From: an uncultured Selenomonadales bacterium
GTDB taxonomy: Bacteria > Bacillota > Negativicutes > Selenomonadales > Selenomonadaceae
Assembly (NCBI GenBank): GCA_946411735.1
Contig: CAMKFB010000004.1
Location: forward strand, 1 to 64,000
Length of the DNA: 64,000 bases
Reading direction: 5' to 3'
How positions within the stretch are numbered: position 1 is the first letter of the stretch; each line of letters begins with the position of its first letter. The position numbers and the translations under genes are program-made. The notes beneath the pieces were generated by a model. That model made no database searches. It worked only from the letters and a program-made list of their open reading frames with translations, and had not been told where the DNA came from. This document shows positions 1 to 64,000 of the stretch, piece after piece.

Positions 1-170
1 ACAAGTTGAACGATAAGTGGTGAAAGTGGTTTCGCGAGACATATCCCGGCACGCCGATTTATGATTTCAACAGCCTGTTCGACCTTCGGAAGCTGAAGCC
101 GGATTACGTTTTCATTCAAGGACCGTATGAAAGCCGTCGGCAACAGCCCGGGCTGTCGACGAATGATCTG

Positions 171-1007
171 GTGAAGTTCACGAAAGTAATTCATCTGAGC
201 TACGGCGTGACGCTGGCGCATGAGTTCATCGACCGGCTGCTCGATTCGCAAGCGAGATTTTATCGCAACGTCTATATGATGTTTTGCTCGGGAGAGTCGG
301 TGCGTCGCAAGATGATTGAACGATACTCCGATAATGCGGCGGCGGGGCGGCAGCAATTTGAATTTCACGGATATACGACCTTGGCGAAGCCGCCGCTCGA
401 GCAAGATGAGCACTCGAAAAAGACGATCCTCTGGACGCCGCGTTGGACTTATGAGCCGCGCATCGGCGGCAGTCACTTCCTCGAGTATAAGGATAATTTT
501 GTGGCGTTGCGCGATCGCTACGGCGATAAGGTTAATCTGTCGATGCGCCCGCACGGAAATACTTTTCGCGACCTCCAAGAAAAGCATTTGATCACGAAGG
601 AGGAGCTCGATGCTTACAAGCAAACCGTCAAGGACAAAAGCATCGAGATTCATCCGACGTCGTTCAATCTCTACGAGAATTTTCGGCTGACGGATATTCT
701 GATCGGCGACTACTCGTCGATCCTGCCGGTGTATTTTATTACGGGGCGTCCGCTGATCTACTGCGAATATCCGAATGCAATTTTCCTCGATGAATATAAG
801 GATATGTACGATTGCCTGTACATCGCGCACGATTGGGATGAGGTGCTGCATTATCTCGACGAGCTCGTGGCAGGCAACGATCCTCTTTACGAGCGTCGGC
901 AGGCGGCGGTCGCGAAAATCCGCGCGTTGCATGCGAATTCCGCGCAACGGATTGTCGATCGGATCGTCAGGGACTTCAAACAAGCCGAGGACCCTAACCT
1001 CGGATAA
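171..1007 (+). CDS. CDP-glycerol glycerophosphotransferase-family protein, C-terminal part
   Basis: This is the C-terminal part of a TagF/TarF-type polyol-phosphate transferase, an enzyme family that builds or caps surface polymers from CDP-activated polyols at the inner face of the membrane. The family block RPHGN is at residues 126-130 and ILIGDYSSI at 176-184. The listed GTG start is doubtful. No Shine-Dalgarno precedes it, and the same frame reads plausible family sequence (YDFNSLFDL) back to a TGA at 21-23. That TGA sits in an imperfect 9-bp duplication, so the gene may be a broken copy or may simply start elsewhere. It converges on cobS, with a 14-bp overlap of the 3' ends. Confidence 0.7.
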   Translation: MKFTKVIHLSYGVTLAHEFIDRLLDSQARFYRNVYMMFCSGESVRRKMIERYSDNAAAGRQQFEFHGYTTLAKPPLEQDEHSKKTILWTPRWTYEPRIGGSHFLEYKDNFVALRDRYGDKVNLSMRPHGNTFRDLQEKHLITKEELDAYKQTVKDKSIEIHPTSFNLYENFRLTDILIGDYSSILPVYFITGRPLIYCEYPNAIFLDEYKDMYDCLYIAHDWDEVLHYLDELVAGNDPLYERRQAAVAKIRALHANSAQRIVDRIVRDFKQAEDPNLG

Positions 1008-1767
1008 ATAAAAAGGCGATCAAAAAAATCAGCTCGGATTGGAGCTCGACGGCGCCGTATATGTCGCCCGTCACTCCTCCGAGTTTTTTTGTCGCGTAAT
1101 GCCCGAAATAAAACGCCGCCATAAATGCTCCGATCCCCGCCATCAGCGCTGTCAAAAAAATTTCGCTCGAGATCAATATCAACGGCGCGATCAAAATCGT
1201 CGCCTCCACGGTCGAAAACAAAATAACGGAGCCGTCCGTCCGATCCGCAAACGCTTTCCCCATGCCCGACTCTCGAGCGTAAGGGAAGGCTCCGATCGTC
1301 GTCACCATCATCAGCCGCCCGACGATTGGCATCGCAAACGCCGCCGACAAAAAATCCGCTGTCGACAGCCGCGCCAACTCCTCCAGCGTCGCAAACTCCG
1401 TCAGCGCCAACGTCACGAAGCTCACCGCGCCGAACGCTCCGACTCGGCTGTCCTTCATGATCTCGAGCATCCGCTCGCGATCCCGTCCGCTGAACAGCCC
1501 GTCGAACGTGTCAATGAAGCCGTCGCAATGAATCCCGCCCGTCAGCGCCACCGTCAACAAAAATGTCAGCGCCGCGTAAAACGTCGGCAGCCGCCCGCCC
1601 GTCACCTCGACCGTCGCATACATTATCGCCGCGTAACACAGCCCGAGTACCGCGCCCACCGCCGGAAAATATCTCACGCTCCGACCGAAGTCTTCTTCCG
1701 TCCAAACCGTCTGTCGAACCAACGATATCCGCGTCAAAAATTGCAGCCCGATCAAGAACGCCCGCAT
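994..1767 (-). CDS. cobS: Adenosylcobinamide-GDP ribazoletransferase (cobalamin synthase)
   Basis: CobS joins adenosylcobinamide-GDP to alpha-ribazole(-phosphate), the last assembly step of adenosylcobalamin, in the cytoplasmic membrane. The 257-residue protein is hydrophobic and carries the family signature GGIHCDGFIDTFDGLFSG at residues 77-94 and KDSRVGAFG at 105-113. The start is the ATG at 1767, which overlaps the TGA of nrdG as ATGA and so points to translational coupling. The long upstream extension of the open frame is nrdG read out of frame. No other cob gene lies in the window. The 3' end overlaps the end of the convergent surface-polymer gene. Confidence 0.93.
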   Translation of the reverse strand: MRAFLIGLQFLTRISLVRQTVWTEEDFGRSVRYFPAVGAVLGLCYAAIMYATVEVTGGRLPTFYAALTFLLTVALTGGIHCDGFIDTFDGLFSGRDRERMLEIMKDSRVGAFGAVSFVTLALTEFATLEELARLSTADFLSAAFAMPIVGRLMMVTTIGAFPYARESGMGKAFADRTDGSVILFSTVEATILIAPLILISSEIFLTALMAGIGAFMAAFYFGHYATKKLGGVTGDIYGAVELQSELIFLIAFLFIRG

Positions 1768-2288
1768 CAGTCGAGCTCCACCTTGACGACGCTCCGCGCG
1801 GAGAGCGTGCGCGGCACATCGATCAGACGCTGATTTCTCGAGCCGCAAAAAGTCAGCGTCAAATCCCGCTGTTCCTCTACGAACGGTCCATCCACCAGCA
1901 CATCGACGTACTTCAGAAATTCTTTGATCTCCTCGACCGAAAAAAATCCCGGCACGCCGACGATCAGCTCCTCGAACGTGAAGCCCGTGTAGCACCACAC
2001 CGTCAAGCCCCGCGACTTCACCGCACGCGCCAGCGCCGTCATCGCCGGCAATTGACACAGCGGCTCGCCGCCCGTCAACGTCACGCCGCTCAACAGCGGA
2101 TTGCCCTTGATTCGCTCGATCACCTCGTCGAGCTCAACCAACCGCCCGCCATAAAAATCGAACGTCTGAGGATTGTGGCAGCCCGCGCAATGATGAGGGC
2201 AGCCCTGCACGAACAACGCGAACCGAATGCCCTCGCCGTCCACGTACGACTCCTCCTCCACGCCCGCTATCCGAACCTTCAACGTCAT
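1767..2288 (-). CDS. nrdG: Anaerobic ribonucleotide reductase activating protein (radical SAM)
   Basis: NrdG uses a [4Fe-4S] cluster and S-adenosylmethionine to install the glycyl radical on class III ribonucleotide reductase NrdD. The protein has 173 residues. The radical-SAM cysteines are C30, C34 and C37 (CPHHCAGC), and the SAM-binding GGEP is at 73-76. The start is ATG 2288 with a GAGG ribosome site just upstream. No nrdD is adjacent; instead the gene is translationally coupled to cobS. Other small radical-SAM activases are possible, but length and motif layout match NrdG well. Confidence 0.9.
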   Translation of the reverse strand: MTLKVRIAGVEEESYVDGEGIRFALFVQGCPHHCAGCHNPQTFDFYGGRLVELDEVIERIKGNPLLSGVTLTGGEPLCQLPAMTALARAVKSRGLTVWCYTGFTFEELIVGVPGFFSVEEIKEFLKYVDVLVDGPFVEEQRDLTLTFCGSRNQRLIDVPRTLSARSVVKVELD

Positions 2289-2308
2289 CGCCTCGATTCA
2301 ACTTTGTG

Positions 2309-2337
2309 TTGCAAACTATAGCAGGACTTGATAAAAT
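2309..2337 (+). promoter_or_regulatory. Sigma-70-type promoter of the SpoIID-like gene
   Basis: TTGCAA (2309-2314), a 17-bp spacer and TAAAAT (2332-2337) lie 44 bp before the ATG at 2381. Part of it overlaps the 5' leader of the divergent nrdG. Confidence 0.6.
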
Positions 2338-2380
2338 TTCAATGAAATGCCCGTCGGGCGCGAAGGAGGTTCGAGTTGAG

Positions 2381-3526
2381 ATGCCGCTGATTGCCTTGCT
2401 GATTGCAATATTTTTTTTGCCTTTGACGGCGGCGGCGCAAACGCGTTGGCAGCCCGAGTTGCGCGTCGGACTTTTTTCGGCGACGACCGTCACATTGAAT
2501 TTCTCACAATCGATCACCGTCGAAGGATTTACGATCAAAGAAAATGCTCCCGTCGTCGTTTCGATTGCGGGCGGCAAAATAAAAATCGGCGACAAGATTA
2601 TCGGCGTCAACGAGATCGAACTTCGACCGAAGGAAGATGCGATGATCCGCGAGATGATCACTTCGATCGACGGTCAAAAATATCCCGGGACCGTCAAGCT
2701 CGTGCTCAAGAATGATAAGCTGACCGTGATCAATTTGACGACGACGGATGAATATCTTCGGGGCGTGATCCCGGGCGAAATGCCTACGAGTTGGCATGCG
2801 GAGGCGCTCAAGTCGCAGACGATCGCCGCGCGGACTTTCGCGTTGCAAAATCGCAAGCGGCATGCCGCCGACGGTTACGATCTGTGCTCAACGACGCACT
2901 GTCAAGTATATAAGGATTTGTCGACGGCGGTGGAAAGCTCGAATGCCGCGATCGAGGCGACCTTCGGCGAGGTGCTGATATATAATGGCAGGCTGATCAA
3001 CGCGACGTTTCATTCGGATTCGGGCGGCATGACCGAGAACGCCGAGGACGTTTGGGGGCAAGCGGTGCCGTATTTGGTGTCGGTCGATGAGTTTGACACG
3101 AAGACTTATCCGTGGACGAAAAAGATTGCCGTCAAAGAGTTCGTTGCGGTGCTCGGCAAGGATATCGGCGCTCTGAAGTCGATACGATTGTCGGCGTTGG
3201 AGATCGGGCGCGGGGCGGAAGATCGAACGTCCTCGGGTCGAGTCAAATTTCTGATCGCGGTCGGCAGCAAGGGCGAGGCGAAGCTCACCGGCGCCGAGAT
3301 GCGCTCGAAATTCAGGTTGATGAGCACGTTGTTCAATGTCAAAATCAACGGCGACGAGATTGAGATAAGCGGCTTCGGCTTCGGGCATGGAGTGGGGATG
3401 GCGCAATACGGCGCGAAGGATTACGCCGATAACGGCAGCGGCTACGTTTCGATCCTGTTGCATTACTACAAAGGCGCCGCAATTAAAAAAGCATACGGCT
3501 TCTTGCCGCCGTGGACGAAAAAATAA
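2381..3526 (+). CDS. SpoIID/LytB-domain protein (probable secreted glycan-strand hydrolase)
   Basis: SpoIID-family proteins are lytic transglycosylases that cut denuded or peptide-bearing glycan strands. The protein has 381 residues and begins with a signal peptide (about residues 1-19, ending TAAA). The SpoIID core starts near residue 121: TTDEYLRGVIPGEMP at 121-135, with the likely catalytic Glu in GEMP, followed by AARTFAL and SDSGGMTE. The C-terminal block GFGFGHGVGMAQYGA is also typical. ATG 2381 was chosen because AAGGAGG sits at 2363-2369 and it gives a clean signal peptide. Sporulation genes are absent nearby, so a general cell-wall role is more likely than a sporulation role. Confidence 0.85.
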   Translation: MPLIALLIAIFFLPLTAAAQTRWQPELRVGLFSATTVTLNFSQSITVEGFTIKENAPVVVSIAGGKIKIGDKIIGVNEIELRPKEDAMIREMITSIDGQKYPGTVKLVLKNDKLTVINLTTTDEYLRGVIPGEMPTSWHAEALKSQTIAARTFALQNRKRHAADGYDLCSTTHCQVYKDLSTAVESSNAAIEATFGEVLIYNGRLINATFHSDSGGMTENAEDVWGQAVPYLVSVDEFDTKTYPWTKKIAVKEFVAVLGKDIGALKSIRLSALEIGRGAEDRTSSGRVKFLIAVGSKGEAKLTGAEMRSKFRLMSTLFNVKINGDEIEISGFGFGHGVGMAQYGAKDYADNGSGYVSILLHYYKGAAIKKAYGFLPPWTKK

Positions 3527-3660
3527 AAACATCGGCTCCGCGCGGAGCGGGGGGCGGGCGGCATCGACGCTTTTTAAAGGGCGGGCGGCTGCGGTCGGAC
3601 GCGTCCGGCGGGTTTTAAGGGCGACAGCCCTTATGGGGCGGGTGGGCGGGAAAAAATATT
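3527..3660 (+). repeat. Intergenic element 1 (G-quadruplex end before queA)
   Basis: The whole spooIID-queA gap is GC-rich repeat-like DNA. It holds the palindrome CTCCGCGCGGAG (3536-3547), a hairpin AAGGGC-GACA-GCCCTT (about 3617-3632), and the plus-strand G motif GGGGCGGGTGGGCGGG (3635-3650) with four G runs and one-base loops. An A/T stretch follows and runs into the queA start. The hairpin plus G motif plus A/T end recurs near 12.95, 24.25 and 33.1 kb. Confidence 0.7.
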
Positions 3661-5816
<2,156 letters not shown>

Positions 5817-5821
5817 TTTAA

Positions 5822-6109
5822 ATGGAAGGCGAAACCGGAGCCGCGTTCGCGGCGTGGGGACCGATTATCGTAATGCTGATCATATTCTACTTCATGCTCT
5901 ATCGACCGCAAAAGCAGGCGGCGAAACGGCGCGAGGAGATGCTCAACAGCCTTAAGGTCGGCGATGATGTCATCACAATCGGCGGCATCTACGGAAAAAT
6001 TACCGCGCTCGACGATACCACCGTCCGCCTCGAGATTGCCGACAACATTGTGATCAAGGTGATGCGCGGCTCCGTCAATGGCGTCGTCGATAACTTTCAA
6101 AAGGAGTGA
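5822..6109 (+). CDS. yajC: Preprotein translocase subunit YajC
   Basis: YajC is a small single-span membrane protein that associates with SecDF and the SecYEG translocon. The protein has 95 residues, with one membrane segment at about residues 10-27 (GPIIVMLIIFYFMLYRPQ) followed by a cytoplasmic domain with the family block LKVGDDVITIGGIYGKI. It lies directly after tgt, the usual position. Its stop overlaps a GTG of the next frame, but the next gene probably starts at ATG 6115. Confidence 0.95.
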   Translation: MEGETGAAFAAWGPIIVMLIIFYFMLYRPQKQAAKRREEMLNSLKVGDDVITIGGIYGKITALDDTTVRLEIADNIVIKVMRGSVNGVVDNFQKE

Positions 6110-6114
6110 ACACC

Positions 6115-6744
6115 ATGGCCGATGATATTTTGCAATTCAAGAAGACGCTGCGCAAGCGGATGGTCAAACAGCGGCGCGAGATGGACCCGTTCGAGCGCGA
6201 GCGCATCAGCGATCAAATCGTCATGCGGTTTCTCGATTCGAAGGCGTATCAAAACGCGCGGACGCTGATGGCGTATGCGTCGATGCCCGAGGAAGTGCAA
6301 GTCAAGATGCTCATCGAGCAGGCGCTGCAGGACAAAAAACGCGTCGCGATCCCGCTGCTGACGGAGTCGGGCGTGATGCGACCGGTGCTGATGCCGTCAA
6401 TGGACGTGCTGGTCGAGGGCGCCTTCGGCATCCCGACCGTCAAAGACGAGGATCGCATTTTCCTCCAGCCCGATGCGTTCGATTGCATCATAGTGCCGGG
6501 CGCGGCGTTCGATTACAGCGGGCATCGACTCGGGCTTGGCGGCGGATATTATGACAACTTCCTGCCGCGCACGAGCAATGCGCTCAAGGTGGCGCTCGCC
6601 TTCGACTTTCAATTCGTTTATCAGGTGCCGATCGAGCCGCAGGACGTGAGCGTCGACGTGGTCATCACCGAGGCGAAAATCGCTGCCTTCTACGATTGGG
6701 GAATGCAATTATGGACCAAGCGCGAAACGCCGCCGTGGCTGTAA
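6115..6744 (+). CDS. 5-formyltetrahydrofolate cyclo-ligase
   Basis: This enzyme converts 5-formyl-THF to 5,10-methenyl-THF with ATP, returning a storage folate to the one-carbon pool. The protein has 209 residues. The basic N-terminal segment KKTLRKRMVKQRRE and the phosphate/folate motif GHRLGLGGGYYDNFL (about 136-150) are diagnostic. ATG 6115 is preferred over GTG 6106 because AAGGAG at 6101-6106 is correctly spaced for the ATG. The 3' end overlaps the start of rsmB by 34 bp, so the two are probably co-translated. Confidence 0.93.
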   Translation: MADDILQFKKTLRKRMVKQRREMDPFERERISDQIVMRFLDSKAYQNARTLMAYASMPEEVQVKMLIEQALQDKKRVAIPLLTESGVMRPVLMPSMDVLVEGAFGIPTVKDEDRIFLQPDAFDCIIVPGAAFDYSGHRLGLGGGYYDNFLPRTSNALKVALAFDFQFVYQVPIEPQDVSVDVVITEAKIAAFYDWGMQLWTKRETPPWL

Positions 6745-7994
6745 TCGAGGAGGTTTTCGAGCGCGGCGCTTATTCCAACATTGCGCTGACGAAAGTGTTG
6801 CGCGCGACCAACCTTCGCGACATCGATCGAAGGTTTTGCACCGAGCTCGTCAACGGTACGGTCAAATGCGGCGCGTCGCTCGATTGGATCATCTCGAAAT
6901 TCGTCACGCGCCCGCTCGATAAGATCGCGCCGAAAGTTTTATCGATCCTCCGCATCGGCGTCTACCAACTGAAATTTCTCGATCGGGTACCGCCGTCGGC
7001 AGCGGTCAATACCTCCGTCGAAATCGCAAAGACGGTGAGCATCGGCGCGTCAAAATTCGTCAACGCCGTCCTTCGATCGATCCTGCGCGATCCGTCGAAA
7101 GCAGCGTTCCCGACCGACGACTCGCCTCAATCGTTGGCGCTGCGAACTTTTCATCCGACGTGGTTGGTCGAGCGCTGGATCACTCAATTCGGACTCGAGC
7201 AAACGAAAAAAATTTTGGACGCCGACAATCAGCCGCCGCCGATCACTTTGCGCGTCAACCGCTTGAAAACGACCCGCGCGGAGCTGATCGATCGGTTGCG
7301 TTCGATCGGAGCGGACGCTCAACCTTCAGCGCTCGTCGAGGACGCGATCGTCTGTCGAAGACTCGGCGCGCTCGAAAATTTTGCGCCGCTGACGGAGGGC
7401 TTATGCATCATTCAAGACGAAAGTTCGATGTTGGCGGCGCGGGCGATCGATCCGCAACCGAATGAGTTTGTGATCGACTGTTGCGCGGCGCCGGGCGGCA
7501 AGTCGACGCACATTGCGGAGCTGATGGGCAATCGCGGGATGGTGATCGCAGTCGACGTGCACGAGCACAAATTGAAACTGATCGCCGAAAACTCCGCGCG
7601 GTTGGGCTTGAAAATCGTCAAGCCGATACTGCTCGACGCGCGCGAGATCGGCGACGAGTTCAAAGGGCGGGCGGATCGAGTACTGGTCGACGCGCCGTGC
7701 TCGGGGCTGGGCGTGTTGCGGCGCAAAGCCGATCTTCGTTGGAAAAAAAATCCGATCGAGTTCGAGCAGCTGTCGAAACTTCAATCGGAAATATTATCGA
7801 GCGCGGCGCGGGCGTTGAAGGCGGGCGGCGTAATGGTCTACAGCACCTGCACGCTCGAGCGCGCGGAGAATGAGGACGCCGTCGAAAAATTTTTGTCGGA
7901 GCATGAAGAATTTACGTTGATCGAGCAAAGAACGTTGCTGCCGACGGTCGACGGCTCCGACGGCTTCTTTTGCGCGAAACTCAAAAGGCAGTGA
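6711..7994 (+). CDS. rsmB: 16S rRNA (cytosine-967 C5) methyltransferase
   Basis: RsmB (Sun/Fmu) methylates C967 of 16S rRNA. The protein has 427 residues: a NusB-like RNA-binding N-terminal domain (about 1-130) and a SAM-dependent C5 methyltransferase domain. The latter carries AAPGGKSTHIAEL (SAM binding), DAPCSGLGVLRRKADLRW and YSTCTLERAENEDAV, the last two holding the two active cysteines. ATG 6711 lies inside the 3' end of the previous gene. The gene ends the queA-to-rsmB operon and is followed by an intrinsic terminator. Confidence 0.94.
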   Translation: MDQARNAAVAVIEEVFERGAYSNIALTKVLRATNLRDIDRRFCTELVNGTVKCGASLDWIISKFVTRPLDKIAPKVLSILRIGVYQLKFLDRVPPSAAVNTSVEIAKTVSIGASKFVNAVLRSILRDPSKAAFPTDDSPQSLALRTFHPTWLVERWITQFGLEQTKKILDADNQPPPITLRVNRLKTTRAELIDRLRSIGADAQPSALVEDAIVCRRLGALENFAPLTEGLCIIQDESSMLAARAIDPQPNEFVIDCCAAPGGKSTHIAELMGNRGMVIAVDVHEHKLKLIAENSARLGLKIVKPILLDAREIGDEFKGRADRVLVDAPCSGLGVLRRKADLRWKKNPIEFEQLSKLQSEILSSAARALKAGGVMVYSTCTLERAENEDAVEKFLSEHEEFTLIEQRTLLPTVDGSDGFFCAKLKRQ

Positions 7995-7997
7995 ACA

Positions 7998-8020
7998 GCG
8001 GCGGAGACGCCGTTTTTTTT
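7998..8020 (+). terminator. Intrinsic terminator after rsmB
   Basis: Stem CGGCG-GAGA-CGCCG (7999-8012) followed by eight T, immediately downstream of the rsmB stop. It also separates rsmB from the convergent nitroreductase gene. Confidence 0.85.
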
Positions 8021-8033
8021 GCCGTTTTGCAGA

Positions 8034-8561
8034 TTAAAATTTTTCGCGGTGAATCTTTTCGACCTTGAGCTTATCCAATGTGCGCGGCTTCGGCGTGCGC
8101 TCCGCTTCGCCGATCGAAAGGATCGCCTGGCACTGATAATTCGACGGGAACTCCAAAATCTCGCGCAGATACTCTTCGCTCGAGCGCCCGTCCTCAGCTT
8201 CGCGCAGCCGAACTTGTATCCAACAGCTCCCGAGCCCGAGCTCCGTCGCCATCAAATGCATGCCCATCATCGCCACCGACGCGTCCTCGACCCACACGTC
8301 CGACGCCTCGATGTCGGCGACCACCACGATTGCCGCCGCCGCGCCCGTCAGCATTTTCGCCGCGCCCACCCGACTGTGCGACATTTTTTCGAGCGTCGCT
8401 TTGTCCTCGACCACGATGAACTCCAACGGATATTTCGAATGCCCCGACGGTCCCAACAGCCCCGCGCGGAGGATCGCCTCGATTTTTTCTTCCTTGACGG
8501 GATCGGGCGCATACTTGCGTACGCTCCGCCGCGCCAACATCAATTCCAACAAGCTCTGCAT
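8034..8561 (-). CDS. Nitroreductase-family flavoprotein
   Basis: This is an FMN-dependent NAD(P)H oxidoreductase of the nitroreductase superfamily. The protein has 175 residues. The N-terminal FMN phosphate motif RRSVRKYAPDPV and the block GLLGPSGHSKYPLEFIVV are visible, with a C-terminal half typical of the short NfnB-like group (SCWIQVRLRE, LSIGEAERTPKPR). The start ATG 8561 has GGGAGTGAT upstream; the longer open frame lacks a ribosome site. The physiological substrate cannot be read from sequence. It is transcribed divergently from the FliD-C-like gene. Confidence 0.88.
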   Translation of the reverse strand: MQSLLELMLARRSVRKYAPDPVKEEKIEAILRAGLLGPSGHSKYPLEFIVVEDKATLEKMSHSRVGAAKMLTGAAAAIVVVADIEASDVWVEDASVAMMGMHLMATELGLGSCWIQVRLREAEDGRSSEEYLREILEFPSNYQCQAILSIGEAERTPKPRTLDKLKVEKIHREKF

Positions 8562-8590
8562 CGAAATCACTCCCGATAATTTTGCCGTCG

Positions 8591-8619
8591 ATTGTATCAA
8601 GAAAACGTTTGACATTCAA
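8591..8619 (-). promoter_or_regulatory. Promoter of the nitroreductase gene
   Basis: On the minus strand, TTGAAT (8619-8614), a 17-bp spacer and TACAAT (8596-8591), about 30 bp before the start codon. Its -35 box shares base 8614 with the -35 box of the divergent promoter. Confidence 0.75.
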
Positions 8620-8637
8620 GCCCGCGCGTGCTACATT
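8609..8637 (+). promoter_or_regulatory. Strong promoter of the FliD-C-like gene
   Basis: TTGACA (8609-8614), a 17-bp spacer and TACATT (8632-8637). This is close to the sigma-70 consensus, 49 bp before the ATG at 8686. Confidence 0.8.
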
Positions 8638-8685
8638 GTCGACAGTAAGGAAGATTTTTGTTTCGATCAAGGAAGGTGAAATGTC

Positions 8686-9573
8686 ATGCCAACTGTCAAC
8701 AACATGCTCGGCGGTACCTATTCGCTCTATAAGTCCGCCTACAACAACGGCACGCTCTTCAAATCGAACACCGGTCTGCTCGGCTCGAACACATTCGGCT
8801 CGAATAATCGGACGCAAAACTCGATCGCGTCGCTCTGGAGCAATTACGGTTCGTTCAATTCCAACGCGGCGTCGGCGCTGTCGGGCTTAAGCGAAATTCG
8901 CGGCAACGTCAGTTCGCTCGTCGAAAGCTATGACTCGACCAAGGCGACTTTCTACGGCGAGTTCGATGACACCATGGACGAGCTGTCGAAGGCGACCGCC
9001 AACATCAAGGATTATAATTTCGACGTGCGTCAATACGACGACAACGGCGAGGCGATTCCGCTCATCACGACCAATCAGACCGTCGGCGAGGACGGCGCGA
9101 TCACTGAGACGACCACGCGCACGAAGGAGCTCGACGCGGCGGTCAAGGCGGTCAGCGATTTCGCCAAGAGCTATAACAATGCGATTAATTTCTTCGCGAA
9201 TAACAACGATGTGTCCAAGCGCGTCGGGCGGATGCAGACGATGTTCGCCGACACGACCTATCGCAAGGCGAATTATGAGGCGATCGGGCTCAACATCGGC
9301 ACCGACGGGCGCATCACGGTCGACGAGGACAAACTTGCCAACGCCATCGCCAACGATCCCAATCGGGTCGCAAGCGCACTCGGGCGTGACGGCTTGAGCG
9401 GCAAGGCGGAGTCTCACATCTCGACTGCCAATGGTCAGAGGTCGCAACTTTTCCCGTCCGCGCAGACGCTAATCGGCAAAGATTTGGCTTCGGCTTCGCT
9501 CTACACCGGCGCCGGCTATCGTAACATGTCCTCTTATATGAATGTGGGCAATCTCATCAATATGATGTTCTGA
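8686..9573 (+). CDS. Protein with FliD C-terminal-like region, function unknown
   Basis: The protein has 295 residues, no signal peptide and no membrane segment. It is rich in Asn, Ser and Thr, like flagellar axial proteins. Residues about 145-245 (VSDFAKSYNNAINFF, then GLNIGTDGRITVDEDKLANA and DPNRVASAL) resemble the C-terminal domain of the flagellar cap protein FliD. The N-terminal half is not recognised, and there is no other flagellar gene nearby. ATG 8686 follows AAGGAAGG. It has its own strong promoter and terminator, so it is a monocistronic and probably abundant protein. A flagellar or secreted role is a guess from the similarity. Confidence 0.6.
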   Translation: MPTVNNMLGGTYSLYKSAYNNGTLFKSNTGLLGSNTFGSNNRTQNSIASLWSNYGSFNSNAASALSGLSEIRGNVSSLVESYDSTKATFYGEFDDTMDELSKATANIKDYNFDVRQYDDNGEAIPLITTNQTVGEDGAITETTTRTKELDAAVKAVSDFAKSYNNAINFFANNNDVSKRVGRMQTMFADTTYRKANYEAIGLNIGTDGRITVDEDKLANAIANDPNRVASALGRDGLSGKAESHISTANGQRSQLFPSAQTLIGKDLASASLYTGAGYRNMSSYMNVGNLINMMF

Positions 9574-9595
9574 ATAAATTTTTGATCGACTCGAC

Positions 9596-9620
9596 GGCTC
9601 CTCGACCGAGGGGCTTTTTT
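9596..9620 (+). terminator. Intrinsic terminator after the FliD-C-like gene
   Basis: Stem GCTCCTC/GAGGGGC (9597-9614, one G-T pair) followed by six T. Confidence 0.85.
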
Positions 9621-9690
9621 GTTGCGATGAAAGGAAGAAAATTTTTTTTGTCGAAAGTCTAATCGAGAAAAGAATTGGAGGCAAGATTAC

Positions 9691-11997
9691 ATGCAGAGTT
9701 TTGAGATTGAACTCGGCGGAAGGAAGTTGATCGTCGAGCACGGAAAAATGGCGAAGCAGGCGAACGGCGCCGTGCTCGTGCGCTACGGGGACTCCGCGGT
9801 GCTGGTGACGGCGACGATGTCGACCGCGCCGCGGGAGGGCATCGACTTTTTCCCGCTGACGGTCGACTACGAAGAAAAAATGTATTCGGCGGGGAAAATC
9901 CCGGGCGGCTTTATCAAACGCGAGGGGCGTCCGCCGCAGTCGGCGATCCTCCGCAGCCGGCTGATCGATCGCCCGCTCCGTCCGCTGTTCGATAAGGGAA
10001 TGCGCAACGACGTGCAGATCGTGGCGACGGTGCTGTGCTTCGATCAGGACAACGCGCCCGAGGTCGCGGGCATGTTCGGAGCGTCGTGTGCGCTGGCGAT
10101 ATCCGATATCCCGTGGGCGGGACCGATCGCGGGCGTGAGAGTCGGGCGAATCGGCGAGGATTTCATCATCAATCCGACGGTCGAGCAAACCGAGCAGTCC
10201 GATCTCGATCTGATGGTGGCGGGTTCGCGCGACGCGGTGATGATGGTCGAGGCGGGCGCGAACGAGTTATCCGAGGACATAATTCTCGACGCGATCCTGT
10301 TCGGTCACGAGGAGATCAAAAAATTGGTCGCGTTCCAAGATGAAATCATCGCGGCGGTCGGCAAGCCGAAGAAGGAAGTAAAATTATTCGCGGTCGATGA
10401 AGAGCTCGACAAGGCGGTGCGGGCGTTCGCGACGGAGAAAATCAACGTAGCGGTGCGCAATCCCGATAAACAGGCGCGCGACGAGGCAGTCAAGGCGGTG
10501 GGCGCGGCGACGGTCGAATACATTTCCGATCAAATGCATGAGCCGCCGCCGCCCGAAGTCGAGAAGGCAATCGGCAGCATCATTCACGACGTGACGAAGG
10601 AGATTGTCCGTCGAATGATCACGCATGAAAAAATTCGTCCCGATGGGCGCGGCTTGGAAGAAGTTCGACCGATCGAGTGTGAAGTCGGTTTGTTCGCGCG
10701 CACGCACGGCTCGGGGCTTTTCACGCGCGGTCAGACGCAGGTGCTGACGATCACCACACTCGGCGCGATCGGCGATGAGCAGATCGTTGACGGGTTGGAA
10801 CCGGAGTATACGAAACATTACTTGCATCAGTACAATTTCCCGGGCTACAGCGTGGGCGAGGCGCGTCCGATGCGGAGCCCCGGGCGTCGAGAGATCGGGC
10901 ATGGGGCGTTGGCGGAGCGCGCGCTCGAGCGGATGATCCCGTCGATCGAAGATTTTCCGTATACGATCCGACTGGTCTCTGAGGTACTCGAATCAAACGG
11001 CTCGAGTTCGATGGGGAGCGTTTGCGGCTCGACGCTGTCATTGATGAACGCGGGCGTGAAGATCAAGCGACCGGTTTCGGGCGTGGCGATGGGGCTGGTC
11101 AAAGACGGCGACGCGCACACGATTTTGACGGACATTCAGGGCATGGAGGATGCGCTCGGCGACATGGATTTCAAGGTGGCCGGCACGACCGAGGGCATCA
11201 CGGCAATCCAGATGGATATCAAGGTGGCGGGCATCGATCGGGAGATTTTGTCGGACGCGCTTGCTCAAGCGAAACGCGGTCGGGCGTTCATCCTATCGAA
11301 AATGCTCGAGACGATCAGCGAGCCCGCGCCCGATCTGTCGCCGTACGCGCCGCGCGTCAAGATTATCAAGATTGACGTCGACAAGATTCGTGAGGTCATC
11401 GGTCCGGGCGGCAAGATGGTCAACAAGATTATCGATGAGACGGGCGTGCAGATTGACATTCACGACGACGGTAACATTTTCGTGACTTCGCCCGATCTCG
11501 AGTCGATTGACAAGGCGCTCAAGATGATTGAGAACATCGTGCACGAGATTACGGTGGGCGAGGTGTTCAATGCGACGGTGGTGCGGATTATCAACATCGG
11601 CGCGTTCGTCGAGCTTTTGCCCGGGCGCGAGGCGCTCTGCCACATATCGCAACTGGCGCGGCGGCGCGTGGAGAAGGTTGAGGATGTGGTGAAAATCGGC
11701 GACACGCTTGAGGTGAAGGTGACGGAGATCGACGACAAGGGGCGGATCAACGTAAGTCACAGCGCGCTGATGGAGCCGACGGTCGGCGAAGGCGGAGGCA
11801 ATCGTTCGCCGAGACCGAGCGGCGGCGGAGCTCCGCGCGGAGGAAGCGGCGGCGGTCGACCGAGCGGCAGCGGCGGAGGCAATCGTCCGCCGAGATCGAG
11901 CGGCGGCAGCAATTCATTCGGCAATCGGTTGGCGGATCGGTTCAATCGTAGCGAGCGCGGCGAAGGACGGCGCGGCGGAGATCGGCGTCGGAGTTAA
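9691..11997 (+). CDS. pnp: Polyribonucleotide nucleotidyltransferase (PNPase)
   Basis: PNPase degrades RNA 3'-to-5' by phosphorolysis. The protein has 768 residues. Two RNase PH domains flank a helical domain, and the second contains the catalytic aspartate region ([18 protein letters not shown]). A KH domain (about 552-612, [12 protein letters not shown]) and an S1 domain (about 620-690) follow. The last 70 or so residues are an unusual low-complexity tail of Gly, Arg, Ser and Pro ending in basic residues, likely an extra RNA-binding tail. ATG 9691 has TTGGAGG at 9675-9681. Confidence 0.97.
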
Positions 11998-12014
11998 AGG
12001 GGGCAATCAAAAAA

Positions 12015-12395
12015 ATGTCGACGATGGACAGATTTATGACGATGCTCGAGCGCGGGCGGATCGTGACGGACGAAGGCAGCGTGAGTCTGACGGCGCAAAT
12101 CAAATACGATTTCCTCGCGGCAGTGCACACGATGGAGCAGATTGAAAACCTGCAGAAAACGATAGAGACGCGGCGGAAGAAACGTGAGGCGTTGCGCGAA
12201 AAGATAGCGACGAGCTGTTTCAACGCGCTGAAGGTGCTCGAGGATCGGGAGAAGCTCAAGGATGTGAAGAGTCTGGACGCGGCGCTGCGGGTGCTCGGGG
12301 AGTGCCGGACGGAGATGATCAAGCTGGCGAGCGCGGATCACGAGGACGACAAGCTTGGCAAAGAAATACAGGACGGCGTGAGCGCGGGGCGTTGA
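12015..12395 (+). CDS. Small hypothetical helical protein
   Basis: A 126-residue protein of unknown family. It is highly charged and predicted helical, with a likely coiled coil at about residues 35-75 (QIENLQKTIETRRKKREALR). There is no signal peptide, membrane segment or catalytic motif. ATG 12015 is preceded by AAGGGGG, 17 bp after pnp, so it is probably co-transcribed with pnp. A further gene follows 18 bp downstream. Confidence 0.65.
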   Translation: MSTMDRFMTMLERGRIVTDEGSVSLTAQIKYDFLAAVHTMEQIENLQKTIETRRKKREALREKIATSCFNALKVLEDREKLKDVKSLDAALRVLGECRTEMIKLASADHEDDKLGKEIQDGVSAGR

Positions 12396-12413
12396 TCGAT
12401 CGGAGTGACGAAA

Positions 12414-12902
12414 ATGTTTCGAGAGATGAGGCGCAAGCGTCAACAGCTGACGGAGGCTGAAGCGCGTCAAATAATGGCGGCGGGGACTTCGGGGGTGTTG
12501 GCGTTGAGCGGCGACGACGGATATAACTATGCGGTGCCGATCTCGTATGCGCTCGAGGGTGATAAAATTTATTTCCACTCCGCGCGGAGCGGTCATAAGC
12601 TCGATGCGATGAGGCGCAACGATCGAGTGTCGTTTTGCGTGATCGATCGCGACGAGATCGTGCCGGAGGAGTTCACGACGTATTTTCGGAGCGCGATCGC
12701 CTTCGGTCGGATCAGGATTGTCGAGGATGATGCCGATCCCGAAAAGCGGCGCGGGCTGGAGCTGTTGGCGGCAAAATATTCGCCGGCGATCGACATCGAC
12801 GCTCGAGAGAAGGAACTGTTGAAGATGAAGGCGTGCGTGGTGCCGGTACTCGAGATCGAACATCTCACCGGCAAGGCTGCCAAAGAATTGATCTCCAAAT
12901 AA
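12414..12902 (+). CDS. Pyridoxamine 5'-phosphate oxidase-family flavoprotein (NimA-like)
   Basis: The protein has 162 residues and belongs to the split-barrel FMN-binding family that includes NimA-type 5-nitroimidazole reductases and pyridoxamine-phosphate oxidase-like proteins. Typical blocks are the basic start MFREMRRKRQQL, GTSGVLALSGDDGYNYAVPISYAL, KIYFHSARSGHKLDAMRRNDRVSFCVI and a C-terminal IEHLTGKAAKE. ATG 12414 is favoured over GTG 12405 by the position of GGAG at 12402-12405. Its in vivo substrate is unknown. Contains one copy of the TCCGCGCGGA palindrome, encoding SAR. Confidence 0.82.
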   Translation: MFREMRRKRQQLTEAEARQIMAAGTSGVLALSGDDGYNYAVPISYALEGDKIYFHSARSGHKLDAMRRNDRVSFCVIDRDEIVPEEFTTYFRSAIAFGRIRIVEDDADPEKRRGLELLAAKYSPAIDIDAREKELLKMKACVVPVLEIEHLTGKAAKELISK

Positions 12903-12922
12903 TATTTGAGGCAATAAAAAAT

Positions 12923-12947
12923 GGCGGGGCAACCGCCTTCTTTTTTT
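12923..12947 (+). terminator. Intrinsic terminator after the NimA-like gene
   Basis: Stem GGCGG-GGCAA-CCGCC (12923-12937), then TTCTTTTTTT. It ends the pnp operon and abuts the C-rich end of intergenic element 2. Confidence 0.8.
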
Positions 12948-12948
12948 C

Positions 12949-13157
12949 TCCCGCCCACCCACCCCTAAAAGACTACGTCTTTTGAAACAAAGTTGGTTGT
13001 GCGCCGCGCTCGACGGGCGCAAGATGATACGGCTTCGCGCAGGAACGTGGGGCGCCGCCGACGCAGGGTGGGGCAACGGTCTCAGTTGGGCGCCGCACTC
13101 TACGGGTGGGAGCGTCGGCGGCGCCCCATATAACAGCGCCCAAGCGGGCAGGAAAAA
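12949..13157. repeat. Intergenic element 2 (between convergent NimA-like and ilvB genes)
   Basis: The element runs from the C-rich end CCCGCCCACCCACCCC (12950-12965, a G-quadruplex motif on the minus strand) to the ilvB stop codon. Inside are a hairpin AAAAGAC-TAC-GTCTTTT (12967-12983) and a perfect 16-bp inverted repeat GGGGCGCCGCCGACGC (13049-13064) / (13112-13127). The right end GGAAAAATTATTT supplies the TAA of ilvB. No coding potential is credible. Confidence 0.75.
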
Positions 13158-14822
13158 TTATTTGAAGTCGACGAACTCGTTGAGCTTGGCGCCGCCCTTG
13201 ATCATCGGCTCGACGAAACTGCGCCGAACATTCATCACGATCACACGCGGATGATCCGCATCGTCGAGCGCCTTTGAAAACGCATGAGCGAAATCCTCTT
13301 GCGACGCAACCGTCTCCGCTTTGATCCCGAAACTCTCCGCGTACTTGGCGTAATCCATCGGATAATCCAATTCGCAAGCGATATAGCGCTCATCGTAAAA
13401 AACTTTCTGCAGCTGACGAATCATGCCAAGCCCCGTGTTGTTGACGATGATCGAGATAAGCGGCAGCCCCAGCCGCGCGATCGTGTAAAATTCATTGCCG
13501 GTCATTTTGATGCCGCCGTCGCCGCTGATCGATACCACTCGACGTCGATTGCCGAACGCCATTTGCGCACCCATCGCCGCCGGCAAGCCGAAGCCCATCG
13601 TTCCCAGCCCGCCGCTCGTCAGCCACGTCCGCGGCTCCTCGATCCGAAGGTGCAGCGCCGCCCACATCTGATGCTGACCGACGTCCGTCGCGAACGCAAA
13701 TTTTTTGCCCGCCGTCATTTTCGCGATCTGATTCATCGCCCACGGCACCGTCAAACGATCCACTTCATAGTCGTAATCGTACTCGTCAAGCCACTCGTCA
13801 ATCTGCCGCCACCAATCGTCACGCGTCGTCGAGCCCTCTCGCTTCATCAGCAGGTTGAGGATCGTTTTCATATCGCCCGCCAGCCCGAGACTGTTGGCAA
13901 CGTTCTTGTCGATCTCCGCGGGGTCGATGTCGATGTGGATGAACTTCCGATTGCTCGTGTACTTCGACAGATTTCCCGTCTGTCGATCGCCGAACCGACT
14001 GCCGATCGCTATCACCAAATCCGCATTGGCTATCGCGTGATTCGCCGCCTTCTTGCCGTGCATTCCCGCAAAACCCAAATTATGACTGTGCGAGCGCGGC
14101 ACCGCTCCCAGCCCCATCAAAGTCTGCACCACAGGCAGATCGAATTTCTCCACGAAGGCGGTGATCTCTTTAGAGGCGTTGGCGGCTATCGCTCCTCCGC
14201 CCACTATCACTGCCGGTCGCTCCGCGCGGATGATCTCGTCATACGCCTCCGCCACGCAGATCAGAAAATCCGGATCGGGCTTGCCGATCGGTTGTTCACT
14301 CGAGCGTTGCGGACGATAATCGACCGGCGCAAAGAATAAATCGCGCGGGATGTCGACCAGCACCGGTCCGCGCCGACCGTTCATCGCGATCTCGAACGCT
14401 TGACGGATCGTCGGCACCAACAGCCGCGCGTCCTTAACCTTGAAATTATGTTTCGTGACGGGCATGGTGATGTCGAGAATGTCCGTCTCTTGAAAGGCGT
14501 CGCGCCCGAGCAGCGTCGTGTCGACCTGACCGGTGATCGCAACGATCGGAATCGAATCCATAAACGCGGTCGCAATACCCGTCACCAAATTCGTCGCGCC
14601 CGGTCCCGATGTGGCTATGCACACTCCCACCTTGCCGCTCGCTCGAGCGTAGCCGTCGGCGGCGTGCGCGGCGTTCTGCTCGTGCGTCACGAGTATCTGA
14701 TTGATCGATCGGTCGTCGTAAAGCGCATCGTAGAGCGGCAGAATCATCCCGCCCGGGTAACCGAAAATCGTGTCGACGCCCTGCTCCTTGAGACACGCGA
14801 CGACCGCTTGAGCTCCTGTCAT
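13158..14822 (-). CDS. ilvB: Acetolactate synthase, large (catalytic) subunit
   Basis: A thiamine-diphosphate enzyme making acetolactate or acetohydroxybutyrate, the first common step of valine, leucine and isoleucine synthesis. The protein has 554 residues. The ThDP-activating glutamate is E48 (THEQNAAHAADGYAR), and the ThDP/Mg motif GDGGIKMTGNEF ends in IIVNN. ATG 14822 has GGGAGTGAT upstream. No ilvN regulatory subunit is adjacent. It is the last gene of a four-gene operon (leuB, DUF3298 protein, Uma2, ilvB) with gaps of 13-15 bp, and its stop lies in the end of an intergenic element. Confidence 0.93.
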   Translation of the reverse strand: MTGAQAVVACLKEQGVDTIFGYPGGMILPLYDALYDDRSINQILVTHEQNAAHAADGYARASGKVGVCIATSGPGATNLVTGIATAFMDSIPIVAITGQVDTTLLGRDAFQETDILDITMPVTKHNFKVKDARLLVPTIRQAFEIAMNGRRGPVLVDIPRDLFFAPVDYRPQRSSEQPIGKPDPDFLICVAEAYDEIIRAERPAVIVGGGAIAANASKEITAFVEKFDLPVVQTLMGLGAVPRSHSHNLGFAGMHGKKAANHAIANADLVIAIGSRFGDRQTGNLSKYTSNRKFIHIDIDPAEIDKNVANSLGLAGDMKTILNLLMKREGSTTRDDWWRQIDEWLDEYDYDYEVDRLTVPWAMNQIAKMTAGKKFAFATDVGQHQMWAALHLRIEEPRTWLTSGGLGTMGFGLPAAMGAQMAFGNRRRVVSISGDGGIKMTGNEFYTIARLGLPLISIIVNNTGLGMIRQLQKVFYDERYIACELDYPMDYAKYAESFGIKAETVASQEDFAHAFSKALDDADHPRVIVMNVRRSFVEPMIKGGAKLNEFVDFK

Positions 14823-14835
14823 TTAATCACTCCCA

Positions 14836-15417
14836 TCAGTGGACGTTCCACCACGTTTTGAACACACGGTGAATGTTGACGCTGAGATCGGGCAGGATCG
14901 ACACATTGATCTCCGTCTTGACCTCGGCCCGCTCATAATCCTCAAGCAACGCAAGATCATTTTCATCGTAATCGTGGTACACATCGTCGATCTCGAGCGC
15001 GCCGTCGACAAGTTTATGAACGAAAATATTTTTCGCCCTCCACTCGACAATCCAATATTCCTTGACGCCGCTGCGCGCATATATCTCTTTTTTCTTGGTG
15101 AAGTCGCGCTTGGCAGTCGACGGCGAAAGAATCTCAACGACGAGATCGGGCGTGCCATGAATCTTTCCGTCGGCTCCGAGCTTGGCGAAGTCGCAAATGA
15201 CGCTCAGATCGGGACGAAAAGTATTCTCCTCCGTCAGACAAACGTCGCAATCCTGAACCACAAGCCCGTTCTCATGCTCATGAAAATAATGATCAAAAAT
15301 CGTAAACAATCTGCCTGCCACAATGTTATGATCGTAAGCCGCCGACGCCGCCATGTACTTCACACCTTCAATGATCTCATATCGATCGTTGGGCTCGACA
15401 TAAGTTGCCTCCAACAT
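14836..15417 (-). CDS. Uma2-family (DUF820) putative endonuclease-fold protein
   Basis: The protein has 193 residues. Uma2 proteins adopt a PD-(D/E)XK nuclease-like fold, but their function is largely unknown. The family core is visible: PDLSVICD, then TPDLVVEILSPSTAKRDFTKKKEIYARSGVKEYWIVE (D/E and K residues of the predicted active site). ATG 15417 has AAGGAGTGATT upstream. It is wedged between a DUF3298 gene and ilvB with gaps of 14 and 13 bp. A second Uma2 gene in this window sits directly behind ilvA, also a branched-chain amino-acid gene. Confidence 0.85.
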   Translation of the reverse strand: MLEATYVEPNDRYEIIEGVKYMAASAAYDHNIVAGRLFTIFDHYFHEHENGLVVQDCDVCLTEENTFRPDLSVICDFAKLGADGKIHGTPDLVVEILSPSTAKRDFTKKKEIYARSGVKEYWIVEWRAKNIFVHKLVDGALEIDDVYHDYDENDLALLEDYERAEVKTEINVSILPDLSVNIHRVFKTWWNVH

Positions 15418-15431
15418 GTCAATCACTCCTT

Positions 15432-16643
15432 TCAACCGAATGAAAATGTCCCGTCCGAGTTCACCGCACCGAAATGGCTGTTCATATCGCCCACCGGCAT
15501 CGAGCTGTCGAAACGAATATCGTTCGGGTTTGTCATTATCCACCACTCGAGATCGTCATCCGCGCTCTCGTTATCCGTCATATGCAACAACGTGTACGGC
15601 AGCCGATCGTACACCTCGAGTTCGCCGTCGAGTTTGAACACCGTCAGGCAGCCGCCCTCGACCGCGCTGAATCCGTCCGCCTCCGCTATGCCGTCCACAT
15701 ACAAATAATTTTTGCCGTCCGCCGTCCGAACGTACGTCGGCATGTGCGCGTTGCGAACCGCCGCCGTTACCTCTTGCCCGTTGAGCTTCACCGTGAACGT
15801 CTCTTGCTCCCCGTAGACGTCGAGCAGCGCTCGCCGACCGTTAAGCTCGATCACCGTCGGATGATAAAAGCCCAGCGTCTGCGCGAACGCCGCCGGCGCT
15901 TGGCGGTACTTCGTTTTGAACAGCGCCGGCTGCTCGTTGAACAGGATCGTCGTCATCATCATGCCCGATGCGTACGGCGCGATCACGTACGGATTGAAGA
16001 TGAACGTCACGCCGCGCGGCTCGATCACAAAGTTGAGCGTGTCCTCAGACACCAACTTTACGATCTTCTCGTCAAGGTTCTCGAAAAAATACCTGTCGTC
16101 ATAATCCGCGCGGAGCCGATTGATAATCGCATTGATCAATTCATTGGCGTTGGTGCTCACGTCCGATATCTTGAGCCGCTTGCCCGTCTCGACGTCGAAA
16201 TTCACGCCCTGCCAGCCGTACATCCCATGCGCGCCGCCAAGATAATCCGATCCGTCGTCGACCACGCTGAACACTACAGAATCCGCGCGCCGAACCAGCA
16301 GATCGCCCTTGGAGTAATACGCATGAAAATACTCACCCATCTGACTACGCTGCTCCCGCGCCTGCGCGACCGCTCGATCTCGAAACGTCATCGCTTGGCG
16401 CGTCAAGGTCGTGTTGTATTCGACCAACGCTCGCTCCAATTGCGGATAGCGCGCCCTCAAATCGCTCGGCAGCCCCAACGTCGTGTAATTCTGATTCAAC
16501 AGCGCAACGTTATCGGTGTCGAATGCCGTCCTCGAATATACTTTTTTCGAGAAGCCGCCGATCGCCTCGACCGCTTTCGCCTCCGCTCCCGCGCTCATCA
16601 AAACTATCAACAGCGCCGCCAATATAAATTTTATTTTGCCCAC
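15432..16643 (-). CDS. Secreted DUF3298 (RsiV-like) domain protein
   Basis: The protein has 403 residues and starts with a signal peptide (about 1-22, ALLIVLMSAGAEA). The middle region has SVVDDGSDYLGGAHGMYGWQGVNFDVETGKRL, the hallmark of the DUF3298 domain found with DUF4163 in RsiV-type extracytoplasmic anti-sigma factors. No transmembrane anchor or sigma factor is adjacent, so it is probably periplasmic. The rest (about 240-403) is not recognised. The start is GTG 16643, 15 bp after leuB. It is in the same operon as leuB and ilvB for no obvious reason. Confidence 0.7.
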   Translation of the reverse strand: MGKIKFILAALLIVLMSAGAEAKAVEAIGGFSKKVYSRTAFDTDNVALLNQNYTTLGLPSDLRARYPQLERALVEYNTTLTRQAMTFRDRAVAQAREQRSQMGEYFHAYYSKGDLLVRRADSVVFSVVDDGSDYLGGAHGMYGWQGVNFDVETGKRLKISDVSTNANELINAIINRLRADYDDRYFFENLDEKIVKLVSEDTLNFVIEPRGVTFIFNPYVIAPYASGMMMTTILFNEQPALFKTKYRQAPAAFAQTLGFYHPTVIELNGRRALLDVYGEQETFTVKLNGQEVTAAVRNAHMPTYVRTADGKNYLYVDGIAEADGFSAVEGGCLTVFKLDGELEVYDRLPYTLLHMTDNESADDDLEWWIMTNPNDIRFDSSMPVGDMNSHFGAVNSDGTFSFG

Positions 16644-16658
16644 TTCGCTCGCCGCCTC

Positions 16659-17723
16659 TCACAAACGCTCAATTATTTTCCCGGTGATCTCGACCGTCCC
16701 GAGTTTGACCGTGCCCTCCGAATAAATGTCCGCCGTTCGATATCCGTCCGCCAGCGTCCGCTCCACCGCCGCCTCGATCGCTCGCGCCGCCGACTCCGCG
16801 CGCAACGAATATCGCAACAGCATCGCCGCCGACAGGATCGTCCCCATCGGATTGGCAACGTTGAGCCCCGCTATGTCCGGCGCGGAGCCGTGGATCGGCT
16901 CGTACAAACTCGTCTGCTCGCCTATCGACGCCGACGGCATCAGCCCGATCGACCCGCCGATTACCGCCGCCTCGTCCGACAAGATGTCGCCGAACAAATT
17001 CCCCGTCACGATCACGTCGAACTGCTTCGGATTGACCGCCAGTTGCATCGCGCAATTGTCAACGTACAAATGGTTGAGCGCCACATCCGCATATTCCGCG
17101 CGGAGCCGCTCGACCGTCCGACGCCACAATCGACTCGTCGCCAACACGTTCGCCTTGTCCACCGACGTCAACTTGCCTCGACGAAGACGCGCCGTCTCGA
17201 ATGCCAACCGCGTGATCCTCTCGACCTCCGGCACAGAATAATTCTCCAAGTCCCACGCCCGCTCCGCGCCGTCTTTGATCTCCGACTCGCATCGATCGCC
17301 AAAATAGATCCCGCCGACCAACTCCCGCACGATCACCAAGTCGACCCCGCCGACCAGCTCCGCCTTCAACGGCGAATTGTCCGTCAGCGCGTCGAGCACT
17401 TTCACCGGTCGAAGGTTCGCGTACAGCCCCAGCCCTTTGCGCAAGCCCAGGATCGCCCGCTCCGGTCGATGCGCCGCATCCACGCCGTCCCACTTCGTGC
17501 CGCCCACCGCTCCGAATAAGACCGCATCCGCTTTCTTGCACGCCTCGAGCGTCGAAGCGGGAAGCGGCTCGCCGTATTTGTCGTAAGCGGTGCCGCCCGC
17601 GTCATGCGTTTCGTACTCAAGCCCGAGCGAAAATTTTTTGTCGACCGCCTTGAGTACCTCGACCGCGCCGTCGGTGATCTCGCGTCCGATCCCGTCGCCG
17701 GGGATCACCACTATCTTTTTCAT
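16659..17723 (-). CDS. leuB: 3-isopropylmalate dehydrogenase
   Basis: LeuB oxidatively decarboxylates 3-isopropylmalate with NAD+, the third step of leucine synthesis. The protein has 354 residues. Substrate-binding RKGLGLYANLRPVKV, metal/substrate block NLFGDILSDEAAVIGGS, and the NAD loop EPIHGSAPDIAG are all intact. ATG 17723 has GGAGG upstream; the longer open frame is not supported. It heads the operon leuB, DUF3298 protein, Uma2, ilvB and has a well-formed promoter at 17758-17786. Confidence 0.96.
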   Translation of the reverse strand: MKKIVVIPGDGIGREITDGAVEVLKAVDKKFSLGLEYETHDAGGTAYDKYGEPLPASTLEACKKADAVLFGAVGGTKWDGVDAAHRPERAILGLRKGLGLYANLRPVKVLDALTDNSPLKAELVGGVDLVIVRELVGGIYFGDRCESEIKDGAERAWDLENYSVPEVERITRLAFETARLRRGKLTSVDKANVLATSRLWRRTVERLRAEYADVALNHLYVDNCAMQLAVNPKQFDVIVTGNLFGDILSDEAAVIGGSIGLMPSASIGEQTSLYEPIHGSAPDIAGLNVANPMGTILSAAMLLRYSLRAESAARAIEAAVERTLADGYRTADIYSEGTVKLGTVEITGKIIERL

Positions 17724-17757
17724 GCCATCAGCCTCCGTCGTTTGTATTTGCGCATCA

Positions 17758-17786
17758 ATTCTAATCCAAAAAAAAAATGCCGTCAA
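17758..17786 (-). promoter_or_regulatory. Promoter of the leuB operon
   Basis: On the minus strand, TTGACG (17786-17781), a 17-bp spacer containing a ten-T run, and TAGAAT (17763-17758), 35 bp before the leuB ATG. No T-box or leader peptide was seen between it and leuB. Confidence 0.75.
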
Positions 17787-17865
17787 ACGACAAATCTATA
17801 GCGCGCCGGATCTGCGACATCGCGAGCGCGATCATCGAATTCATCTTCGGTTAAACGCTGCGAAA

Positions 17866-17890
17866 GCCGGTTAATTCCCAGTTAATCGGC
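17866..17890 (-). terminator. Stem-loop downstream of the MmeI-like gene (weak terminator)
   Basis: Arms GCCGGTTAA (17866-17874) and TTAATCGGC (17882-17890) form a 9-bp stem with one wobble. On the minus strand only three T follow, so termination would be weak. The remaining 250-bp spacer between the MmeI-like gene and leuB shows only the leuB promoter. Confidence 0.4.
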
Positions 17891-17980
17891 TCCCGACAAA
17901 TTTTGGCAACCCCACAATTTTGGAGGAAGTCGGCACCCGGTTCGGTCGTCGCTTCTTATTATGTCTGCAGGCAAATTCTA

Positions 17981-20680
17981 TCAGAGGCGCCCGCCGCCGT
18001 CAACAATGATTTTTTTTGCTTCGTACATCGACATCAGCCGCCCGACGATCTCCGCCTCCGTCAAGCCCTCGAAGTCATACGCACGCAGCACCGCCAAGTC
18101 GTTGGCTTCGTGAGCCGCGCGGAGCTCCTCGGGCATCAATTGATCGTCGTAGAGCGACGCCAAGGTGCGCGAAGGATATAAGGCGCGCGCCTCCAAGATA
18201 CGCCGCGCAGTCTCTTCGATCGCCGCGCTCCGAGCGCACCAGATAAAATTGTTGTATACCAACGTCCCCGAGTAATTATATCGCATCTCAAGCCGACCAC
18301 ACACCACGCGCATCCAACCCATGTGCACGCTCGATTCCAACACTCCGAAATGAAACAGATCGGCGTCAGGCACGACCTGAGCACCATCGCGAGCGATCAC
18401 GTCGGGCGTCATAAATCCCATCGGCACATACCGCCGCCTCTCCGACGATATTCGCGACACGAGCAGATAATTTGTCTTCGGCTGACGATTTTCTGTGAAC
18501 AGGTGAGGGCGCGCTGCCCATCTTTGCGTTGCCGCCTTTTTGCTCGACAATCGGAACCGTCTAACGTCGTCAAGCCGCATCGCGATTAGCGGCATATTCA
18601 ATTCTTCCTTCGTCGCGTCGACCAGCCACAAACAATATCGATCCTTGCCGTTGATAAACTCCTCGGCGCCGATGAACCGTCGGATAAATTTTTTGGCGCG
18701 CGGCTCCCGTCGAACCAACTCGTCCCGCTCCTCGACCGTCAAAAGCAAATGCCCGCCATCTGTCGGCTGACTGCCTTTCGTCATCTTAGGCACGTCGCAA
18801 ATCGGTTTGGCGCGGCGCGTGACATAAATATTGGGCGCGTCAAGCAGATAGCCGTTGATGTTTTTGGCGACGGTTTTTTTCTTGCCGTCGAAAAGCAGGC
18901 GGGGCTTGTCATTGGGGGCGCGGCTAAAGCCGATAATGACGCAATGCACCGCCGCCATATCCTCGGACTCGCTCGTCCAACGAAAAGTCTTGTGAGCAAA
19001 ATCAATGTGGGCGTCGACGGCGCTCCAAAGCGGCGCAACCTGCTCGCCCTGCGTGATGGAGTTGGTGGCAACGAAGGCGGCGCGCGTCTGATTGTCGCTC
19101 ATAAAATCGGCGGCGCGCTTGAACCAGCAGGCAACGTAATCGAGCGGCTTAAGGTCTTTGCAAACGGCAAGGACGTCGGCGGTCTGAGAGGCGCTGCGAT
19201 ATTGCATGCCGACGAAGGGCGGGTTGCCGATGATATAGTCGACGCCGCGCGGAAGAATCTCGTGCCAATCGAGGCGGAGGGCGTTGCCGACTTGAATGTT
19301 GGCGGCGCTCTTGAGCGGGAGGAAATTTATGCGGCGATGAATAATCATCTCGGTTTCCTGCATCATCTGATTTTCGGCGATCCAAAGTGCGGTGCGGGCG
19401 ACGGCGACGGCAAAATCATTGATCTCGACGCCGTAGAAATTCTCGATGGAGACTTCAATTTGACAGTCGACGCCGAGGGCGTGAAGTTCGCGGATCACAT
19501 CATTCTCGAGTCGACGGAGGCTCAAAAAAGTTTCGGTGAGGAAATTGCCCGAGCCGCAAGCGGGATCGAAAAATTTCAAGCCGGCGATTTTTAATTGGAA
19601 GGCTTCCAACTCGCGGCGGCGATTTTTTTTCTTACGCTTGATCGATTGAAATTCGTCGTGGAGGTCGTCGAGGAAGAGCGGGTCGATGAGCTTATGAATG
19701 TTATGAGGCGCGGTGTAATGCATGCCGCCGGTCCTGCGCGTGACGGGATTGAGGGTCGACTCGAAGAGAGCGCCGAAAATGGTGGGGCTGATGCCGCGCC
19801 AATTAAATTGATTGTCGTCGCCGGCGTCGATGAGCAGGTAATGAGAAATGACGTTGTCGATGACGGGGATGTCGGAGGGCTCGGCAAAAAGATCGCCGTT
19901 GACATAAGGAAATTGAGCCAGCTCCGCGCGGAGATTTGGATTGCGGCGGTCGACGGGAGTGTTGAGGACATCAAACAGCTCGACGAGCGCGACTCGACGG
20001 TCGGGAGAATTTTTGACGTAGGAGGTGAACTGAGCGGGCTCGAAAATGAAAGAGTCCTCGGCGTAGAGGCAAAAGACGAGGCGGACGCAGAGCTTATTGA
20101 GCGCGACGGGGTCGAAGGCGCCGAAAGCTTTATACAGTGAGCCGACAATCTCGCCGGCCTGCTTGGAGATTTTGATCTCGGGATAAACGTTTTCGTCATT
20201 GGGGTCGACCAAAAAGTTGAGGCGCGCAAACTCTTGTGCAAGGCGCTCGACTTTGATGACGACGGGCGTCAAATCGTCGCGGCGATCCATATCGTATATA
20301 CGGAGCTCGACGAAATTGCACGTGACGATCCATCGGGGGCGGCGACTGTAGGGGAGCGCGTCGGCGTAGCGCTTGGCTTGATCGAAAGGCGTCAAAAAGA
20401 GCCCGTCGGATTGCTTTGCGGGCTTATCGAGATCGATGCCGCGGCTTTTCTGCTCGATCAAGACGCGCGTGGTCAAAATCAAGCCGTCAATGAAACAGGT
20501 TTGCCCCTCGACGTCTATGGGCATCTCGAATTTGATAAAGTCGTCGGGCTGCTCGACGCCGAGGGCGCGAAGGAGCGTCAACCAAAAAGATTGGGCGTCG
20601 GACCTTTCCGATCCGCGCCCGTCCCAAGCGTTGATAAATTTTTGAACGGCGTCGTGTCGCCGAATTATTTCTTCAGCCAT
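17981..20680 (-). CDS. MmeI-like (type IIL) fused restriction endonuclease and DNA methyltransferase
   Basis: A single 899-residue protein laid out like MmeI: N-terminal PD-(D/E)XK nuclease with D65, E76 and K78 (DGLILTTRVLIEQK), helical spacer (about 150-330), adenine methyltransferase with motif I DPACGSGNF (372-380) and motif IV NPPF (486-489), then a target-recognition region. The C-terminal block YPSRTLASLYDDQLMPEELRAAH matches MmeI-like proteins. All visible catalytic residues are present, so it is probably active; the recognition site cannot be read. Its ATG overlaps the symporter 3' end by 16 bp, an unusual operon partner. Confidence 0.85.
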   Translation of the reverse strand: MAEEIIRRHDAVQKFINAWDGRGSERSDAQSFWLTLLRALGVEQPDDFIKFEMPIDVEGQTCFIDGLILTTRVLIEQKSRGIDLDKPAKQSDGLFLTPFDQAKRYADALPYSRRPRWIVTCNFVELRIYDMDRRDDLTPVVIKVERLAQEFARLNFLVDPNDENVYPEIKISKQAGEIVGSLYKAFGAFDPVALNKLCVRLVFCLYAEDSFIFEPAQFTSYVKNSPDRRVALVELFDVLNTPVDRRNPNLRAELAQFPYVNGDLFAEPSDIPVIDNVISHYLLIDAGDDNQFNWRGISPTIFGALFESTLNPVTRRTGGMHYTAPHNIHKLIDPLFLDDLHDEFQSIKRKKKNRRRELEAFQLKIAGLKFFDPACGSGNFLTETFLSLRRLENDVIRELHALGVDCQIEVSIENFYGVEINDFAVAVARTALWIAENQMMQETEMIIHRRINFLPLKSAANIQVGNALRLDWHEILPRGVDYIIGNPPFVGMQYRSASQTADVLAVCKDLKPLDYVACWFKRAADFMSDNQTRAAFVATNSITQGEQVAPLWSAVDAHIDFAHKTFRWTSESEDMAAVHCVIIGFSRAPNDKPRLLFDGKKKTVAKNINGYLLDAPNIYVTRRAKPICDVPKMTKGSQPTDGGHLLLTVEERDELVRREPRAKKFIRRFIGAEEFINGKDRYCLWLVDATKEELNMPLIAMRLDDVRRFRLSSKKAATQRWAARPHLFTENRQPKTNYLLVSRISSERRRYVPMGFMTPDVIARDGAQVVPDADLFHFGVLESSVHMGWMRVVCGRLEMRYNYSGTLVYNNFIWCARSAAIEETARRILEARALYPSRTLASLYDDQLMPEELRAAHEANDLAVLRAYDFEGLTEAEIVGRLMSMYEAKKIIVDGGGRL

Positions 20681-22104
20681 GCTTTAATGCCCCTCCGATC
20701 GGGCAGAATTGAAGGATCAAAAACGGGCTCGGTGATGCCGCGCGCCTTCTGTTTGATGTAATCGTCGAGCACGATGTAAGAGAAATGACTGAGGCGCGAA
20801 ATTGCGTAGAGGTTGGTCAAGCAAAGGAAGCCCATGAACAAATCGGCGCTGTCCCAAACGAAGGAGAGCTCGGCGAAGGAACCGAACAGCACCATAGCGA
20901 TGACGCCGAGGCGGAAAATATTAATGGCGTTGCGTGCGATGACGCTGGGCAGCATGCCGCTCTCGTCGCCCTCGAAAAAGGCGATGTTAATCTCGCCGTA
21001 AAAATAGTTGCCGACGATCGAGCTGAACGCGAAGAGAAATACGACGACGGCCAAGGCATTGGGGGCGATGCTGCCGAAAACGCCGGCAAGGGATTGTTGA
21101 ACAAGTGCAATGCCGGTGAGGTCGCCGCCGATTCTGTATTGCTCGGTGAGCAGGACGATGAAGGCGGTCGACGAGCACACGAACCAGGTGTCGACGTAGA
21201 CGCCGAAGGCTTGAATGAGCCCTTGGCGGGCGGGGTGAAGTCCGCCCGCGGCGGCAGCGGCGTTGGGTACGGAGCCCTCGCCCGCCTCGTTGGAGAAAAG
21301 TCCGCGACGGACGCCGGTCATAAAGACGGCGCCGAAGCCGCCTCCGACCGCGGCTTGGGGCTCGAAAGCGTCGTGAATGATGAGCGCGAAAATCGCGGGG
21401 ACCTTGTCGATATTGATGATGATGATGGCGATGGCGGTAAGGATGTAGAGCCCGGCCATGATGGGCACGAGAACCTCGGTGACCTTGGCGATGCGATGAA
21501 TGCCGCCGAAAATGACGACGGCGGTGAGGGCGGCGACGACGATCGCGGTGAGCGCGTGGTCGATGCCGAAGGCGTTCTCGACGGAAAGGACGATGGTATT
21601 GGCCTGGACGGAGACGTAGATGAGCCCGAAGGTGACGGAGATCAAGACGGCGAAGACTTTGGCGAGCCCCGTCATGCCGAGGGCGTTTTTCATGACGTAG
21701 GCGGTGCCGCCGTGAAAGGCGCCGTCGCCGCGCGGGAGCTTATAGATTTGAGCGAGAGTGCTTTCGACGAAGCCTGTGGCGCAGCCGATGAAGGCAATGA
21801 GCCACATCCAAAAGACGGCGCCGGGACCGCCTGTGACGATGGCGATGGCGACTCCGGCGATGTTGCCGACGCCGACGCGGGAGGCGGTGCTGACGCAGAA
21901 GGCTTGGAAGCCGCTGATTTCCTTGCCGGAGGTGGAGGAACCGGCGCCGGAGGTAATGAGGCGAAACATCTCGCGCACGAGGCGGAGCTGAACGAAATTG
22001 GTACGGATGGTATATACGATGCCCGAGCCGATGAGTGCGGCGATGATGATATACGTCCAGATGAAGTCGTTAATTGAATTGATGATGCCGTGCAGAATCT
22101 CCAT
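20665..22104 (-). CDS. Sodium:alanine (amino-acid) symporter, AGCS family
   Basis: The protein has 479 residues and is very hydrophobic, with about 10-12 membrane segments. Family blocks are RVGVGNIAGVAIAI, GPGAVFWMWLIAFIG and RRGLFSNEAGEGSVPNAAAA. It imports alanine or glycine with Na+. ATG 22104 is preceded on the minus strand by AGGAGTTGG. Intergenic element 3 lies directly upstream. The 3' end overlaps the start of the MmeI-like gene by 16 bp. Confidence 0.93.
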   Translation of the reverse strand: MEILHGIINSINDFIWTYIIIAALIGSGIVYTIRTNFVQLRLVREMFRLITSGAGSSTSGKEISGFQAFCVSTASRVGVGNIAGVAIAIVTGGPGAVFWMWLIAFIGCATGFVESTLAQIYKLPRGDGAFHGGTAYVMKNALGMTGLAKVFAVLISVTFGLIYVSVQANTIVLSVENAFGIDHALTAIVVAALTAVVIFGGIHRIAKVTEVLVPIMAGLYILTAIAIIIINIDKVPAIFALIIHDAFEPQAAVGGGFGAVFMTGVRRGLFSNEAGEGSVPNAAAAAGGLHPARQGLIQAFGVYVDTWFVCSSTAFIVLLTEQYRIGGDLTGIALVQQSLAGVFGSIAPNALAVVVFLFAFSSIVGNYFYGEINIAFFEGDESGMLPSVIARNAINIFRLGVIAMVLFGSFAELSFVWDSADLFMGFLCLTNLYAISRLSHFSYIVLDDYIKQKARGITEPVFDPSILPDRRGIKAWLKK

Positions 22105-22117
22105 TGAGCCAACTCCT

Positions 22118-22237
22118 CTAAAAAATTATTTCCCGCCCTCCCTCCCTATAAGGGCGCCGCCGACGCGGGTGGGAACCTCACAGTCAGTCGGGCGCCTACC
22201 GTTATGGGTGGGAGTGTCGGTGGCGCCCAAAAATATT
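22118..22237. repeat. Intergenic element 3 (between the symporter and the Hsp70-like gene)
   Basis: Left end AAAAATTATT then CCCGCCCTCCCTCCC (22132-22146, minus-strand G-quadruplex motif). The core inverted repeat is GGGCGCCGCCGACGC (22152-22166) against GTGTCGGTGGCGCCC (22214-22228). The right end CAAAAATATTTC runs into the stop codon of the Hsp70-like gene. It fills the whole gap. Confidence 0.75.
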
Positions 22238-23872
22238 TCAGTCGGACGAGATTCTCAGCTGATGAACGGCGGACTTTTCAATGTCCACATCCGACGCCGT
22301 CCGCAGGAACGTCTCAAATTTGTCGCCCGTCGCGGTATTGACCGCCTCCACGTGCACGCCCGACGCGTCCACTTTGAACGTCACTTCGATTTTCGTCGTC
22401 TTGGGCGTGTTCGGCGGCAAGTTGACGATCAACTCGCCGAGCAACTTCACGCCGTTTGCGGGATCGGTCGCTTGAGGATTGCCTTCTTCATCGACGCTCG
22501 GGATCAGCGCATCCTCCGTCGACATATTCTCGAATGCCCGCAACCGCACGCGCTCTTGATTGTCCTCGATCGGATAATAAGTTTTCGTCGCGACTGCCGG
22601 CATCTTTTCGCCGATTTTGATGAAATTCTCGAGAATGTATTTGTTCTTGGTGCCCTTGGTGTCGATCACGCCCGGACCGAACGAGCGCGGGGTCTGATCT
22701 TCAACGGAGAATTTTGCGGCAAGCTCCGCGCGCTTATCCTCCGACGCGTCGCCGCCCGCGGAACCCTCGACATCGCCCGCATCGCCTTCGATCGCCAGCC
22801 CAAGCATCGAAGCGTAGATCGCCGCGCCCTTTGCCACCGCCTGATCCGGATCGTGCTGCTGCACTTTGCCCGGGAATTTTTCTTCGACCGCTTTCTTGAT
22901 CATCGGCATGTACGTCGAGCCGCCCACCAACAAAACCGTGTCGATCACCGCGTCGGGAACCTTCGCCAGAGTCGAGTCGACGAAGTTCATCGTCTGCGCA
23001 ACTTTGTCCGCCGTCAAGCGCTCAAAATCCTTGCGCGTGATCACGACCTCCGTCCGCGAACCGTTCACATCGATGCGCACCTTCGTGACTTCCTTCTGCG
23101 AGAGCTTGCGCTTGGCCTCCTCGACTTTCGAGCGAATGTCCTGCCGCGTCTCCGCCTCAATATCCGACGCCGTTATGCCGTTCTCGTCGCAACACGCCTG
23201 CAATATGTAATTGTTCAGCTTGTCGTCCCAATCCTTGCCGCCGAGTTGATCGTCGCCGCCCGTCGCCAACACCGCAATCTTCTGCACGTCGCCGCCCGCC
23301 TCATTGGGCGTCATCGACATCTTCACGACCGTCACATCGAACGTGCCGCCGCCCAGATCGTAGACGAGAATCGTCCGATCCTCTTGGAACTGTCGAGCGC
23401 AATAACTCAGCGCCGCCGCCGTCGGCTCGTTGATCAGCGAAAGAACGTTAAGCCCCGCCAATTCGCCCGCCTGTTTGGTCGCCGAGCGCTCCTCGAGCCC
23501 GAAGTAGGCAGGGACGGTGATCACAACGTTGTCGATGGTGCCGCCCTGCGACTCGACGATGTTCTTCAATCGAGCGAGGATGAGCGCGCTGATCTCGACG
23601 GGCGTGTAAGTTTTGCCGTCGAAAGTGTAAGTTCGATTGGACGCCTTGCCGATTTCGCGCTTGACGAACTGGACGACGCGGTCGCCGTCGGTCTCGATAT
23701 TCTCCTTCGCCGCCTGACCGACCACAACGTTGTTCTCGTTCTCGAAAAAGACGACTGAAGCCAGAGTGTTGGAGTTGTCCTCGTTGTTGCGAATGACCTC
23801 GGGGTTGCCGTTGGCGTCGAGCCGCGCGACGCAAGAGTAGGTGGTGCCCAAATCTATTCCATAGGTGCTCAT
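22238..23872 (-). CDS. Non-canonical Hsp70 (DnaK-like) chaperone without lid
   Basis: The protein has 544 residues with an intact Hsp70 ATPase domain: phosphate-1 GIDLGTTYSCVA (5-16), phosphate-2 VYDLGGGTFDVTVVK, adenosine motif VLLVGGSTYMPM, and INEPTAAALSY. After it comes a charged Gly/Asp insertion, RSFGPGVID in place of the usual linker and LSLGIET strand, and a beta substrate domain. The C-terminal helical lid of canonical DnaK (about 600-640 aa) is missing. A GrpE-like gene is upstream on the same strand; no dnaJ is near. It is a specialised paralogue and not the housekeeping DnaK. ATG 23872 has GGAGGAATT upstream. Confidence 0.88.
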   Translation of the reverse strand: MSTYGIDLGTTYSCVARLDANGNPEVIRNNEDNSNTLASVVFFENENNVVVGQAAKENIETDGDRVVQFVKREIGKASNRTYTFDGKTYTPVEISALILARLKNIVESQGGTIDNVVITVPAYFGLEERSATKQAGELAGLNVLSLINEPTAAALSYCARQFQEDRTILVYDLGGGTFDVTVVKMSMTPNEAGGDVQKIAVLATGGDDQLGGKDWDDKLNNYILQACCDENGITASDIEAETRQDIRSKVEEAKRKLSQKEVTKVRIDVNGSRTEVVITRKDFERLTADKVAQTMNFVDSTLAKVPDAVIDTVLLVGGSTYMPMIKKAVEEKFPGKVQQHDPDQAVAKGAAIYASMLGLAIEGDAGDVEGSAGGDASEDKRAELAAKFSVEDQTPRSFGPGVIDTKGTKNKYILENFIKIGEKMPAVATKTYYPIEDNQERVRLRAFENMSTEDALIPSVDEEGNPQATDPANGVKLLGELIVNLPPNTPKTTKIEVTFKVDASGVHVEAVNTATGDKFETFLRTASDVDIEKSAVHQLRISSD

Positions 23873-23884
23873 TCAATCAATTCC

Positions 23885-24268
23885 TCCAAAAAATTTTTTG
23901 ATCCCGCCCGCCCGCCGCATAAAAAATTATGTATAAGGGCGCCACCGACGCTCCCGCCCCCGTTGGATGGTGCCCGACTGAGAACGAGGTTCCCACCCTG
24001 CGTCGGCGGCGCCCCGTTCGAAGCCGCTGTGCCCTGTCGAAGCCGCTGTGCCCTGTCGAAGCCGACGCCCACGTTCGAAGTCGCCGCCCCCGTTCGAAGC
24101 CGCTGCCCTTGGTCGAAGCCGCCGCCCACGTTCGAAACCGCCGCTCACATTCAAAGCCGCCGCTCACGGTCGGAGTCGCCGCCCACGTTCGAAGCCGACG
24201 CCCGTTCGAAGCCGCCATACTTTTGGTTCTAAAGGCGGCAGCCTTTAAAGGGCGGGTGGGTGGGAAAA
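23885..24268. repeat. Intergenic element 4, largest copy, with a nested tandem array
   Basis: It fills the gap between the GrpE-like stop and the Hsp70-like start. Left end: AAAAAATTTTTT then CCCGCCCGCCCGCC (23903-23916). Core inverted repeat in reverse orientation: GGGCGCCACCGACGC (23937-23951) and GCGTCGGCGGCGCCCC (24000-24015). It then carries a 19-bp tandem array (24018-24220), a hairpin AAAGGC-GGCA-GCCTTT (about 24233-24248) and the plus-strand motif GGGCGGGTGGGTGGG (24250-24264), followed by AAAAATTATT. No protein is credible here: the 19-bp period rotates through all three frames. Confidence 0.8.
24018..24220 (+). repeat. 19-bp tandem repeat array, about 10.5 units
   Basis: Units begin at 24018, 24037, 24056, 24075, 24094, 24113, 24132, 24151, 24170, 24189 and 24206, so the spacing is 19 bp throughout except for a final 17. 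Consensus TCGAAGCCGCCGCCCACGT, with most units keeping the TTCGAA or TCGAAG core. Units differ by 1-5 bases. There are no unique spacers, so it is not a CRISPR. Confidence 0.9.
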
Positions 24269-24269
24269 A

Positions 24270-24878
24270 TTATTCCGTTCTTACCTGATCCGACTTCGTT
24301 GCCGCCAGCGACGCGTCGTAGACATACACATCGACGTACTCTCGATACAGCGGATAACCGCTCCGCACCACGCCCGGGCGCCGGCTTTTGGCAATCGTAT
24401 TGTGCATCGTCGGATCGCCCGTCGCGATCGTGTTGATGAGTTTCGTCATAAGCGGCTTGCGCGGCTCGCCCACTGGGCTCACCGACAGCTCCGCGCCGTA
24501 ATCCGCCAATATATCCTCGAGCTGATCGAACATCAACTGCAACGTTCGACGCACGTTGTCCGACAAATTCTCCTCGCCGAGCAGCCGTCGATACTCCACG
24601 CACACCGCCGCAATCTCCTTCAAAAGCGGCGTGAACTGCTCGCCGCGCTGCTGTTCTTTGAGCGACTCGAGCTCCTGATACATTCCCTGCCGCACCTGAT
24701 TTTGGAAGTTGACGTTCTCGCGCAGCGCTTGAGTGAGCATCCGTGCATTTTTTTCTTCCTGATCGATGAGCTGACCCAACACGGCGGAGATTTTTTTGAA
24801 CTCGCGCCGCGTCGATATTTTTTCGGGATCGAGCGGCTCGGCATTTGATTCCGCCTCGAATTGCATGTCCGTACTCAT
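24270..24878 (-). CDS. GrpE-like nucleotide-exchange factor (divergent)
   Basis: The protein has 202 residues. An N-terminal helical stretch (about 20-80, FKKISAVLGQLIDQEEKNARML) is followed by a middle helix bundle. The C-terminal segment TGDPTMHNTIAKSRRPGVVRSGYPLYREYVDVYV resembles the GrpE beta-wing domain (HEAV-like block, GY, then a strand). It precedes the lidless Hsp70 gene on the same strand, which supports the assignment. The similarity is weak, so I rate function as likely but not certain. ATG 24878 has AAAGGAGG upstream. Its stop codon TAA lies in the end of intergenic element 4. Confidence 0.65.
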   Translation of the reverse strand: MSTDMQFEAESNAEPLDPEKISTRREFKKISAVLGQLIDQEEKNARMLTQALRENVNFQNQVRQGMYQELESLKEQQRGEQFTPLLKEIAAVCVEYRRLLGEENLSDNVRRTLQLMFDQLEDILADYGAELSVSPVGEPRKPLMTKLINTIATGDPTMHNTIAKSRRPGVVRSGYPLYREYVDVYVYDASLAATKSDQVRTE

Positions 24879-24911
24879 CAGCCGACCTCCTTTGGAAAGT
24901 TATTGCGCATA

Positions 24912-24940
24912 ATCCTATCATCTCGACGCGCGACTGTAAA
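24912..24940 (-). promoter_or_regulatory. Promoter of the GrpE-like/Hsp70-like pair
   Basis: On the minus strand, TTTACA (24940-24935), a 17-bp spacer and TAGGAT (24917-24912) with an extended TGA before the -10 box. No CIRCE-type inverted repeat is visible, so HrcA control is not indicated. Confidence 0.6.
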
Positions 24941-24969
24941 GTTTTTCATTCTAATTTTAATATCGGTGT

Positions 24970-24977
24970 GCTACAAT
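24970..24977 (+). promoter_or_regulatory. Extended -10 promoter of the tannase-like gene
   Basis: TACAAT (24972-24977) preceded by TG at the extended position, 43 bp before the ATG. No good -35 box is seen. Confidence 0.5.
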
Positions 24978-25019
24978 GAGCCGACTTCGACAGTCGAGCA
25001 ACACTAAGGGGGAGTTTCG

Positions 25020-26693
25020 ATGAGAATGAAAAAATTGTTGACGGCGGCGTTGGCGGCGGGGCTTTTGTTGGCGCCGACGGCGAGCGAGGCGTTGTCGTTG
25101 CCGATCGAGGCGCCGTCGATGAAGCGCGCGTCGCAAACTTACTTCGTGCCGTCCAATTTCATCAACGGCGAGTACAATCTCAACCTCAACGCCGCCGAGT
25201 ACAACGAGTACTCGATGAAGTGCGGCAGCCGGGTCGTCAACTTCATCGCTTTCGAGAATATCGTCTACGTTCGCAATCCGAAGGACGTGGCGCATCAATC
25301 GCTCAACATTTACATTCCGAAGGCATATCTCGACGGGCGGACGGTGAACGGCTACGCGGCGAAGCAGGCGCCGATTTTCATGCCCAACGGCGTGGGCGGA
25401 TATATGCCCGGCGAAATTCTCAAGCCGCTCGAAAACGATCCGATGAGCGGCGGTCCGAACGCGACGTTGGTGGCGTTGGCGCGGGGCTGTGTGGTGGCGG
25501 CGCCGGCGATCCGCGGTCGGACGACGGTTGCGGACGGGGTGTACGTGGGCAAGGCGCCGGCGTTCATCGTCGATTACAAGGCGGCGGTCGCTTACATCAG
25601 AGCCAATCGAGACAACCTGCCGGCGGGCGATCCCGAAAAGATTATATCGAACGGGACGAGCGCGGGCGGAGCGTTGAGCGCGCTGTTGGCGACGACGGGC
25701 AACGATCCGGATTACGCGCCGTACCTTGAGGAGATTGGGGCGGCGTCGACGGGCAACAACGACATATTTGCGGCGAGCATTTATTGTCCGATCACGAATC
25801 TCGATCACGCCGATGCCGCTTACGAGTGGACGTTCAACGGCACGAACGAATACTATCCGACGCGGCAGCCGATCCTCGGATCGAAGGCGCGCATGGATGC
25901 GGAGTCGATCACGTCGAAGGTTAAGAGCAAAGTTCGCAAGGAAATCGGCGACTTCCTCGGCACTCAATCGAATGAGGCGGAGGTTCCTCAGGCGATGCGG
26001 ATGACGCAGGCGGAGATTGACATCTCGAATATCCTAAAGAGCGAGTTCAATTACTACGTCAACAGTCTCGACCTGCACGACGAGACGGGGATGGTGTTGG
26101 ACCTCGATGACAAGGGCAATGGCACTTTCAAGAATTATATCAAGCGGAAATACATTGAGTCGGCGCAGGTTGCGCTCGACGGCGGCGCGGATTTGAGCGG
26201 CGTGGAGTGGCTGACGATCAAGGGCAATAAAGTGGTGGACGCGGACCTGTCGAAATATCCGGCGTATGTGACGCGAATGAAGGCGGCGCCGGCGTTTGAC
26301 AAATTGGATTTGAACAATCCTTCGCCTGAGAATGACGAGTTCGGCACGGAGAAAAATATTCCGCAGCACTTCACGATGACGGCGAAGCGCTACGAGACGT
26401 CGCTGGGGGCGATGGCGGACGAACAAGCGATCAGGATGATGAACCCGATGAATTATATCGGAGGGAACGCGACGGTCGCGGAGCATTTTCGGATTCGGCA
26501 TGGAGCGGCGGATCGCGACACCTCGTTGGCGATTCCGGCGATCCTGGCGTTGAAGTTGCAATCGCGCGGGGCGGATGTGGATTTCTTTGCGCCGTGGGAT
26601 GTGGGTCATGCGGGCGATTACGATCTGGAGGAGCTGTTCAACTGGATCGACTTCATCTGCAAGAAGGATCCGACCGTCCCGATCGTCCGCTGA
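25020..26693 (+). CDS. Secreted tannase/feruloyl-esterase-like alpha/beta hydrolase
   Basis: The protein has 557 residues with a signal peptide (about 1-24, LAAGLLLAPTASEA). The nucleophile elbow is GTSAGG with S214. The C-terminal blocks RHGAADRDTSLAIP and DVGHAGDYDLEELFNWID match the acid and histidine regions of bacterial subtype-B tannases, which hydrolyse gallate esters of plant tannins. Export suggests action in the periplasm or outside. A wider esterase role is possible. The start is ATG 25020 (AAGGGGGAG upstream) or ATG 25026. It stands alone with its own promoter, and intergenic element 5 follows its stop. Confidence 0.72.
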   Translation: MRMKKLLTAALAAGLLLAPTASEALSLPIEAPSMKRASQTYFVPSNFINGEYNLNLNAAEYNEYSMKCGSRVVNFIAFENIVYVRNPKDVAHQSLNIYIPKAYLDGRTVNGYAAKQAPIFMPNGVGGYMPGEILKPLENDPMSGGPNATLVALARGCVVAAPAIRGRTTVADGVYVGKAPAFIVDYKAAVAYIRANRDNLPAGDPEKIISNGTSAGGALSALLATTGNDPDYAPYLEEIGAASTGNNDIFAASIYCPITNLDHADAAYEWTFNGTNEYYPTRQPILGSKARMDAESITSKVKSKVRKEIGDFLGTQSNEAEVPQAMRMTQAEIDISNILKSEFNYYVNSLDLHDETGMVLDLDDKGNGTFKNYIKRKYIESAQVALDGGADLSGVEWLTIKGNKVVDADLSKYPAYVTRMKAAPAFDKLDLNNPSPENDEFGTEKNIPQHFTMTAKRYETSLGAMADEQAIRMMNPMNYIGGNATVAEHFRIRHGAADRDTSLAIPAILALKLQSRGADVDFFAPWDVGHAGDYDLEELFNWIDFICKKDPTVPIVR

Positions 26694-26910
26694 AAAATTT
26701 ATCCCACCCGCCCGCCCTTTATTCCCTGCGGGGCTTTTACGGAGGCTAACGCCCCCGCGCCCCCGCCTAAAAGGAGCCGCCGAGGAACGGGGCGCCGCCG
26801 GTGCCGGTAGCCGATGAATGGGGCGCCGCCGACGCAGGGTGGGACCTCGTTCTTTGTTGGGCGCCGAACTCCGTGGGTGGGAGCGTCGGTGGCGCCCTTA
26901 CAAAATTTTT
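26694..26910. repeat. Intergenic element 5 (between the tannase-like and rubrerythrin genes)
   Basis: It starts at the stop codon with AAAAATTTAT, then CCCACCCGCCCGCCC (26703-26717, minus-strand G-quadruplex motif). A degenerate half copy of the core lies at 26789-26803, and a full core has GGGGCGCCGCCGACGC (26820-26835) against GCGTCGGTGGCGCCC (26883-26897). The right end is ACAAAATTTTTT. No gene is credible in this 319-bp gap, which otherwise holds only the rubrerythrin promoter. Confidence 0.75.
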
Positions 26911-26960
26911 TCGGCGAGCGGACGGAAGAAAAATTTTTGATGACAAAATCCGTTGCGCCA

Positions 26961-26969
26961 TGATATAAT
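26961..26969 (+). promoter_or_regulatory. Extended -10 promoter of the rubrerythrin gene
   Basis: A perfect TATAAT (26964-26969) with TGA directly before it (extended -10). A TTGATGACA stretch upstream is poorly spaced as a -35 box. GGGAGG at 26999-27004 is the ribosome site. Confidence 0.7.
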
Positions 26970-27012
26970 CTCGGCAAGCGTATGAATTTTTATCTTTTGG
27001 GAGGTTTTTTTC

Positions 27013-27555
27013 ATGGCAAAATGGGTTTGCAGCGTATGCGGTTACGTCCACGAAGGTCCCGAGCCGCCGATCGAGTGCCCGATCTGCAAGGCGGACTCCG
27101 ACAAGTTTGTCGAGCAGAAAGGCGATCTGGTCTTCGCCGATGAGCACGTGGTCGGAGTCGCCAAGGGCGTCGACGAGAAAATTCTCGAGGGCTTGCGCGC
27201 CAACTTCACCGGCGAGTGCTGCGAGGTCGGAATGTACTTGGCGATGAGCCGCGCGGCGCATCGAGAGGGTTACCCCGAGATCGGCGAGGCTTTCCGTCGT
27301 TATGCGCTCGAGGAAGCGGAGCATGCGGCGAAATTTGCGGAGCTGCTCGGCGAAGTGCTGTCGGCATCGACCAAAGAAAATCTCGAGGCGCGAGTCGCCG
27401 CCGAGCATGGCGCCTGCCAAGGCAAAAAAGATTTGGCTGCGCTTGCCAAGAAGCTCAATCTCGACGCGATCCACGACACCGTCCACGAGATGGCTAAAGA
27501 CGAGGCTCGTCACGGCAAAGGCTTCAAGGGATTGCTCGATCGTTACTTCAAATAA
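27013..27555 (+). CDS. Reverse rubrerythrin (N-terminal rubredoxin domain)
   Basis: A non-haem iron peroxidase that removes hydrogen peroxide in anaerobes. The protein has 180 residues. The rubredoxin domain comes first, with C6-x2-C9 and C22-x2-C25, followed by a four-helix di-iron domain whose ligands are in [15 protein letters not shown] and [10 protein letters not shown]. This order is the reverse of classical rubrerythrin and is typical of NADH-linked reverse rubrerythrins in clostridia and Negativicutes. ATG 27013 follows GGGAGG. It is monocistronic, with its own promoter and a bidirectional terminator. Confidence 0.93.
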
Positions 27556-27589
27556 TCCAATCGGAAAATCAATCGAAGACAATAAAAAG

Positions 27590-27624
27590 GGAGGCGGCAT
27601 CCGCGCGGAGCGGGCGTCGCCTCC
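27590..27624. terminator. Bidirectional terminator between rubrerythrin and ClpX-like genes
   Basis: Stem GGAGGCG (27590-27596) / CGCCTCC (27618-27624), followed by TTTG on the plus strand and CTTTTTATT on the minus strand. The loop contains a copy of TCCGCGCGGA. Confidence 0.8.
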
Positions 27625-27637
27625 TTTGTATTTTACT

Positions 27638-28954
27638 TTATTCCTTCGACAATTGAACGCCGCCGGCGTCGTCGAGCGGAAGAACCTGAGGACGTTCGCC
27701 TTCGGTGATGCACGCCTCGGTGATCACGACCTTACGCGGCTCGCCGGACTTGGGGATATCGAACATCACGTCGAGCATGACGTCTTCGATAATGCCCTTG
27801 AGCGATCGCGCGCCGGTCTTGCGTTCGATCGCCTTCTTCGCGACCGCGCGGAGCGCCGCCTCTTCGAACTCGAGTTTGACGTTGTCCATCGCCAACAGCT
27901 TTTCGTATTGCTTGACGGGCGCGTTCTTCGGTTCGGTCAAAATCCTCAACAGCGCGTCCTCGTCGAGCGTCTCGAGCGTGCAGATGATCGGCAGCCGCCC
28001 GACGATCTCAGGGATGATGCCATACTCCATCAAATCCTCGGGGCGCACCTGATGGATCAGCGAATCGAATTTTGCCTTGGTCTCGTCCTCTTTGCTTTCG
28101 ATCTCCGCTCCGAAGCCGATATTGGACTCGCCCTTCTTGAGCCGCTTGGCGACAATCTTGTCGATGCCCACGAACGCGCCGCCGCATATGAATAAGATGT
28201 TGCGAGTGTTGACGCGGATGGTGGGCGCCTCGGGATGCTTGCGCTGACCGCGCGGCGTGAACTCGACGTTGCTGCCCTCGAGCATCTTGAGCATCGCCTG
28301 TTGCACGCCCTCATGCCCCGGGTCGGCGGTGATCGAGTTATTGGCGCCGGACTTTCGAGCGATTTTGTCAAACTCGTCGAGATAAATGATGCCGTGCTCT
28401 GTCTTTTCGATATCCTTACCGGCGGCGTAGTACAGATTGCGAACGGCGACCTCGACATCGGCGCCGACGAAGCCCGCCTCGGTCAAACTCGACGCGTCGG
28501 TGACAGAGAACGGAATGTCGAGCAACTTCGACAGATGAAACAGCAGCGCGGTCTTGCCGCAACCGGTCGGTCCCATGATGATCACGTTGGACTTGTCGAT
28601 CTCGTCCTCGGAGCCGTCATTCTCGCAATCGTACTTCATCCGCTTGTAGTGATTGTAAACGGCGACGGAAAGAATTTTTTTTGCGCGCTCCTGCTCGATG
28701 ATGAACTCGTCGAGATATTTCTTGATGACGTGCGGCTTATTTTTTTTGAGCAAATTGCCCAGCTCGGCGGCGAAATCTTTCTTGGGCTCGGCAGTTTTCT
28801 CCTCGGGGGCGTGCTCGTCGAGGTAATGATTTATCTGTCGAATACATTTTTTGCAGATGGCGAAGCCGGTGTTCGGGTCGTAGACGGGCAGATCGAACTG
28901 CGTCTCGGGCTTGATCCGGCGCCGACAGAGGCTGCAACGAAACTCCTGATTCAT
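27638..28954 (-). CDS. ClpX-like AAA+ unfoldase with N-terminal zinc module
   Basis: A ClpX-type ATPase that would feed unfolded substrates to a ClpP-type protease. The protein has 438 residues. An N-terminal zinc module has C7-x2-C10 and C34-x2-C37. Walker A is GPTGCGKT (128-135), the pore loop GFVG is at 161-164, and Walker B is YLDEFDK (191-197). The ClpP-docking IGF loop (IGFGAE) and GRLP plus KTGARSLK sensors are present. The zinc pairs are farther apart than in standard ClpX, and Walker A has Cys where Ser is usual. No clpP or tig is adjacent, so it may be the main ClpX or a paralogue. GGAG precedes ATG 28954. Confidence 0.85.
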   Translation of the reverse strand: MNQEFRCSLCRRRIKPETQFDLPVYDPNTGFAICKKCIRQINHYLDEHAPEEKTAEPKKDFAAELGNLLKKNKPHVIKKYLDEFIIEQERAKKILSVAVYNHYKRMKYDCENDGSEDEIDKSNVIIMGPTGCGKTALLFHLSKLLDIPFSVTDASSLTEAGFVGADVEVAVRNLYYAAGKDIEKTEHGIIYLDEFDKIARKSGANNSITADPGHEGVQQAMLKMLEGSNVEFTPRGQRKHPEAPTIRVNTRNILFICGGAFVGIDKIVAKRLKKGESNIGFGAEIESKEDETKAKFDSLIHQVRPEDLMEYGIIPEIVGRLPIICTLETLDEDALLRILTEPKNAPVKQYEKLLAMDNVKLEFEEAALRAVAKKAIERKTGARSLKGIIEDVMLDVMFDIPKSGEPRKVVITEACITEGERPQVLPLDDAGGVQLSKE

Positions 28955-29041
28955 TGAATATCTTCTCCAATCGATGTGATTTGACGCAGGATAACATTCG
29001 CCGCGATGAAAAACTATCCTGCCGTCGATGAAAAAATCCGA

Positions 29042-29070
29042 TTGATCAAAGGGATCGACGGTGATATGAT
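29042..29070 (+). promoter_or_regulatory. Promoter of the GT2 glycosyltransferase genes
   Basis: TTGATC (29042-29047), a 17-bp spacer and TATGAT (29065-29070), 37 bp before the ATG at 29108. Confidence 0.6.
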
Positions 29071-29107
29071 AATCGGCGTTGGCATTTTGACGGACGGAGG
29101 GAATGAT

Positions 29108-30175
29108 ATGGCGCCGAAAATCTCAGTGATCATGCCGATGTACAATGTCGAAAAGTACGTCGGGTTGGCGATCGGGACTCTGCTTAATCAGACGTTCAAG
29201 GATTTCGAGGCGATCTTGATCGACGACTGTTCGACCGATCGCTCGCTCGAGATCGCAAGAAGTTTTTCCGATCCCCGCATCAAAATCATTCGGAATGAAA
29301 AAAATTTCGGCAGTCCCGGTCCGGTGCGCAATATCGGACTTGAGCGTGCGCGCGGTGAGTTCATTTATTTCATGGACAGCGACGATGCGATTTTGCCGCA
29401 TGGTCTGGAACTTCTTTTGAGCGCGATCGAAAAAAATAACGCCGACATCTCGATCTGTACGAAAACTTTTGTGCCGACCGATCCCGAGTTTTTGACGTTC
29501 GACGACGCGGCGAAGTTTGAAGTCAGAGATCGCGGCGCGAACCATCCGGTGTCAAAGGATTTGAAGACGCGCATCATTCAAGAGTACTGCAACTTCGGCT
29601 CGTCGGCAGTCATCTGGCTCCAGCTGCACCGTCGAAAATTCCTCAAGGATAACGACATCAAATTTCGCAATATCGCCGTGAATCAGGACGGCGCGTTTTT
29701 GATGGAGAAGCTCTGTCGAACCGCCAACATCGTCAAATTCTGCGAACCGTTTTACGTCTATCGAATGTGGGAGGGCTCAAATTCGCGCCCGCTTGCCGAC
29801 AACTTCAACGGTTTTGCGAAACTGTTTCGCTCGTTTTTGAATATGATCGAGTTCTTCGATGAGATTTTGACGGAGGCGCTTCAAAAGCAATATGACTCGG
29901 TCGATCAAAATTTCATCGATACTGTCTGTTTGAATATCAAGGGGAGAGCGCTGGTTTATCCGATGAAAGAATTTTATCGTCGGTCGCCGAAAAAATGTTG
30001 GGAGATCATCGACGCGGAACTGACGGAGCGCTACGGTCAATCGAAACTGCTCCGTCGAATGATGTACGGCTACTTCATGGAGTGCATTATGAGCAAAAAC
30101 GCCGCCGACGATTGCGCCGAGCTCACGATGAAACTCAACACCATCAAGCGCTTCGTCGACAAAGTTGTCGGTTGA
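29108..30175 (+). CDS. Family 2 glycosyltransferase
   Basis: The protein has 355 residues with a GT-A fold catalytic domain: ISVIMPMYN start, nucleotide-binding DDCSTDRS (39-46) and metal-binding DSDD (90-93). It transfers a sugar from a nucleotide-sugar to a surface polymer; donor and acceptor are unknown. ATG 29108 was chosen for its GGAGGGAATGAT ribosome site; the longer frame adds unrelated residues and overlaps the promoter. It is followed 15 bp later by a tandem GT2 fusion with closely similar sequence, so the set arose by duplication. Confidence 0.88.
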   Translation: MAPKISVIMPMYNVEKYVGLAIGTLLNQTFKDFEAILIDDCSTDRSLEIARSFSDPRIKIIRNEKNFGSPGPVRNIGLERARGEFIYFMDSDDAILPHGLELLLSAIEKNNADISICTKTFVPTDPEFLTFDDAAKFEVRDRGANHPVSKDLKTRIIQEYCNFGSSAVIWLQLHRRKFLKDNDIKFRNIAVNQDGAFLMEKLCRTANIVKFCEPFYVYRMWEGSNSRPLADNFNGFAKLFRSFLNMIEFFDEILTEALQKQYDSVDQNFIDTVCLNIKGRALVYPMKEFYRRSPKKCWEIIDAELTERYGQSKLLRRMMYGYFMECIMSKNAADDCAELTMKLNTIKRFVDKVVG

Positions 30176-30190
30176 GGAGGTGGATATGCG

Positions 30191-32203
30191 GTGCCGAAAA
30201 TCTCAGTGATAATACCTTTGTACAATGCCGAAAAATATATCGGGCTGACAATGCAAACCTTGCTCGCGCAGACATTCAACGATTTCGAAGTGATTGTGGT
30301 CGATGACTGCTCGACCGATCGTTCGCTCGAGATCGTCAAGACTTTCGTTGATCCGAGGATAAAAATTATCCGGAATGAAAAAAATCTCGGGCTGCCGGGC
30401 TCGGTGCGAACCGTCGGACTCGCCCATGCGCACGGCGATTACATTTATTTTATGGATGACGACGATTTGATCGCGCCGAACGGGTTGGAGATTCTTTTCA
30501 ATGCCGCCGAAAACTCTCAAGCGGATGTCACGAGCTCGGTGTATTATTTTGTACCGATCGACAGTGAATTTCAAACGATCGAAGAGCTTCAGACGGAGAA
30601 GCGTCCTTACGGAAAAAACACCGCCGTCTCATCCGATCTCAAGACGCGCATCGTCGAAGAATATCTGCACAACAAGAGTCCGATACCGCCGTGGATGAGT
30701 CTCTACCGTCATAAATTTTTGCGGGCGAATGACATCAAATTTCGCGATACGATCGGCGAAGACGTAATCTTTTTGATCGAAGTGCTTTGCAAAACCGATA
30801 AAATTTTTAAGCTGGAGGATGCTTTTTTTGTCCATCGCAAACGAACGGGCGCGTTGACGGCTCCGACGGAGGAACATTTTTATCAGCTGCCGCGTCGGTT
30901 GCGCTCGATCTTGGACAGCTTTAATTCGCTCGACGACATTTTGAGCGATGCGCTGAAAGATTACGGTTCGGAAGATCATTTTTTGATTGACTCGCTCTCG
31001 AAAAAAATCATCGAAAAGGGGCTCATTCGCCCGTATATGGTTCCGTTTTACAGAATGTCGCCGTTCAAAACCTGGCAAGTGATTCGTCAAGAGATCGACG
31101 AGCCGTTGATGCGGAAATTCGTTTACGCTTATTTCGCCGAGTGCTTTAATAACGTTCAAAACGATGAAGAAACTCTCGGTTTGAAGTTGAAAATGCGCGA
31201 ACTTCAATCAAATGCAAACGTCGCGCCTAAAATCTCAGTGATCATGCCGATGTACAATGCCGAAAAATATATCGACACCGCATTGAAGACGCTGGTCGAT
31301 CAGACATTTACCGATTTTGAGATTATTCTCGTCGATGACTGCTCGACCGATCGAACGCTTGAAATTGCAAAGAGCTTTATCGATCCGCGAATTCGCATCA
31401 TCGAAAACAAAAAAAATCTCGGTCACCCGGGCTCCGCGCGGAACGTCGGATTTGAGCACGCGCGCGGCGAATACGTTTATTTTATGGATGACGACGATAT
31501 TCTGATGCCCAATTGTCTCGAGACGTTCCTCGATGCGATCGGCGATAACGATGTCGTTTTTGACAGCGCTTGGCTGGAAGCCGTCAACGGCGAGAATCTT
31601 TTGCTCGAGGAGTTGGATTGCCGTGTCGTCCGTCTCGACGGAGGCAAAACCGTTTCGACCGATCCCAAGCAGAGAATTTGGGATGAGATGGTTCAGCACA
31701 AGATGCATTATCCGCCGTGGCTGTTTCTGTACCGTCGGACTTTGCTCAACGACATTCGCTTTCCTGATTGCGTTGCCGAGGATGTGTTTTTTCTGTTCGA
31801 TGTGTTGTTGGCGACCTCCCACATCGTCAAAATCAGAGAACCGGTGTACATTTGGCGTCAACACGAGAGCTCGGCGTTGCATACGATCAATCGGCTGGAG
31901 AAGAATATCGAGGGCGTCGTTCGCTTGAGCGCTTATCTCGAAAAAAAGTTGGCGGCTTTCAACGATCCGGTATTTACCAACAACGTCACTTTCAAAGTAG
32001 TCAACGCGACAATACTCGATTATCTCATGAAGATTTTCAGCGAAGAGCCGATTCATTGCATCGAAAAGGCGGAGGAGGCATTACGCCCGATTTTCGGCGG
32101 CAACACCATGTTCGTGTTGAACCTGATCAAAGCTTACATATTTCAAGGCATAAAGGATTATCACAAGGTGCCCGGATATGACGAAAATAATAAAACGAAT
32201 TAA
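30191..32203 (+). CDS. Tandem double-domain family 2 glycosyltransferase
   Basis: The protein has 670 residues and two complete GT-A modules. Module 1 spans about 1-340, with DDCSTDRS near 38-45 and MDDDD at 88-92. Module 2 starts near residue 346 (APKISVIMPMYN), with DDCSTDRT and MDDDD again. Both keep the acidic donor/metal residues, so both may be active. The closest relative of the modules is the single-domain enzyme just upstream, and the linker repeats its start sequence. GTG 30191 has GGAGGTGG upstream. Two-headed GT2 enzymes often make alternating linkages; that is inference. Confidence 0.88.
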   Translation: MPKISVIIPLYNAEKYIGLTMQTLLAQTFNDFEVIVVDDCSTDRSLEIVKTFVDPRIKIIRNEKNLGLPGSVRTVGLAHAHGDYIYFMDDDDLIAPNGLEILFNAAENSQADVTSSVYYFVPIDSEFQTIEELQTEKRPYGKNTAVSSDLKTRIVEEYLHNKSPIPPWMSLYRHKFLRANDIKFRDTIGEDVIFLIEVLCKTDKIFKLEDAFFVHRKRTGALTAPTEEHFYQLPRRLRSILDSFNSLDDILSDALKDYGSEDHFLIDSLSKKIIEKGLIRPYMVPFYRMSPFKTWQVIRQEIDEPLMRKFVYAYFAECFNNVQNDEETLGLKLKMRELQSNANVAPKISVIMPMYNAEKYIDTALKTLVDQTFTDFEIILVDDCSTDRTLEIAKSFIDPRIRIIENKKNLGHPGSARNVGFEHARGEYVYFMDDDDILMPNCLETFLDAIGDNDVVFDSAWLEAVNGENLLLEELDCRVVRLDGGKTVSTDPKQRIWDEMVQHKMHYPPWLFLYRRTLLNDIRFPDCVAEDVFFLFDVLLATSHIVKIREPVYIWRQHESSALHTINRLEKNIEGVVRLSAYLEKKLAAFNDPVFTNNVTFKVVNATILDYLMKIFSEEPIHCIEKAEEALRPIFGGNTMFVLNLIKAYIFQGIKDYHKVPGYDENNKTN

Positions 32204-32219
32204 GGAGTGGCTGCGATAC

Positions 32220-33095
32220 ATGAAACGAAACGACCCGTGCTGGTGCGGCAGCGGTAAAAAATATAAGAAGTGCCATTTGGATTTCGACGCGCGGCTGGCG
32301 GAACTGGATTTGAATATCAGCTTGAGCCAGATACGACCGACGCATGATCTGATTTATAACGCGCGGGAGATCGAGGCGATCAAAAAGGCGGCAGTGATCA
32401 ACTCCGGCGCGCTCGATCTGATCGACAAGCTGATCAAGCCCGGGCTCGACACGCTCAGCCTCGACAGCGCCGTCCATGATTACATCGTCGAACATGGCGG
32501 GCATCCGTCGTGCTTGGGCTTCGAGGGCTTCCCGAACAGCATCTGCACGTCGATCAACAACGTCGTCTGTCACGGGATTCCGTCGAAGGACGAAATTCTT
32601 CAGGCGGGTGATATCGTCAACGTCGACATCACCACCGATCTCGACGGCTATTTCGCCGACGCTTCTCGAATGTATATCGTCGGCGGCAAGACCACGCCCG
32701 AGGCGGAGCGCCTTGTCAAAATCACGCGCGAGATTATGGAGGAAGGCATCCGCGCGGTCAAGCCGTGGCATTTCGTCGGCGACGTCGGAGCGGCGTGCGG
32801 AGCGATGGCTCATGCCAACGGCTATTCGGTCGTGACGATTCTCGGCGGGCATGGAGTCGGAAGAGAATTTCATACGGCGCCCTTCGTCAGTCACGACTGC
32901 GCAGCGAATACGGGCATGCTTCTCGTGCCGGGCATGGTCATCACGGTCGAGCCGATGATCAACGCGGGCGTGAAGGATGTCGTCACCGACGAGGACGATA
33001 AGTGGACGGTGCGAACCGCGGACGGCAGTCTCTCCGCGCAATGGGAGAAGACCGTTTTGATCACCGAGAACGGCACCGAAGTTCTTGCCTCATAA
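32220..33095 (+). CDS. map: Methionine aminopeptidase with N-terminal SEC-C zinc motif
   Basis: This enzyme removes the initiator methionine from nascent proteins. The protein has 291 residues from ATG 32220. The SEC-C motif uses C7, C9, C18 and H19 (CWCGSGKKYKKCH), a ribosome- or SecB-like tethering module. The type-1 MetAP domain has its metal ligands in VDITTDLDGYFAD, GGHGVGREFH, EPMI and WEKTVLIT. An upstream ATG at 32178 is possible; AAGGAG at 32202-32207 favours 32220. The TAA stop runs straight into intergenic element 6. Confidence 0.93.
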   Translation: MKRNDPCWCGSGKKYKKCHLDFDARLAELDLNISLSQIRPTHDLIYNAREIEAIKKAAVINSGALDLIDKLIKPGLDTLSLDSAVHDYIVEHGGHPSCLGFEGFPNSICTSINNVVCHGIPSKDEILQAGDIVNVDITTDLDGYFADASRMYIVGGKTTPEAERLVKITREIMEEGIRAVKPWHFVGDVGAACGAMAHANGYSVVTILGGHGVGREFHTAPFVSHDCAANTGMLLVPGMVITVEPMINAGVKDVVTDEDDKWTVRTADGSLSAQWEKTVLITENGTEVLAS

Positions 33096-33170
33096 TTTTA
33101 TCCCGCCCGCCCACCCCATAAAGGCTACCGCCTTTTAAAACCTTTGCGTCGACGCCCGTCAAAAAAATTT
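33096..33170. repeat. Intergenic element 6 (short copy before dnaG)
   Basis: After the map stop comes TTTTA, then CCCGCCCGCCCACCCC (33102-33117, minus-strand G-quadruplex motif), a hairpin AAAGGC-TACC-GCCTTT (about 33120-33135) and an A/T end near 33160-33170. It lacks the inner 16-bp inverted repeat. Confidence 0.7.
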
Positions 33171-33244
33171 CATCTCGAAAAGGATATTCGCTGTCGATAG
33201 GGAATATATACGCCAACGAAAAGGAGATTCGGAGGTGGGCGACG

Positions 33245-35065
33245 ATGCAGAAGGCGGGAATGGATAGCTTCGTCGCTCGCGTCCGTGATGACTCCGATAT
33301 CCTCTCGGTCGTCGCGCGCTACGTCACGCTCACTCAAAAGGGCGGGCGATATTGGGCGTGTTGCCCGTTTCATTCCGAGAAGACGCCGTCCTTCACCGTC
33401 GATCCGAACAAGGGTTTTTATCACTGCTTCGGTTGCGGCGCCGGCGGCAATGTCTTCAACTTCATCTCGAAAATGGAGAATATCTCCTACTTCGACGCCG
33501 TCAAGCTCCAGGCTCGTCGATTGAACATCCCGCTGCCGAACGAGCGCCCGCGCTCCGTCGCCGAGATTGAAGCCGAGCGCGAAGAGAAGGCGCTCTACGA
33601 AGTCAACGAACTGGCGCGCAATTTCTTCCACAACTGCCTGACGCTCACGCCCTACGGCGAAAACGCGCGAGAATATCTTGCCGGGCGCGGCATTTCCGAG
33701 GAGATCATCAAAGACTTCAAACTCGGCTACGCGCCCAATGATTGGGATAAACTTTCGAACGCGTTCGTCAAGCGGGGCATCGCGACGAAGCATTTGATCG
33801 ACGCCGGTCTCGTCGGTCAACGCACTCGAGATCGCGGTCTCTACGATCGTTTTCGCGATCGCGTGATGATCCCCATCGTCGATACGACAGGGCATGTGCT
33901 CGCCTTCGGCGGTCGCGTTCTCAATTCGAACGGCGATTCGATCGTCGACGCGCCCAAATATCTCAACTCCCCCGAGACGCGCATCTTCAATAAGCGCCGC
34001 GTCCTGTTCGGTCTCGATCGGGCGGCGGCGGATATAAGGCGCGAAGGCTTTGCGATCGTCGTCGAGGGCTATATGGACACGATTTCGCTGGTCGCCGCCG
34101 GCATCAAAAACGTCATTGCCACGCTCGGCACCGCTTTCACCGTCGACCACGCCCGCATCCTCACTCGATACTCACGCCGCATCATTTTCTGCTACGACAA
34201 CGACGAGGCCGGGCAACGCGCCACGATGCGCGCCCTGCCGATTATCGCCGACGCCGGCGCTCAAGCTTCCGTGGTGATTGTTCCCGACGGCAAGGACCCC
34301 GACGAATTTGTTCGAAAGCACGGCAGCGATGCCTTTCGAGAGTTGACGGCGAATGCGATGCCCATGATCGATTATCGGATCAAATTCGTGCTCGATCACT
34401 CCGCACTCAATACGCTCGACGACAGAGTCGGCGCGCTTCGCGAAATTCTTTCGTCGATCGCAAAAATGCACGACTCCGCACTAAGAAACGAGTACGGTCG
34501 AAAGATCGCCTCGGCGCTCGATCTCGATCAGAGCACCGTCAACAGCGAATGGCGAAATATCTCGCTCGGTCGAGCGTCAAATGCCTCGGCGGGGCGGGTC
34601 ATCAATATAAACACCGTCCGCGCGGAGGCGCAAAGCGATGCGTCGTGGCGCTCGTGGCGGACGCTGATCCGAGCCGGTTGGCACGCGACAGAACTGCTCG
34701 AACACGCACTCACGTTGCTGCCGAAGGAGGAATTCCCGAAACTTCATCGTGAGATCGTGACGTACCTCGAAAAATGCATACAAGAGGAGCGCCGCCCCGA
34801 TGATGTGTCCGCCGCACAAGAGTTGAGCGACGAGGCGATGTCGGAGCTGTCGGAGTGTCTTGTCGGCTCGAACGAAGAGCTGTCGACGGAGGAAGTTCAA
34901 TCCTACATGGATTCGTTGAAATTGCTCCGCGTCGAATTTTTGAGCCGGCAATATCAAAAACTAATGGACGATCTTGAAAAACATCCGCGCGGCTCGCCCG
35001 AATTTGCCGAGACATTATCACAGGCACAACGTGTAAAGGGTGAGCTCGACGTTAAAAAATTTTGA
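33245..35065 (+). CDS. dnaG: DNA primase
   Basis: DnaG makes RNA primers for replication. The protein has 606 residues. The zinc-binding domain has C40, H43, C61 and C64 ([19 protein letters not shown]). The TOPRIM core has VVEGYMD and the acidic FCYDNDEAG. The C-terminal helical part should bind DnaB. ATG 33245 follows GGAGG; ATG 33260 is an alternative. rpoD follows 23 bp later, the macromolecular-synthesis operon arrangement. Confidence 0.96.
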
Positions 35066-35088
35066 TGCAAAGCAAAGGGGGCTGCTGT

Positions 35089-36285
35089 ATGACAGATGAT
35101 AGCAATAAGGAAGTTATGCTGCCGGAGGACGGGCTGAATCGCAGCTCCCAAATCGTGGCGGATTTGCTCGGCAAGGGCAAGGAAAATGGCGGGACTCTCA
35201 CCTACGGGGAGATGTTCGAGGCGCTGCAGAAGCAGGATTTGTCGCCGGAGGAGATCGAGGAGCTGTTCGACACGTTCAGTCAGAACGGGATTGAGATTAT
35301 CGACGATCTCGACGACGAAGAAGACGAGCCCGACGAGATTGATGAGACGATGCCGCCGCCGGTGGTCGAAAACGAACAGACCGAAAAGGAGAAGACGCGC
35401 GTGACGCCGCCTCCTCCGACGCCCGCGGTCGATTTGAGCGTGCCGGAGGGCATCTCGATCGACGATCCGGTGCGAATGTATTTGAAGGAGATCGGGCGGG
35501 TGCCGCTGCTGACGGCGCAAGAAGAAGTCGATCTCGCAAAGCAGATGGAGGCGGGCGACGAAGAGGCGCAAAAACGGCTGGCGGAGTCGAACTTGCGACT
35601 GGTCGTGAGTATCGCCAAGCGCTATGTCGGGCGCGGCATGCTCTTCCTCGATCTGATTCAAGAGGGCAATCTCGGGCTGATCAAAGCCGTTGAGAAGTTC
35701 GATTACAACAAGGGCTATAAGTTCAGCACGTATGCGACGTGGTGGATCAGGCAGGCGATCACGCGCGCGATTGCCGATCAAGCGCGGACGATCCGAATCC
35801 CTGTTCATATGGTTGAGACGATCAACAAATTGATCCGCGTGTCGAGGCAACTGCTTCAGAAACTCGGGCGGGAACCGACCGCCGACGAGATTGCCAAGGA
35901 GATGGATGTGAGCGTCGACCGCGTGCGCGAGATCATGAAAATCGCGCAAGAGCCGGTATCGCTCGAGACTCCGATCGGCGAAGAGGAGGATTCACATTTG
36001 GGCGATTTCATTGAAGATCAGGACGCGCAAGCGCCGGCGGACGCGGCATCGTTCCAACTGTTGAAGGAGCAGCTCGGCGAGGTGTTGAGCACGTTGACGG
36101 AGCGCGAACAGAAGGTCTTGATATTGCGCTTCGGTCTCGACGAGACGGGGCGTGCGCGGACGCTCGAGGAGGTCGGACAAAGTTTCGGCGTCACTCGGGA
36201 GCGCATCAGGCAGATCGAGGCGAAGGCGCTTCGCAAGTTGCGTCATCCGTCGAGGAGCAAAAAGCTGAAGGATTTTCTTGACTGA
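35089..36285 (+). CDS. rpoD: Primary RNA polymerase sigma factor (sigma-70/SigA)
   Basis: This is the housekeeping sigma factor. The protein has 398 residues. An acidic region 1.1 and linker (about 1-115) are followed by region 1.2 ([17 protein letters not shown]), region 2 ([40 protein letters not shown]), region 3 and the region 4 helix-turn-helix ([27 protein letters not shown]). ATG 35089 has AAAGGGGG upstream; the longer frame is not needed. It is co-transcribed with dnaG and ends at an intrinsic terminator. Confidence 0.97.
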
Positions 36286-36293
36286 AAAATAAT

Positions 36294-36332
36294 AAGCCGT
36301 GCCGAAGAACAAAGCACGGCTTCCCCGTTTTT
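36294..36332 (+). terminator. Intrinsic terminator after rpoD
   Basis: Stem AAGCCGTGC (36294-36302) / GCACGGCTT (36314-36322), then CCCCG and five T. Confidence 0.8.
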
Positions 36333-36345
36333 GGGAGGCGATCAA

Positions 36346-36987
36346 ATGAATTTGAAGGACGCATTTCAAACGCAAAACGCCTTCAACAGGCTGAGCGATT
36401 ACGCGGCGGAGTATCTTGACGACGAGGGCGTTTTGATGACGGTCAAGGAAAAGCATTTTCGGTCGAAGGCGGTTGCCGGTCAGCCCGACGAGGAGCTTGA
36501 CGTGACAAATTACGACGCGAAAAGATTTCCGACGGACGGCGTGATCAAATTTCTGTTTCGCTTGATCGAGGAACGGGAGAAATTATCACACGCGATCCAT
36601 GCGGCGAAGGCTCAAATGAGCTTTGATCTGGACACGGCGGTCGATGCGAATCGGCGGCGGCATGCGCTGGCGTCGACGCTCAATGCGCTCGTCCGTCAGC
36701 AGAGCTCGCACACAATCCGGAAGAACGAGGGGCGCGGCTACGTCTTCAACAAGGAAGGCAATCAGACGGAGTATCGCTACGATATCGAGCGCATTCAGAC
36801 GATTGACTACGATCGGAATAAGGTTCGCAAACAGTTGAAGGAGCTGTACGCTCAAGCGGATAAGATTTCGACGGAGATCGATCTGGCGCTGCTCGGGACG
36901 GAAGTGGATTACGAGTTGCCGTTCGACATTCACGGCGATCCCGATTCGATCATCGAGGAGTTCATTTCCCACCCGGCGGCAAAATAA
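36346..36987 (+). CDS. Hypothetical protein, charged and helical
   Basis: The protein has 213 residues, no signal peptide and no membrane segment. It is mostly charged helix, with likely coiled coils around 75-105 (KFLFRLIEEREKLSHAIHAAK) and 155-190 (NKVRKQLKELYAQADKIS). I recognise no family; the acidic C-terminus (DIHGDPDSIIEEF) is unremarkable. ATG 36346 has GGGAGG at 36333-36338. It lies between rpoD and the candidate structured RNA, on the same strand. The RNA could therefore be part of its 3' untranslated region. Confidence 0.6.
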   Translation: MNLKDAFQTQNAFNRLSDYAAEYLDDEGVLMTVKEKHFRSKAVAGQPDEELDVTNYDAKRFPTDGVIKFLFRLIEEREKLSHAIHAAKAQMSFDLDTAVDANRRRHALASTLNALVRQQSSHTIRKNEGRGYVFNKEGNQTEYRYDIERIQTIDYDRNKVRKQLKELYAQADKISTEIDLALLGTEVDYELPFDIHGDPDSIIEEFISHPAAK

Positions 36988-36989
36988 AG

Positions 36990-37260
36990 GCTTATGCTGA
37001 GGCTCGACCGATCGGTTCAGGTGCAGATGAACTGCGAGGCTGCACAAACCTTTCGAATAAGATCGTGATGTCAATGGAGACTCACGGTGAACGAGGCGCT
37101 TCCGTCGTTCGACAACGCGCCCGCTCGAAATCCGTTAGCCCTTACGTCTTCATTCGACATTCAAAATGACGCTTCACCGCTCCGGCTTATGAGTTATTCC
37201 AACCCTGTCGGCGGTTTCGACCGTCGGCTCAAATTGATCGGCTCGAGCCCTTCAACATAG
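36990..37260 (+). ncRNA. Candidate structured RNA of about 265 nt, family not recognised
   Basis: The 287-bp gap has no ORF but strong fold potential. Positions 36994-37013 pair with 37236-37258: 19 Watson-Crick pairs with three single-base bulges and one mismatch. Inside, GTGCAG (37021-37026) pairs with CTGCAC, TTTCGA (37051-37056) with TCGAAA (37135-37140), CGTGA with TCACG, and CGGT-TTCG-ACCG forms a small hairpin. An intrinsic terminator follows at 37262. The signatures of RNase P, tmRNA and SRP RNA are absent. No promoter was identified. It could instead be a folded 3' untranslated region of the upstream gene. Confidence 0.5.
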
Positions 37261-37261
37261 G

Positions 37262-37297
37262 AAAGCATCTTCGTTCATTCGAGCGGAGGTGCTTTTT
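37262..37297 (+). terminator. Intrinsic terminator after the candidate RNA
   Basis: Stem AAAGCATCT (37262-37270) / AGGTGCTTT (37287-37295) with one G-T pair, running into TTTTT. The stop codon of the convergent Sel1 gene lies in its loop. Confidence 0.7.
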
Positions 37298-38051
37298 CAA
37301 TTCCCATTTCTTTCAGCGCCTCCAGCGCCGCCGCTTGAATTTCTTCGTTGTTGCACTTGAGCGCCTGACGGTACCATATTTCCGCACGCCTCAAATTCGG
37401 TCGCTCCCCGCGGAAATACATCTCCGCCAACTCCACCATCGCAAAATCGTAATGAAGTTTCGCCGCCCGCGTCATCAGCCAATACGCCTTGCGAACGTCC
37501 TGCGTCGTGCCGTTGCCGTTATAGCACATCAACGCCAAATTCCTCAGCGCCTCCGGATGATTGAAATGCGCCGCCCGCTCGTACCATTGAAACGCCAACT
37601 GCTCATTGGGCTGCGCGCCCTCGCCTTTGAGACAAATGTACGCCAGATTGACCATCGACTCCGAATTGCCAAGCGCCGCCGCCCTTTTGTAAAGCTCGAC
37701 CGCCTTGAGCAAATCGCGCTCGACGCCGTCGCCCTGATGATACATATAGCCGAGCGCGTTCAATGCGGCGCCGTCGTCCTTATCCGCCGCGCGCATAAAC
37801 CACTCGACCGCCTTATTTGCGCTCTTTCGAGTGCCTTCGCCCGAGTGATACATCTCCGCCAGACTCCTCATCGCGTCGATGTTGCCTGCCTCCGCCGCCG
37901 CCTTGTACCATTTGAACGCCAGCCGATAGTTGCGCGCGACCAGCTCACCGTTGTAATAAATGTTGCCGACCACATTCATCGCGTCCAAATCGCCGGCTTG
38001 AGCCGCGCGGATGTAATGCTCGATAGTTTTTCGTTCGTTGGGCTCGAGCAT
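37275..38051 (-). CDS. Sel1-repeat (TPR-like) protein
   Basis: The protein has 258 residues made almost entirely of about seven Sel1-like repeats of 36 residues with the pattern AMxxLAxMYxxGEGxxxxxxKAxxWxxxAAxxG (for example AMRSLAEMYHSGEGTRKS and ALNALGYMYHQGDG). Sel1 repeats are helical scaffolds for protein-protein contacts. There is no signal peptide, so it is cytosolic. ATG 38051 overlaps the uspA stop (TGATG), so translation is coupled. Partner and role are unknown. Confidence 0.9.
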   Translation of the reverse strand: MLEPNERKTIEHYIRAAQAGDLDAMNVVGNIYYNGELVARNYRLAFKWYKAAAEAGNIDAMRSLAEMYHSGEGTRKSANKAVEWFMRAADKDDGAALNALGYMYHQGDGVERDLLKAVELYKRAAALGNSESMVNLAYICLKGEGAQPNEQLAFQWYERAAHFNHPEALRNLALMCYNGNGTTQDVRKAYWLMTRAAKLHYDFAMVELAEMYFRGERPNLRRAEIWYRQALKCNNEEIQAAALEALKEMGIEKAPPLE

Positions 38052-38482
38052 CAATCATCGCCTCCCGATTTGACAACGAGCACGGGGCAAGTCGCCTGCT
38101 CTACGACGTACTGACTGACGCTGCCGAGCAGCACTCCCTTGATCAAGCCGAGCCCGCGGCTGCCCATGACGATCAGATCGGCGCCGAGGCGTTTTTCAAA
38201 GTCGAGGATGGTGACGGCAGGCGAACCGGTCTCCGAAAAAGTTTCGTAGTCGATGTCGCTCGGCATCATATTTTCGGCGCGGTCGAGGATGACTTGCCCG
38301 GCCTTCTTGACGGCGGCGAGGATGGCGTCGGAGAGGTAAGCGTTGATGGCCAGCTGATTGATGTTGGCGACGTAGAGGAAAGAAATTTTGGCGCCGCAGC
38401 TCGACGCAATCGCAATCGCCTGAGCGACGGCGCGGTCGGAGCCGGCGGAGCCGTCAACGGGAACCAAAATTTTTTTAATCAT
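38051..38482 (-). CDS. Universal stress protein (UspA family)
   Basis: The protein has 143 residues with the ATP-binding Usp pattern: VPVDGSAGSDRA at the N-terminus and GSRGLGLIKGVLLGSVSQYVV near the C-terminus (G-x2-G-x9-GS). It probably dimerises and modulates stress or metabolic responses. AAAGGAGG precedes ATG 38482. It is translationally coupled to the downstream Sel1-repeat gene. Confidence 0.93.
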   Translation of the reverse strand: MIKKILVPVDGSAGSDRAVAQAIAIASSCGAKISFLYVANINQLAINAYLSDAILAAVKKAGQVILDRAENMMPSDIDYETFSETGSPAVTILDFEKRLGADLIVMGSRGLGLIKGVLLGSVSQYVVEQATCPVLVVKSGGDD

Positions 38483-38547
38483 GATACGGAGCCTCCTTTT
38501 GGTCGAAAATTTCTATGCGGCGGTGAAAAATCCTGCAACGAAATTCG

Positions 38548-38577
38548 TTGACATGGGGGCGCCGGCAATGTTAAAGT
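38548..38577 (+). promoter_or_regulatory. Possible promoter of the hendecad-repeat gene
   Basis: A consensus TTGACA (38548-38553) with a weak -10 (TTAAAG or TAAAGT, 38571-38577) at 17-18 bp. A TATAAT at 38588-38593 lies too close to the ribosome site to serve. Confidence 0.35.
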
Positions 38578-38607
38578 TACGTTGAATTATAATAATCGGA
38601 GGTAAGA

Positions 38608-38958
38608 ATGATGGAAAATAACGAGCAAAAAATCGGCGTGAAGGACGCGGTGGCGAACGCGATCGACGAGAAGAAGGCGGCGGTCGAGAACGCCGTCGAG
38701 GAGAAGAAAGCTGCTGTCGAGAATGCCGTCGAGGCAACGAAGACCGCCGTCGAAGAAAAGAAGGCTGCCGTCGAGCATGCCGTCGAAGAGAAGAAAGCTG
38801 CCGTCGAGCATGCCGTCGAAGAGAAAATCGATGCGACGAAGGCTGCGGTCGAGGAGAAAAAGGCTGCCGTCGAGAGCAAAATCGACTCCGCGCGGAACTT
38901 TTTGGCGGGCGGGCTGTCGAACTTGGCGGGCAAGATAGCCGCCGATAAGAAAGACTGA
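38608..38958 (+). CDS. Ala/Glu/Lys/Val-rich hendecad-repeat protein (LEA-like)
   Basis: The protein has 116 residues and is built of 11-residue repeats related to EEKKAAVENAV, at least five near-perfect units over about 20-90, with a short C-terminal segment ARNFLAGGLSNLAGKIA. Eleven-residue repeats form amphipathic right-handed helices, as in group-3 LEA proteins, some phasins and apolipoprotein-like membrane-binding proteins. The DNA shows the matching 33-bp repeats. There is no signal peptide. ATG 38608 or 38611 follows GGAGG. It could be a stress- or surface-associated protein; the function is not known. Confidence 0.75.
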   Translation: MMENNEQKIGVKDAVANAIDEKKAAVENAVEEKKAAVENAVEATKTAVEEKKAAVEHAVEEKKAAVEHAVEEKIDATKAAVEEKKAAVESKIDSARNFLAGGLSNLAGKIAADKKD

Positions 38959-38975
38959 TTTTTTTTGTTGAGGGG

Positions 38976-40268
38976 ATGGACGTGTTGACGACCGATGGAA
39001 ATTTTGTTGAGACTGCTGACGTGAGCGGCGAGCCGACGCCGGACGAGATTGCGGCGCGCACGACGATCGCGGATGTATATCGCGCGGACAAGCAATTGGC
39101 GGGCGTGGTGAAAAAGACTCGGCTCATTCACAGCGATTATTTTTCGGAGCTGAGCGGCAACGAGGTATATCTCAAGCCGGAGAATCTGCAGCACACCGGC
39201 GCGTTCAAACTCCGCGGCGCCTACAACAAGCTGAGTCAATTGACGGACGAGGAAAAAGCGCGCGGGGTGATCACGGCGTCGGCGGGCAATCATGCTCAAG
39301 GCGTGGCGTATGCGGCTCAACGGTTGGGGATCAAGGCGGTGATCTGCATGCCGGCGACGACTCCGATGCTCAAGGTCGAGGCGACAAGGAATTACGGCGT
39401 GGAGGTGGTGCTTCACGGCGACAGCTTTGACGACGCGGCGGCTCATTCGCTCGAGTTGCAGGCTCAACACGGCTACGTCTACGTCCATCCTTTTAACGAT
39501 CGAGAGGTACTGCTCGGGCAGGGGACGACCGCGCTCGAGATCATAAATGAGCTGAAAGATGTGGACGCGATCCTTGTGCCGGTCGGAGGCGGGGGCTTCG
39601 TAAGCGGCGTGGCGTTGGCGACGAAGATGGTCAGCCCGACGGTCAAAGTGATCGGCGTCGAGCCGGAGAATGCGGCGTGCATGAAAGCGGCGCTCGAGGC
39701 GGGGCGACTGGTGACGCTCGAGAGCGCCGACACGGTGGCGGACGGCTGTGCGGTGAAGCGCGCGGGCGAATTGACGTTCGCGTTTTGCCGGCGGTATTTG
39801 GATGAAATCATCACGGTCAACGAAATGGAAATTATGTCGGCGCTGCTGTCGCTGATCGAGAAGCACAAATTGATCGCGGAGGGGGCGGGAGTATTATCGT
39901 TGGCGGCATTACAAAAATTGCCGTTCAAGGGCAAGAAGGTCGCGGCGATCGTGAGCGGCGGCAACATCGACATCTCGACGCTGTCGGCGCTGATCGACAA
40001 GGCGATGATTGCGCGCGGGCGGATATTCTGTTTTGCGGTGCAGTTGCCGGACAAGCCGGGGCAATTGTTGAACGTGTCGCAGATATTGACCGACGAGAAC
40101 GCGAACGTGATCAAGCTCGAGCACGACCAGGCGATGATGACGGACAGCTTCAAAAAAGTGGTATTGGAGGTGACGGTCGAGACGCACAATCAGGCGCACA
40201 TCGATCGGATCGTACGGGCGCTCAACGCGGGCGGCTACGAAATCGAAAAAATTGATCTGTTGCGATGA
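38976..40268 (+). CDS. ilvA: Threonine ammonia-lyase (threonine dehydratase)
   Basis: A PLP enzyme converting threonine to 2-oxobutanoate, the first step of isoleucine synthesis. The protein has about 430 residues. The PLP lysine is K78 (TGAFKLRGAYNK), the phosphate loop is GGGGFVSG, and SAGNHAQGVAYAAQ is typical. One C-terminal ACT domain (about 335-415, VQLPDKPGQLLNVSQIL) suggests allosteric control. The start is ATG 38976 or GTG 38982; AGGGG at 38971-38975 is better spaced for the GTG. Its TGA is followed 14 bp later by a Uma2 gene. Confidence 0.93.
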   Translation: MDVLTTDGNFVETADVSGEPTPDEIAARTTIADVYRADKQLAGVVKKTRLIHSDYFSELSGNEVYLKPENLQHTGAFKLRGAYNKLSQLTDEEKARGVITASAGNHAQGVAYAAQRLGIKAVICMPATTPMLKVEATRNYGVEVVLHGDSFDDAAAHSLELQAQHGYVYVHPFNDREVLLGQGTTALEIINELKDVDAILVPVGGGGFVSGVALATKMVSPTVKVIGVEPENAACMKAALEAGRLVTLESADTVADGCAVKRAGELTFAFCRRYLDEIITVNEMEIMSALLSLIEKHKLIAEGAGVLSLAALQKLPFKGKKVAAIVSGGNIDISTLSALIDKAMIARGRIFCFAVQLPDKPGQLLNVSQILTDENANVIKLEHDQAMMTDSFKKVVLEVTVETHNQAHIDRIVRALNAGGYEIEKIDLLR

Positions 40269-40282
40269 ACGGAGGAAGAACG

Positions 40283-40858
40283 ATGGAGGCATTGGCTTAT
40301 AAGGAAGCGTACGAGGAGTACGAGATCATCAACGGCGAAGTGTATATGATGTCGCGCCCGTCGATTGATCACATTCAAATTGGAGGCAACATCTATTCGC
40401 AGTTTAGAAATTATCTCAAGGGCAAACGTTGTCGAGCGTTCCTTGAGCCGGACGTTTTTTTGAGCGAAGAAGACGATCAAGTTATCCCCGACGTGGTGAT
40501 CGTTTGCAATCCCGTCATCCTTACAGATAAGCGGATCGAGGGCGTACCCGATCTGATTGTGGAGATATTGTCGCGCTCGACCGAAAAGAAGGATCGCATC
40601 GATAAACTGTTGCTCTACGAAAAATACGGCGTCCGCGAGTATTGGATTGTCGACCCGCGCGGACGCTCAATCATGGTGTATTTGCTCCGAGACGGCAAGT
40701 TTGAGCTCGACGACATTTATTATTGCTACAGCGAGAAGGAATGGTCGGCGATGGACGACAAGGAACGCGCCGAGGCGGAGACTCATCAGAAGATCAAGGT
40801 GTCGCTCTACGATGATTTCAGGGTCGACGTGAAGGACGTGTTCGAGGACGTCGATTAG
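40283..40858 (+). CDS. Uma2-family (DUF820) putative endonuclease-fold protein, second copy
   Basis: The protein has 191 residues with the full Uma2 core: EEDDQVIPDVVIVCNP, GVPDLIVEILSRSTEKKDRIDKLLLYEKYGVREYWIVDPRGR. The D, E and K positions of the predicted PD-(D/E)XK site are kept. ATG 40283 has GGAGG at 40271-40275; an in-frame ATG at 40265 overlaps the ilvA stop. It is co-directional with ilvA, 14 bp downstream. The other Uma2 gene in this window abuts ilvB. No mobile element is adjacent. Confidence 0.85.
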   Translation: MEALAYKEAYEEYEIINGEVYMMSRPSIDHIQIGGNIYSQFRNYLKGKRCRAFLEPDVFLSEEDDQVIPDVVIVCNPVILTDKRIEGVPDLIVEILSRSTEKKDRIDKLLLYEKYGVREYWIVDPRGRSIMVYLLRDGKFELDDIYYCYSEKEWSAMDDKERAEAETHQKIKVSLYDDFRVDVKDVFEDVD

Positions 40859-40889
40859 AAAAATTTTTTTAGTTGCAGCCCTTGATAGG

Positions 40890-40898
40890 TGGTACAAT
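40890..40898 (+). promoter_or_regulatory. Extended -10 promoter of the lactate permease gene
   Basis: TACAAT (40893-40898) preceded by TGG (40890-40892), an extended -10 box without a clear -35. Confidence 0.55.
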
Positions 40899-40945
40899 AT
40901 CTCATGTCGCAGTCGATATTCGACCGTCAGCGAAGGGAGTGATGC

Positions 40946-40966
40946 GATGAATTTTGCCGCCGCATA
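40946..40966 (+). other. Six-codon leader ORF ahead of lctP
   Basis: ATG AAT TTT GCC GCC GCA TAA, encoding MNFAAA, with AAGGGAG at 40933-40939 as a good ribosome site. It lies between the promoter and lctP. It may be a regulatory leader or chance. Confidence 0.3.
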
Positions 40967-40998
40967 AAATCTTTTACAAAGGAGGAATGATCACTTTG

Positions 40999-42534
40999 AT
41001 GTTTTTACTCGCTCTGTCACCGATTTTGTGGCTCGTACTCGCGCTCGCCATCCTCAAAATATCTCCGTGGAAGTCTTGCGTGGCGGCGCTCATCATCTCG
41101 CTTGCCGCAGGCATGGGAGTTTGGAGCATGGAAACCAAATACGCCATTGAAGCGGTGCTCGAAGGTCTGGCGCTCGCGTGCTGGCCGATCTTACTCGTCA
41201 TTATCGCAGCCATATTCACGTATAATTTAGTGCTGCACACCAAGGCAATGGATACGATCAAGGAAATGCTGACCAGCGTCAGCCACGACCGTCGCGTGCT
41301 GATCCTCCTGATTGCCTGGGGCTTCGGAGGTTTTCTCGAGGGCATGGCGGGCTTCGGAACCGCAATCGCCGTGCCGGGCGGCGTGCTCGCGGGCATCGGC
41401 ATCAATCCGATCCTGTCGGTGAGCGTCTGCCTGATTGCCAATTCGGTTCCGACCGCTTACGGCTCGATCGGCATCCCGCTCGTCACGCTCGCCAACGTCA
41501 CCGGCTTTGATTCGATCCAATTGGCGACCTTCACCAGCGTTCAACTCGGCGTCTTGACGTTGCTCTGCCCTTGGCTGATCGTCATCGTTGCGGGCGGCGG
41601 ACTCAAAGCGCTCAAGGGCATGACGATGATGTGCTTGGGCGCGGGGCTTGCGTTCTTCGTGCCGGAGCTGGCGATCTCGATGTTCGTCGGACCGGAGCTG
41701 GCGGTGGTCGCGGGTGCGATCTTCACGATGGGGACGATCGTTTTGTTGGCGAAGAAATTCCCCGTCGAGGACCCCGAATACGCCATGCCCGATCAAGAGG
41801 AGACGAAAATCGATCCTTCGAAGGCTCTCACCGCGTGCATGCCGTTCATTTTGATTTTCATCTTCCTGCTGTTCACGAGTAAATTGGTGCCGCCGATCAA
41901 CCAAGCGCTGATGACGATCAAGTCGAGCGTGCCGATTTACACCGGCGAAGGCGGCGCGCCGTACACATTCGTTTGGGTCAACACGCCGGGTGTTCTGATA
42001 TTGCTCGCGGCGTTCATCGGCGGCAGCAAACAAGGCGCGTCGTTCGGAGAAATGTTCGGCGTGCTCGGCAAAACCATCAACGGTCTGAAATTTACGATGC
42101 TGACAATCATCTCGGTCATAGCGACGGCGAAAGTGATGGGCTACAGCGGCATGACGGGGCAAATCGCTGACACGGCGGTCGCGGCGACGGGCACGACCTA
42201 TCCGGCGATTGCAGCGTTCCTCGGCTCGGTCGGGACGTACATTACGGGCTCGGCGACGTCGAGTTGCGTGCTGTTCGGCAAGCTGCAGGTTATGGCGATG
42301 CAAAGTCCGACGATCAATGCGGCGTCCGATGTGCAAGCGTGGGTGGCGGCGGCGAATGCGACGGGCGCCTGCGCGGGCAAAATGATCTCGCCTTTGTCGA
42401 TAGCGATCGGCTCGGCGGCGATCGGCGTGCAAGGCGCGGACTCGCAACTGTTGGCGTTTGCCGTCAAATTCTACATACCGTTCATAATCTTTATGGGCGC
42501 GGTCGTGTACTTCGGTCAAGCGCTCGTCGGATAG
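40999..42534 (+). CDS. lctP: L-lactate permease
   Basis: A proton-coupled lactate transporter of the LctP family. The protein has 511 residues and about 12-14 membrane segments. Family blocks are GFGGFLEGMAGFGTAIAVPG, ANSVPTAYGSIGIPL, GSATSSCVLFGKLQ and ATGACAGKMISPLSIAI. The start is uncertain: ATG 40987 is too close to GGAGG (40981-40985), so TTG 40996 or ATG 40999 is likelier. The 3' end overlaps the convergent metallophosphatase gene by 44 bp. Lactate use fits a Selenomonas- or Veillonella-like metabolism. Confidence 0.94.
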   Translation: MFLLALSPILWLVLALAILKISPWKSCVAALIISLAAGMGVWSMETKYAIEAVLEGLALACWPILLVIIAAIFTYNLVLHTKAMDTIKEMLTSVSHDRRVLILLIAWGFGGFLEGMAGFGTAIAVPGGVLAGIGINPILSVSVCLIANSVPTAYGSIGIPLVTLANVTGFDSIQLATFTSVQLGVLTLLCPWLIVIVAGGGLKALKGMTMMCLGAGLAFFVPELAISMFVGPELAVVAGAIFTMGTIVLLAKKFPVEDPEYAMPDQEETKIDPSKALTACMPFILIFIFLLFTSKLVPPINQALMTIKSSVPIYTGEGGAPYTFVWVNTPGVLILLAAFIGGSKQGASFGEMFGVLGKTINGLKFTMLTIISVIATAKVMGYSGMTGQIADTAVAATGTTYPAIAAFLGSVGTYITGSATSSCVLFGKLQVMAMQSPTINAASDVQAWVAAANATGACAGKMISPLSIAIGSAAIGVQGADSQLLAFAVKFYIPFIIFMGAVVYFGQALVG

Positions 42535-43738
42535 TGAAATCGTCGATGAGAAAGTCGTCGATCGAAAAGCAGCGAAGGCGGAGCGACTCCGCGTCGGCGT
42601 CGAGCACCAGATAATTATCCTTCGGAGTGGCGGCGACCTCGTCAAACTCGGCGCTGATTTTTTCGGAATATCTCTGATCACCGGCAAGCCCGCACATCAC
42701 GTAGACGGGACCGTGATCGGATTTTTTTTGTTCGAAAATATGCCCGCGATTGCGGTAGGTGTGAAGATGCGCCGTCAAGACCAAATCGATCCCGAGCTCG
42801 TCGAACAGCGGCATCAGTCGATCACCGATGTCGCTGAACGTGTCGCGCATGTAATCGAAAATGTCTTTGTGCATCAGCACGATCCGCCACGGTCGATTGC
42901 AATCGGCAAGATCGCGGCGCAACCAATATTTTTGTTCATCCTCCAGCCCGGGCAGCAGCGGCTCAAGCTCATCGAATTGAGTGTTGAGGACGATGAAGTG
43001 AACGGCGCCGTAGTCGAAGGAATAAAAATATCCGTCGAAATTTCGAGAGCCGTTCGACGGTTGGACGAAGTGCTGAAGGTAGCCGACGGGCAGGCAGTTG
43101 AACCAATTGACGGGGTCGTAGCACTCGTGATTTCCCATGACGGGCGCGAAAATTCGCGACGACAGCAATCGAACGGCGCCGTCGTGCCAACCGCGCCAGC
43201 CCGGGGCGTATTGCCCGTTGTCGGTGATGTCTCCAAGGACGGTGACGAGTTCGGCGTCGGGAAATTTTTTGGAGGCTCGCTCGGCGACTTTTTTCCAAGT
43301 GCCGTAGTCGACGCATTGACTGTCGCAAAAGATCAGCATCTGAAACCGTCCGAAGCCGGGCGTCGCAAATTTTTTCCAATCGGTGGCGCGATCGTCGGAG
43401 ATCACTCGATATTCGTAGACGCTCTCGGGCTTGAGATTTTGCAGTCGACAGTTGTAAATCCAAAGCTCCTCATATTGATTCGACTCTGCGCGGAGGCTGA
43501 AAATATTTTCGTCGCCGATCAATCGGTACTCGACGGAAATATTCTCCGCGGGCTCGGTCGAGCGCCACATCAGAGTGCGCGAAGTGCGGGGATCGACGGT
43601 GATGATCTGCTCGACGTCAAGGGATAATTTTTTATAGTCTCGAGCGTCGACGGGAGCGTCCGCCGCTTCGGTTATCGACGGAAAAAATTTCGACAGCCCG
43701 AACGCGACGAGCAACTTGATGAAAAATCGGCGCGGCAT
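42491..43738 (-). CDS. Exported purple-acid-phosphatase-like metallophosphoesterase
   Basis: The protein has 415 residues. The N-terminus PRRFFIKLLVAFGLS has a twin-arginine followed by a hydrophobic stretch, suggesting export by Tat or Sec. An N-terminal fibronectin-like domain (about 40-130) precedes a calcineurin-like phosphoesterase domain with GDITDNG, GNHE, LMHKD and TAHLHTY, the metal ligands of this family. It probably hydrolyses phosphate esters in the periplasm. It is convergent with lctP (44-bp overlap) and divergent from the LicD gene. Confidence 0.85.
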   Translation of the reverse strand: MPRRFFIKLLVAFGLSKFFPSITEAADAPVDARDYKKLSLDVEQIITVDPRTSRTLMWRSTEPAENISVEYRLIGDENIFSLRAESNQYEELWIYNCRLQNLKPESVYEYRVISDDRATDWKKFATPGFGRFQMLIFCDSQCVDYGTWKKVAERASKKFPDAELVTVLGDITDNGQYAPGWRGWHDGAVRLLSSRIFAPVMGNHECYDPVNWFNCLPVGYLQHFVQPSNGSRNFDGYFYSFDYGAVHFIVLNTQFDELEPLLPGLEDEQKYWLRRDLADCNRPWRIVLMHKDIFDYMRDTFSDIGDRLMPLFDELGIDLVLTAHLHTYRNRGHIFEQKKSDHGPVYVMCGLAGDQRYSEKISAEFDEVAATPKDNYLVLDADAESLRLRCFSIDDFLIDDFTIRRALDRSTRPRP

Positions 43739-43783
43739 TGATGATCACTCCGTTTCGATGTAAAATTTTCCTGAGGTGATATT

Positions 43784-44755
43784 ATGGAGCGAAAGATGTA
43801 TCTTGACAACATCGAACGCGACGAAATCAAGTTCGGATATCTCGTGACGACGCAACAGAAGAAGGCTTGGAATGTGCAATTGAATTTGATCGTCGAGTTC
43901 GCGCGCATCTGTCAAAAGCACAATCTGAAGTGGTTTGCGTATGCGGGGACGCTGCTCGGCGCCGTCCGACATAAGGGCTTTGTGCCTTGGGATGACGACG
44001 TCGACTTGGCGATGTTTCGACCGGATTACGAGCGGCTCAAAAAGGTTATCGTGTCGGAGCTTGCGCCCGAGTACAGCGCCGATTTTTGGTACGATTACGC
44101 ATTCGAGGGCGAGCGCAATCCGCAAAATCTCCCGATGCTGTCGCGCGCGGTGTTCGAGTCAAACGCGTGGTGGCCGTCAACGGCGTGCTACTTCAAAATT
44201 CGAGACGAGCGCACGTCGATGATCGAATGGGCGGATCGCCCGAACGTCAAGCAAGGGATCGGCATCGATATATTCCCGCTCGACCCCACGCCGCCCTTCA
44301 ACAGTCCCCAACATCTTAAGCAATTTAAAGCCGTGACGGAGTTGATGCTTGCCGTCAGCAGTCCGAAGACGGTCGCCGACGCGCTCAACAAAAAAGATCC
44401 GTTGGTGACGGATCGTAAATTTTTGAAGGCGCTGCTCAAAAAGCCGTTCAGGGAGCGGGCGCTCGAATACGAAAAATTTTTGGCGGATCATTTTTTCGAG
44501 TCGGAGTATGTGGCTCACATTAACTCGATTTTCGCTTACCGTCGAGCGTATGATTGGCGGCGGGAATATTGGAATGAGCTCGTCGAGCTGCCGTTTGAAA
44601 AATTTTCGTTGCCCGCTCCGCGCGGATATGAGCAAGTGTTGACGGCGCATTACGGCAATTGGCATGAATTGATCCGCACTCATTCACACAACGCAATTAC
44701 CAGCGCCGACATTCCCTATCGAGAGTATTTTGCGTCGATCGCGCCGCGCGGCTGA
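43784..44755 (+). CDS. LicD-family nucleotidyl/phosphotransferase
   Basis: The protein has 323 residues. The LicD signature AGTLLGAVRHKGFVPWDDDVDLAM is at about 54-77, with the catalytic acidic residues in WDDDVD (69-74). LicD proteins attach phosphocholine or similar phospho-substituents to surface polysaccharides, so a cell-surface decoration role is likely. The substituent is unknown. ATG 43784 is preceded by GAGGTGAT. The gene converges on tagA, with the stops back to back at 44755/44756. Confidence 0.9.
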   Translation: MERKMYLDNIERDEIKFGYLVTTQQKKAWNVQLNLIVEFARICQKHNLKWFAYAGTLLGAVRHKGFVPWDDDVDLAMFRPDYERLKKVIVSELAPEYSADFWYDYAFEGERNPQNLPMLSRAVFESNAWWPSTACYFKIRDERTSMIEWADRPNVKQGIGIDIFPLDPTPPFNSPQHLKQFKAVTELMLAVSSPKTVADALNKKDPLVTDRKFLKALLKKPFRERALEYEKFLADHFFESEYVAHINSIFAYRRAYDWRREYWNELVELPFEKFSLPAPRGYEQVLTAHYGNWHELIRTHSHNAITSADIPYREYFASIAPRG

Positions 44756-45481
44756 TCATTGTTTCGACGCGTGCACTTTGAAGACGAATTTCGGCAGCGC
44801 GATCAATCGCCCCGCCCTTTTCGGTTGGAGCATCGCTCGAAACAGCCACTCGAGTTTCGCTCGTTGCATCCACTTCGGCGCCCGCTTCATCACGCCCGCC
44901 ATCACGTCGAACGTCCCGCCCACGCCGATCGATACCGGCACGTTCAGCTCCGTCAGATGCACCGCCAACCACTTTTCCTGCTTCGGCACGCCGAGCGCCG
45001 CCAATAATAAATCGGGCTGCGCTTTTTTTATTTGGTCGATGATCGACGGCTCCTCCGCCGCCGTGAAATAGCCGTTGCGCGTCCCGACGATCGCTATGCC
45101 CGGATAAAGCTCCTCCGCCTTCGACTTTGCTTTGTCGGCAACGCCCGGCGCCGACCCGAAGAAAAAGATTTTCCGCCCCGTCGACGGCGCTCGTCTCATA
45201 ATTTCCTGCGCGAGATCGTAGCCGGCGACGCGCTCGGGCATTTCCGCGCCAAGGTGATGCGCCGCCCACACCGTTCCCGCGCCGTCCGGCACGACCAAAT
45301 CCGCTCCGTTGAGGATCGAGCGAAGTTCTTCGTCGTGCGTCGAGCGCATCAACATTTCCGCATTCGCCGTCGCGATCAGACGCGGGCTCCGCGCGGAGAA
45401 AAATTCTTCAACTCGCTCGAGCGCCTCCGACATCGTCACCGGATCGACGCCCACGCCCAAGATGTTGACGCGCGGTTTCAT
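44756..45481 (-). CDS. tagA: TagA/WecG-family N-acetylmannosaminyl-type glycosyltransferase
   Basis: A GT26 enzyme that transfers a HexNAc(A) residue to a lipid-linked GlcNAc in polymer synthesis. The protein has 241 residues: ILGVGVDPVTMSEAL start, catalytic region TANAEML with PDGAGTVWAAH (D66), FFFGSAPGVA and the LGVPKQEKWLA block. ATG 45481 overlaps the glmS stop (ATGA), so the two are coupled. That fits, because GlmS supplies the amino sugar. A long N-terminal extension of the open frame is the end of glmS. Confidence 0.9.
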   Translation of the reverse strand: MKPRVNILGVGVDPVTMSEALERVEEFFSARSPRLIATANAEMLMRSTHDEELRSILNGADLVVPDGAGTVWAAHHLGAEMPERVAGYDLAQEIMRRAPSTGRKIFFFGSAPGVADKAKSKAEELYPGIAIVGTRNGYFTAAEEPSIIDQIKKAQPDLLLAALGVPKQEKWLAVHLTELNVPVSIGVGGTFDVMAGVMKRAPKWMQRAKLEWLFRAMLQPKRAGRLIALPKFVFKVHASKQ

Positions 45482-47307
45482 TCGACCGTAACCGACTTGG
45501 CCAGGTTGCGCGGCTTGTCGACGTCGCAACCGCGTGTGATCGCCGCGTAATACGCCAACAATTGCAGCGGCACCACCGCCAACAGCGGGATCAACAGCTC
45601 GTCGGTGTCGGGCACGAACATCACGTGGTCGACGAATTTTCCAATCTCCTCGTCGCCGTCCGCCGCTATCCCTATCACCACCGCGTCCCGCGCCTTCACC
45701 TCTTTGATGTTCGAGATCGTCTTTTCGTAGACGCTTTTTTGCGTCGCCAACGCAATAACCGGCACGCCCTCGACTATCAGCGCCAACGTCCCGTGCTTGA
45801 GCTCGCCCGAAGCATACGCCTCCGCGTGGATGTAACTGATCTCCTTCAACTTGAGCGCTCCCTCGAGCGCCACATCATAGTCGAGCGACCGTCCGATATA
45901 AAATACGTCCTCGTTGAATCCGTAGCGCCGCGCGAATGTCTTGATCGGCTCCACATCAGAAAGCGTCTCACTGATCTGCGCGGGGATTTTTTTCAACAGC
46001 CCGATCAGCTCCCGCGCCCGCTCATCGCTGACCGTCGAACGCAATTGCGCCATGTACAGCGCCAACATAAACATCAAAATCAATTGCGTCGTGTACGCCT
46101 TTGTCGACGCCACCGCGATCTCCGGTCCCGCCCAAGTGTGCACGACTTGATCCGCCTCGCGCGCGATCGATGAGCCCACCACGTTCGTCACCGCCAACGT
46201 TCGAGCGCCGCGCCGCTTCGCTTCCTTCAGCGCCGCCAACGTGTCGCTCGTCTCGCCCGATTGGCTGATCACTATCACCAGCGTCTTCTCGTCGACAATC
46301 GGATCGCGGTATCGAAACTCCGACGCCAAATCGACCTCGACCAAAATCCGCGCCAACTTCTCAATGTAAAACTTGCCGACCAGCCCCGCGTGATACGCCG
46401 TCCCGCACGCCACGATGTAGACTTTGTCGATCCCGTCAAGAAATTCCTTCGACCAGTTGAGCTCGTCGAGCGTGATCCGACTGCCGTCCTTCGCCACCCG
46501 CTTCGACATCGTGTCGCGCACCGCCTTCGGCTGCTCATTGATCTCCTTGAGCATGAAGTGCTCGTAGCCGCCCTTCTCCGCCGCCTCCGCGTTCCAACTG
46601 ACGTGGAAAATTTTCTTATCGACGGGCTTGCCTTCTCGATCGGTGATCTCGACGGAATCTTTCTTGACGATCGCAATCTCGCCGTCGTTTAGAATGTACG
46701 TCCGTCGGGTGCGACTGATGATGGCGGGGATGTCGGAGGCGATGAAATTTTCTCCGTCTCCGAGCCCGACCACCAGCGGATTATCCTGCTTGGCGCAAAT
46801 CAACGTGTCGGGATGCTTCTCGGACATGAAAACCAACGAATACGAGCCCTCAATTTTTTTGAGCACCGCGCGGACGGCGGCGGCAAAATCGCCCTCGTAA
46901 AACTCCTCAATAAGATGAGCGACAACCTCGGTGTCAGTCTCCGAAGTGAAGTGATGCCCCTTGGCGATCAGCGCTTCCTTCAACGGCATAAAATTTTCGA
47001 TGATGCCGTTATGGACGACGACGAACTCGCCGTTGCAATCGGTATGCGGGTGAGCGTTTTGATCGGAGGGACGACCGTGCGTCGCCCAACGCGTGTGACC
47101 GATGCCTATGACGCCGTCGAGCGTGACGCCCTTGAGTTTTTCCTTGAGCGCGTCGAGCCGACCGACCGACTTCTCGATAAAAACGTCGTGAGCGTCAAAG
47201 ACGGCGATGCCCGCCGAGTCGTAGCCGCGATACTCCAGCTTCGTCAAGCCGTCGAGCAGGAAGGGCGCGGCAGATTTATTTCCGATGTAACCTACGATTC
47301 CGCACAT
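45478..47307 (-). CDS. glmS: Glutamine-fructose-6-phosphate aminotransferase
   Basis: GlmS makes glucosamine-6-phosphate for peptidoglycan and surface sugars. The protein has 609 residues. The Ntn-type glutaminase starts MCGIVGYIG with the catalytic Cys at position 2, followed by LEYRGYDSAGIAV and HTRWATHG. Two SIS sugar-isomerase domains follow (SQSGETSDTLAAL, ASGELKHGTLALI), and it ends PRNLAKSVTVE. ATG 47307 has GGAGG upstream. No glmS ribozyme was recognised between promoter and start, where only about 33 bp are available. Confidence 0.97.
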   Translation of the reverse strand: MCGIVGYIGNKSAAPFLLDGLTKLEYRGYDSAGIAVFDAHDVFIEKSVGRLDALKEKLKGVTLDGVIGIGHTRWATHGRPSDQNAHPHTDCNGEFVVVHNGIIENFMPLKEALIAKGHHFTSETDTEVVAHLIEEFYEGDFAAAVRAVLKKIEGSYSLVFMSEKHPDTLICAKQDNPLVVGLGDGENFIASDIPAIISRTRRTYILNDGEIAIVKKDSVEITDREGKPVDKKIFHVSWNAEAAEKGGYEHFMLKEINEQPKAVRDTMSKRVAKDGSRITLDELNWSKEFLDGIDKVYIVACGTAYHAGLVGKFYIEKLARILVEVDLASEFRYRDPIVDEKTLVIVISQSGETSDTLAALKEAKRRGARTLAVTNVVGSSIAREADQVVHTWAGPEIAVASTKAYTTQLILMFMLALYMAQLRSTVSDERARELIGLLKKIPAQISETLSDVEPIKTFARRYGFNEDVFYIGRSLDYDVALEGALKLKEISYIHAEAYASGELKHGTLALIVEGVPVIALATQKSVYEKTISNIKEVKARDAVVIGIAADGDEEIGKFVDHVMFVPDTDELLIPLLAVVPLQLLAYYAAITRGCDVDKPRNLAKSVTVE

Positions 47308-47339
47308 AAACTTGCCTCCGAAATTCATTTTATCGTTGC

Positions 47340-47368
47340 ATTATAAAGCACCGATCGAACCGCGTCAA
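47340..47368 (-). promoter_or_regulatory. Promoter of glmS-tagA
   Basis: On the minus strand, TTGACG (47368-47363), a 17-bp spacer and a perfect TATAAT (47345-47340), 33 bp before the glmS start. Divergent from the exbB promoter. Confidence 0.8.
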
Positions 47369-47380
47369 TTGATTTTCGTG

Positions 47381-47410
47381 TTGTCAAGTCGCGCGGCGTT
47401 GTGCTATACT
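47381..47410 (+). promoter_or_regulatory. Promoter of exbB-exbD-tonB
   Basis: TTGTCA (47381-47386), an 18-bp spacer and TATACT (47405-47410) with an extended TGC. No Fur-box-like inverted repeat was evident. Confidence 0.7.
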
Positions 47411-47451
47411 TCGTTGATTAAAAGCTCGACAATTGGGAGGGGTCGCAAGTT

Positions 47452-48069
47452 TTGAGTATCGTTGAGATTTTTTTCAAGGGCGGCGCGGTGATGTATTTGC
47501 TGTTGCTCAGTTCGATAGCCGTCGCCGCAATCGGCATAGAACGCTTCAGATTTTATCGCTACGCGCGCGGCAAGGGCGAGACATTTTTGGCGAAGCTCAA
47601 AAGCCGCTTCACGAAGGACAACGCCAACACTCTGCTCGAGTTCTGCAAACGAGAGAACAGCTCGATCGGGCTGGTAGCGATGGCGGGGCTCGAGGCGGTA
47701 ATCAAAAGCGAGAACGTCGAATTGGCGTTGGCACTCACACACGACGAGGAAGCGATGAAACTCCGCGCGCGACTGAGCTATCTGTCGATGATCGTGACCT
47801 TGGCGCCGCTGCTGGGGCTGCTCGGCACGATCGCGGGCATGATCGAGTCATTCAACATTTTTGCGTTGCAAGCGGGGCAACCGCTGTTGATAACGGGCGG
47901 GATCGGCGAAGCGCTGATCGCGACGGCGACGGGGTTGTGTGTGGCGATCTTCGCGCTAATCGTCCACACCTACTTCGCTCAGAAGCTCGACGAAATTTTG
48001 ACGATGCTCGACAAAGTGATGGCGATCGTGACGGTCGGCATTGCGAGCAGAACTTCAAGCGGGGTTTGA
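47452..48069 (+). CDS. exbB: MotA/TolQ/ExbB proton-channel protein
   Basis: With ExbD it uses the proton-motive force to energise TonB for outer-membrane transport. The protein has 205 residues with three membrane segments (about 12-32, 108-130, 150-175) and the family block LGLLGTIAGMIESFNIFALQ, plus ITGGIGEALIATATGL. The start is TTG 47452 with GGGAGGGG at 47435-47442. It is the first gene of exbB-exbD-tonB. It could be called tolQ, but the downstream tonB decides for exbB. Confidence 0.9.
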   Translation: MSIVEIFFKGGAVMYLLLLSSIAVAAIGIERFRFYRYARGKGETFLAKLKSRFTKDNANTLLEFCKRENSSIGLVAMAGLEAVIKSENVELALALTHDEEAMKLRARLSYLSMIVTLAPLLGLLGTIAGMIESFNIFALQAGQPLLITGGIGEALIATATGLCVAIFALIVHTYFAQKLDEILTMLDKVMAIVTVGIASRTSSGV

Positions 48070-48072
48070 GCG

Positions 48073-48483
48073 ATGGCGCAGCGAGATTTTCGAGAGCGCA
48101 CGCAACCGCTCGTAATGATCATCCCGATGATCGACATAATGTTATTCCTGTTGGTGTTCTTCATGCTGAGCACGTTGTACATGGTGCAGGTGAACACGTT
48201 GCAGGTGAATTTGCCGACGGCGACGAGCGCGGTGCCGGAGACGCGTCCGACGGTGCTGCCGATCACGGTGACATCGGGCGGGAACATTTTTTTCGACGAC
48301 GTCAAGGTGGAGGAAGGAGAATTGGCGTCGAAGGTGAGCGCGACGCTCGAGGCGAACGCGAATACGGTGTTCGTATTGCGGGGCGATCGGGCGGTGTCAT
48401 ACGAGCGGGTGGTCGTGGTGTTGGATTTGTTGAAGAGTTCGGGCGCGAAGCGGATCGCGTTGGCGACGGACGTCCGACAATAA
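48073..48483 (+). CDS. exbD: ExbD/TolR biopolymer transport protein
   Basis: The protein has 136 residues: one N-terminal membrane segment (about 17-37, MIIPMIDIMLFLLVFFML) with the conserved aspartate in PMIDIMLFLLVFF, then a periplasmic domain ending in AKRIALATD. It starts 3 bp after exbB and works in the same complex. Confidence 0.92.
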   Translation: MAQRDFRERTQPLVMIIPMIDIMLFLLVFFMLSTLYMVQVNTLQVNLPTATSAVPETRPTVLPITVTSGGNIFFDDVKVEEGELASKVSATLEANANTVFVLRGDRAVSYERVVVVLDLLKSSGAKRIALATDVRQ

Positions 48484-48510
48484 AATTTTCGACGGCGACG
48501 GAGGAACGAA

Positions 48511-49272
48511 TTGAAAGGACAATATTCGGCGCGTTGGCGCGAGACAATCATCGCGTCGATCGTGTTGCACGCGGTGATATGCGCGGGCATATTTTTGACG
48601 TTGACGGCAGCGGAGCCGGAGCCCAAATTGGCGTCAAGCGAATTGGAATGGATTGAAATTGATAGTTTAGAGACGACGCTGCCGGACGGATTGGGACTCG
48701 AGACGGAATCTGTCGAGCAACCGGCGGCGACATCGACGGCGGAGGAAGTCTATTCGCAGTTCGGATTTATGCCGTTGGTGATCCCCGAGATGCCGATACC
48801 TGATATCCCCGATTGGACAGCGATCGATCCGCCCGCGCCGAGCGAGCATCAGTCGTTGCCGCCGCCGATCGATCAAGAGACGACGACTCAACCGTCGACG
48901 CCGGCTCAAATGCCGTGGGGCTCGGCGCCGCTCGGGAGTATTGAGAAGAATGTTGAGCGAACTGAAAAACCCGTCGAGGAGGTTTCGACGGGCGCGCGGC
49001 AGATGGCTGAGCCGCCGGTTGTGATCGAGGAGCATTATCCTCTCAAGAGCGGCGTGTTCGATTACGACGGCTCGGTTGGAGTGCTCGTGCGGATCGGCGA
49101 GGACGGCTCGGTGAAGCGCACGCAAGTGATGTACTCTTCGGGGCGGATGTTGGTGGACGGAGCGGCGGTATCGGCGGCGATGAAATGGAAATTCACACCG
49201 GCACTGGATCAAGACGGTCGACCGATGGAATGCGACAAGATACTGACGTTCAACTTCAAAGAATTATCATAA
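48511..49272 (+). CDS. tonB: TonB energy transducer
   Basis: TonB passes energy from ExbB-ExbD to outer-membrane receptors. The protein has 253 residues: a membrane anchor (about 14-33, IASIVLHAVICAGIFLTL, with the conserved His), a Pro-rich periplasmic linker (about 85-160), and a C-terminal TonB domain (GSVGVLVRIGEDGSVKRTQV, SAAMKWKFTPA). The start is TTG 48511 with GGAGG upstream. This is the clearest sign in the window that the host has an outer membrane. Confidence 0.92.
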   Translation: MKGQYSARWRETIIASIVLHAVICAGIFLTLTAAEPEPKLASSELEWIEIDSLETTLPDGLGLETESVEQPAATSTAEEVYSQFGFMPLVIPEMPIPDIPDWTAIDPPAPSEHQSLPPPIDQETTTQPSTPAQMPWGSAPLGSIEKNVERTEKPVEEVSTGARQMAEPPVVIEEHYPLKSGVFDYDGSVGVLVRIGEDGSVKRTQVMYSSGRMLVDGAAVSAAMKWKFTPALDQDGRPMECDKILTFNFKELS

Positions 49273-49322
49273 CGTGCATATCAGATTACCGGCAAAATTT
49301 TTGTTGACGACCGAAACGAAGC

Positions 49323-50357
49323 TCAGCCGACAGCCTCACGAAACTTATTATTCATCGCATTCAAGACCTTTCTGATTTCCATAGCTATCAACTTAACCAC
49401 GTTGACGGGAACGGTGTTGCCGAATTGTTTGTAAAGATGAGTGTCGGCGACCGGCAACTCAAAACTGTCGGGGAAACCCTGAAGGCGCGCCCACTCGCGT
49501 GGCGTCATTTTCCGAATATCCTCGTCGTTGATCCGCCCCCTGATATGGGTCGTGGGTATTTTCGAATGCGGGCGCGGGTCGACGATCAAATTTCTCTCGC
49601 GCCCCATGCCGCCGCTGATCAGCGCATTCGCAATCCCGTTCGTATCTAAGATATCATATCCGAAGCCGCCGCCTTTGCACTCAAATCTTTTTTTATGATC
49701 GCGGAGCGTTTGCAAGAGCCCCTCACTTAAATAATACTTGGACGGGATCGGCGCGTCCTCCATTATACCGGCAATCGTTGCTTTTTCAAGGGTCGGATCG
49801 GGAAATTTAAAAGCGCTGTCGTCAATGTCAGCGCGAAAGCAGACAATAAAAATAAGCTCGCGATTTTGCGCCAGCCCGAAGTCTTTGCTGTTGAGCATGG
49901 CGTAGTGCACCTTATATCCGATGCTTTTGAACGCCTCGCGGATCACTTTGAACGTCCTGCCCTTGTTGTGAATGATCAGCCCCTTGACGTTCTCGCAGAA
50001 GATCACCTTCGGCTGGATGTGCTCGCAGATGCGCACCACATCCAAGAAAAGCGTCCCTCGACACACTCCGCGATAATTGTCCTCGAATCCCTCACGCTTG
50101 CCTGCCAACGAGAACGCTTGACACGGAAAGCCCGCCAGACAAATGTCGAAGTCGGGGATCGCGTTGACATCGACCTGAGTGATGTCGGAGTCGATGACGG
50201 CGGAGGAAGTGTCGAAGTTGGCGAAGTAGGTCTTTCGAGCGTGGGGATCAAGTTCGCAAACGTAAACCGTCTCAGCGTCGCTGCCGAAGGCGCCGTCAAA
50301 ACCCAAGCGCGTGCCGCCTATTCCCGCAAACAAATCCGCTATCTTGTACGCCGACAT
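49323..50357 (-). CDS. DNA (cytosine-5) methyltransferase, orphan
   Basis: The protein has 344 residues with the ordered C5-methyltransferase motifs: I (LFAGIGGTRLGF), IV (GFPCQAFS, nucleophile C79), VI (ENV, 122-124), VIII (QNREL, with Leu where Arg is usual) and a C-terminal X (KQFGNTVPVNVV). The target-recognition region spans about 190-285; the target is unknown. ATG 50357 has GAGGAGG upstream. No restriction gene is adjacent. It has its own promoter and lies between tonB and the fru operon. Confidence 0.92.
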   Translation of the reverse strand: MSAYKIADLFAGIGGTRLGFDGAFGSDAETVYVCELDPHARKTYFANFDTSSAVIDSDITQVDVNAIPDFDICLAGFPCQAFSLAGKREGFEDNYRGVCRGTLFLDVVRICEHIQPKVIFCENVKGLIIHNKGRTFKVIREAFKSIGYKVHYAMLNSKDFGLAQNRELIFIVCFRADIDDSAFKFPDPTLEKATIAGIMEDAPIPSKYYLSEGLLQTLRDHKKRFECKGGGFGYDILDTNGIANALISGGMGRERNLIVDPRPHSKIPTTHIRGRINDEDIRKMTPREWARLQGFPDSFELPVADTHLYKQFGNTVPVNVVKLIAMEIRKVLNAMNNKFREAVG

Positions 50358-50388
50358 TTTAATATAACCTCCTCTAATACCTGGCTTC

Positions 50389-50417
50389 ATTGTATCATGT
50401 CGCCCGCTCGAAATCAA
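50389..50417 (-). promoter_or_regulatory. Promoter of the C5-methyltransferase gene
   Basis: On the minus strand, TTGATT (50417-50412), a 17-bp spacer and TACAAT (50394-50389) with an extended TGA. Confidence 0.7.
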
Positions 50418-50450
50418 AAAGCCCCGACCGTCAGACGACGATCGAGGCTC
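50416..50450 (-). terminator. Terminator of the fru operon
   Basis: Imperfect 8-bp stem AGCCCCGA (50420-50427) / TCGAGGCT (50442-50449) with T-rich flanks on both sides, so it could act in both directions. Confidence 0.65.
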
Positions 50451-50494
50451 ATTTTTATTTCTTGTAATGTGAGCTCAAACGAGCTCCGCGCGGA

Positions 50495-52417
50495 TCAGTC
50501 TTGAGCGACCGGCTTCTTGATGATGCCGAGGATCGCCGCGCCGATTGCCGAGCCCGCCAAAATCGCTACCAAATACATCAGCGGATTGGTGATGGTCGGG
50601 ACAACGAAGATGCCGCCGTGAGGAGCCATCAGCTCGCAGCCGAACATCGCAACCAGACCGCCAGTGATCGCAGAGCCGATCGCGCAAGCCGGCAGCACGT
50701 GGATCGGATCGGCCGCCGCAAACGGAATCGCGCCCTCGGTGATGAACGACATGCCCATGACTATGTTGGTCGGACCGGATTTGCGCTCGTTCTCGGTGAA
50801 TTTGTTTTTGAAGAACATCGTCGCGAAAGCAATCGCCAACGGCGGAACCATGCCGCCCGCCATGACCGACGCGATGACATAATAATTGCCTTGAGTCAGC
50901 AGACCGACGCCCGTCACGTAAGACGCCTTGTTGATCGGACCGCCCATATCGATCGCCATCATTCCTCCGACAATCGCGCCCATAAGCACCTTCGCCGACG
51001 GATCCATGTTGCTGAGAGTGTCAATCAGCCAGCCGTTGATGCCCGCAATCGGAGGTCCGATGACCAGCGTGCAGACGAAACCGACAAAGAAAATACCAAT
51101 CAACGGATAAAGCAGGATGGGACGAATGCCGGCAAGCGAATCGGGAAGAACGTCGCACGCCTTCGCGAGCCATTTTACAAAGAATCCTGCGATGAATCCC
51201 GCAAGCAACGCGCCCAAGAAGCCGGAGCCGTTGCTTGCCGACAACGCGCCGCCGACAACGCCGGGAGCAAGACCGGGACGCTCGGCAATCGACATCGAAA
51301 TGAAACCTGCAAGAATCGGGAGCATGAATCCGAATGACGCGCCGCCTGTGTCTTTGAAGAACTTCGCGACCGGCGTAATCGAACCGAAGTTGCCGCGCTC
51401 CTCTTGAGGAAGCGCCGTCAGGTCGACCATCATGCCGTCGATGAGGAAGGCGAGCGCGATCAAAATACCGCCGCCGACAACGAACGGCAACATATGACTG
51501 ACGCCGTTCATCAGATGCTTATACGCTTGGCGACCGATGCTCTCATTTTCCGCCGACTCCGCCGGACCGCCGCCCGCATCGGCTCCCGCCGCCGCGTGAT
51601 AGATCGGAGCCGAGCCGCCGAGCGCGCGATCGATAAGCTCATCCGCCTTGTTGATGCCGTCGGCAACCTTCGTTATGACCACGCGCTTGCCGTCGAATCG
51701 CGCCATCGCCACGTTCTTATCCGCCGCCACGATGATGCCGTCCGCCTTGGCGATCTCGTCCGCCGTCAAAACGTTCTTCGCGCCGCCCGCGCCGTTGGTC
51801 TCAACCTTGATCGAGATGCCGCGCTTCTTCGCGTGCTGTTCGAGACTCTCCGCCGCCATGAACGTGTGCGCAATTCCCGTCGGGCAAGCCGTGACCGCCA
51901 GGATTTGAATGTGATCCGCCGTGACCACCGGCGCGTTCGGATCCTCCGGCGCTTGGAATTTGCCGTCCTCTTTGTCGTCGATCAGCTTGAGGAACTCTTC
52001 CTTCGTCGTCGATTTGATCAGCGCCTCTTTGAAGGCGTCGTCCATGATCATCGTCGCCAACTTCGACAAGATCATCAAGTGCTCGTCGTTGCCGCCGTCC
52101 GGCGCCGCAATCAGGAAGAACAAGCGCGCGGGATTGCCGTCCATCGATTGGAAGTCAATGCCCTGCGGAACCGTCATCGCGGCAAGACCCGCCGCCGCTA
52201 CGCCCGCCGACTTCGCATGCGGCGTCGCAATGCCGTCGCCCAAGCCCGTCGTGCCGGACGCCTCGCGCTTGAGAACATCCGCCAAATACTGTTTCTTATC
52301 CTTGAGGTTGCCGCCCTTCTCCATAAGGTCAACGAGATGCGCTATCGCGTCTTCTTTGTCCTTAGGCTTTGCGCCGAGCTCGACGCTCGCGTTTTTGAGT
52401 AATTCGGTTACTCTCAT
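50495..52417 (-). CDS. fruA: Fructose PTS permease, EIIABC
   Basis: FruA imports fructose while phosphorylating it to fructose-1-phosphate. The protein has 640 residues in the order EIIA (phospho-His67 in GIATPHAK), EIIB (phospho-Cys178 in TACPTGIAHTFMAAE) and a membrane EIIC of about 9-10 segments from residue 300. AAGGAGATG precedes ATG 52417. It is the last gene of fruK, EIIAB, fruA, followed by a terminator. Contains no obvious defects. Confidence 0.95.
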   Translation of the reverse strand: MRVTELLKNASVELGAKPKDKEDAIAHLVDLMEKGGNLKDKKQYLADVLKREASGTTGLGDGIATPHAKSAGVAAAGLAAMTVPQGIDFQSMDGNPARLFFLIAAPDGGNDEHLMILSKLATMIMDDAFKEALIKSTTKEEFLKLIDDKEDGKFQAPEDPNAPVVTADHIQILAVTACPTGIAHTFMAAESLEQHAKKRGISIKVETNGAGGAKNVLTADEIAKADGIIVAADKNVAMARFDGKRVVITKVADGINKADELIDRALGGSAPIYHAAAGADAGGGPAESAENESIGRQAYKHLMNGVSHMLPFVVGGGILIALAFLIDGMMVDLTALPQEERGNFGSITPVAKFFKDTGGASFGFMLPILAGFISMSIAERPGLAPGVVGGALSASNGSGFLGALLAGFIAGFFVKWLAKACDVLPDSLAGIRPILLYPLIGIFFVGFVCTLVIGPPIAGINGWLIDTLSNMDPSAKVLMGAIVGGMMAIDMGGPINKASYVTGVGLLTQGNYYVIASVMAGGMVPPLAIAFATMFFKNKFTENERKSGPTNIVMGMSFITEGAIPFAAADPIHVLPACAIGSAITGGLVAMFGCELMAPHGGIFVVPTITNPLMYLVAILAGSAIGAAILGIIKKPVAQD

Positions 52418-52478
52418 TGATTTTCATCTCCTTCGATGGCAGGCGACAGTCAATGCCCCCGCCGCCCGCCTGTACTGC

Positions 52479-53354
52479 TCACGAGAAGATACTCTTGATC
52501 GTGCGATAGATTTTATCGCCGATCGTCTCGTCGTCGCCGGTCGATTGATAGATCGGCGCTTGACCGCTCAAAATGCGCTCGAATAACTGATCGGGCTTGC
52601 GAATGCCGGTGCCGACGGAGGTTTGAATCACGCGCTTGCCGTGAAATCTGTGCATCGGAACCTTCGCGCTCGCCGCCACGATGATCGCATCCGCCGCCGC
52701 TATGTCCGCGCTCGACAGCTCCTCGTAGACGCCGCTCGCGCCGCGCGTCTCGACGTGGATCGCCACACCGCGCTTCTCCGCGCACTTCTTCAACGACTCC
52801 GCCGCCATGAACGATGACGAGATGCCCGTCGGACATGCCGTCACCGCAAGGATTTTGACGTTCGTCGCCGCCTTCGTTTTCGCCTCCGACTTTTCGCGCG
52901 CCGATTCCTTTTCGTCGATCAGCCGCAAAAATTCATCGACGGACTTCGCTTCGATCAGCGCCTCTTTGAACTCGGGGTCCATCAGCAGAACCGCCAGGCG
53001 CCCCATCTCCGTCAGCGATTTGTCGTCGGCCTTCTCGGGCGCCGCGAACAGGAATAACAGTCGCGCCGAACGCTTGTCGACCGAATTGAAATCGACGCCG
53101 GCGGGGACGGTGATCGCGCTGATCGCCGCCTTTTTGATGCTCGAGTTTTGAGCGTGAGGAGTGGCAAGCCCGTCACCGAGCCCCGTCGAGCCCTCCGCCT
53201 CTCGACGAATCACGTCCTTGCGAACCTTCGCCTTGTCTTTGATCACGCCGCCCGTCGACATCAAATCGATCAGCATGTCGATTGCTTCTTCTTTCGTCGT
53301 CGGATGGACGTTGAGCGCCACCGCGCCCTTCGGAATAAACTTAGTGATTTTCAT
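52479..53354 (-). CDS. Soluble fructose-type PTS EIIA-EIIB protein without EIIC
   Basis: The protein has 291 residues and corresponds to the first half of FruA: EIIA with His67 in GLATPHAQ, and EIIB with Cys174 in TACPTGISSSFMAAE. It has no membrane domain. Both phosphorylation sites are intact. It lies between fruK and fruA in one operon. It may be an extra phosphotransfer module feeding the FruA EIIC, or a regulatory PTS protein. ATG 53354 follows GGGTGATC. Confidence 0.88.
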   Translation of the reverse strand: MKITKFIPKGAVALNVHPTTKEEAIDMLIDLMSTGGVIKDKAKVRKDVIRREAEGSTGLGDGLATPHAQNSSIKKAAISAITVPAGVDFNSVDKRSARLLFLFAAPEKADDKSLTEMGRLAVLLMDPEFKEALIEAKSVDEFLRLIDEKESAREKSEAKTKAATNVKILAVTACPTGISSSFMAAESLKKCAEKRGVAIHVETRGASGVYEELSSADIAAADAIIVAASAKVPMHRFHGKRVIQTSVGTGIRKPDQLFERILSGQAPIYQSTGDDETIGDKIYRTIKSIFS

Positions 53355-53370
53355 CAAAGATCACCCGCAA

Positions 53371-54282
53371 TCAGCTGATCTGTTTCAACAATGCCTCTAC
53401 CTCGGGACGCGTCGCAAGGTCGGGCGAGAACGCCGACGCCGAGCCCGTGCACAATCCGAATTTGAACGCCTTCTCGTAATCGCCTTTCGACTCCTCATAG
53501 CCGGTCAGGAAGCCCGCGACCATCGAATCGCCCGCGCCCACGCTGTTGACCAATTTGCCCTTCGGAGCCGGCGATTTGAAGAACGTCTCACCGCCCTCGG
53601 GAACAAAGATCGCGCCGTCGCCCGCCATCGAGATCAACACGTTCCGCGCGCCTTCCGCCTGCAACTTCTTCGCGTGCTCGACGATCTCTTCGTCGCTCTT
53701 GAGCACCACTCCGAACATGTCTCCAAGCTCATGATTGTTCGGTTTGATCAGCCACGGATGATACTTGAGCACTTTGCGCAGCAAGCCCTTCTCCGCGTCG
53801 ACCACGATGCGAATGCCTTTGCCCTCGAGCCGCGCCATGATCTGCTCGTACATCGTGTCCGGCAGCGTATTCGGAATCGAGCCCGCCAACACGAGCGTGT
53901 CGCCCTCGACGAGCTTGTCAAGCTGTTGAAAGAGCTCCTCGCGTTTCGCCTCGCTGATCTTCGGTCCCTGACCGTTGATCTCCGTCTCGACATCCGCTTT
54001 GACTTTGACGTTAATGCGCGTGAAGCCCGCAGGCAGCTGCACGAAGTCGCAGTGCACGTCCTTCTCGACCAGTTGACGCTTGATCTCCTCACCGGTGAAG
54101 CCGGCGACAAAACCGAGCGCGGTGCTGGCAATGCCCATATTGCCGAGCACAATCGACACGTTGACGCCCTTGCCGCCGCCGAGAACATTCTCGTAGTTGA
54201 CGCGGTTGATCGCGCCGGCGGTGAACTTGTCGAGCCGAACAATGTAGTCGATCGCGGGGTTGAAAGTAACTGTGTAAATCAA
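53371..54282 (-). CDS. fruK: 1-phosphofructokinase
   Basis: FruK phosphorylates fructose-1-phosphate to fructose-1,6-bisphosphate. The protein has 303 residues of the PfkB/ribokinase family: NPAIDYIVRLDKF start, GGKGVNVS substrate motif, and VNSVGAGDSMVAGFL with the catalytic Asp. The start is TTG 54282 with AGGGGGA upstream. It is the first gene of the fru operon. No fruR is adjacent. Confidence 0.95.
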   Translation of the reverse strand: MIYTVTFNPAIDYIVRLDKFTAGAINRVNYENVLGGGKGVNVSIVLGNMGIASTALGFVAGFTGEEIKRQLVEKDVHCDFVQLPAGFTRINVKVKADVETEINGQGPKISEAKREELFQQLDKLVEGDTLVLAGSIPNTLPDTMYEQIMARLEGKGIRIVVDAEKGLLRKVLKYHPWLIKPNNHELGDMFGVVLKSDEEIVEHAKKLQAEGARNVLISMAGDGAIFVPEGGETFFKSPAPKGKLVNSVGAGDSMVAGFLTGYEESKGDYEKAFKFGLCTGSASAFSPDLATRPEVEALLKQIS

Positions 54283-54323
54283 AACCGATTCCCCCTAACG
54301 TATGACGAAAAAATAATTGCGGC

Positions 54324-54342
54324 GACGGATCGAAACTCCGTC
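54324..54342. promoter_or_regulatory. Inverted repeat in the fru leader, possible operator
   Basis: GACGGA (54324-54329), seven bases, TCCGTC (54337-54342), just downstream of the fru -10 box. It could be a repressor site or an RNA hairpin; it is not a known consensus to me. Confidence 0.4.
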
Positions 54343-54349
54343 AATCGAT

Positions 54350-54379
54350 ATCATACAACAAAGATTGTTGCCGCGTCAA
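54350..54379 (-). promoter_or_regulatory. Promoter of the fruK-EIIAB-fruA operon
   Basis: On the minus strand, TTGACG (54379-54374), an 18-bp spacer and TATGAT (54355-54350). Back to back with the opp promoter. Confidence 0.7.
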
Positions 54380-54402
54380 ACAAATTTTCTGCAGTCTTGC
54401 CG

Positions 54403-54431
54403 TTGACTTTCATAATTTAATCATCTATACT
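54403..54431 (+). promoter_or_regulatory. Promoter of the opp operon
   Basis: TTGACT (54403-54408), a 17-bp spacer and TATACT (54426-54431), 42 bp before the TTG start of oppA. Confidence 0.75.
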
Positions 54432-54472
54432 TTCGACGACTGATGAAAAAATTTTTGACGGAGGCGATCACA

Positions 54473-56119
54473 TTGAAAAAAATTTTTGCGGCGGTGCTGC
54501 TGGCGCTGTTGATGTTGACGGCGGCGTGCGGCGACGACTCCGCCGACGGACGTCTCAAAGTCATGCTCGGCTCGAATGTCGTCTCGCTCGACTCCGCGCA
54601 GGCAACCGATTCCTCCTCGTTTGAAGTCATCGCCGATTGCATTGACGGGTTGATGCAGCTCGACGCCGACGGTAAAGCAATCCCCGCCATTGCCGAACGC
54701 TTTGACGTCAGCGCAGACGGCAAGACTTATACCTTCCACCTTCGCGACGCCAAGTGGTCAAACGGCGACGACGTCACCGCCGACGATTTTGTGTTCGCCT
54801 GGCGCCGCCACGCTCAAGAGGGCGAAGAATACTCCTACATGCTCGGCTCGACCGTCGCTTGTATCAAGAATGCCGACGCGGTGATCAAGGGCGGCGATCC
54901 CTCGACACTCGGCGTGAGCGCGCCCGATCCCAAAACTCTTGTCGTCGAGCTCGACGTGCCCGTCTCCTTCTTCCCCGCTCTGATGGCGTTCCCGACTTTC
55001 TATCCGATTAACCAAAAATTTTATAACGGTCTCGACGCCGGCACTTACGGCACGAGCCCCGAAACTTATCTCGCCAACGGCGCCTTCGTTTTGAAGAGTT
55101 ATATGCCCGGCGCCGCCAATATTCAGCTCGAAAAAAATCCGTCTTATTGGGACGCCGACCGCGTCAAACTCGACGGCTTCAGCTATCAGGTTGTCTCCTC
55201 GAGCGACAACGCGCTCACCGCCTTCAAAAATAAATCCCTCAACGTCGTCGAGATTCGCGGCAATCAGGTCGTGAGCGTCCAAAACGACGCGGAGCTCTCG
55301 AAAAATCTCAAAATCATTCCGGCGGGCTCGCTCAATTATCTTTCGTTCAATCAGGACCCCAAAAATCATCACGCCGGCGCGCTTACCAACACCAACCTTC
55401 GTCTTGCGATCTCCAACGCGATCGATCGCGAATCGCTTGTCGACAATTTTATTATGAACGGCTCAAAAGCGACCTTCACCGCGATCCCGCTCCAATTCGC
55501 GCCGCACGCTCAGACCGGCGCATACTTCGCCGCCGATCAGCAACGTTATTTCGATGTCATCGGGCTCGGCGTCATCCGCGCTCAAGAATATCTGGCAGCT
55601 GCCAAGTCCGAACTCGGGCGCGATCAATTCGATCTCAATCTGATTTACGCAAACGACAGCGGCGATACGATTGTCAAGGTCGCGCAGGCGATTAAATCTC
55701 ACGTCGAAGAGAATCTGCCGGGCGTCACTCTCACCCTCCAGCCCATGCCCAAAGCCGAATATTTGACTCACGTCACGTCGAACAGTTTCGATGTGGCGCT
55801 GACGAGTTGGACGCCGGATTACGATGACCCGATGACGTTCTTGAATTTGTGGACGACCGACGGTTGCAAGATCAGCGAACACTGGAGCAATGCCGCTTAC
55901 GACAAAATTGTCGCCGATTGCACGACGGGCGCGCTTGCCGCCGACTACGACGCGCGTTGGACGGCACTCTACGACGCCGAGAAAATTCTCCTTGAAAACG
56001 CCGTCATCGCCCCGCTCTACACCAATATGAACGCGGTTCTGATTTCCGATAACGTCAGCGGGATCGAGTTTCACGCGGCGGGCGTCGATCGCGTCTACAA
56101 ATCTGCGGTCGTCAAGTGA
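54473..56119 (+). CDS. oppA: Oligopeptide ABC transporter substrate-binding lipoprotein
   Basis: The protein has 548 residues. A lipoprotein signal (KKIFAAVLLALLMLTAAC, lipobox LTAAC) is followed by the SBP_bac_5 fold: EVIADCIDGLMQLD, AKWSNGDDVTADDFVFAWRR, and SWTPDYDDPMTFLNLW near the C-terminus. The start is TTG 54473, because GGAGG at 54460-54464 is correctly spaced and the upstream ATG 54443 overlaps the expected transcript start region without a ribosome site. It heads oppABCDF. Peptide specificity is inferred from family. Confidence 0.94.
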   Translation: MKKIFAAVLLALLMLTAACGDDSADGRLKVMLGSNVVSLDSAQATDSSSFEVIADCIDGLMQLDADGKAIPAIAERFDVSADGKTYTFHLRDAKWSNGDDVTADDFVFAWRRHAQEGEEYSYMLGSTVACIKNADAVIKGGDPSTLGVSAPDPKTLVVELDVPVSFFPALMAFPTFYPINQKFYNGLDAGTYGTSPETYLANGAFVLKSYMPGAANIQLEKNPSYWDADRVKLDGFSYQVVSSSDNALTAFKNKSLNVVEIRGNQVVSVQNDAELSKNLKIIPAGSLNYLSFNQDPKNHHAGALTNTNLRLAISNAIDRESLVDNFIMNGSKATFTAIPLQFAPHAQTGAYFAADQQRYFDVIGLGVIRAQEYLAAAKSELGRDQFDLNLIYANDSGDTIVKVAQAIKSHVEENLPGVTLTLQPMPKAEYLTHVTSNSFDVALTSWTPDYDDPMTFLNLWTTDGCKISEHWSNAAYDKIVADCTTGALAADYDARWTALYDAEKILLENAVIAPLYTNMNAVLISDNVSGIEFHAAGVDRVYKSAVVK

Positions 56120-57060
56120 TGGGCAAGTACGTCGCCAAGCGCGTGCTGATGTCGGCGCTGACGCTGTTTCTGATCGTGTTCGTGCTGTTCGTGCTGATCC
56201 GAATAATGCCGGGCGATCCCTTCCCCGTCGAGCGCATGACGGCAGAGATGATCGCTCAAAAGCGCCTCGAACTCGGGCTCGACAAGCCGATCCTCGTCCA
56301 GTTCTTCGATTACATGTCGATGCTGATGAGCGGCAGTTTCGGCAACGGCACTTCACTCTATAATGGCGCGCCGATAAAACCGATCCTGCTCGCTTGTCTC
56401 GAGAACTCGTTTAAGATCGGAGTGTTGGCGATCGCCTTCGGCACGACGGTCGGGCTGACGATCGGGATCATTGCGGCGCTCAATCGCGGTACGGTCATCG
56501 ACGGTTTCTGCACTCTGCTGTCAATTCTTGGCGTTTGCATCCCGTCATACGTCTTTATGATCTTCCTGCAATACTTTTTCGCGTATCAGATTCCGTTCTT
56601 TCCGTATTTCTTCGACCCGTCGCGTTTCCTGTTCTCGTCGATAATGCCGTCAATGTCGCTGAGTCTGCTGACGATCTCGACGGTCGCGCGCTTCACTCGC
56701 AACGAACTGATCGAAGTGATGAACAGCGATTACGTCAAGCTGGCGGAGTCGAAGGGGCTGTGCGGTTTCGAGCTGATTCGCCGGCACGTGTTGAGGAATG
56801 CGCTGATCCCGGTCGTGACGGTGATTGCGCCGCTCGTGGTCGATCTGCTGACGGGCGCTATGGTCATGGAGAAAATTTACGGCGTCAACGGCGTCGGCAA
56901 GCTGATGGTCGACGCGATCGCCGGCGAGGGCATCGATTACAACTACGTGCTGGCGCTGAGCATCGTATTCTCGTCGCTCTATATCGGCATAATGTTGGTG
57001 CTCGACATCCTTTACGGCATCATCGACCCGCGCATCAGGCTTGCGGCGAAGGAGGCGTGA
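56119..57060 (+). CDS. oppB: Oligopeptide ABC transporter permease OppB
   Basis: The protein has 313 residues and six membrane segments. The N-terminal block MPGDPFPVERMTAE and the EAA loop (YVKLAESKGLCGFELIRRHVLRNALIPVVTV) are typical of DppB/OppB. ATG 56119 overlaps the oppA stop (TGATG). It pairs with OppC to form the channel. Confidence 0.94.
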   Translation: MGKYVAKRVLMSALTLFLIVFVLFVLIRIMPGDPFPVERMTAEMIAQKRLELGLDKPILVQFFDYMSMLMSGSFGNGTSLYNGAPIKPILLACLENSFKIGVLAIAFGTTVGLTIGIIAALNRGTVIDGFCTLLSILGVCIPSYVFMIFLQYFFAYQIPFFPYFFDPSRFLFSSIMPSMSLSLLTISTVARFTRNELIEVMNSDYVKLAESKGLCGFELIRRHVLRNALIPVVTVIAPLVVDLLTGAMVMEKIYGVNGVGKLMVDAIAGEGIDYNYVLALSIVFSSLYIGIMLVLDILYGIIDPRIRLAAKEA

Positions 57061-57062
57061 CA

Positions 57063-58040
57063 ATGTACAATCCTCAACCGTCCGATTTCGAGTTTCTTGG
57101 CGCGCGCGACATCGATGTCGACAAAAATTTTGCGTCGCAGGGATATTGGAAGGGCGTTGCGATTCATTTCCTCCGCAATCGTTTCGCGATGACCGGCGTG
57201 ATTTTGGTCGGCGTGATAATGGCGTTTGCGATCCTCGCGCCGCTCGTGAGCACCTACAGCTATCAGGAGATCGTTTCGATCACGGGCGCCGACGGTAAAG
57301 CGATCGTGGCGAAGAGTTTATCGCCTCAATTGGCGGGCGGCGCCGACAATTTATTTTCGGATCGGACATTCCTGTTCGGGACGGACGATCTCGGGCGCGA
57401 CTTATGGACTCGAACGTGGCAAGGCGCGCGCGTTTCGCTGATCATCGCCTTCGTTGCGATTTTTATCGACATGCTGATCGGCACGAGCTACGGGTTGATC
57501 TCGGGCTATTTCGGCGGGGCGGTCGACCACATCATGCAGCGCTTCGTCGAGATCGCCGGCTCGATCCCGACTCTGGTGATCATCTCAGTGCTGGCAATTT
57601 TCATGGATAAGGGGCTGGGGCTGGTAATCGCGTCGCTGCTGGTGACGGAGTGGATCGGGATGAGCAAAATCGCCCGCGCGGAGTGTCTCAAGCTCAAGGA
57701 GCGGGAGTATGTGCTGGCGAGTCGAACCTTGGGCGCGGGAGATTTCCACATCATCTTCAAACAGATACTGCCGAACACAATCGGACCGATCATCACGCAG
57801 GTGATGTTCTCGATCCCGGTGGCGATATTCACCGAGGCGTTTTTGAGTTTCGTGGGGGTGGGGATTGTGCTGCCGCAGTGCTCGATCGGGTCGCTGATCG
57901 AGGCGGGCTTCAACAACATCACAATCCTGCCGTATCAAATCCTGCCGCCGATCTCGGTGCTGGCGATTTTGATGTTGGGGTTCAATCTGATCGGCGACGG
58001 ATTCCGTGAGGCGCTTGCGCCCAAGCTCGAGGATATGTGA
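57063..58040 (+). CDS. oppC: Oligopeptide ABC transporter permease OppC
   Basis: The protein has 325 residues: an N-terminal cytoplasmic segment, a membrane segment at about 40-62, the block FLFGTDDLGRDLWTRTWQGARVSL, and the EAA loop REYVLASRTLGAGDFHIIFKQILPNTIGPI. ATG 57063 has GGAGG inside the end of oppB. The long upstream part of the same open frame is an oppB shadow. Confidence 0.94.
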   Translation: MYNPQPSDFEFLGARDIDVDKNFASQGYWKGVAIHFLRNRFAMTGVILVGVIMAFAILAPLVSTYSYQEIVSITGADGKAIVAKSLSPQLAGGADNLFSDRTFLFGTDDLGRDLWTRTWQGARVSLIIAFVAIFIDMLIGTSYGLISGYFGGAVDHIMQRFVEIAGSIPTLVIISVLAIFMDKGLGLVIASLLVTEWIGMSKIARAECLKLKEREYVLASRTLGAGDFHIIFKQILPNTIGPIITQVMFSIPVAIFTEAFLSFVGVGIVLPQCSIGSLIEAGFNNITILPYQILPPISVLAILMLGFNLIGDGFREALAPKLEDM

Positions 58041-59098
58041 TGGAAAAAAATATTCTCTCGATCAAAAATCTGGACATAACTTTTCGGACGAACGCCGGCA
58101 ACATTCACGCGATTCGCGGCGTCGACATCAACCTTCCGCGCGGAAAAACCGTTGCGCTCGTTGGCGAGTCGGGCTCGGGCAAATCCGTGACGATGAAGGC
58201 GGCGACGGGGCTGCTCGACTCCAACGCGATCATCAACGGCGGACAAATTTTTTTCGACGACGGCAACGGTCGAGTTGATCTGCTGATGCTCGACAAAAAA
58301 GAACTCCGTCGGAGGATCAACGGGCGACAGATTGCGATGGTGTTTCAAGACCCGATGACAAGTCTCGACCCGACGATGACAATCGGCGATCAGATCACCG
58401 AGGGCATGTTCCTCCACCAAAAAATTTCCTCCGCCGACGCTCGAACGAAGGCGCTTGAGCTCCTGAACCTTGTCGGGATCATCGACGCCGAAAAACGCCT
58501 CGAAAATTATCCGCATCAACTTTCGGGCGGCATGCGACAACGGATCGTGATCGCGATCGCCTTGTCCTGCGAGCCGAAAATTTTAATCTGCGACGAGCCG
58601 ACTACCGCCCTTGACGTCACAATTCAAGCCCGCATTCTCGATCTGATTCGCGACATTCAGGCGCGCATGGGGCTGTCGGTCATTTACATCACGCACGACC
58701 TGGGCGTGGTGGCGAAGGTTGCCGATTACGTCAACGTGATGTACGCGGGCAAGATTATCGAGCGCGGCACGGTCGACGAGATTTTTTACGATCCGCGCCA
58801 TCCGTACACGTGGGGCTTGTTGAGTGCGATGCCCGACCTCGAGACCGATGACGATCGATTGTATTCGATCCCCGGCAGCCCGCCGAATTTATTGCACGAG
58901 CCCAAGGGCGATGCCTTCTCCGCGCGGAACCGTTTCGCAATGAAGATCGACGAGAAGGCGGCGCCGCCGATGTTTAAGATCACAGAGACGCATTACGCGG
59001 CGACATGGTTGTTGCATCCCGACGCGCCGAAGGTCGAGCTGCCCAAAGAATTGCGAGCGCGGCTGGAGCGATCACGAAAGGCGGCGAATATCTCATGA
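58040..59098 (+). CDS. oppD: Oligopeptide ABC transporter ATPase OppD
   Basis: The protein has 352 residues: Walker A GESGSGKS, Q-loop VFQDPM, signature LSGGMRQR, Walker B ILICDEPTTALD and a His switch ITHD. The C-terminal oligopeptide-transporter extension (HPYTWGLLSAMPDL, IPGSPPNL) is present, but the usual C-terminal iron-sulphur cysteine cluster of OppD/DppD proteins is not seen. ATG 58040 overlaps the oppC stop (TGATG). Confidence 0.94.
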   Translation: MEKNILSIKNLDITFRTNAGNIHAIRGVDINLPRGKTVALVGESGSGKSVTMKAATGLLDSNAIINGGQIFFDDGNGRVDLLMLDKKELRRRINGRQIAMVFQDPMTSLDPTMTIGDQITEGMFLHQKISSADARTKALELLNLVGIIDAEKRLENYPHQLSGGMRQRIVIAIALSCEPKILICDEPTTALDVTIQARILDLIRDIQARMGLSVIYITHDLGVVAKVADYVNVMYAGKIIERGTVDEIFYDPRHPYTWGLLSAMPDLETDDDRLYSIPGSPPNLLHEPKGDAFSARNRFAMKIDEKAAPPMFKITETHYAATWLLHPDAPKVELPKELRARLERSRKAANIS

Positions 59099-59982
59099 GC
59101 GAGCCGTTGTTGAGCGTCACGAATTTGGTTCAGCACTTCAAAGTGTCGCGGAGCTATACCGTCAAAGCCGTCAACGGCGTGTCGTTTTCGATCAACGCCG
59201 GCGAGACTTACGGGCTGGTCGGCGAGTCGGGCTCCGGCAAGACGACGATCGGCAGGAGCATCATCCGCCTCTACGATCCGACGGGCGGCGAGATCATTTT
59301 CAACGGCAAATCGATAGCGGGCGCGCTCGACGGCGACACCCGTCGCATGCTCCGAAAAGACATGCAGATGATTTTTCAAGACCCGATGTCGAGCCTCAAC
59401 CCGCGCAAAAAAATTGCCGACATAATCGGCGAGGGGCTTGACATTCATCAACTTTATTCCGACGTCAACGAACGCAATAAAATTATCGGCGACATCCTTC
59501 AGAAGGTCGGCTTATCGGCGGCGCATGCCGAGCGCTATCCTCAACAGTTCAGCGGTGGTCAGCGTCAACGTATCGGGATTGCGCGGGCGCTGGTGATGAA
59601 TCCGAAGCTGATTATCGCCGACGAGTGCATCAGTGCGCTCGACGTTTCGATCCAAGCACAGGTCGTCAATCTGATGAAGGACATTCAGGACGAGACCGGC
59701 TGCGCCTACCTTTTCATTGCCCACGATTTGAGCATGGTCAAATACATTTCGGATCGGATCGGCGTGCTGCACAAGGGTTATCTGGTCGAGACCGGCACCA
59801 CCGACGAGATTTTCAACGACCCGCGCCACCCTTACACGCAAAGCCTTTTATCCGCCGTCCCGATCGCCAATCCGCACGTCGAAAAAAATCGGCGCCTCAT
59901 CGCTTACGATGGCGGCGCCGCCAATTATGAGTCCGCCACGCTCCGAGCGATCAGCGATACTCACTTCGTGCTCGAGTCCTGA
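59095..59982 (+). CDS. oppF: Oligopeptide ABC transporter ATPase OppF
   Basis: The protein has 295 residues: Walker A GESGSGKT, Q-loop IFQDPMSSLNPRKK, signature FSGGQRQRIGIARAL, Walker B LIIADECISALD and His switch IAHD. The Walker B has Cys where Pro is usual (DEPxSALD); the catalytic Glu is kept. ATG 59095 overlaps the oppD stop (ATGA). Last gene of oppABCDF, converging on ribF with a 22-bp overlap. Confidence 0.94.
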   Translation: MSEPLLSVTNLVQHFKVSRSYTVKAVNGVSFSINAGETYGLVGESGSGKTTIGRSIIRLYDPTGGEIIFNGKSIAGALDGDTRRMLRKDMQMIFQDPMSSLNPRKKIADIIGEGLDIHQLYSDVNERNKIIGDILQKVGLSAAHAERYPQQFSGGQRQRIGIARALVMNPKLIIADECISALDVSIQAQVVNLMKDIQDETGCAYLFIAHDLSMVKYISDRIGVLHKGYLVETGTTDEIFNDPRHPYTQSLLSAVPIANPHVEKNRRLIAYDGGAANYESATLRAISDTHFVLES

Positions 59983-60896
59983 AAAATTTTTTTCGCCCGC
60001 TCGAGATCACTTCGAAGTTGTGCAACCAGCTCCGAGACGCTTTCGAATTTATCCTCCGCGCGGAGCCACTCCAAAAAACTCACGCTCAGCTCCCGCCCGT
60101 AGAGATCGCCGCTAAACTGATCGATATAAACCTCCAATCGCCGCTTGACGCTCCCGAACGTGGGATTGTCGCCGACATTGGCGATCCCGCAATAATTTTT
60201 CCCGTCGAGCTCGACGCTCACCGCATAAGCTCCGTTGGGAAGCATCGCCCGCCCCTCGGCGATCTCGAGATTCGCCGTCGGGAAGCCCAACCGCCGCCCG
60301 CGTCGATCGCCGTGGACGACCGTCGACACATAGGTAAACGGGCGACCGAGCAGCTCATTGGCGGAGTGCAATTCACCGTCGGCAATCAGCTTGCGAATGC
60401 GCGTGCTGCTGACGGTTTTTTTATTTACTGTGATCGCCGGACAAACCTCCGCGCGGAAACCGTAGGAATTGCCCTCGCGGATCAACATTCGACCGTTACC
60501 CTTGCCGAAACGTCCGAAGGTGTAATTCGGTCCCGTTACCACGATCGACGGCGCGAATTTATCTCTCAACAGTTGCAGAAAATCTTCGGGCGATCGTTTC
60601 GACAGCTCTCGAGTAAACGGAATGTCGATCAGCACGTCGATGCCGATGCTTTCGACCAGTTGACGTCGGAGCGATCGATTGCCGATCATCAACGGTTGTG
60701 CGGCGGGATCGAGGATCGACAGCGGGTGATTGGAAAAAGTAAACACGATCGATGTGCCGTCGATCGAGCGCGCCAACTCGACCGCGCGACTTATGATCGA
60801 CGCGTGACCGATGTGGACGCCGTCAAACATTCCGAGCGCGATCACCGGTCGCAAAAATTTTTTGTTGATCGCCGATAGCTTTTTATATATCTCCAT
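59961..60896 (-). CDS. ribF: Bifunctional riboflavin kinase/FAD synthetase
   Basis: RibF makes FMN and FAD from riboflavin. The protein has 311 residues. The N-terminal FAD-synthetase domain has GMFDGVHIGH and SSTRIRKLI. The C-terminal riboflavin kinase domain has GDRRGRRLGFPTANLE and IANVGDNPTFG. The ATG at 60896 lies 2 bp after the lysA stop, so it is co-transcribed with lysA. Its usual partner truB is not here. Confidence 0.95.
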   Translation of the reverse strand: MEIYKKLSAINKKFLRPVIALGMFDGVHIGHASIISRAVELARSIDGTSIVFTFSNHPLSILDPAAQPLMIGNRSLRRQLVESIGIDVLIDIPFTRELSKRSPEDFLQLLRDKFAPSIVVTGPNYTFGRFGKGNGRMLIREGNSYGFRAEVCPAITVNKKTVSSTRIRKLIADGELHSANELLGRPFTYVSTVVHGDRRGRRLGFPTANLEIAEGRAMLPNGAYAVSVELDGKNYCGIANVGDNPTFGSVKRRLEVYIDQFSGDLYGRELSVSFLEWLRAEDKFESVSELVAQLRSDLERAKKIFQDSSTK

Positions 60897-60898
60897 GA

Positions 60899-62140
60899 TT
60901 ATTTTATACGTAGCGTCGCAAAGTAGTCGTCGAGCGTCTCCGCGCGGCGGATCATCTCTACCGATCCGTCCGCCTTCAACAACAGCTCCGCACTCCGCAA
61001 TTTCCCGTTGTAATTGAAGCCCATCGCATGCCCGTGCGCGCCGGTGTCGTGAATGATCACGATGTCGCCGCGCTCAATCTCCGGCAGCCGCCGATCGATC
61101 GCAAACTTGTCGTTGTTCTCGCACAGCGATCCCGTCACGTCGTAAATGTGATCGAGCGGCGCATTTTCTTTGCCCGCCACCGTGATGTGGTGATACGCCC
61201 CGTACAGCGCTGGTCGCATCAAATTCGCCATGCACGCGTCCAGCCCCACGTAATTTTTATACGTCTCCTTCTTGTGCAGCACCGTCGACACCAGCCAGCC
61301 CGCGTCGCCCGTCATCGCCCGTCCGCTCTCAAATGCAAGCGCCGGCTCGAGATCCGCCGCCCGCAATATATTATTGTACGACATCCGAATGCCGGTTCCG
61401 ACCGAGGCAAGATCGACCGGCTCTTGATCAAGTCGATACGGCAGCCCGATCCCGCCGCCCAGATTGATGAACTCCACTTCGATACCCAGCCGCGTTTTGA
61501 GCTCCACCGCCAACTCGAACATGATCTCCGCCGTCCGAATGAACGCCTCCGTCTCCAGCTCGTTCGAGACGATCATCGTGTGCAATCCGAACCGTCGAAC
61601 GCCCTTGTCGAGCGCCATTCGATACGCGTCAAAAATTTGCGCCCGCGTCAATCCGTACTTCGCCTCCGCCGGTCGACCGATAATTTCATTGCCATCATTC
61701 ATAATGTCGGCGGGGTTGTATCGAAACGACAGGCAATCGGGCAGCCCCGCGCATCGCTCGAGAAATTCAATGTGCGTGATGTCGTCGAGATTGATCACCG
61801 CGCCAAGCTCGCGCGCCTTCCGAAATTCCTCCGCCGGCGTGTCATTCGACGTGAGCATAATTTTTTCGCCGACCACGCCCGCCATCTCCGATATGCACAG
61901 CTCCGCCGTCGATGAGCAATCCGTCCCCGCGCCTTCGCTTGCAAGTATTTCCACGATGCGCGGATTGGGGCAAGCCTTCACCGCAAAATACTCTCGAAAC
62001 TCCGCCGCCCAATCGAACGCCGCCTTCAGCCGTCGGATGTTGCGCCGTATGATCGACTCGTCGTAGATGTGGAACGGCGTCGGGTATTTCGCGATGAGCG
62101 ACTCGAGCTGCGCCTTCGTGAGCGGAAAATTTTTTTGCAT
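60899..62140 (-). CDS. lysA: Diaminopimelate decarboxylase-family enzyme
   Basis: A fold-III PLP decarboxylase that makes lysine from meso-diaminopimelate. The protein has 413 residues. The PLP lysine is K55 (YFAVKACPNP). GGGIGLPY and ESGRAM, and a C-terminal GLDACMANLMRPALYGAYHH (Cys and Tyr of the active site), are present. ATG 62140 has AAGGAGA upstream. Some Negativicutes use related lysine/ornithine decarboxylases to make cadaverine for their cell wall, so an alternative substrate is possible, though the sequence looks DapDC-like. It precedes ribF. Confidence 0.85.
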   Translation of the reverse strand: MQKNFPLTKAQLESLIAKYPTPFHIYDESIIRRNIRRLKAAFDWAAEFREYFAVKACPNPRIVEILASEGAGTDCSSTAELCISEMAGVVGEKIMLTSNDTPAEEFRKARELGAVINLDDITHIEFLERCAGLPDCLSFRYNPADIMNDGNEIIGRPAEAKYGLTRAQIFDAYRMALDKGVRRFGLHTMIVSNELETEAFIRTAEIMFELAVELKTRLGIEVEFINLGGGIGLPYRLDQEPVDLASVGTGIRMSYNNILRAADLEPALAFESGRAMTGDAGWLVSTVLHKKETYKNYVGLDACMANLMRPALYGAYHHITVAGKENAPLDHIYDVTGSLCENNDKFAIDRRLPEIERGDIVIIHDTGAHGHAMGFNYNGKLRSAELLLKADGSVEMIRRAETLDDYFATLRIK

Positions 62141-62197
62141 TATCGATGTCTCCTTCAAAAAGTTGTCGACCGATTATATCACATCCGCCCGCGATCA

Positions 62198-62222
62198 ACA
62201 AAAAAAGACTGCCGAAGCAGTC
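62198..62222 (-). terminator. Terminator of the NlpC/P60 gene
   Basis: Perfect stem GACTGC-TTCG-GCAGTC read on the minus strand (62222-62207), then a run of nine T. Confidence 0.85.
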
Positions 62223-62240
62223 AATTTCGTCGACCTTCGA

Positions 62241-62915
62241 TCACAACACGCGGCGCGCACCGATGTAAGTCGAGCTCCAATAAGAATTGCCGAGCGAGTC
62301 GACCACCACGCCGCGCGAAGAGCTTGCGTTGATGAAATTGTTGTCGCCGAGGTAAATTCCCACATGCGACGGACCGTAGGTGTAGGTGCTGAAGAAAACC
62401 AGATCGCCCGCGCGCAGTTCCGAGGTCGAAATCGGAGTCCCGTAGTAGTATTGCTCGTCGGCCATGCGCGGGAGCGCGACGCCGGCTTGAGCGAACACGT
62501 AGCGGACATAGCCCGAGCAGTCGAAACCGTACGGGGTGGTGCCGCCGAAGACGTAGGGGACGCCGATGTACTGCATGGAAGTTTGAACGATGCGGCTTGC
62601 GAGGACGCCGAAACTATGAGAGATGTCGGGCATGTCGCGACCGAGGAGCGCCTCATAAGTCGCCGGACCGATCAGACCGTCGGGCTCAATGCCTTGGATC
62701 GTCTGAAACTCTTTGATTGCGTCGACCGTGGCGGGACCGAAATCGCCGTCGGCGACCACATCATAGCCGAGACCGACCAATTGACCTTGAATTTCAGCTA
62801 TCTCCGTACCTTGATCACCGACTTGGAAAGCGGGATGAGCGGAGGCGGCGCCCGTAAACATCATCACCATCGCAATCGCCATCATCATTCGAACCACTCT
62901 CAACAAATAAGCCAC
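62241..62915 (-). CDS. Secreted NlpC/P60 peptidoglycan endopeptidase with PG-binding domain
   Basis: The protein has about 224 residues: a signal peptide (to about residue 26), a PG_binding_1 domain (about 33-92, IAEIQGQLVGLGYDVVADGDFGP), and a C-terminal NlpC/P60 domain with catalytic C133 (FDCSGYV) and H184 (SHVGIYLG). The third polar residue is Asn (N196, FINASS) rather than the common His. It would cut stem peptides of peptidoglycan. The start is uncertain: GTG 62915, or a TTG about 9 bp further, with GAGAGGA upstream. Confidence 0.88.
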   Translation of the reverse strand: MAYLLRVVRMMMAIAMVMMFTGAASAHPAFQVGDQGTEIAEIQGQLVGLGYDVVADGDFGPATVDAIKEFQTIQGIEPDGLIGPATYEALLGRDMPDISHSFGVLASRIVQTSMQYIGVPYVFGGTTPYGFDCSGYVRYVFAQAGVALPRMADEQYYYGTPISTSELRAGDLVFFSTYTYGPSHVGIYLGDNNFINASSSRGVVVDSLGNSYWSSTYIGARRVL

Positions 62916-63027
62916 TTCCTCTCTAATAAATCTTTAATGAGATTATAATCTTGCATGGTGACAAATGACTGAACGCAACATAAATTTTATATGATTTTCT
63001 CTCTCAAAAAGTGTTCGACGTCATGAA

Positions 63028-63374
63028 GATGAGGCGGTGCTCGATAAGCCGGATTCTGTTTTTCAGGCAATCATTTATCTGGACTCGTCGTCGCCGACGA
63101 GCTCAAGCTGTCTACCCGAGACCTCGCCGAGCAGGGTCCGCAGTCTCCTATCTGACATTGCACCGCGTGAGGTTTGTCAGCCCATGACGTTGCCGCCATG
63201 TCGGTGAGCTCTTGCCTCGCCTTTTCACCCTTACCGATCGAAATCGGCGGTTTGCTTTTCTGTGACACTGTCTTGCAGATTACTCCGACCGGTCGTTAGC
63301 CGGCACGCCGCTCTGTGGTGTCCGGACTTTCCTCGAGCGTTGCCGCCCGCGATTGCCTCGAGCACCGCCTCATC
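63028..63374 (-). ncRNA. rnpB: RNase P RNA (class A)
   Basis: The catalytic RNA of RNase P, which matures tRNA 5' ends. On the minus strand the 5' part has the conserved GAGGAAAGTCC and the 3' end has ACAGAATCCGGCTTATCG. The closing P1 helix is a perfect 17-bp pairing of 63358-63374 with 63028-63044. Length is about 347 nt. Open frames across it are spurious. Confidence 0.95.
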
Positions 63375-63381
63375 GATAACG

Positions 63382-63410
63382 ATTGTAGCACTCGCATCGG
63401 CGCTTGTCAA
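63382..63410 (-). promoter_or_regulatory. Promoter of rnpB
   Basis: On the minus strand, a perfect TTGACA (63410-63405), a 17-bp spacer and TACAAT (63387-63382) with an extended TGC. It ends 7 bp before the predicted RNA 5' end, so it defines the transcript well. Confidence 0.9.
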
Positions 63411-63464
63411 TTTCGGCGGCGGCATGCTAACATGCCCGAGAAAAATTTTTTTGGAGGCAATCAA

Positions 63465-63878
63465 ATGATCACCAACGAGCAGATCGCGAAATTTTGTCAT
63501 GAGAATCTGGTGATTGATTATCTTGACGTCGATGTGGTCGAGCGCGACGGCGCGGTCGTTCTCGAGCTGACGGTCGATGAGCGCCATGTCAATCTCTACA
63601 ACATTTGCCACGGCGGGGTGCTGACGACGATGGCCGACACGGCGATGGGGGCGGCGTGTTTGGCGCTGGGCAAAAAAGTCGTGACGGTGAGCCTGACGAT
63701 CGAGTTCATGCATGCGGTGCCGTTCGCGCGGAGGATTTTCATGCGCCCGAGCGTCCTGCACGACGGTCGACAGACAATGACGTGCGAGTGTGAAATACTC
63801 GATGCCGCGGGGAAGTTGTATGCGAAGGTGCATGCGATTTTTTTTGTGATCGAGCGGATTGAGGAGGAGAATGTTTGA
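63465..63878 (+). CDS. Hot-dog fold (PaaI-type) thioesterase
   Basis: The protein has 137 residues with the PaaI/4HBT core HGGVLTTMADTAMGAAC (49-65; D58 and H49 in the expected active-site positions). It probably hydrolyses an acyl- or aryl-CoA; the substrate is unknown. ATG 63465 has TTGGAGG upstream; the longer frame runs through rnpB and is not real. Its stop overlaps the TTG start of priA (TTGA). Confidence 0.87.
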   Translation: MITNEQIAKFCHENLVIDYLDVDVVERDGAVVLELTVDERHVNLYNICHGGVLTTMADTAMGAACLALGKKVVTVSLTIEFMHAVPFARRIFMRPSVLHDGRQTMTCECEILDAAGKLYAKVHAIFFVIERIEEENV

Positions 63879-64000
63879 TTATAGCAGATGTTTGCGCCAA
63901 CGTTCCGATCAAGAGCGATAGACAGACGTACAGTTACATCGTGCCGGAGGCGCTGAGTCATATCGGCGCGGGCTGGCGAGTGATGGTGCCGTTTGGCAAT
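63875..64000 (+). CDS. priA: Primosomal protein N' (PriA helicase), N-terminal fragment
   Basis: Forty-two codons run off the window end. The sequence IIADVCANVPIKSDRQTYSY followed by IVPE, GWRVMVPFGN is the typical start of the PriA DNA-binding domain. The TTG at 63875 has GAGGAGG at 63861-63867 and overlaps the thioesterase stop, so it is translationally coupled. PriA restarts stalled replication forks. The assignment rests on the N-terminus only. Confidence 0.8.
   Translation, partial: MIIADVCANVPIKSDRQTYSYIVPEALSHIGAGWRVMVPFGN

Follow-up and report, generated by a model that had tools for sequence, protein, structure and literature searches.

The window, by which we mean the whole stretch of 64,000 nucleotides that was analysed, from an uncultured Selenomonadales bacterium, contains a structured RNA of about 270 nt at 36991-37261 on the plus strand. 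It occupies the gap between a hypothetical gene that ends at 36987 and a convergent Sel1 gene. The first-pass annotation had placed it shortly after rpoD, and indeed rpoD (35062-36285) is separated from it by the single hypothetical gene. The plus strand of 36980-37300 folds at -117.4 kcal/mol, compared with -94.1 +/- 5.3 for shuffled sequences (z = -4.40, with 0 of 100 shuffles as good), and the minus strand gives a weaker signal (z = -3.03). The long closing stem proposed earlier, a pairing of 36994-37013 with 37236-37258, is present as 19 pairs in a few blocks, and three further outer pairs (36991-36993 with 37259-37261) bring it to 22 bp; we call it P1. Several internal helices do appear in the minimum-energy fold, but several lack support in an alignment of homologues, and the helices within the variable domain come from single-sequence folding of a region whose sequence is not conserved. 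The proposed intrinsic terminator corresponds to a hairpin with TTTTTC that overlaps the 3' end of the Sel1 gene, but this hairpin is absent from the list produced by a simple terminator scan. The parts of the window copy are collected in Table 1.

Table 1. Features of the RNA locus in the window, with the observations bearing on each.
Feature	Position	Strand	Observation
Linked-protein gene, about 213 aa (MNLKDAFQTQNAF...)	36346-36987	+	no Pfam, NCBIfam, PHROG or PADLOC family
P1 5' arm, closing stem	36991-37013	+	begins 4 nt past stop codon; coevolution over 80 homologues
Conserved H-type pseudoknot	37014-37045	+	two-sided compensatory changes in both stems
Pseudoknot stem S1	37015-37019/37028-37032	+	
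Pseudoknot stem S2	37021-37026/37040-37045	+	
Pseudoknot loops	G37020, A37027, 37033-37039	+	
Variable domain 3' of pseudoknot	37046-37117	+	variable in homologue alignment
G-poor region, counterpart of the 8-nt periodic array of homologues	37118-37168	+	periodicity weak in window copy
Second conserved motif, ACGCYTCNCC-like, here ACGCTTCACC	37169-37178	+	sequence comparison
3' hairpin GTCGGCGGT-TTCG-ACCGTCGGC	37207-37228	+	sits where consensus 3' hairpin does
P1 3' arm	37236-37261	+	pairing and coevolution in homologues
Terminator-like hairpin 37261-37276/37281-37296, then T run	37261-37298	+	16 bp, -22.5 kcal/mol

The RNA family is absent from Rfam. With the Rfam 15 covariance models, raiA, OLE, GOLLD and ROOL among them, the window copy passed the gathering score of no family, and relaxing the cut-off to E 10 brought up no plausible hit; at 19 homologous loci there was no match at the RNA at E up to 1, and eight phage loci yielded only tRNA, twister-P5 and abiF, none of them at the RNA. 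The search works, because it detected an ordinary class A RNase P RNA elsewhere in the window (63029-63369, minus strand). The earlier exclusion of RNase P, tmRNA and SRP RNA by signature agrees with these models, none of which matches at the RNA. We also considered and rejected an identity with 6S RNA (the first-pass annotation had noted that the locus exceeds a typical 6S RNA in size), since RF00013 finds the 6S RNA of this genome on another contig (G000:C8:13252-13431). The literature consulted, an incomplete coverage that includes the main text of PMC8040213, yielded no description of the RNA.

A DNA search with the gap sequence against related genomes revealed a short core with hardly any variation in 19 genomes of the same genus, and every alignment fell on window positions 37004-37049. 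A scan for the pattern GGTTCAGNNGCAGATGAACTNNGANGCTGC, in which each species was represented by a single genome, gave 60 loci, the majority in the Selenomonadaceae (Selenomonas, Anaerovibrio, Quinella and rumen MAGs) and the remainder in Lachnospiraceae, Flavonifractor, Oscillibacter and Ruminococcaceae. Among the carriers are the cultured strains Selenomonas ruminantium ATCC 12561 (L059) and Anaerovibrio sp. RM50 (L055). Homologues come from dozens of Selenomonadaceae, from several families of Clostridia and from large phage contigs of IMG/VR; the RNA is about 265-270 nt long, and homologues reach about 480 nt. The family is real and structured, and it occurs in large phages as well as in two classes of bacteria.

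The core is an H-type pseudoknot, which the first-pass annotation had missed along with the tie to the upstream gene. It consists of S1 (GUUCA/UGAAC), a one-nucleotide loop, S2 (GUGCAG/CUGCAC) and a seven-nucleotide third loop. S2 is 97% paired among 32 distinct cellular cores, and four of its six pairs have changed on both sides. In phage copies the S1 pairing GGUUCA/UGAACU is replaced by GCUUCA/UGAAGU or GUUUCA/UGAAAU, and we regard S1 as proven because of these compensatory changes. When 47 distinct cores are taken together, 97.7% of cells pair, and there are 53 two-sided changes, where shuffles give 16 +/- 3 and slid versions no more than 21. G-U pairs occur on the plus strand, a point in favour of that strand. 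The pseudoknot is nearly invariant, with compensatory changes in both stems, and the core of this family, new to Rfam, is conserved as strictly as in known functional RNAs. With this covariation and the lack of any Rfam match, the original description of the locus as an unassigned structured RNA is borne out.

P1 behaves differently, in that its arms have wholly different sequences across lineages and their pairing is almost always retained. Over 80 homologues, a copy's own arms pair at -55.7 kcal/mol, compared with -30.3 kcal/mol for arms exchanged among lineages, and in 73 of the 80 the native pairing is stronger than any of eight swaps. Among the exceptions are L155 and L166, which we take to be false core matches, spurious additional matches in L027 and L069, one pair of near-duplicates and two more. 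Only three elements are supported by RNAalifold on the Selenomonadaceae alignment, namely the inner portion of P1, helix S2 and a 3' hairpin, and the remaining internal helices of the single-sequence fold receive no support there. In part of the genus (L005, L013, L014, L015 and relatives), P1 is made up of TTGCGCATTACGTCTTGCGCATTG-like strings that resemble a dispersed genomic repeat, a composition which suggests that repeats may have been recruited into the stem.

The centre of the RNA is poor in G and, in many homologues, has a period of exactly 8 nt, with units such as AATTCGTC; a 9-nt repeat, judged by eye, was discarded when the period was measured. This degenerate tandem periodicity extends from about +90 to +250 relative to the core. 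Identity at lag 8 is 0.359 where control windows give 0.257, there are echoes at lags of 16 and 23-24, and 39 of 72 sequences lie above the 95% level of the control windows, figures that are inflated by kinship among the sequences. In the window copy the 8-nt periodicity is not significant against control windows. On the 3' side of the array the homologues have the conserved ACGCYTCNCC motif, followed by the 3' hairpin.

The same gene, encoding a protein of about 210 aa, lies upstream of the RNA at nearly all loci with enough sequence, in both bacterial classes and in phages. From stop codon to RNA the distance is usually between 26 and about 120 nt, though in exceptional cases it reaches 485 nt. 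Of 380 genomes in the class, the RNA core was found in 64 and the protein in 70: both occur in 61, the RNA only in 3, the protein only in 9 and neither in 307 (Fisher P = 9e-57, in a sample where related genomes are not independent). At least three of the nine protein-only genomes carry fragments, and three genomes (G249, G256 and G268) have two proteins and two RNAs each. The RNA is found with no detectable protein in G002 and G011, both of which are incomplete and near-identical at the RNA locus; there a promoter-like TTGAAT-17-TATAAT stands just before P1. A search across the homologues for a common promoter ahead of the RNA gave none (mean score 7.9, against a background of 7.8).

No family in Pfam, NCBIfam, PHROGs or PADLOC includes the linked protein, and an assignment to defence or toxin functions was rejected on the same grounds. 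Its AlphaFold2 model is confident (pLDDT 93), and Foldseek finds a single globally similar solved structure, 3kdq (probability 0.95, TM 0.71 by target length, E 0.77), the uncharacterised Corynebacterium diphtheriae protein DIP1984. A DUF6847 member does match 3kdq in sequence, and membership in DUF6847 had been our first guess from sequence for the linked protein as well. That guess is supported by the fold and not by profiles: the PF20935 (DUF6847) model has no match in the window's genome (G000), and a profile-profile comparison of the linked protein with DUF6847 was not significant. Because the sequence profiles fall short of significance, we term the protein DIP1984-like in its predicted fold and do not count it as a DUF6847 member. 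With 30 K/R and 38 D/E residues it is net acidic, a composition that gives no hint of a general RNA-binding surface. Among the other neighbours, an XRE-like HTH gene (VIDPAATGRNIARLRQERG...) recurs near the RNA in L021, L064, L126 and L040, and in L021 and L126 it apparently converges on the RNA and overlaps its 3' end. A reading frame resembling RtcB RNA ligase occurs in one Selenomonadaceae genome (L117), at a distance of about 440 nt from the protein gene and in the orientation shared by that gene and the RNA.

The window copy is chromosomal, and what follows on phages and tRNA genes applies to homologues. A scan of IMG/VR with protein alignment gave 49 loci, most on large contigs and many of these above 80 kb. 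The pseudoknot core lies 3' of the protein gene at about 20 of the loci examined, and at others the gene is followed by another 5' motif; for L122 and L124 no RNA is visible downstream of the protein gene. In L125, L132, L143, L146, L152-L155, L163, L164 and L170, a different-looking RNA downstream of the homologous gene has a short hairpin after the stop codon, a GGGCAG-like stretch, TTCGTTATTCG-like strings and, at the 5' side, a motif such as TTTGACAGTACGCAACTGTTAG. This is possibly a second RNA class sharing the partner protein family. Among named phages and plasmids, none in INPHARED or PLSDB was found to have the protein gene.

Many of the IMG/VR contigs have tRNA genes nearby on the same strand, and on six of them, probably from related phages, a tRNA-Tyr gene follows the last P1 pair at a distance of 0-9 nt. 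Such an order, with the protein gene first, then the structured RNA and then the tRNA, would be expected of a stable RNA excised by tRNA processing. The phage contig L147 also carries an abiF RNA motif (9825-9861) behind its tRNA array and two type-P5 twister ribozymes (587-663 and 1878-1933). A metallo-beta-lactamase-fold protein, resembling beta-CASP nucleases, is encoded right after the RNA/tRNA block in both L147 (10061-11516) and L158 (9624-11079).

Because the RNA adjoins one protein gene in rumen and gut bacteria as well as in giant phages, it is probably half of an RNA-protein module. At a probability of roughly 0.55, we favour a phage-associated ribonucleoprotein in which the RNA acts in trans; its transcription, processing, protein binding and action in trans are what we infer. 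A discrete RNA, closed by the long stem and with the invariant pseudoknot at the stem base, would be transcribed behind the gene for its small, helical, DIP1984-like partner and then released from the transcript, in some phages perhaps through RNase P cleavage at the following tRNA. The released RNA would bind the protein, with the pseudoknot as a specific docking site and the G-poor 8-nt array as a repeated site of lower specificity for further copies, and the product would be a trans-acting RNA-protein particle. The pair behaves like a portable module of large phages, also resident in the chromosomes of Selenomonadaceae and gut Clostridia. From genomic position, our most likely guess is that the particle serves in phage-host competition, or else in matters of tRNA and translation.

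That the RNA is separable from the reading frame, as the gaps of 26-485 nt and the copies in G002 and G011 indicate, speaks for such a module; that the RNA in most copies sits only a short way 3' of the gene, in the gene's orientation and with no shared promoter, speaks against it. Because of this same arrangement, a cis-acting role keeps some weight, and we consider it a rather unlikely reading that still merits attention. P1 and the pseudoknot would then stabilise or autoregulate the upstream mRNA, and the protein may bind its own 3' UTR; in favour of this reading, P1 starts a few nucleotides past the stop codon in most cellular copies. The orphan RNAs, the longest gaps and the phage copies in which a tRNA gene adjoins the end of P1 fit this poorly, however, and the structure far exceeds the needs of a stability element. 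A decaying 3' UTR of the upstream gene is less likely in view of the copies with no protein gene, the range of gaps and the phage copies that abut a tRNA gene. We give next to no credence to a chance fold in the 3' untranslated gap: a single-sequence minimum-energy fold alone would be compatible with one, but the covariation and the invariant core across two classes and phages refute it.

Unlikely, though to be taken seriously, is that the RNA is an antitoxin which neutralises the upstream protein, a toxin, by sequestering it, in the manner of type III systems or of abiF RNA and AbiF. A two-gene module with patchy distribution, phage carriage, matched copy number and repeats in the RNA would suit such a system, and abiF RNA/AbiF offers a precedent (PMC12373285). 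Against this, a type III system has a repeat RNA upstream of a known toxin, whereas here the RNA is downstream and the protein resembles no toxin or PADLOC model and matches nothing in Pfam; there are genomes with only the RNA and with only the protein, and the DIP1984-like fold has no known toxic activity. An RNA-only particle of the GOLLD/ROOL kind, with the protein gene as a linked but separate passenger, seems to us quite improbable. Phage carriage near tRNA genes, a large fold and the lack of a known function are all shared with GOLLD and ROOL (PMC12286853), but this RNA is much smaller and matches neither in Rfam, and a protein kept with its RNA in 61 of 64 genomes does not behave as a passenger.

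Returning to the ribonucleoprotein module, we can offer a more detailed version, tentatively and with more doubt than confidence: a phage-derived ribonucleoprotein of a new class, in which the pseudoknot would serve as an anchor and the 8-nt-periodic strand would be coated in register by copies of the DIP1984-like protein. That such a coated particle would, in addition, reside in tRNA islands of giant phages and be retained by their bacterial hosts deserves, jointly with the coating, the same low level of belief. If true, the DIP1984 fold would acquire a first function, that of partner to an RNA. The solved but unexplained fold could gain a role here, and the presence of a single partner protein makes function accessible to simple binding, pull-down and deletion experiments.

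Several known systems bear comparison with this one. The long closing stem recalls 6S RNA, although no 6S model matches at the RNA. The linked protein resembles DUF6847/DIP1984 in its predicted fold, in a similar N-terminal MxLxEA start and in the order of elements, and differs in being larger, in its long beta hairpin and in escaping recognition by PF20935. Ribonucleoproteins with linked or dedicated proteins include OLE RNA with the Oap proteins and HEARO with IsrB; ours is likewise a structured RNA with a linked protein, but with another protein fold, no Rfam match and the RNA downstream of the gene. Phage-encoded AbiF with the RNA RCd22 (PMC12373285) is, like type III toxin-antitoxin systems, a phage-associated two-gene module of structured RNA and protein; here, by contrast, the RNA is 3' of the gene, the protein is neither AbiF nor a type III toxin, and Rfam gives no match. 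The size range of our family, about 265-480 nt, sets it apart from GOLLD and ROOL, as do the absence of Rfam similarity and the tie to one protein family. Many GOLLD RNAs exceed 800 nt, and ROOL has no known protein partner. What the homologues have in common with these two is carriage by phages near tRNA genes and a pseudoknot, GOLLD and ROOL being long, phage-borne RNAs of unknown function that often adjoin tRNA genes and are structured with pseudoknots (PMC12286853). As a protein-linked counterpart, the RNA described here gives a handle on the function of such phage RNAs beside tRNA genes.
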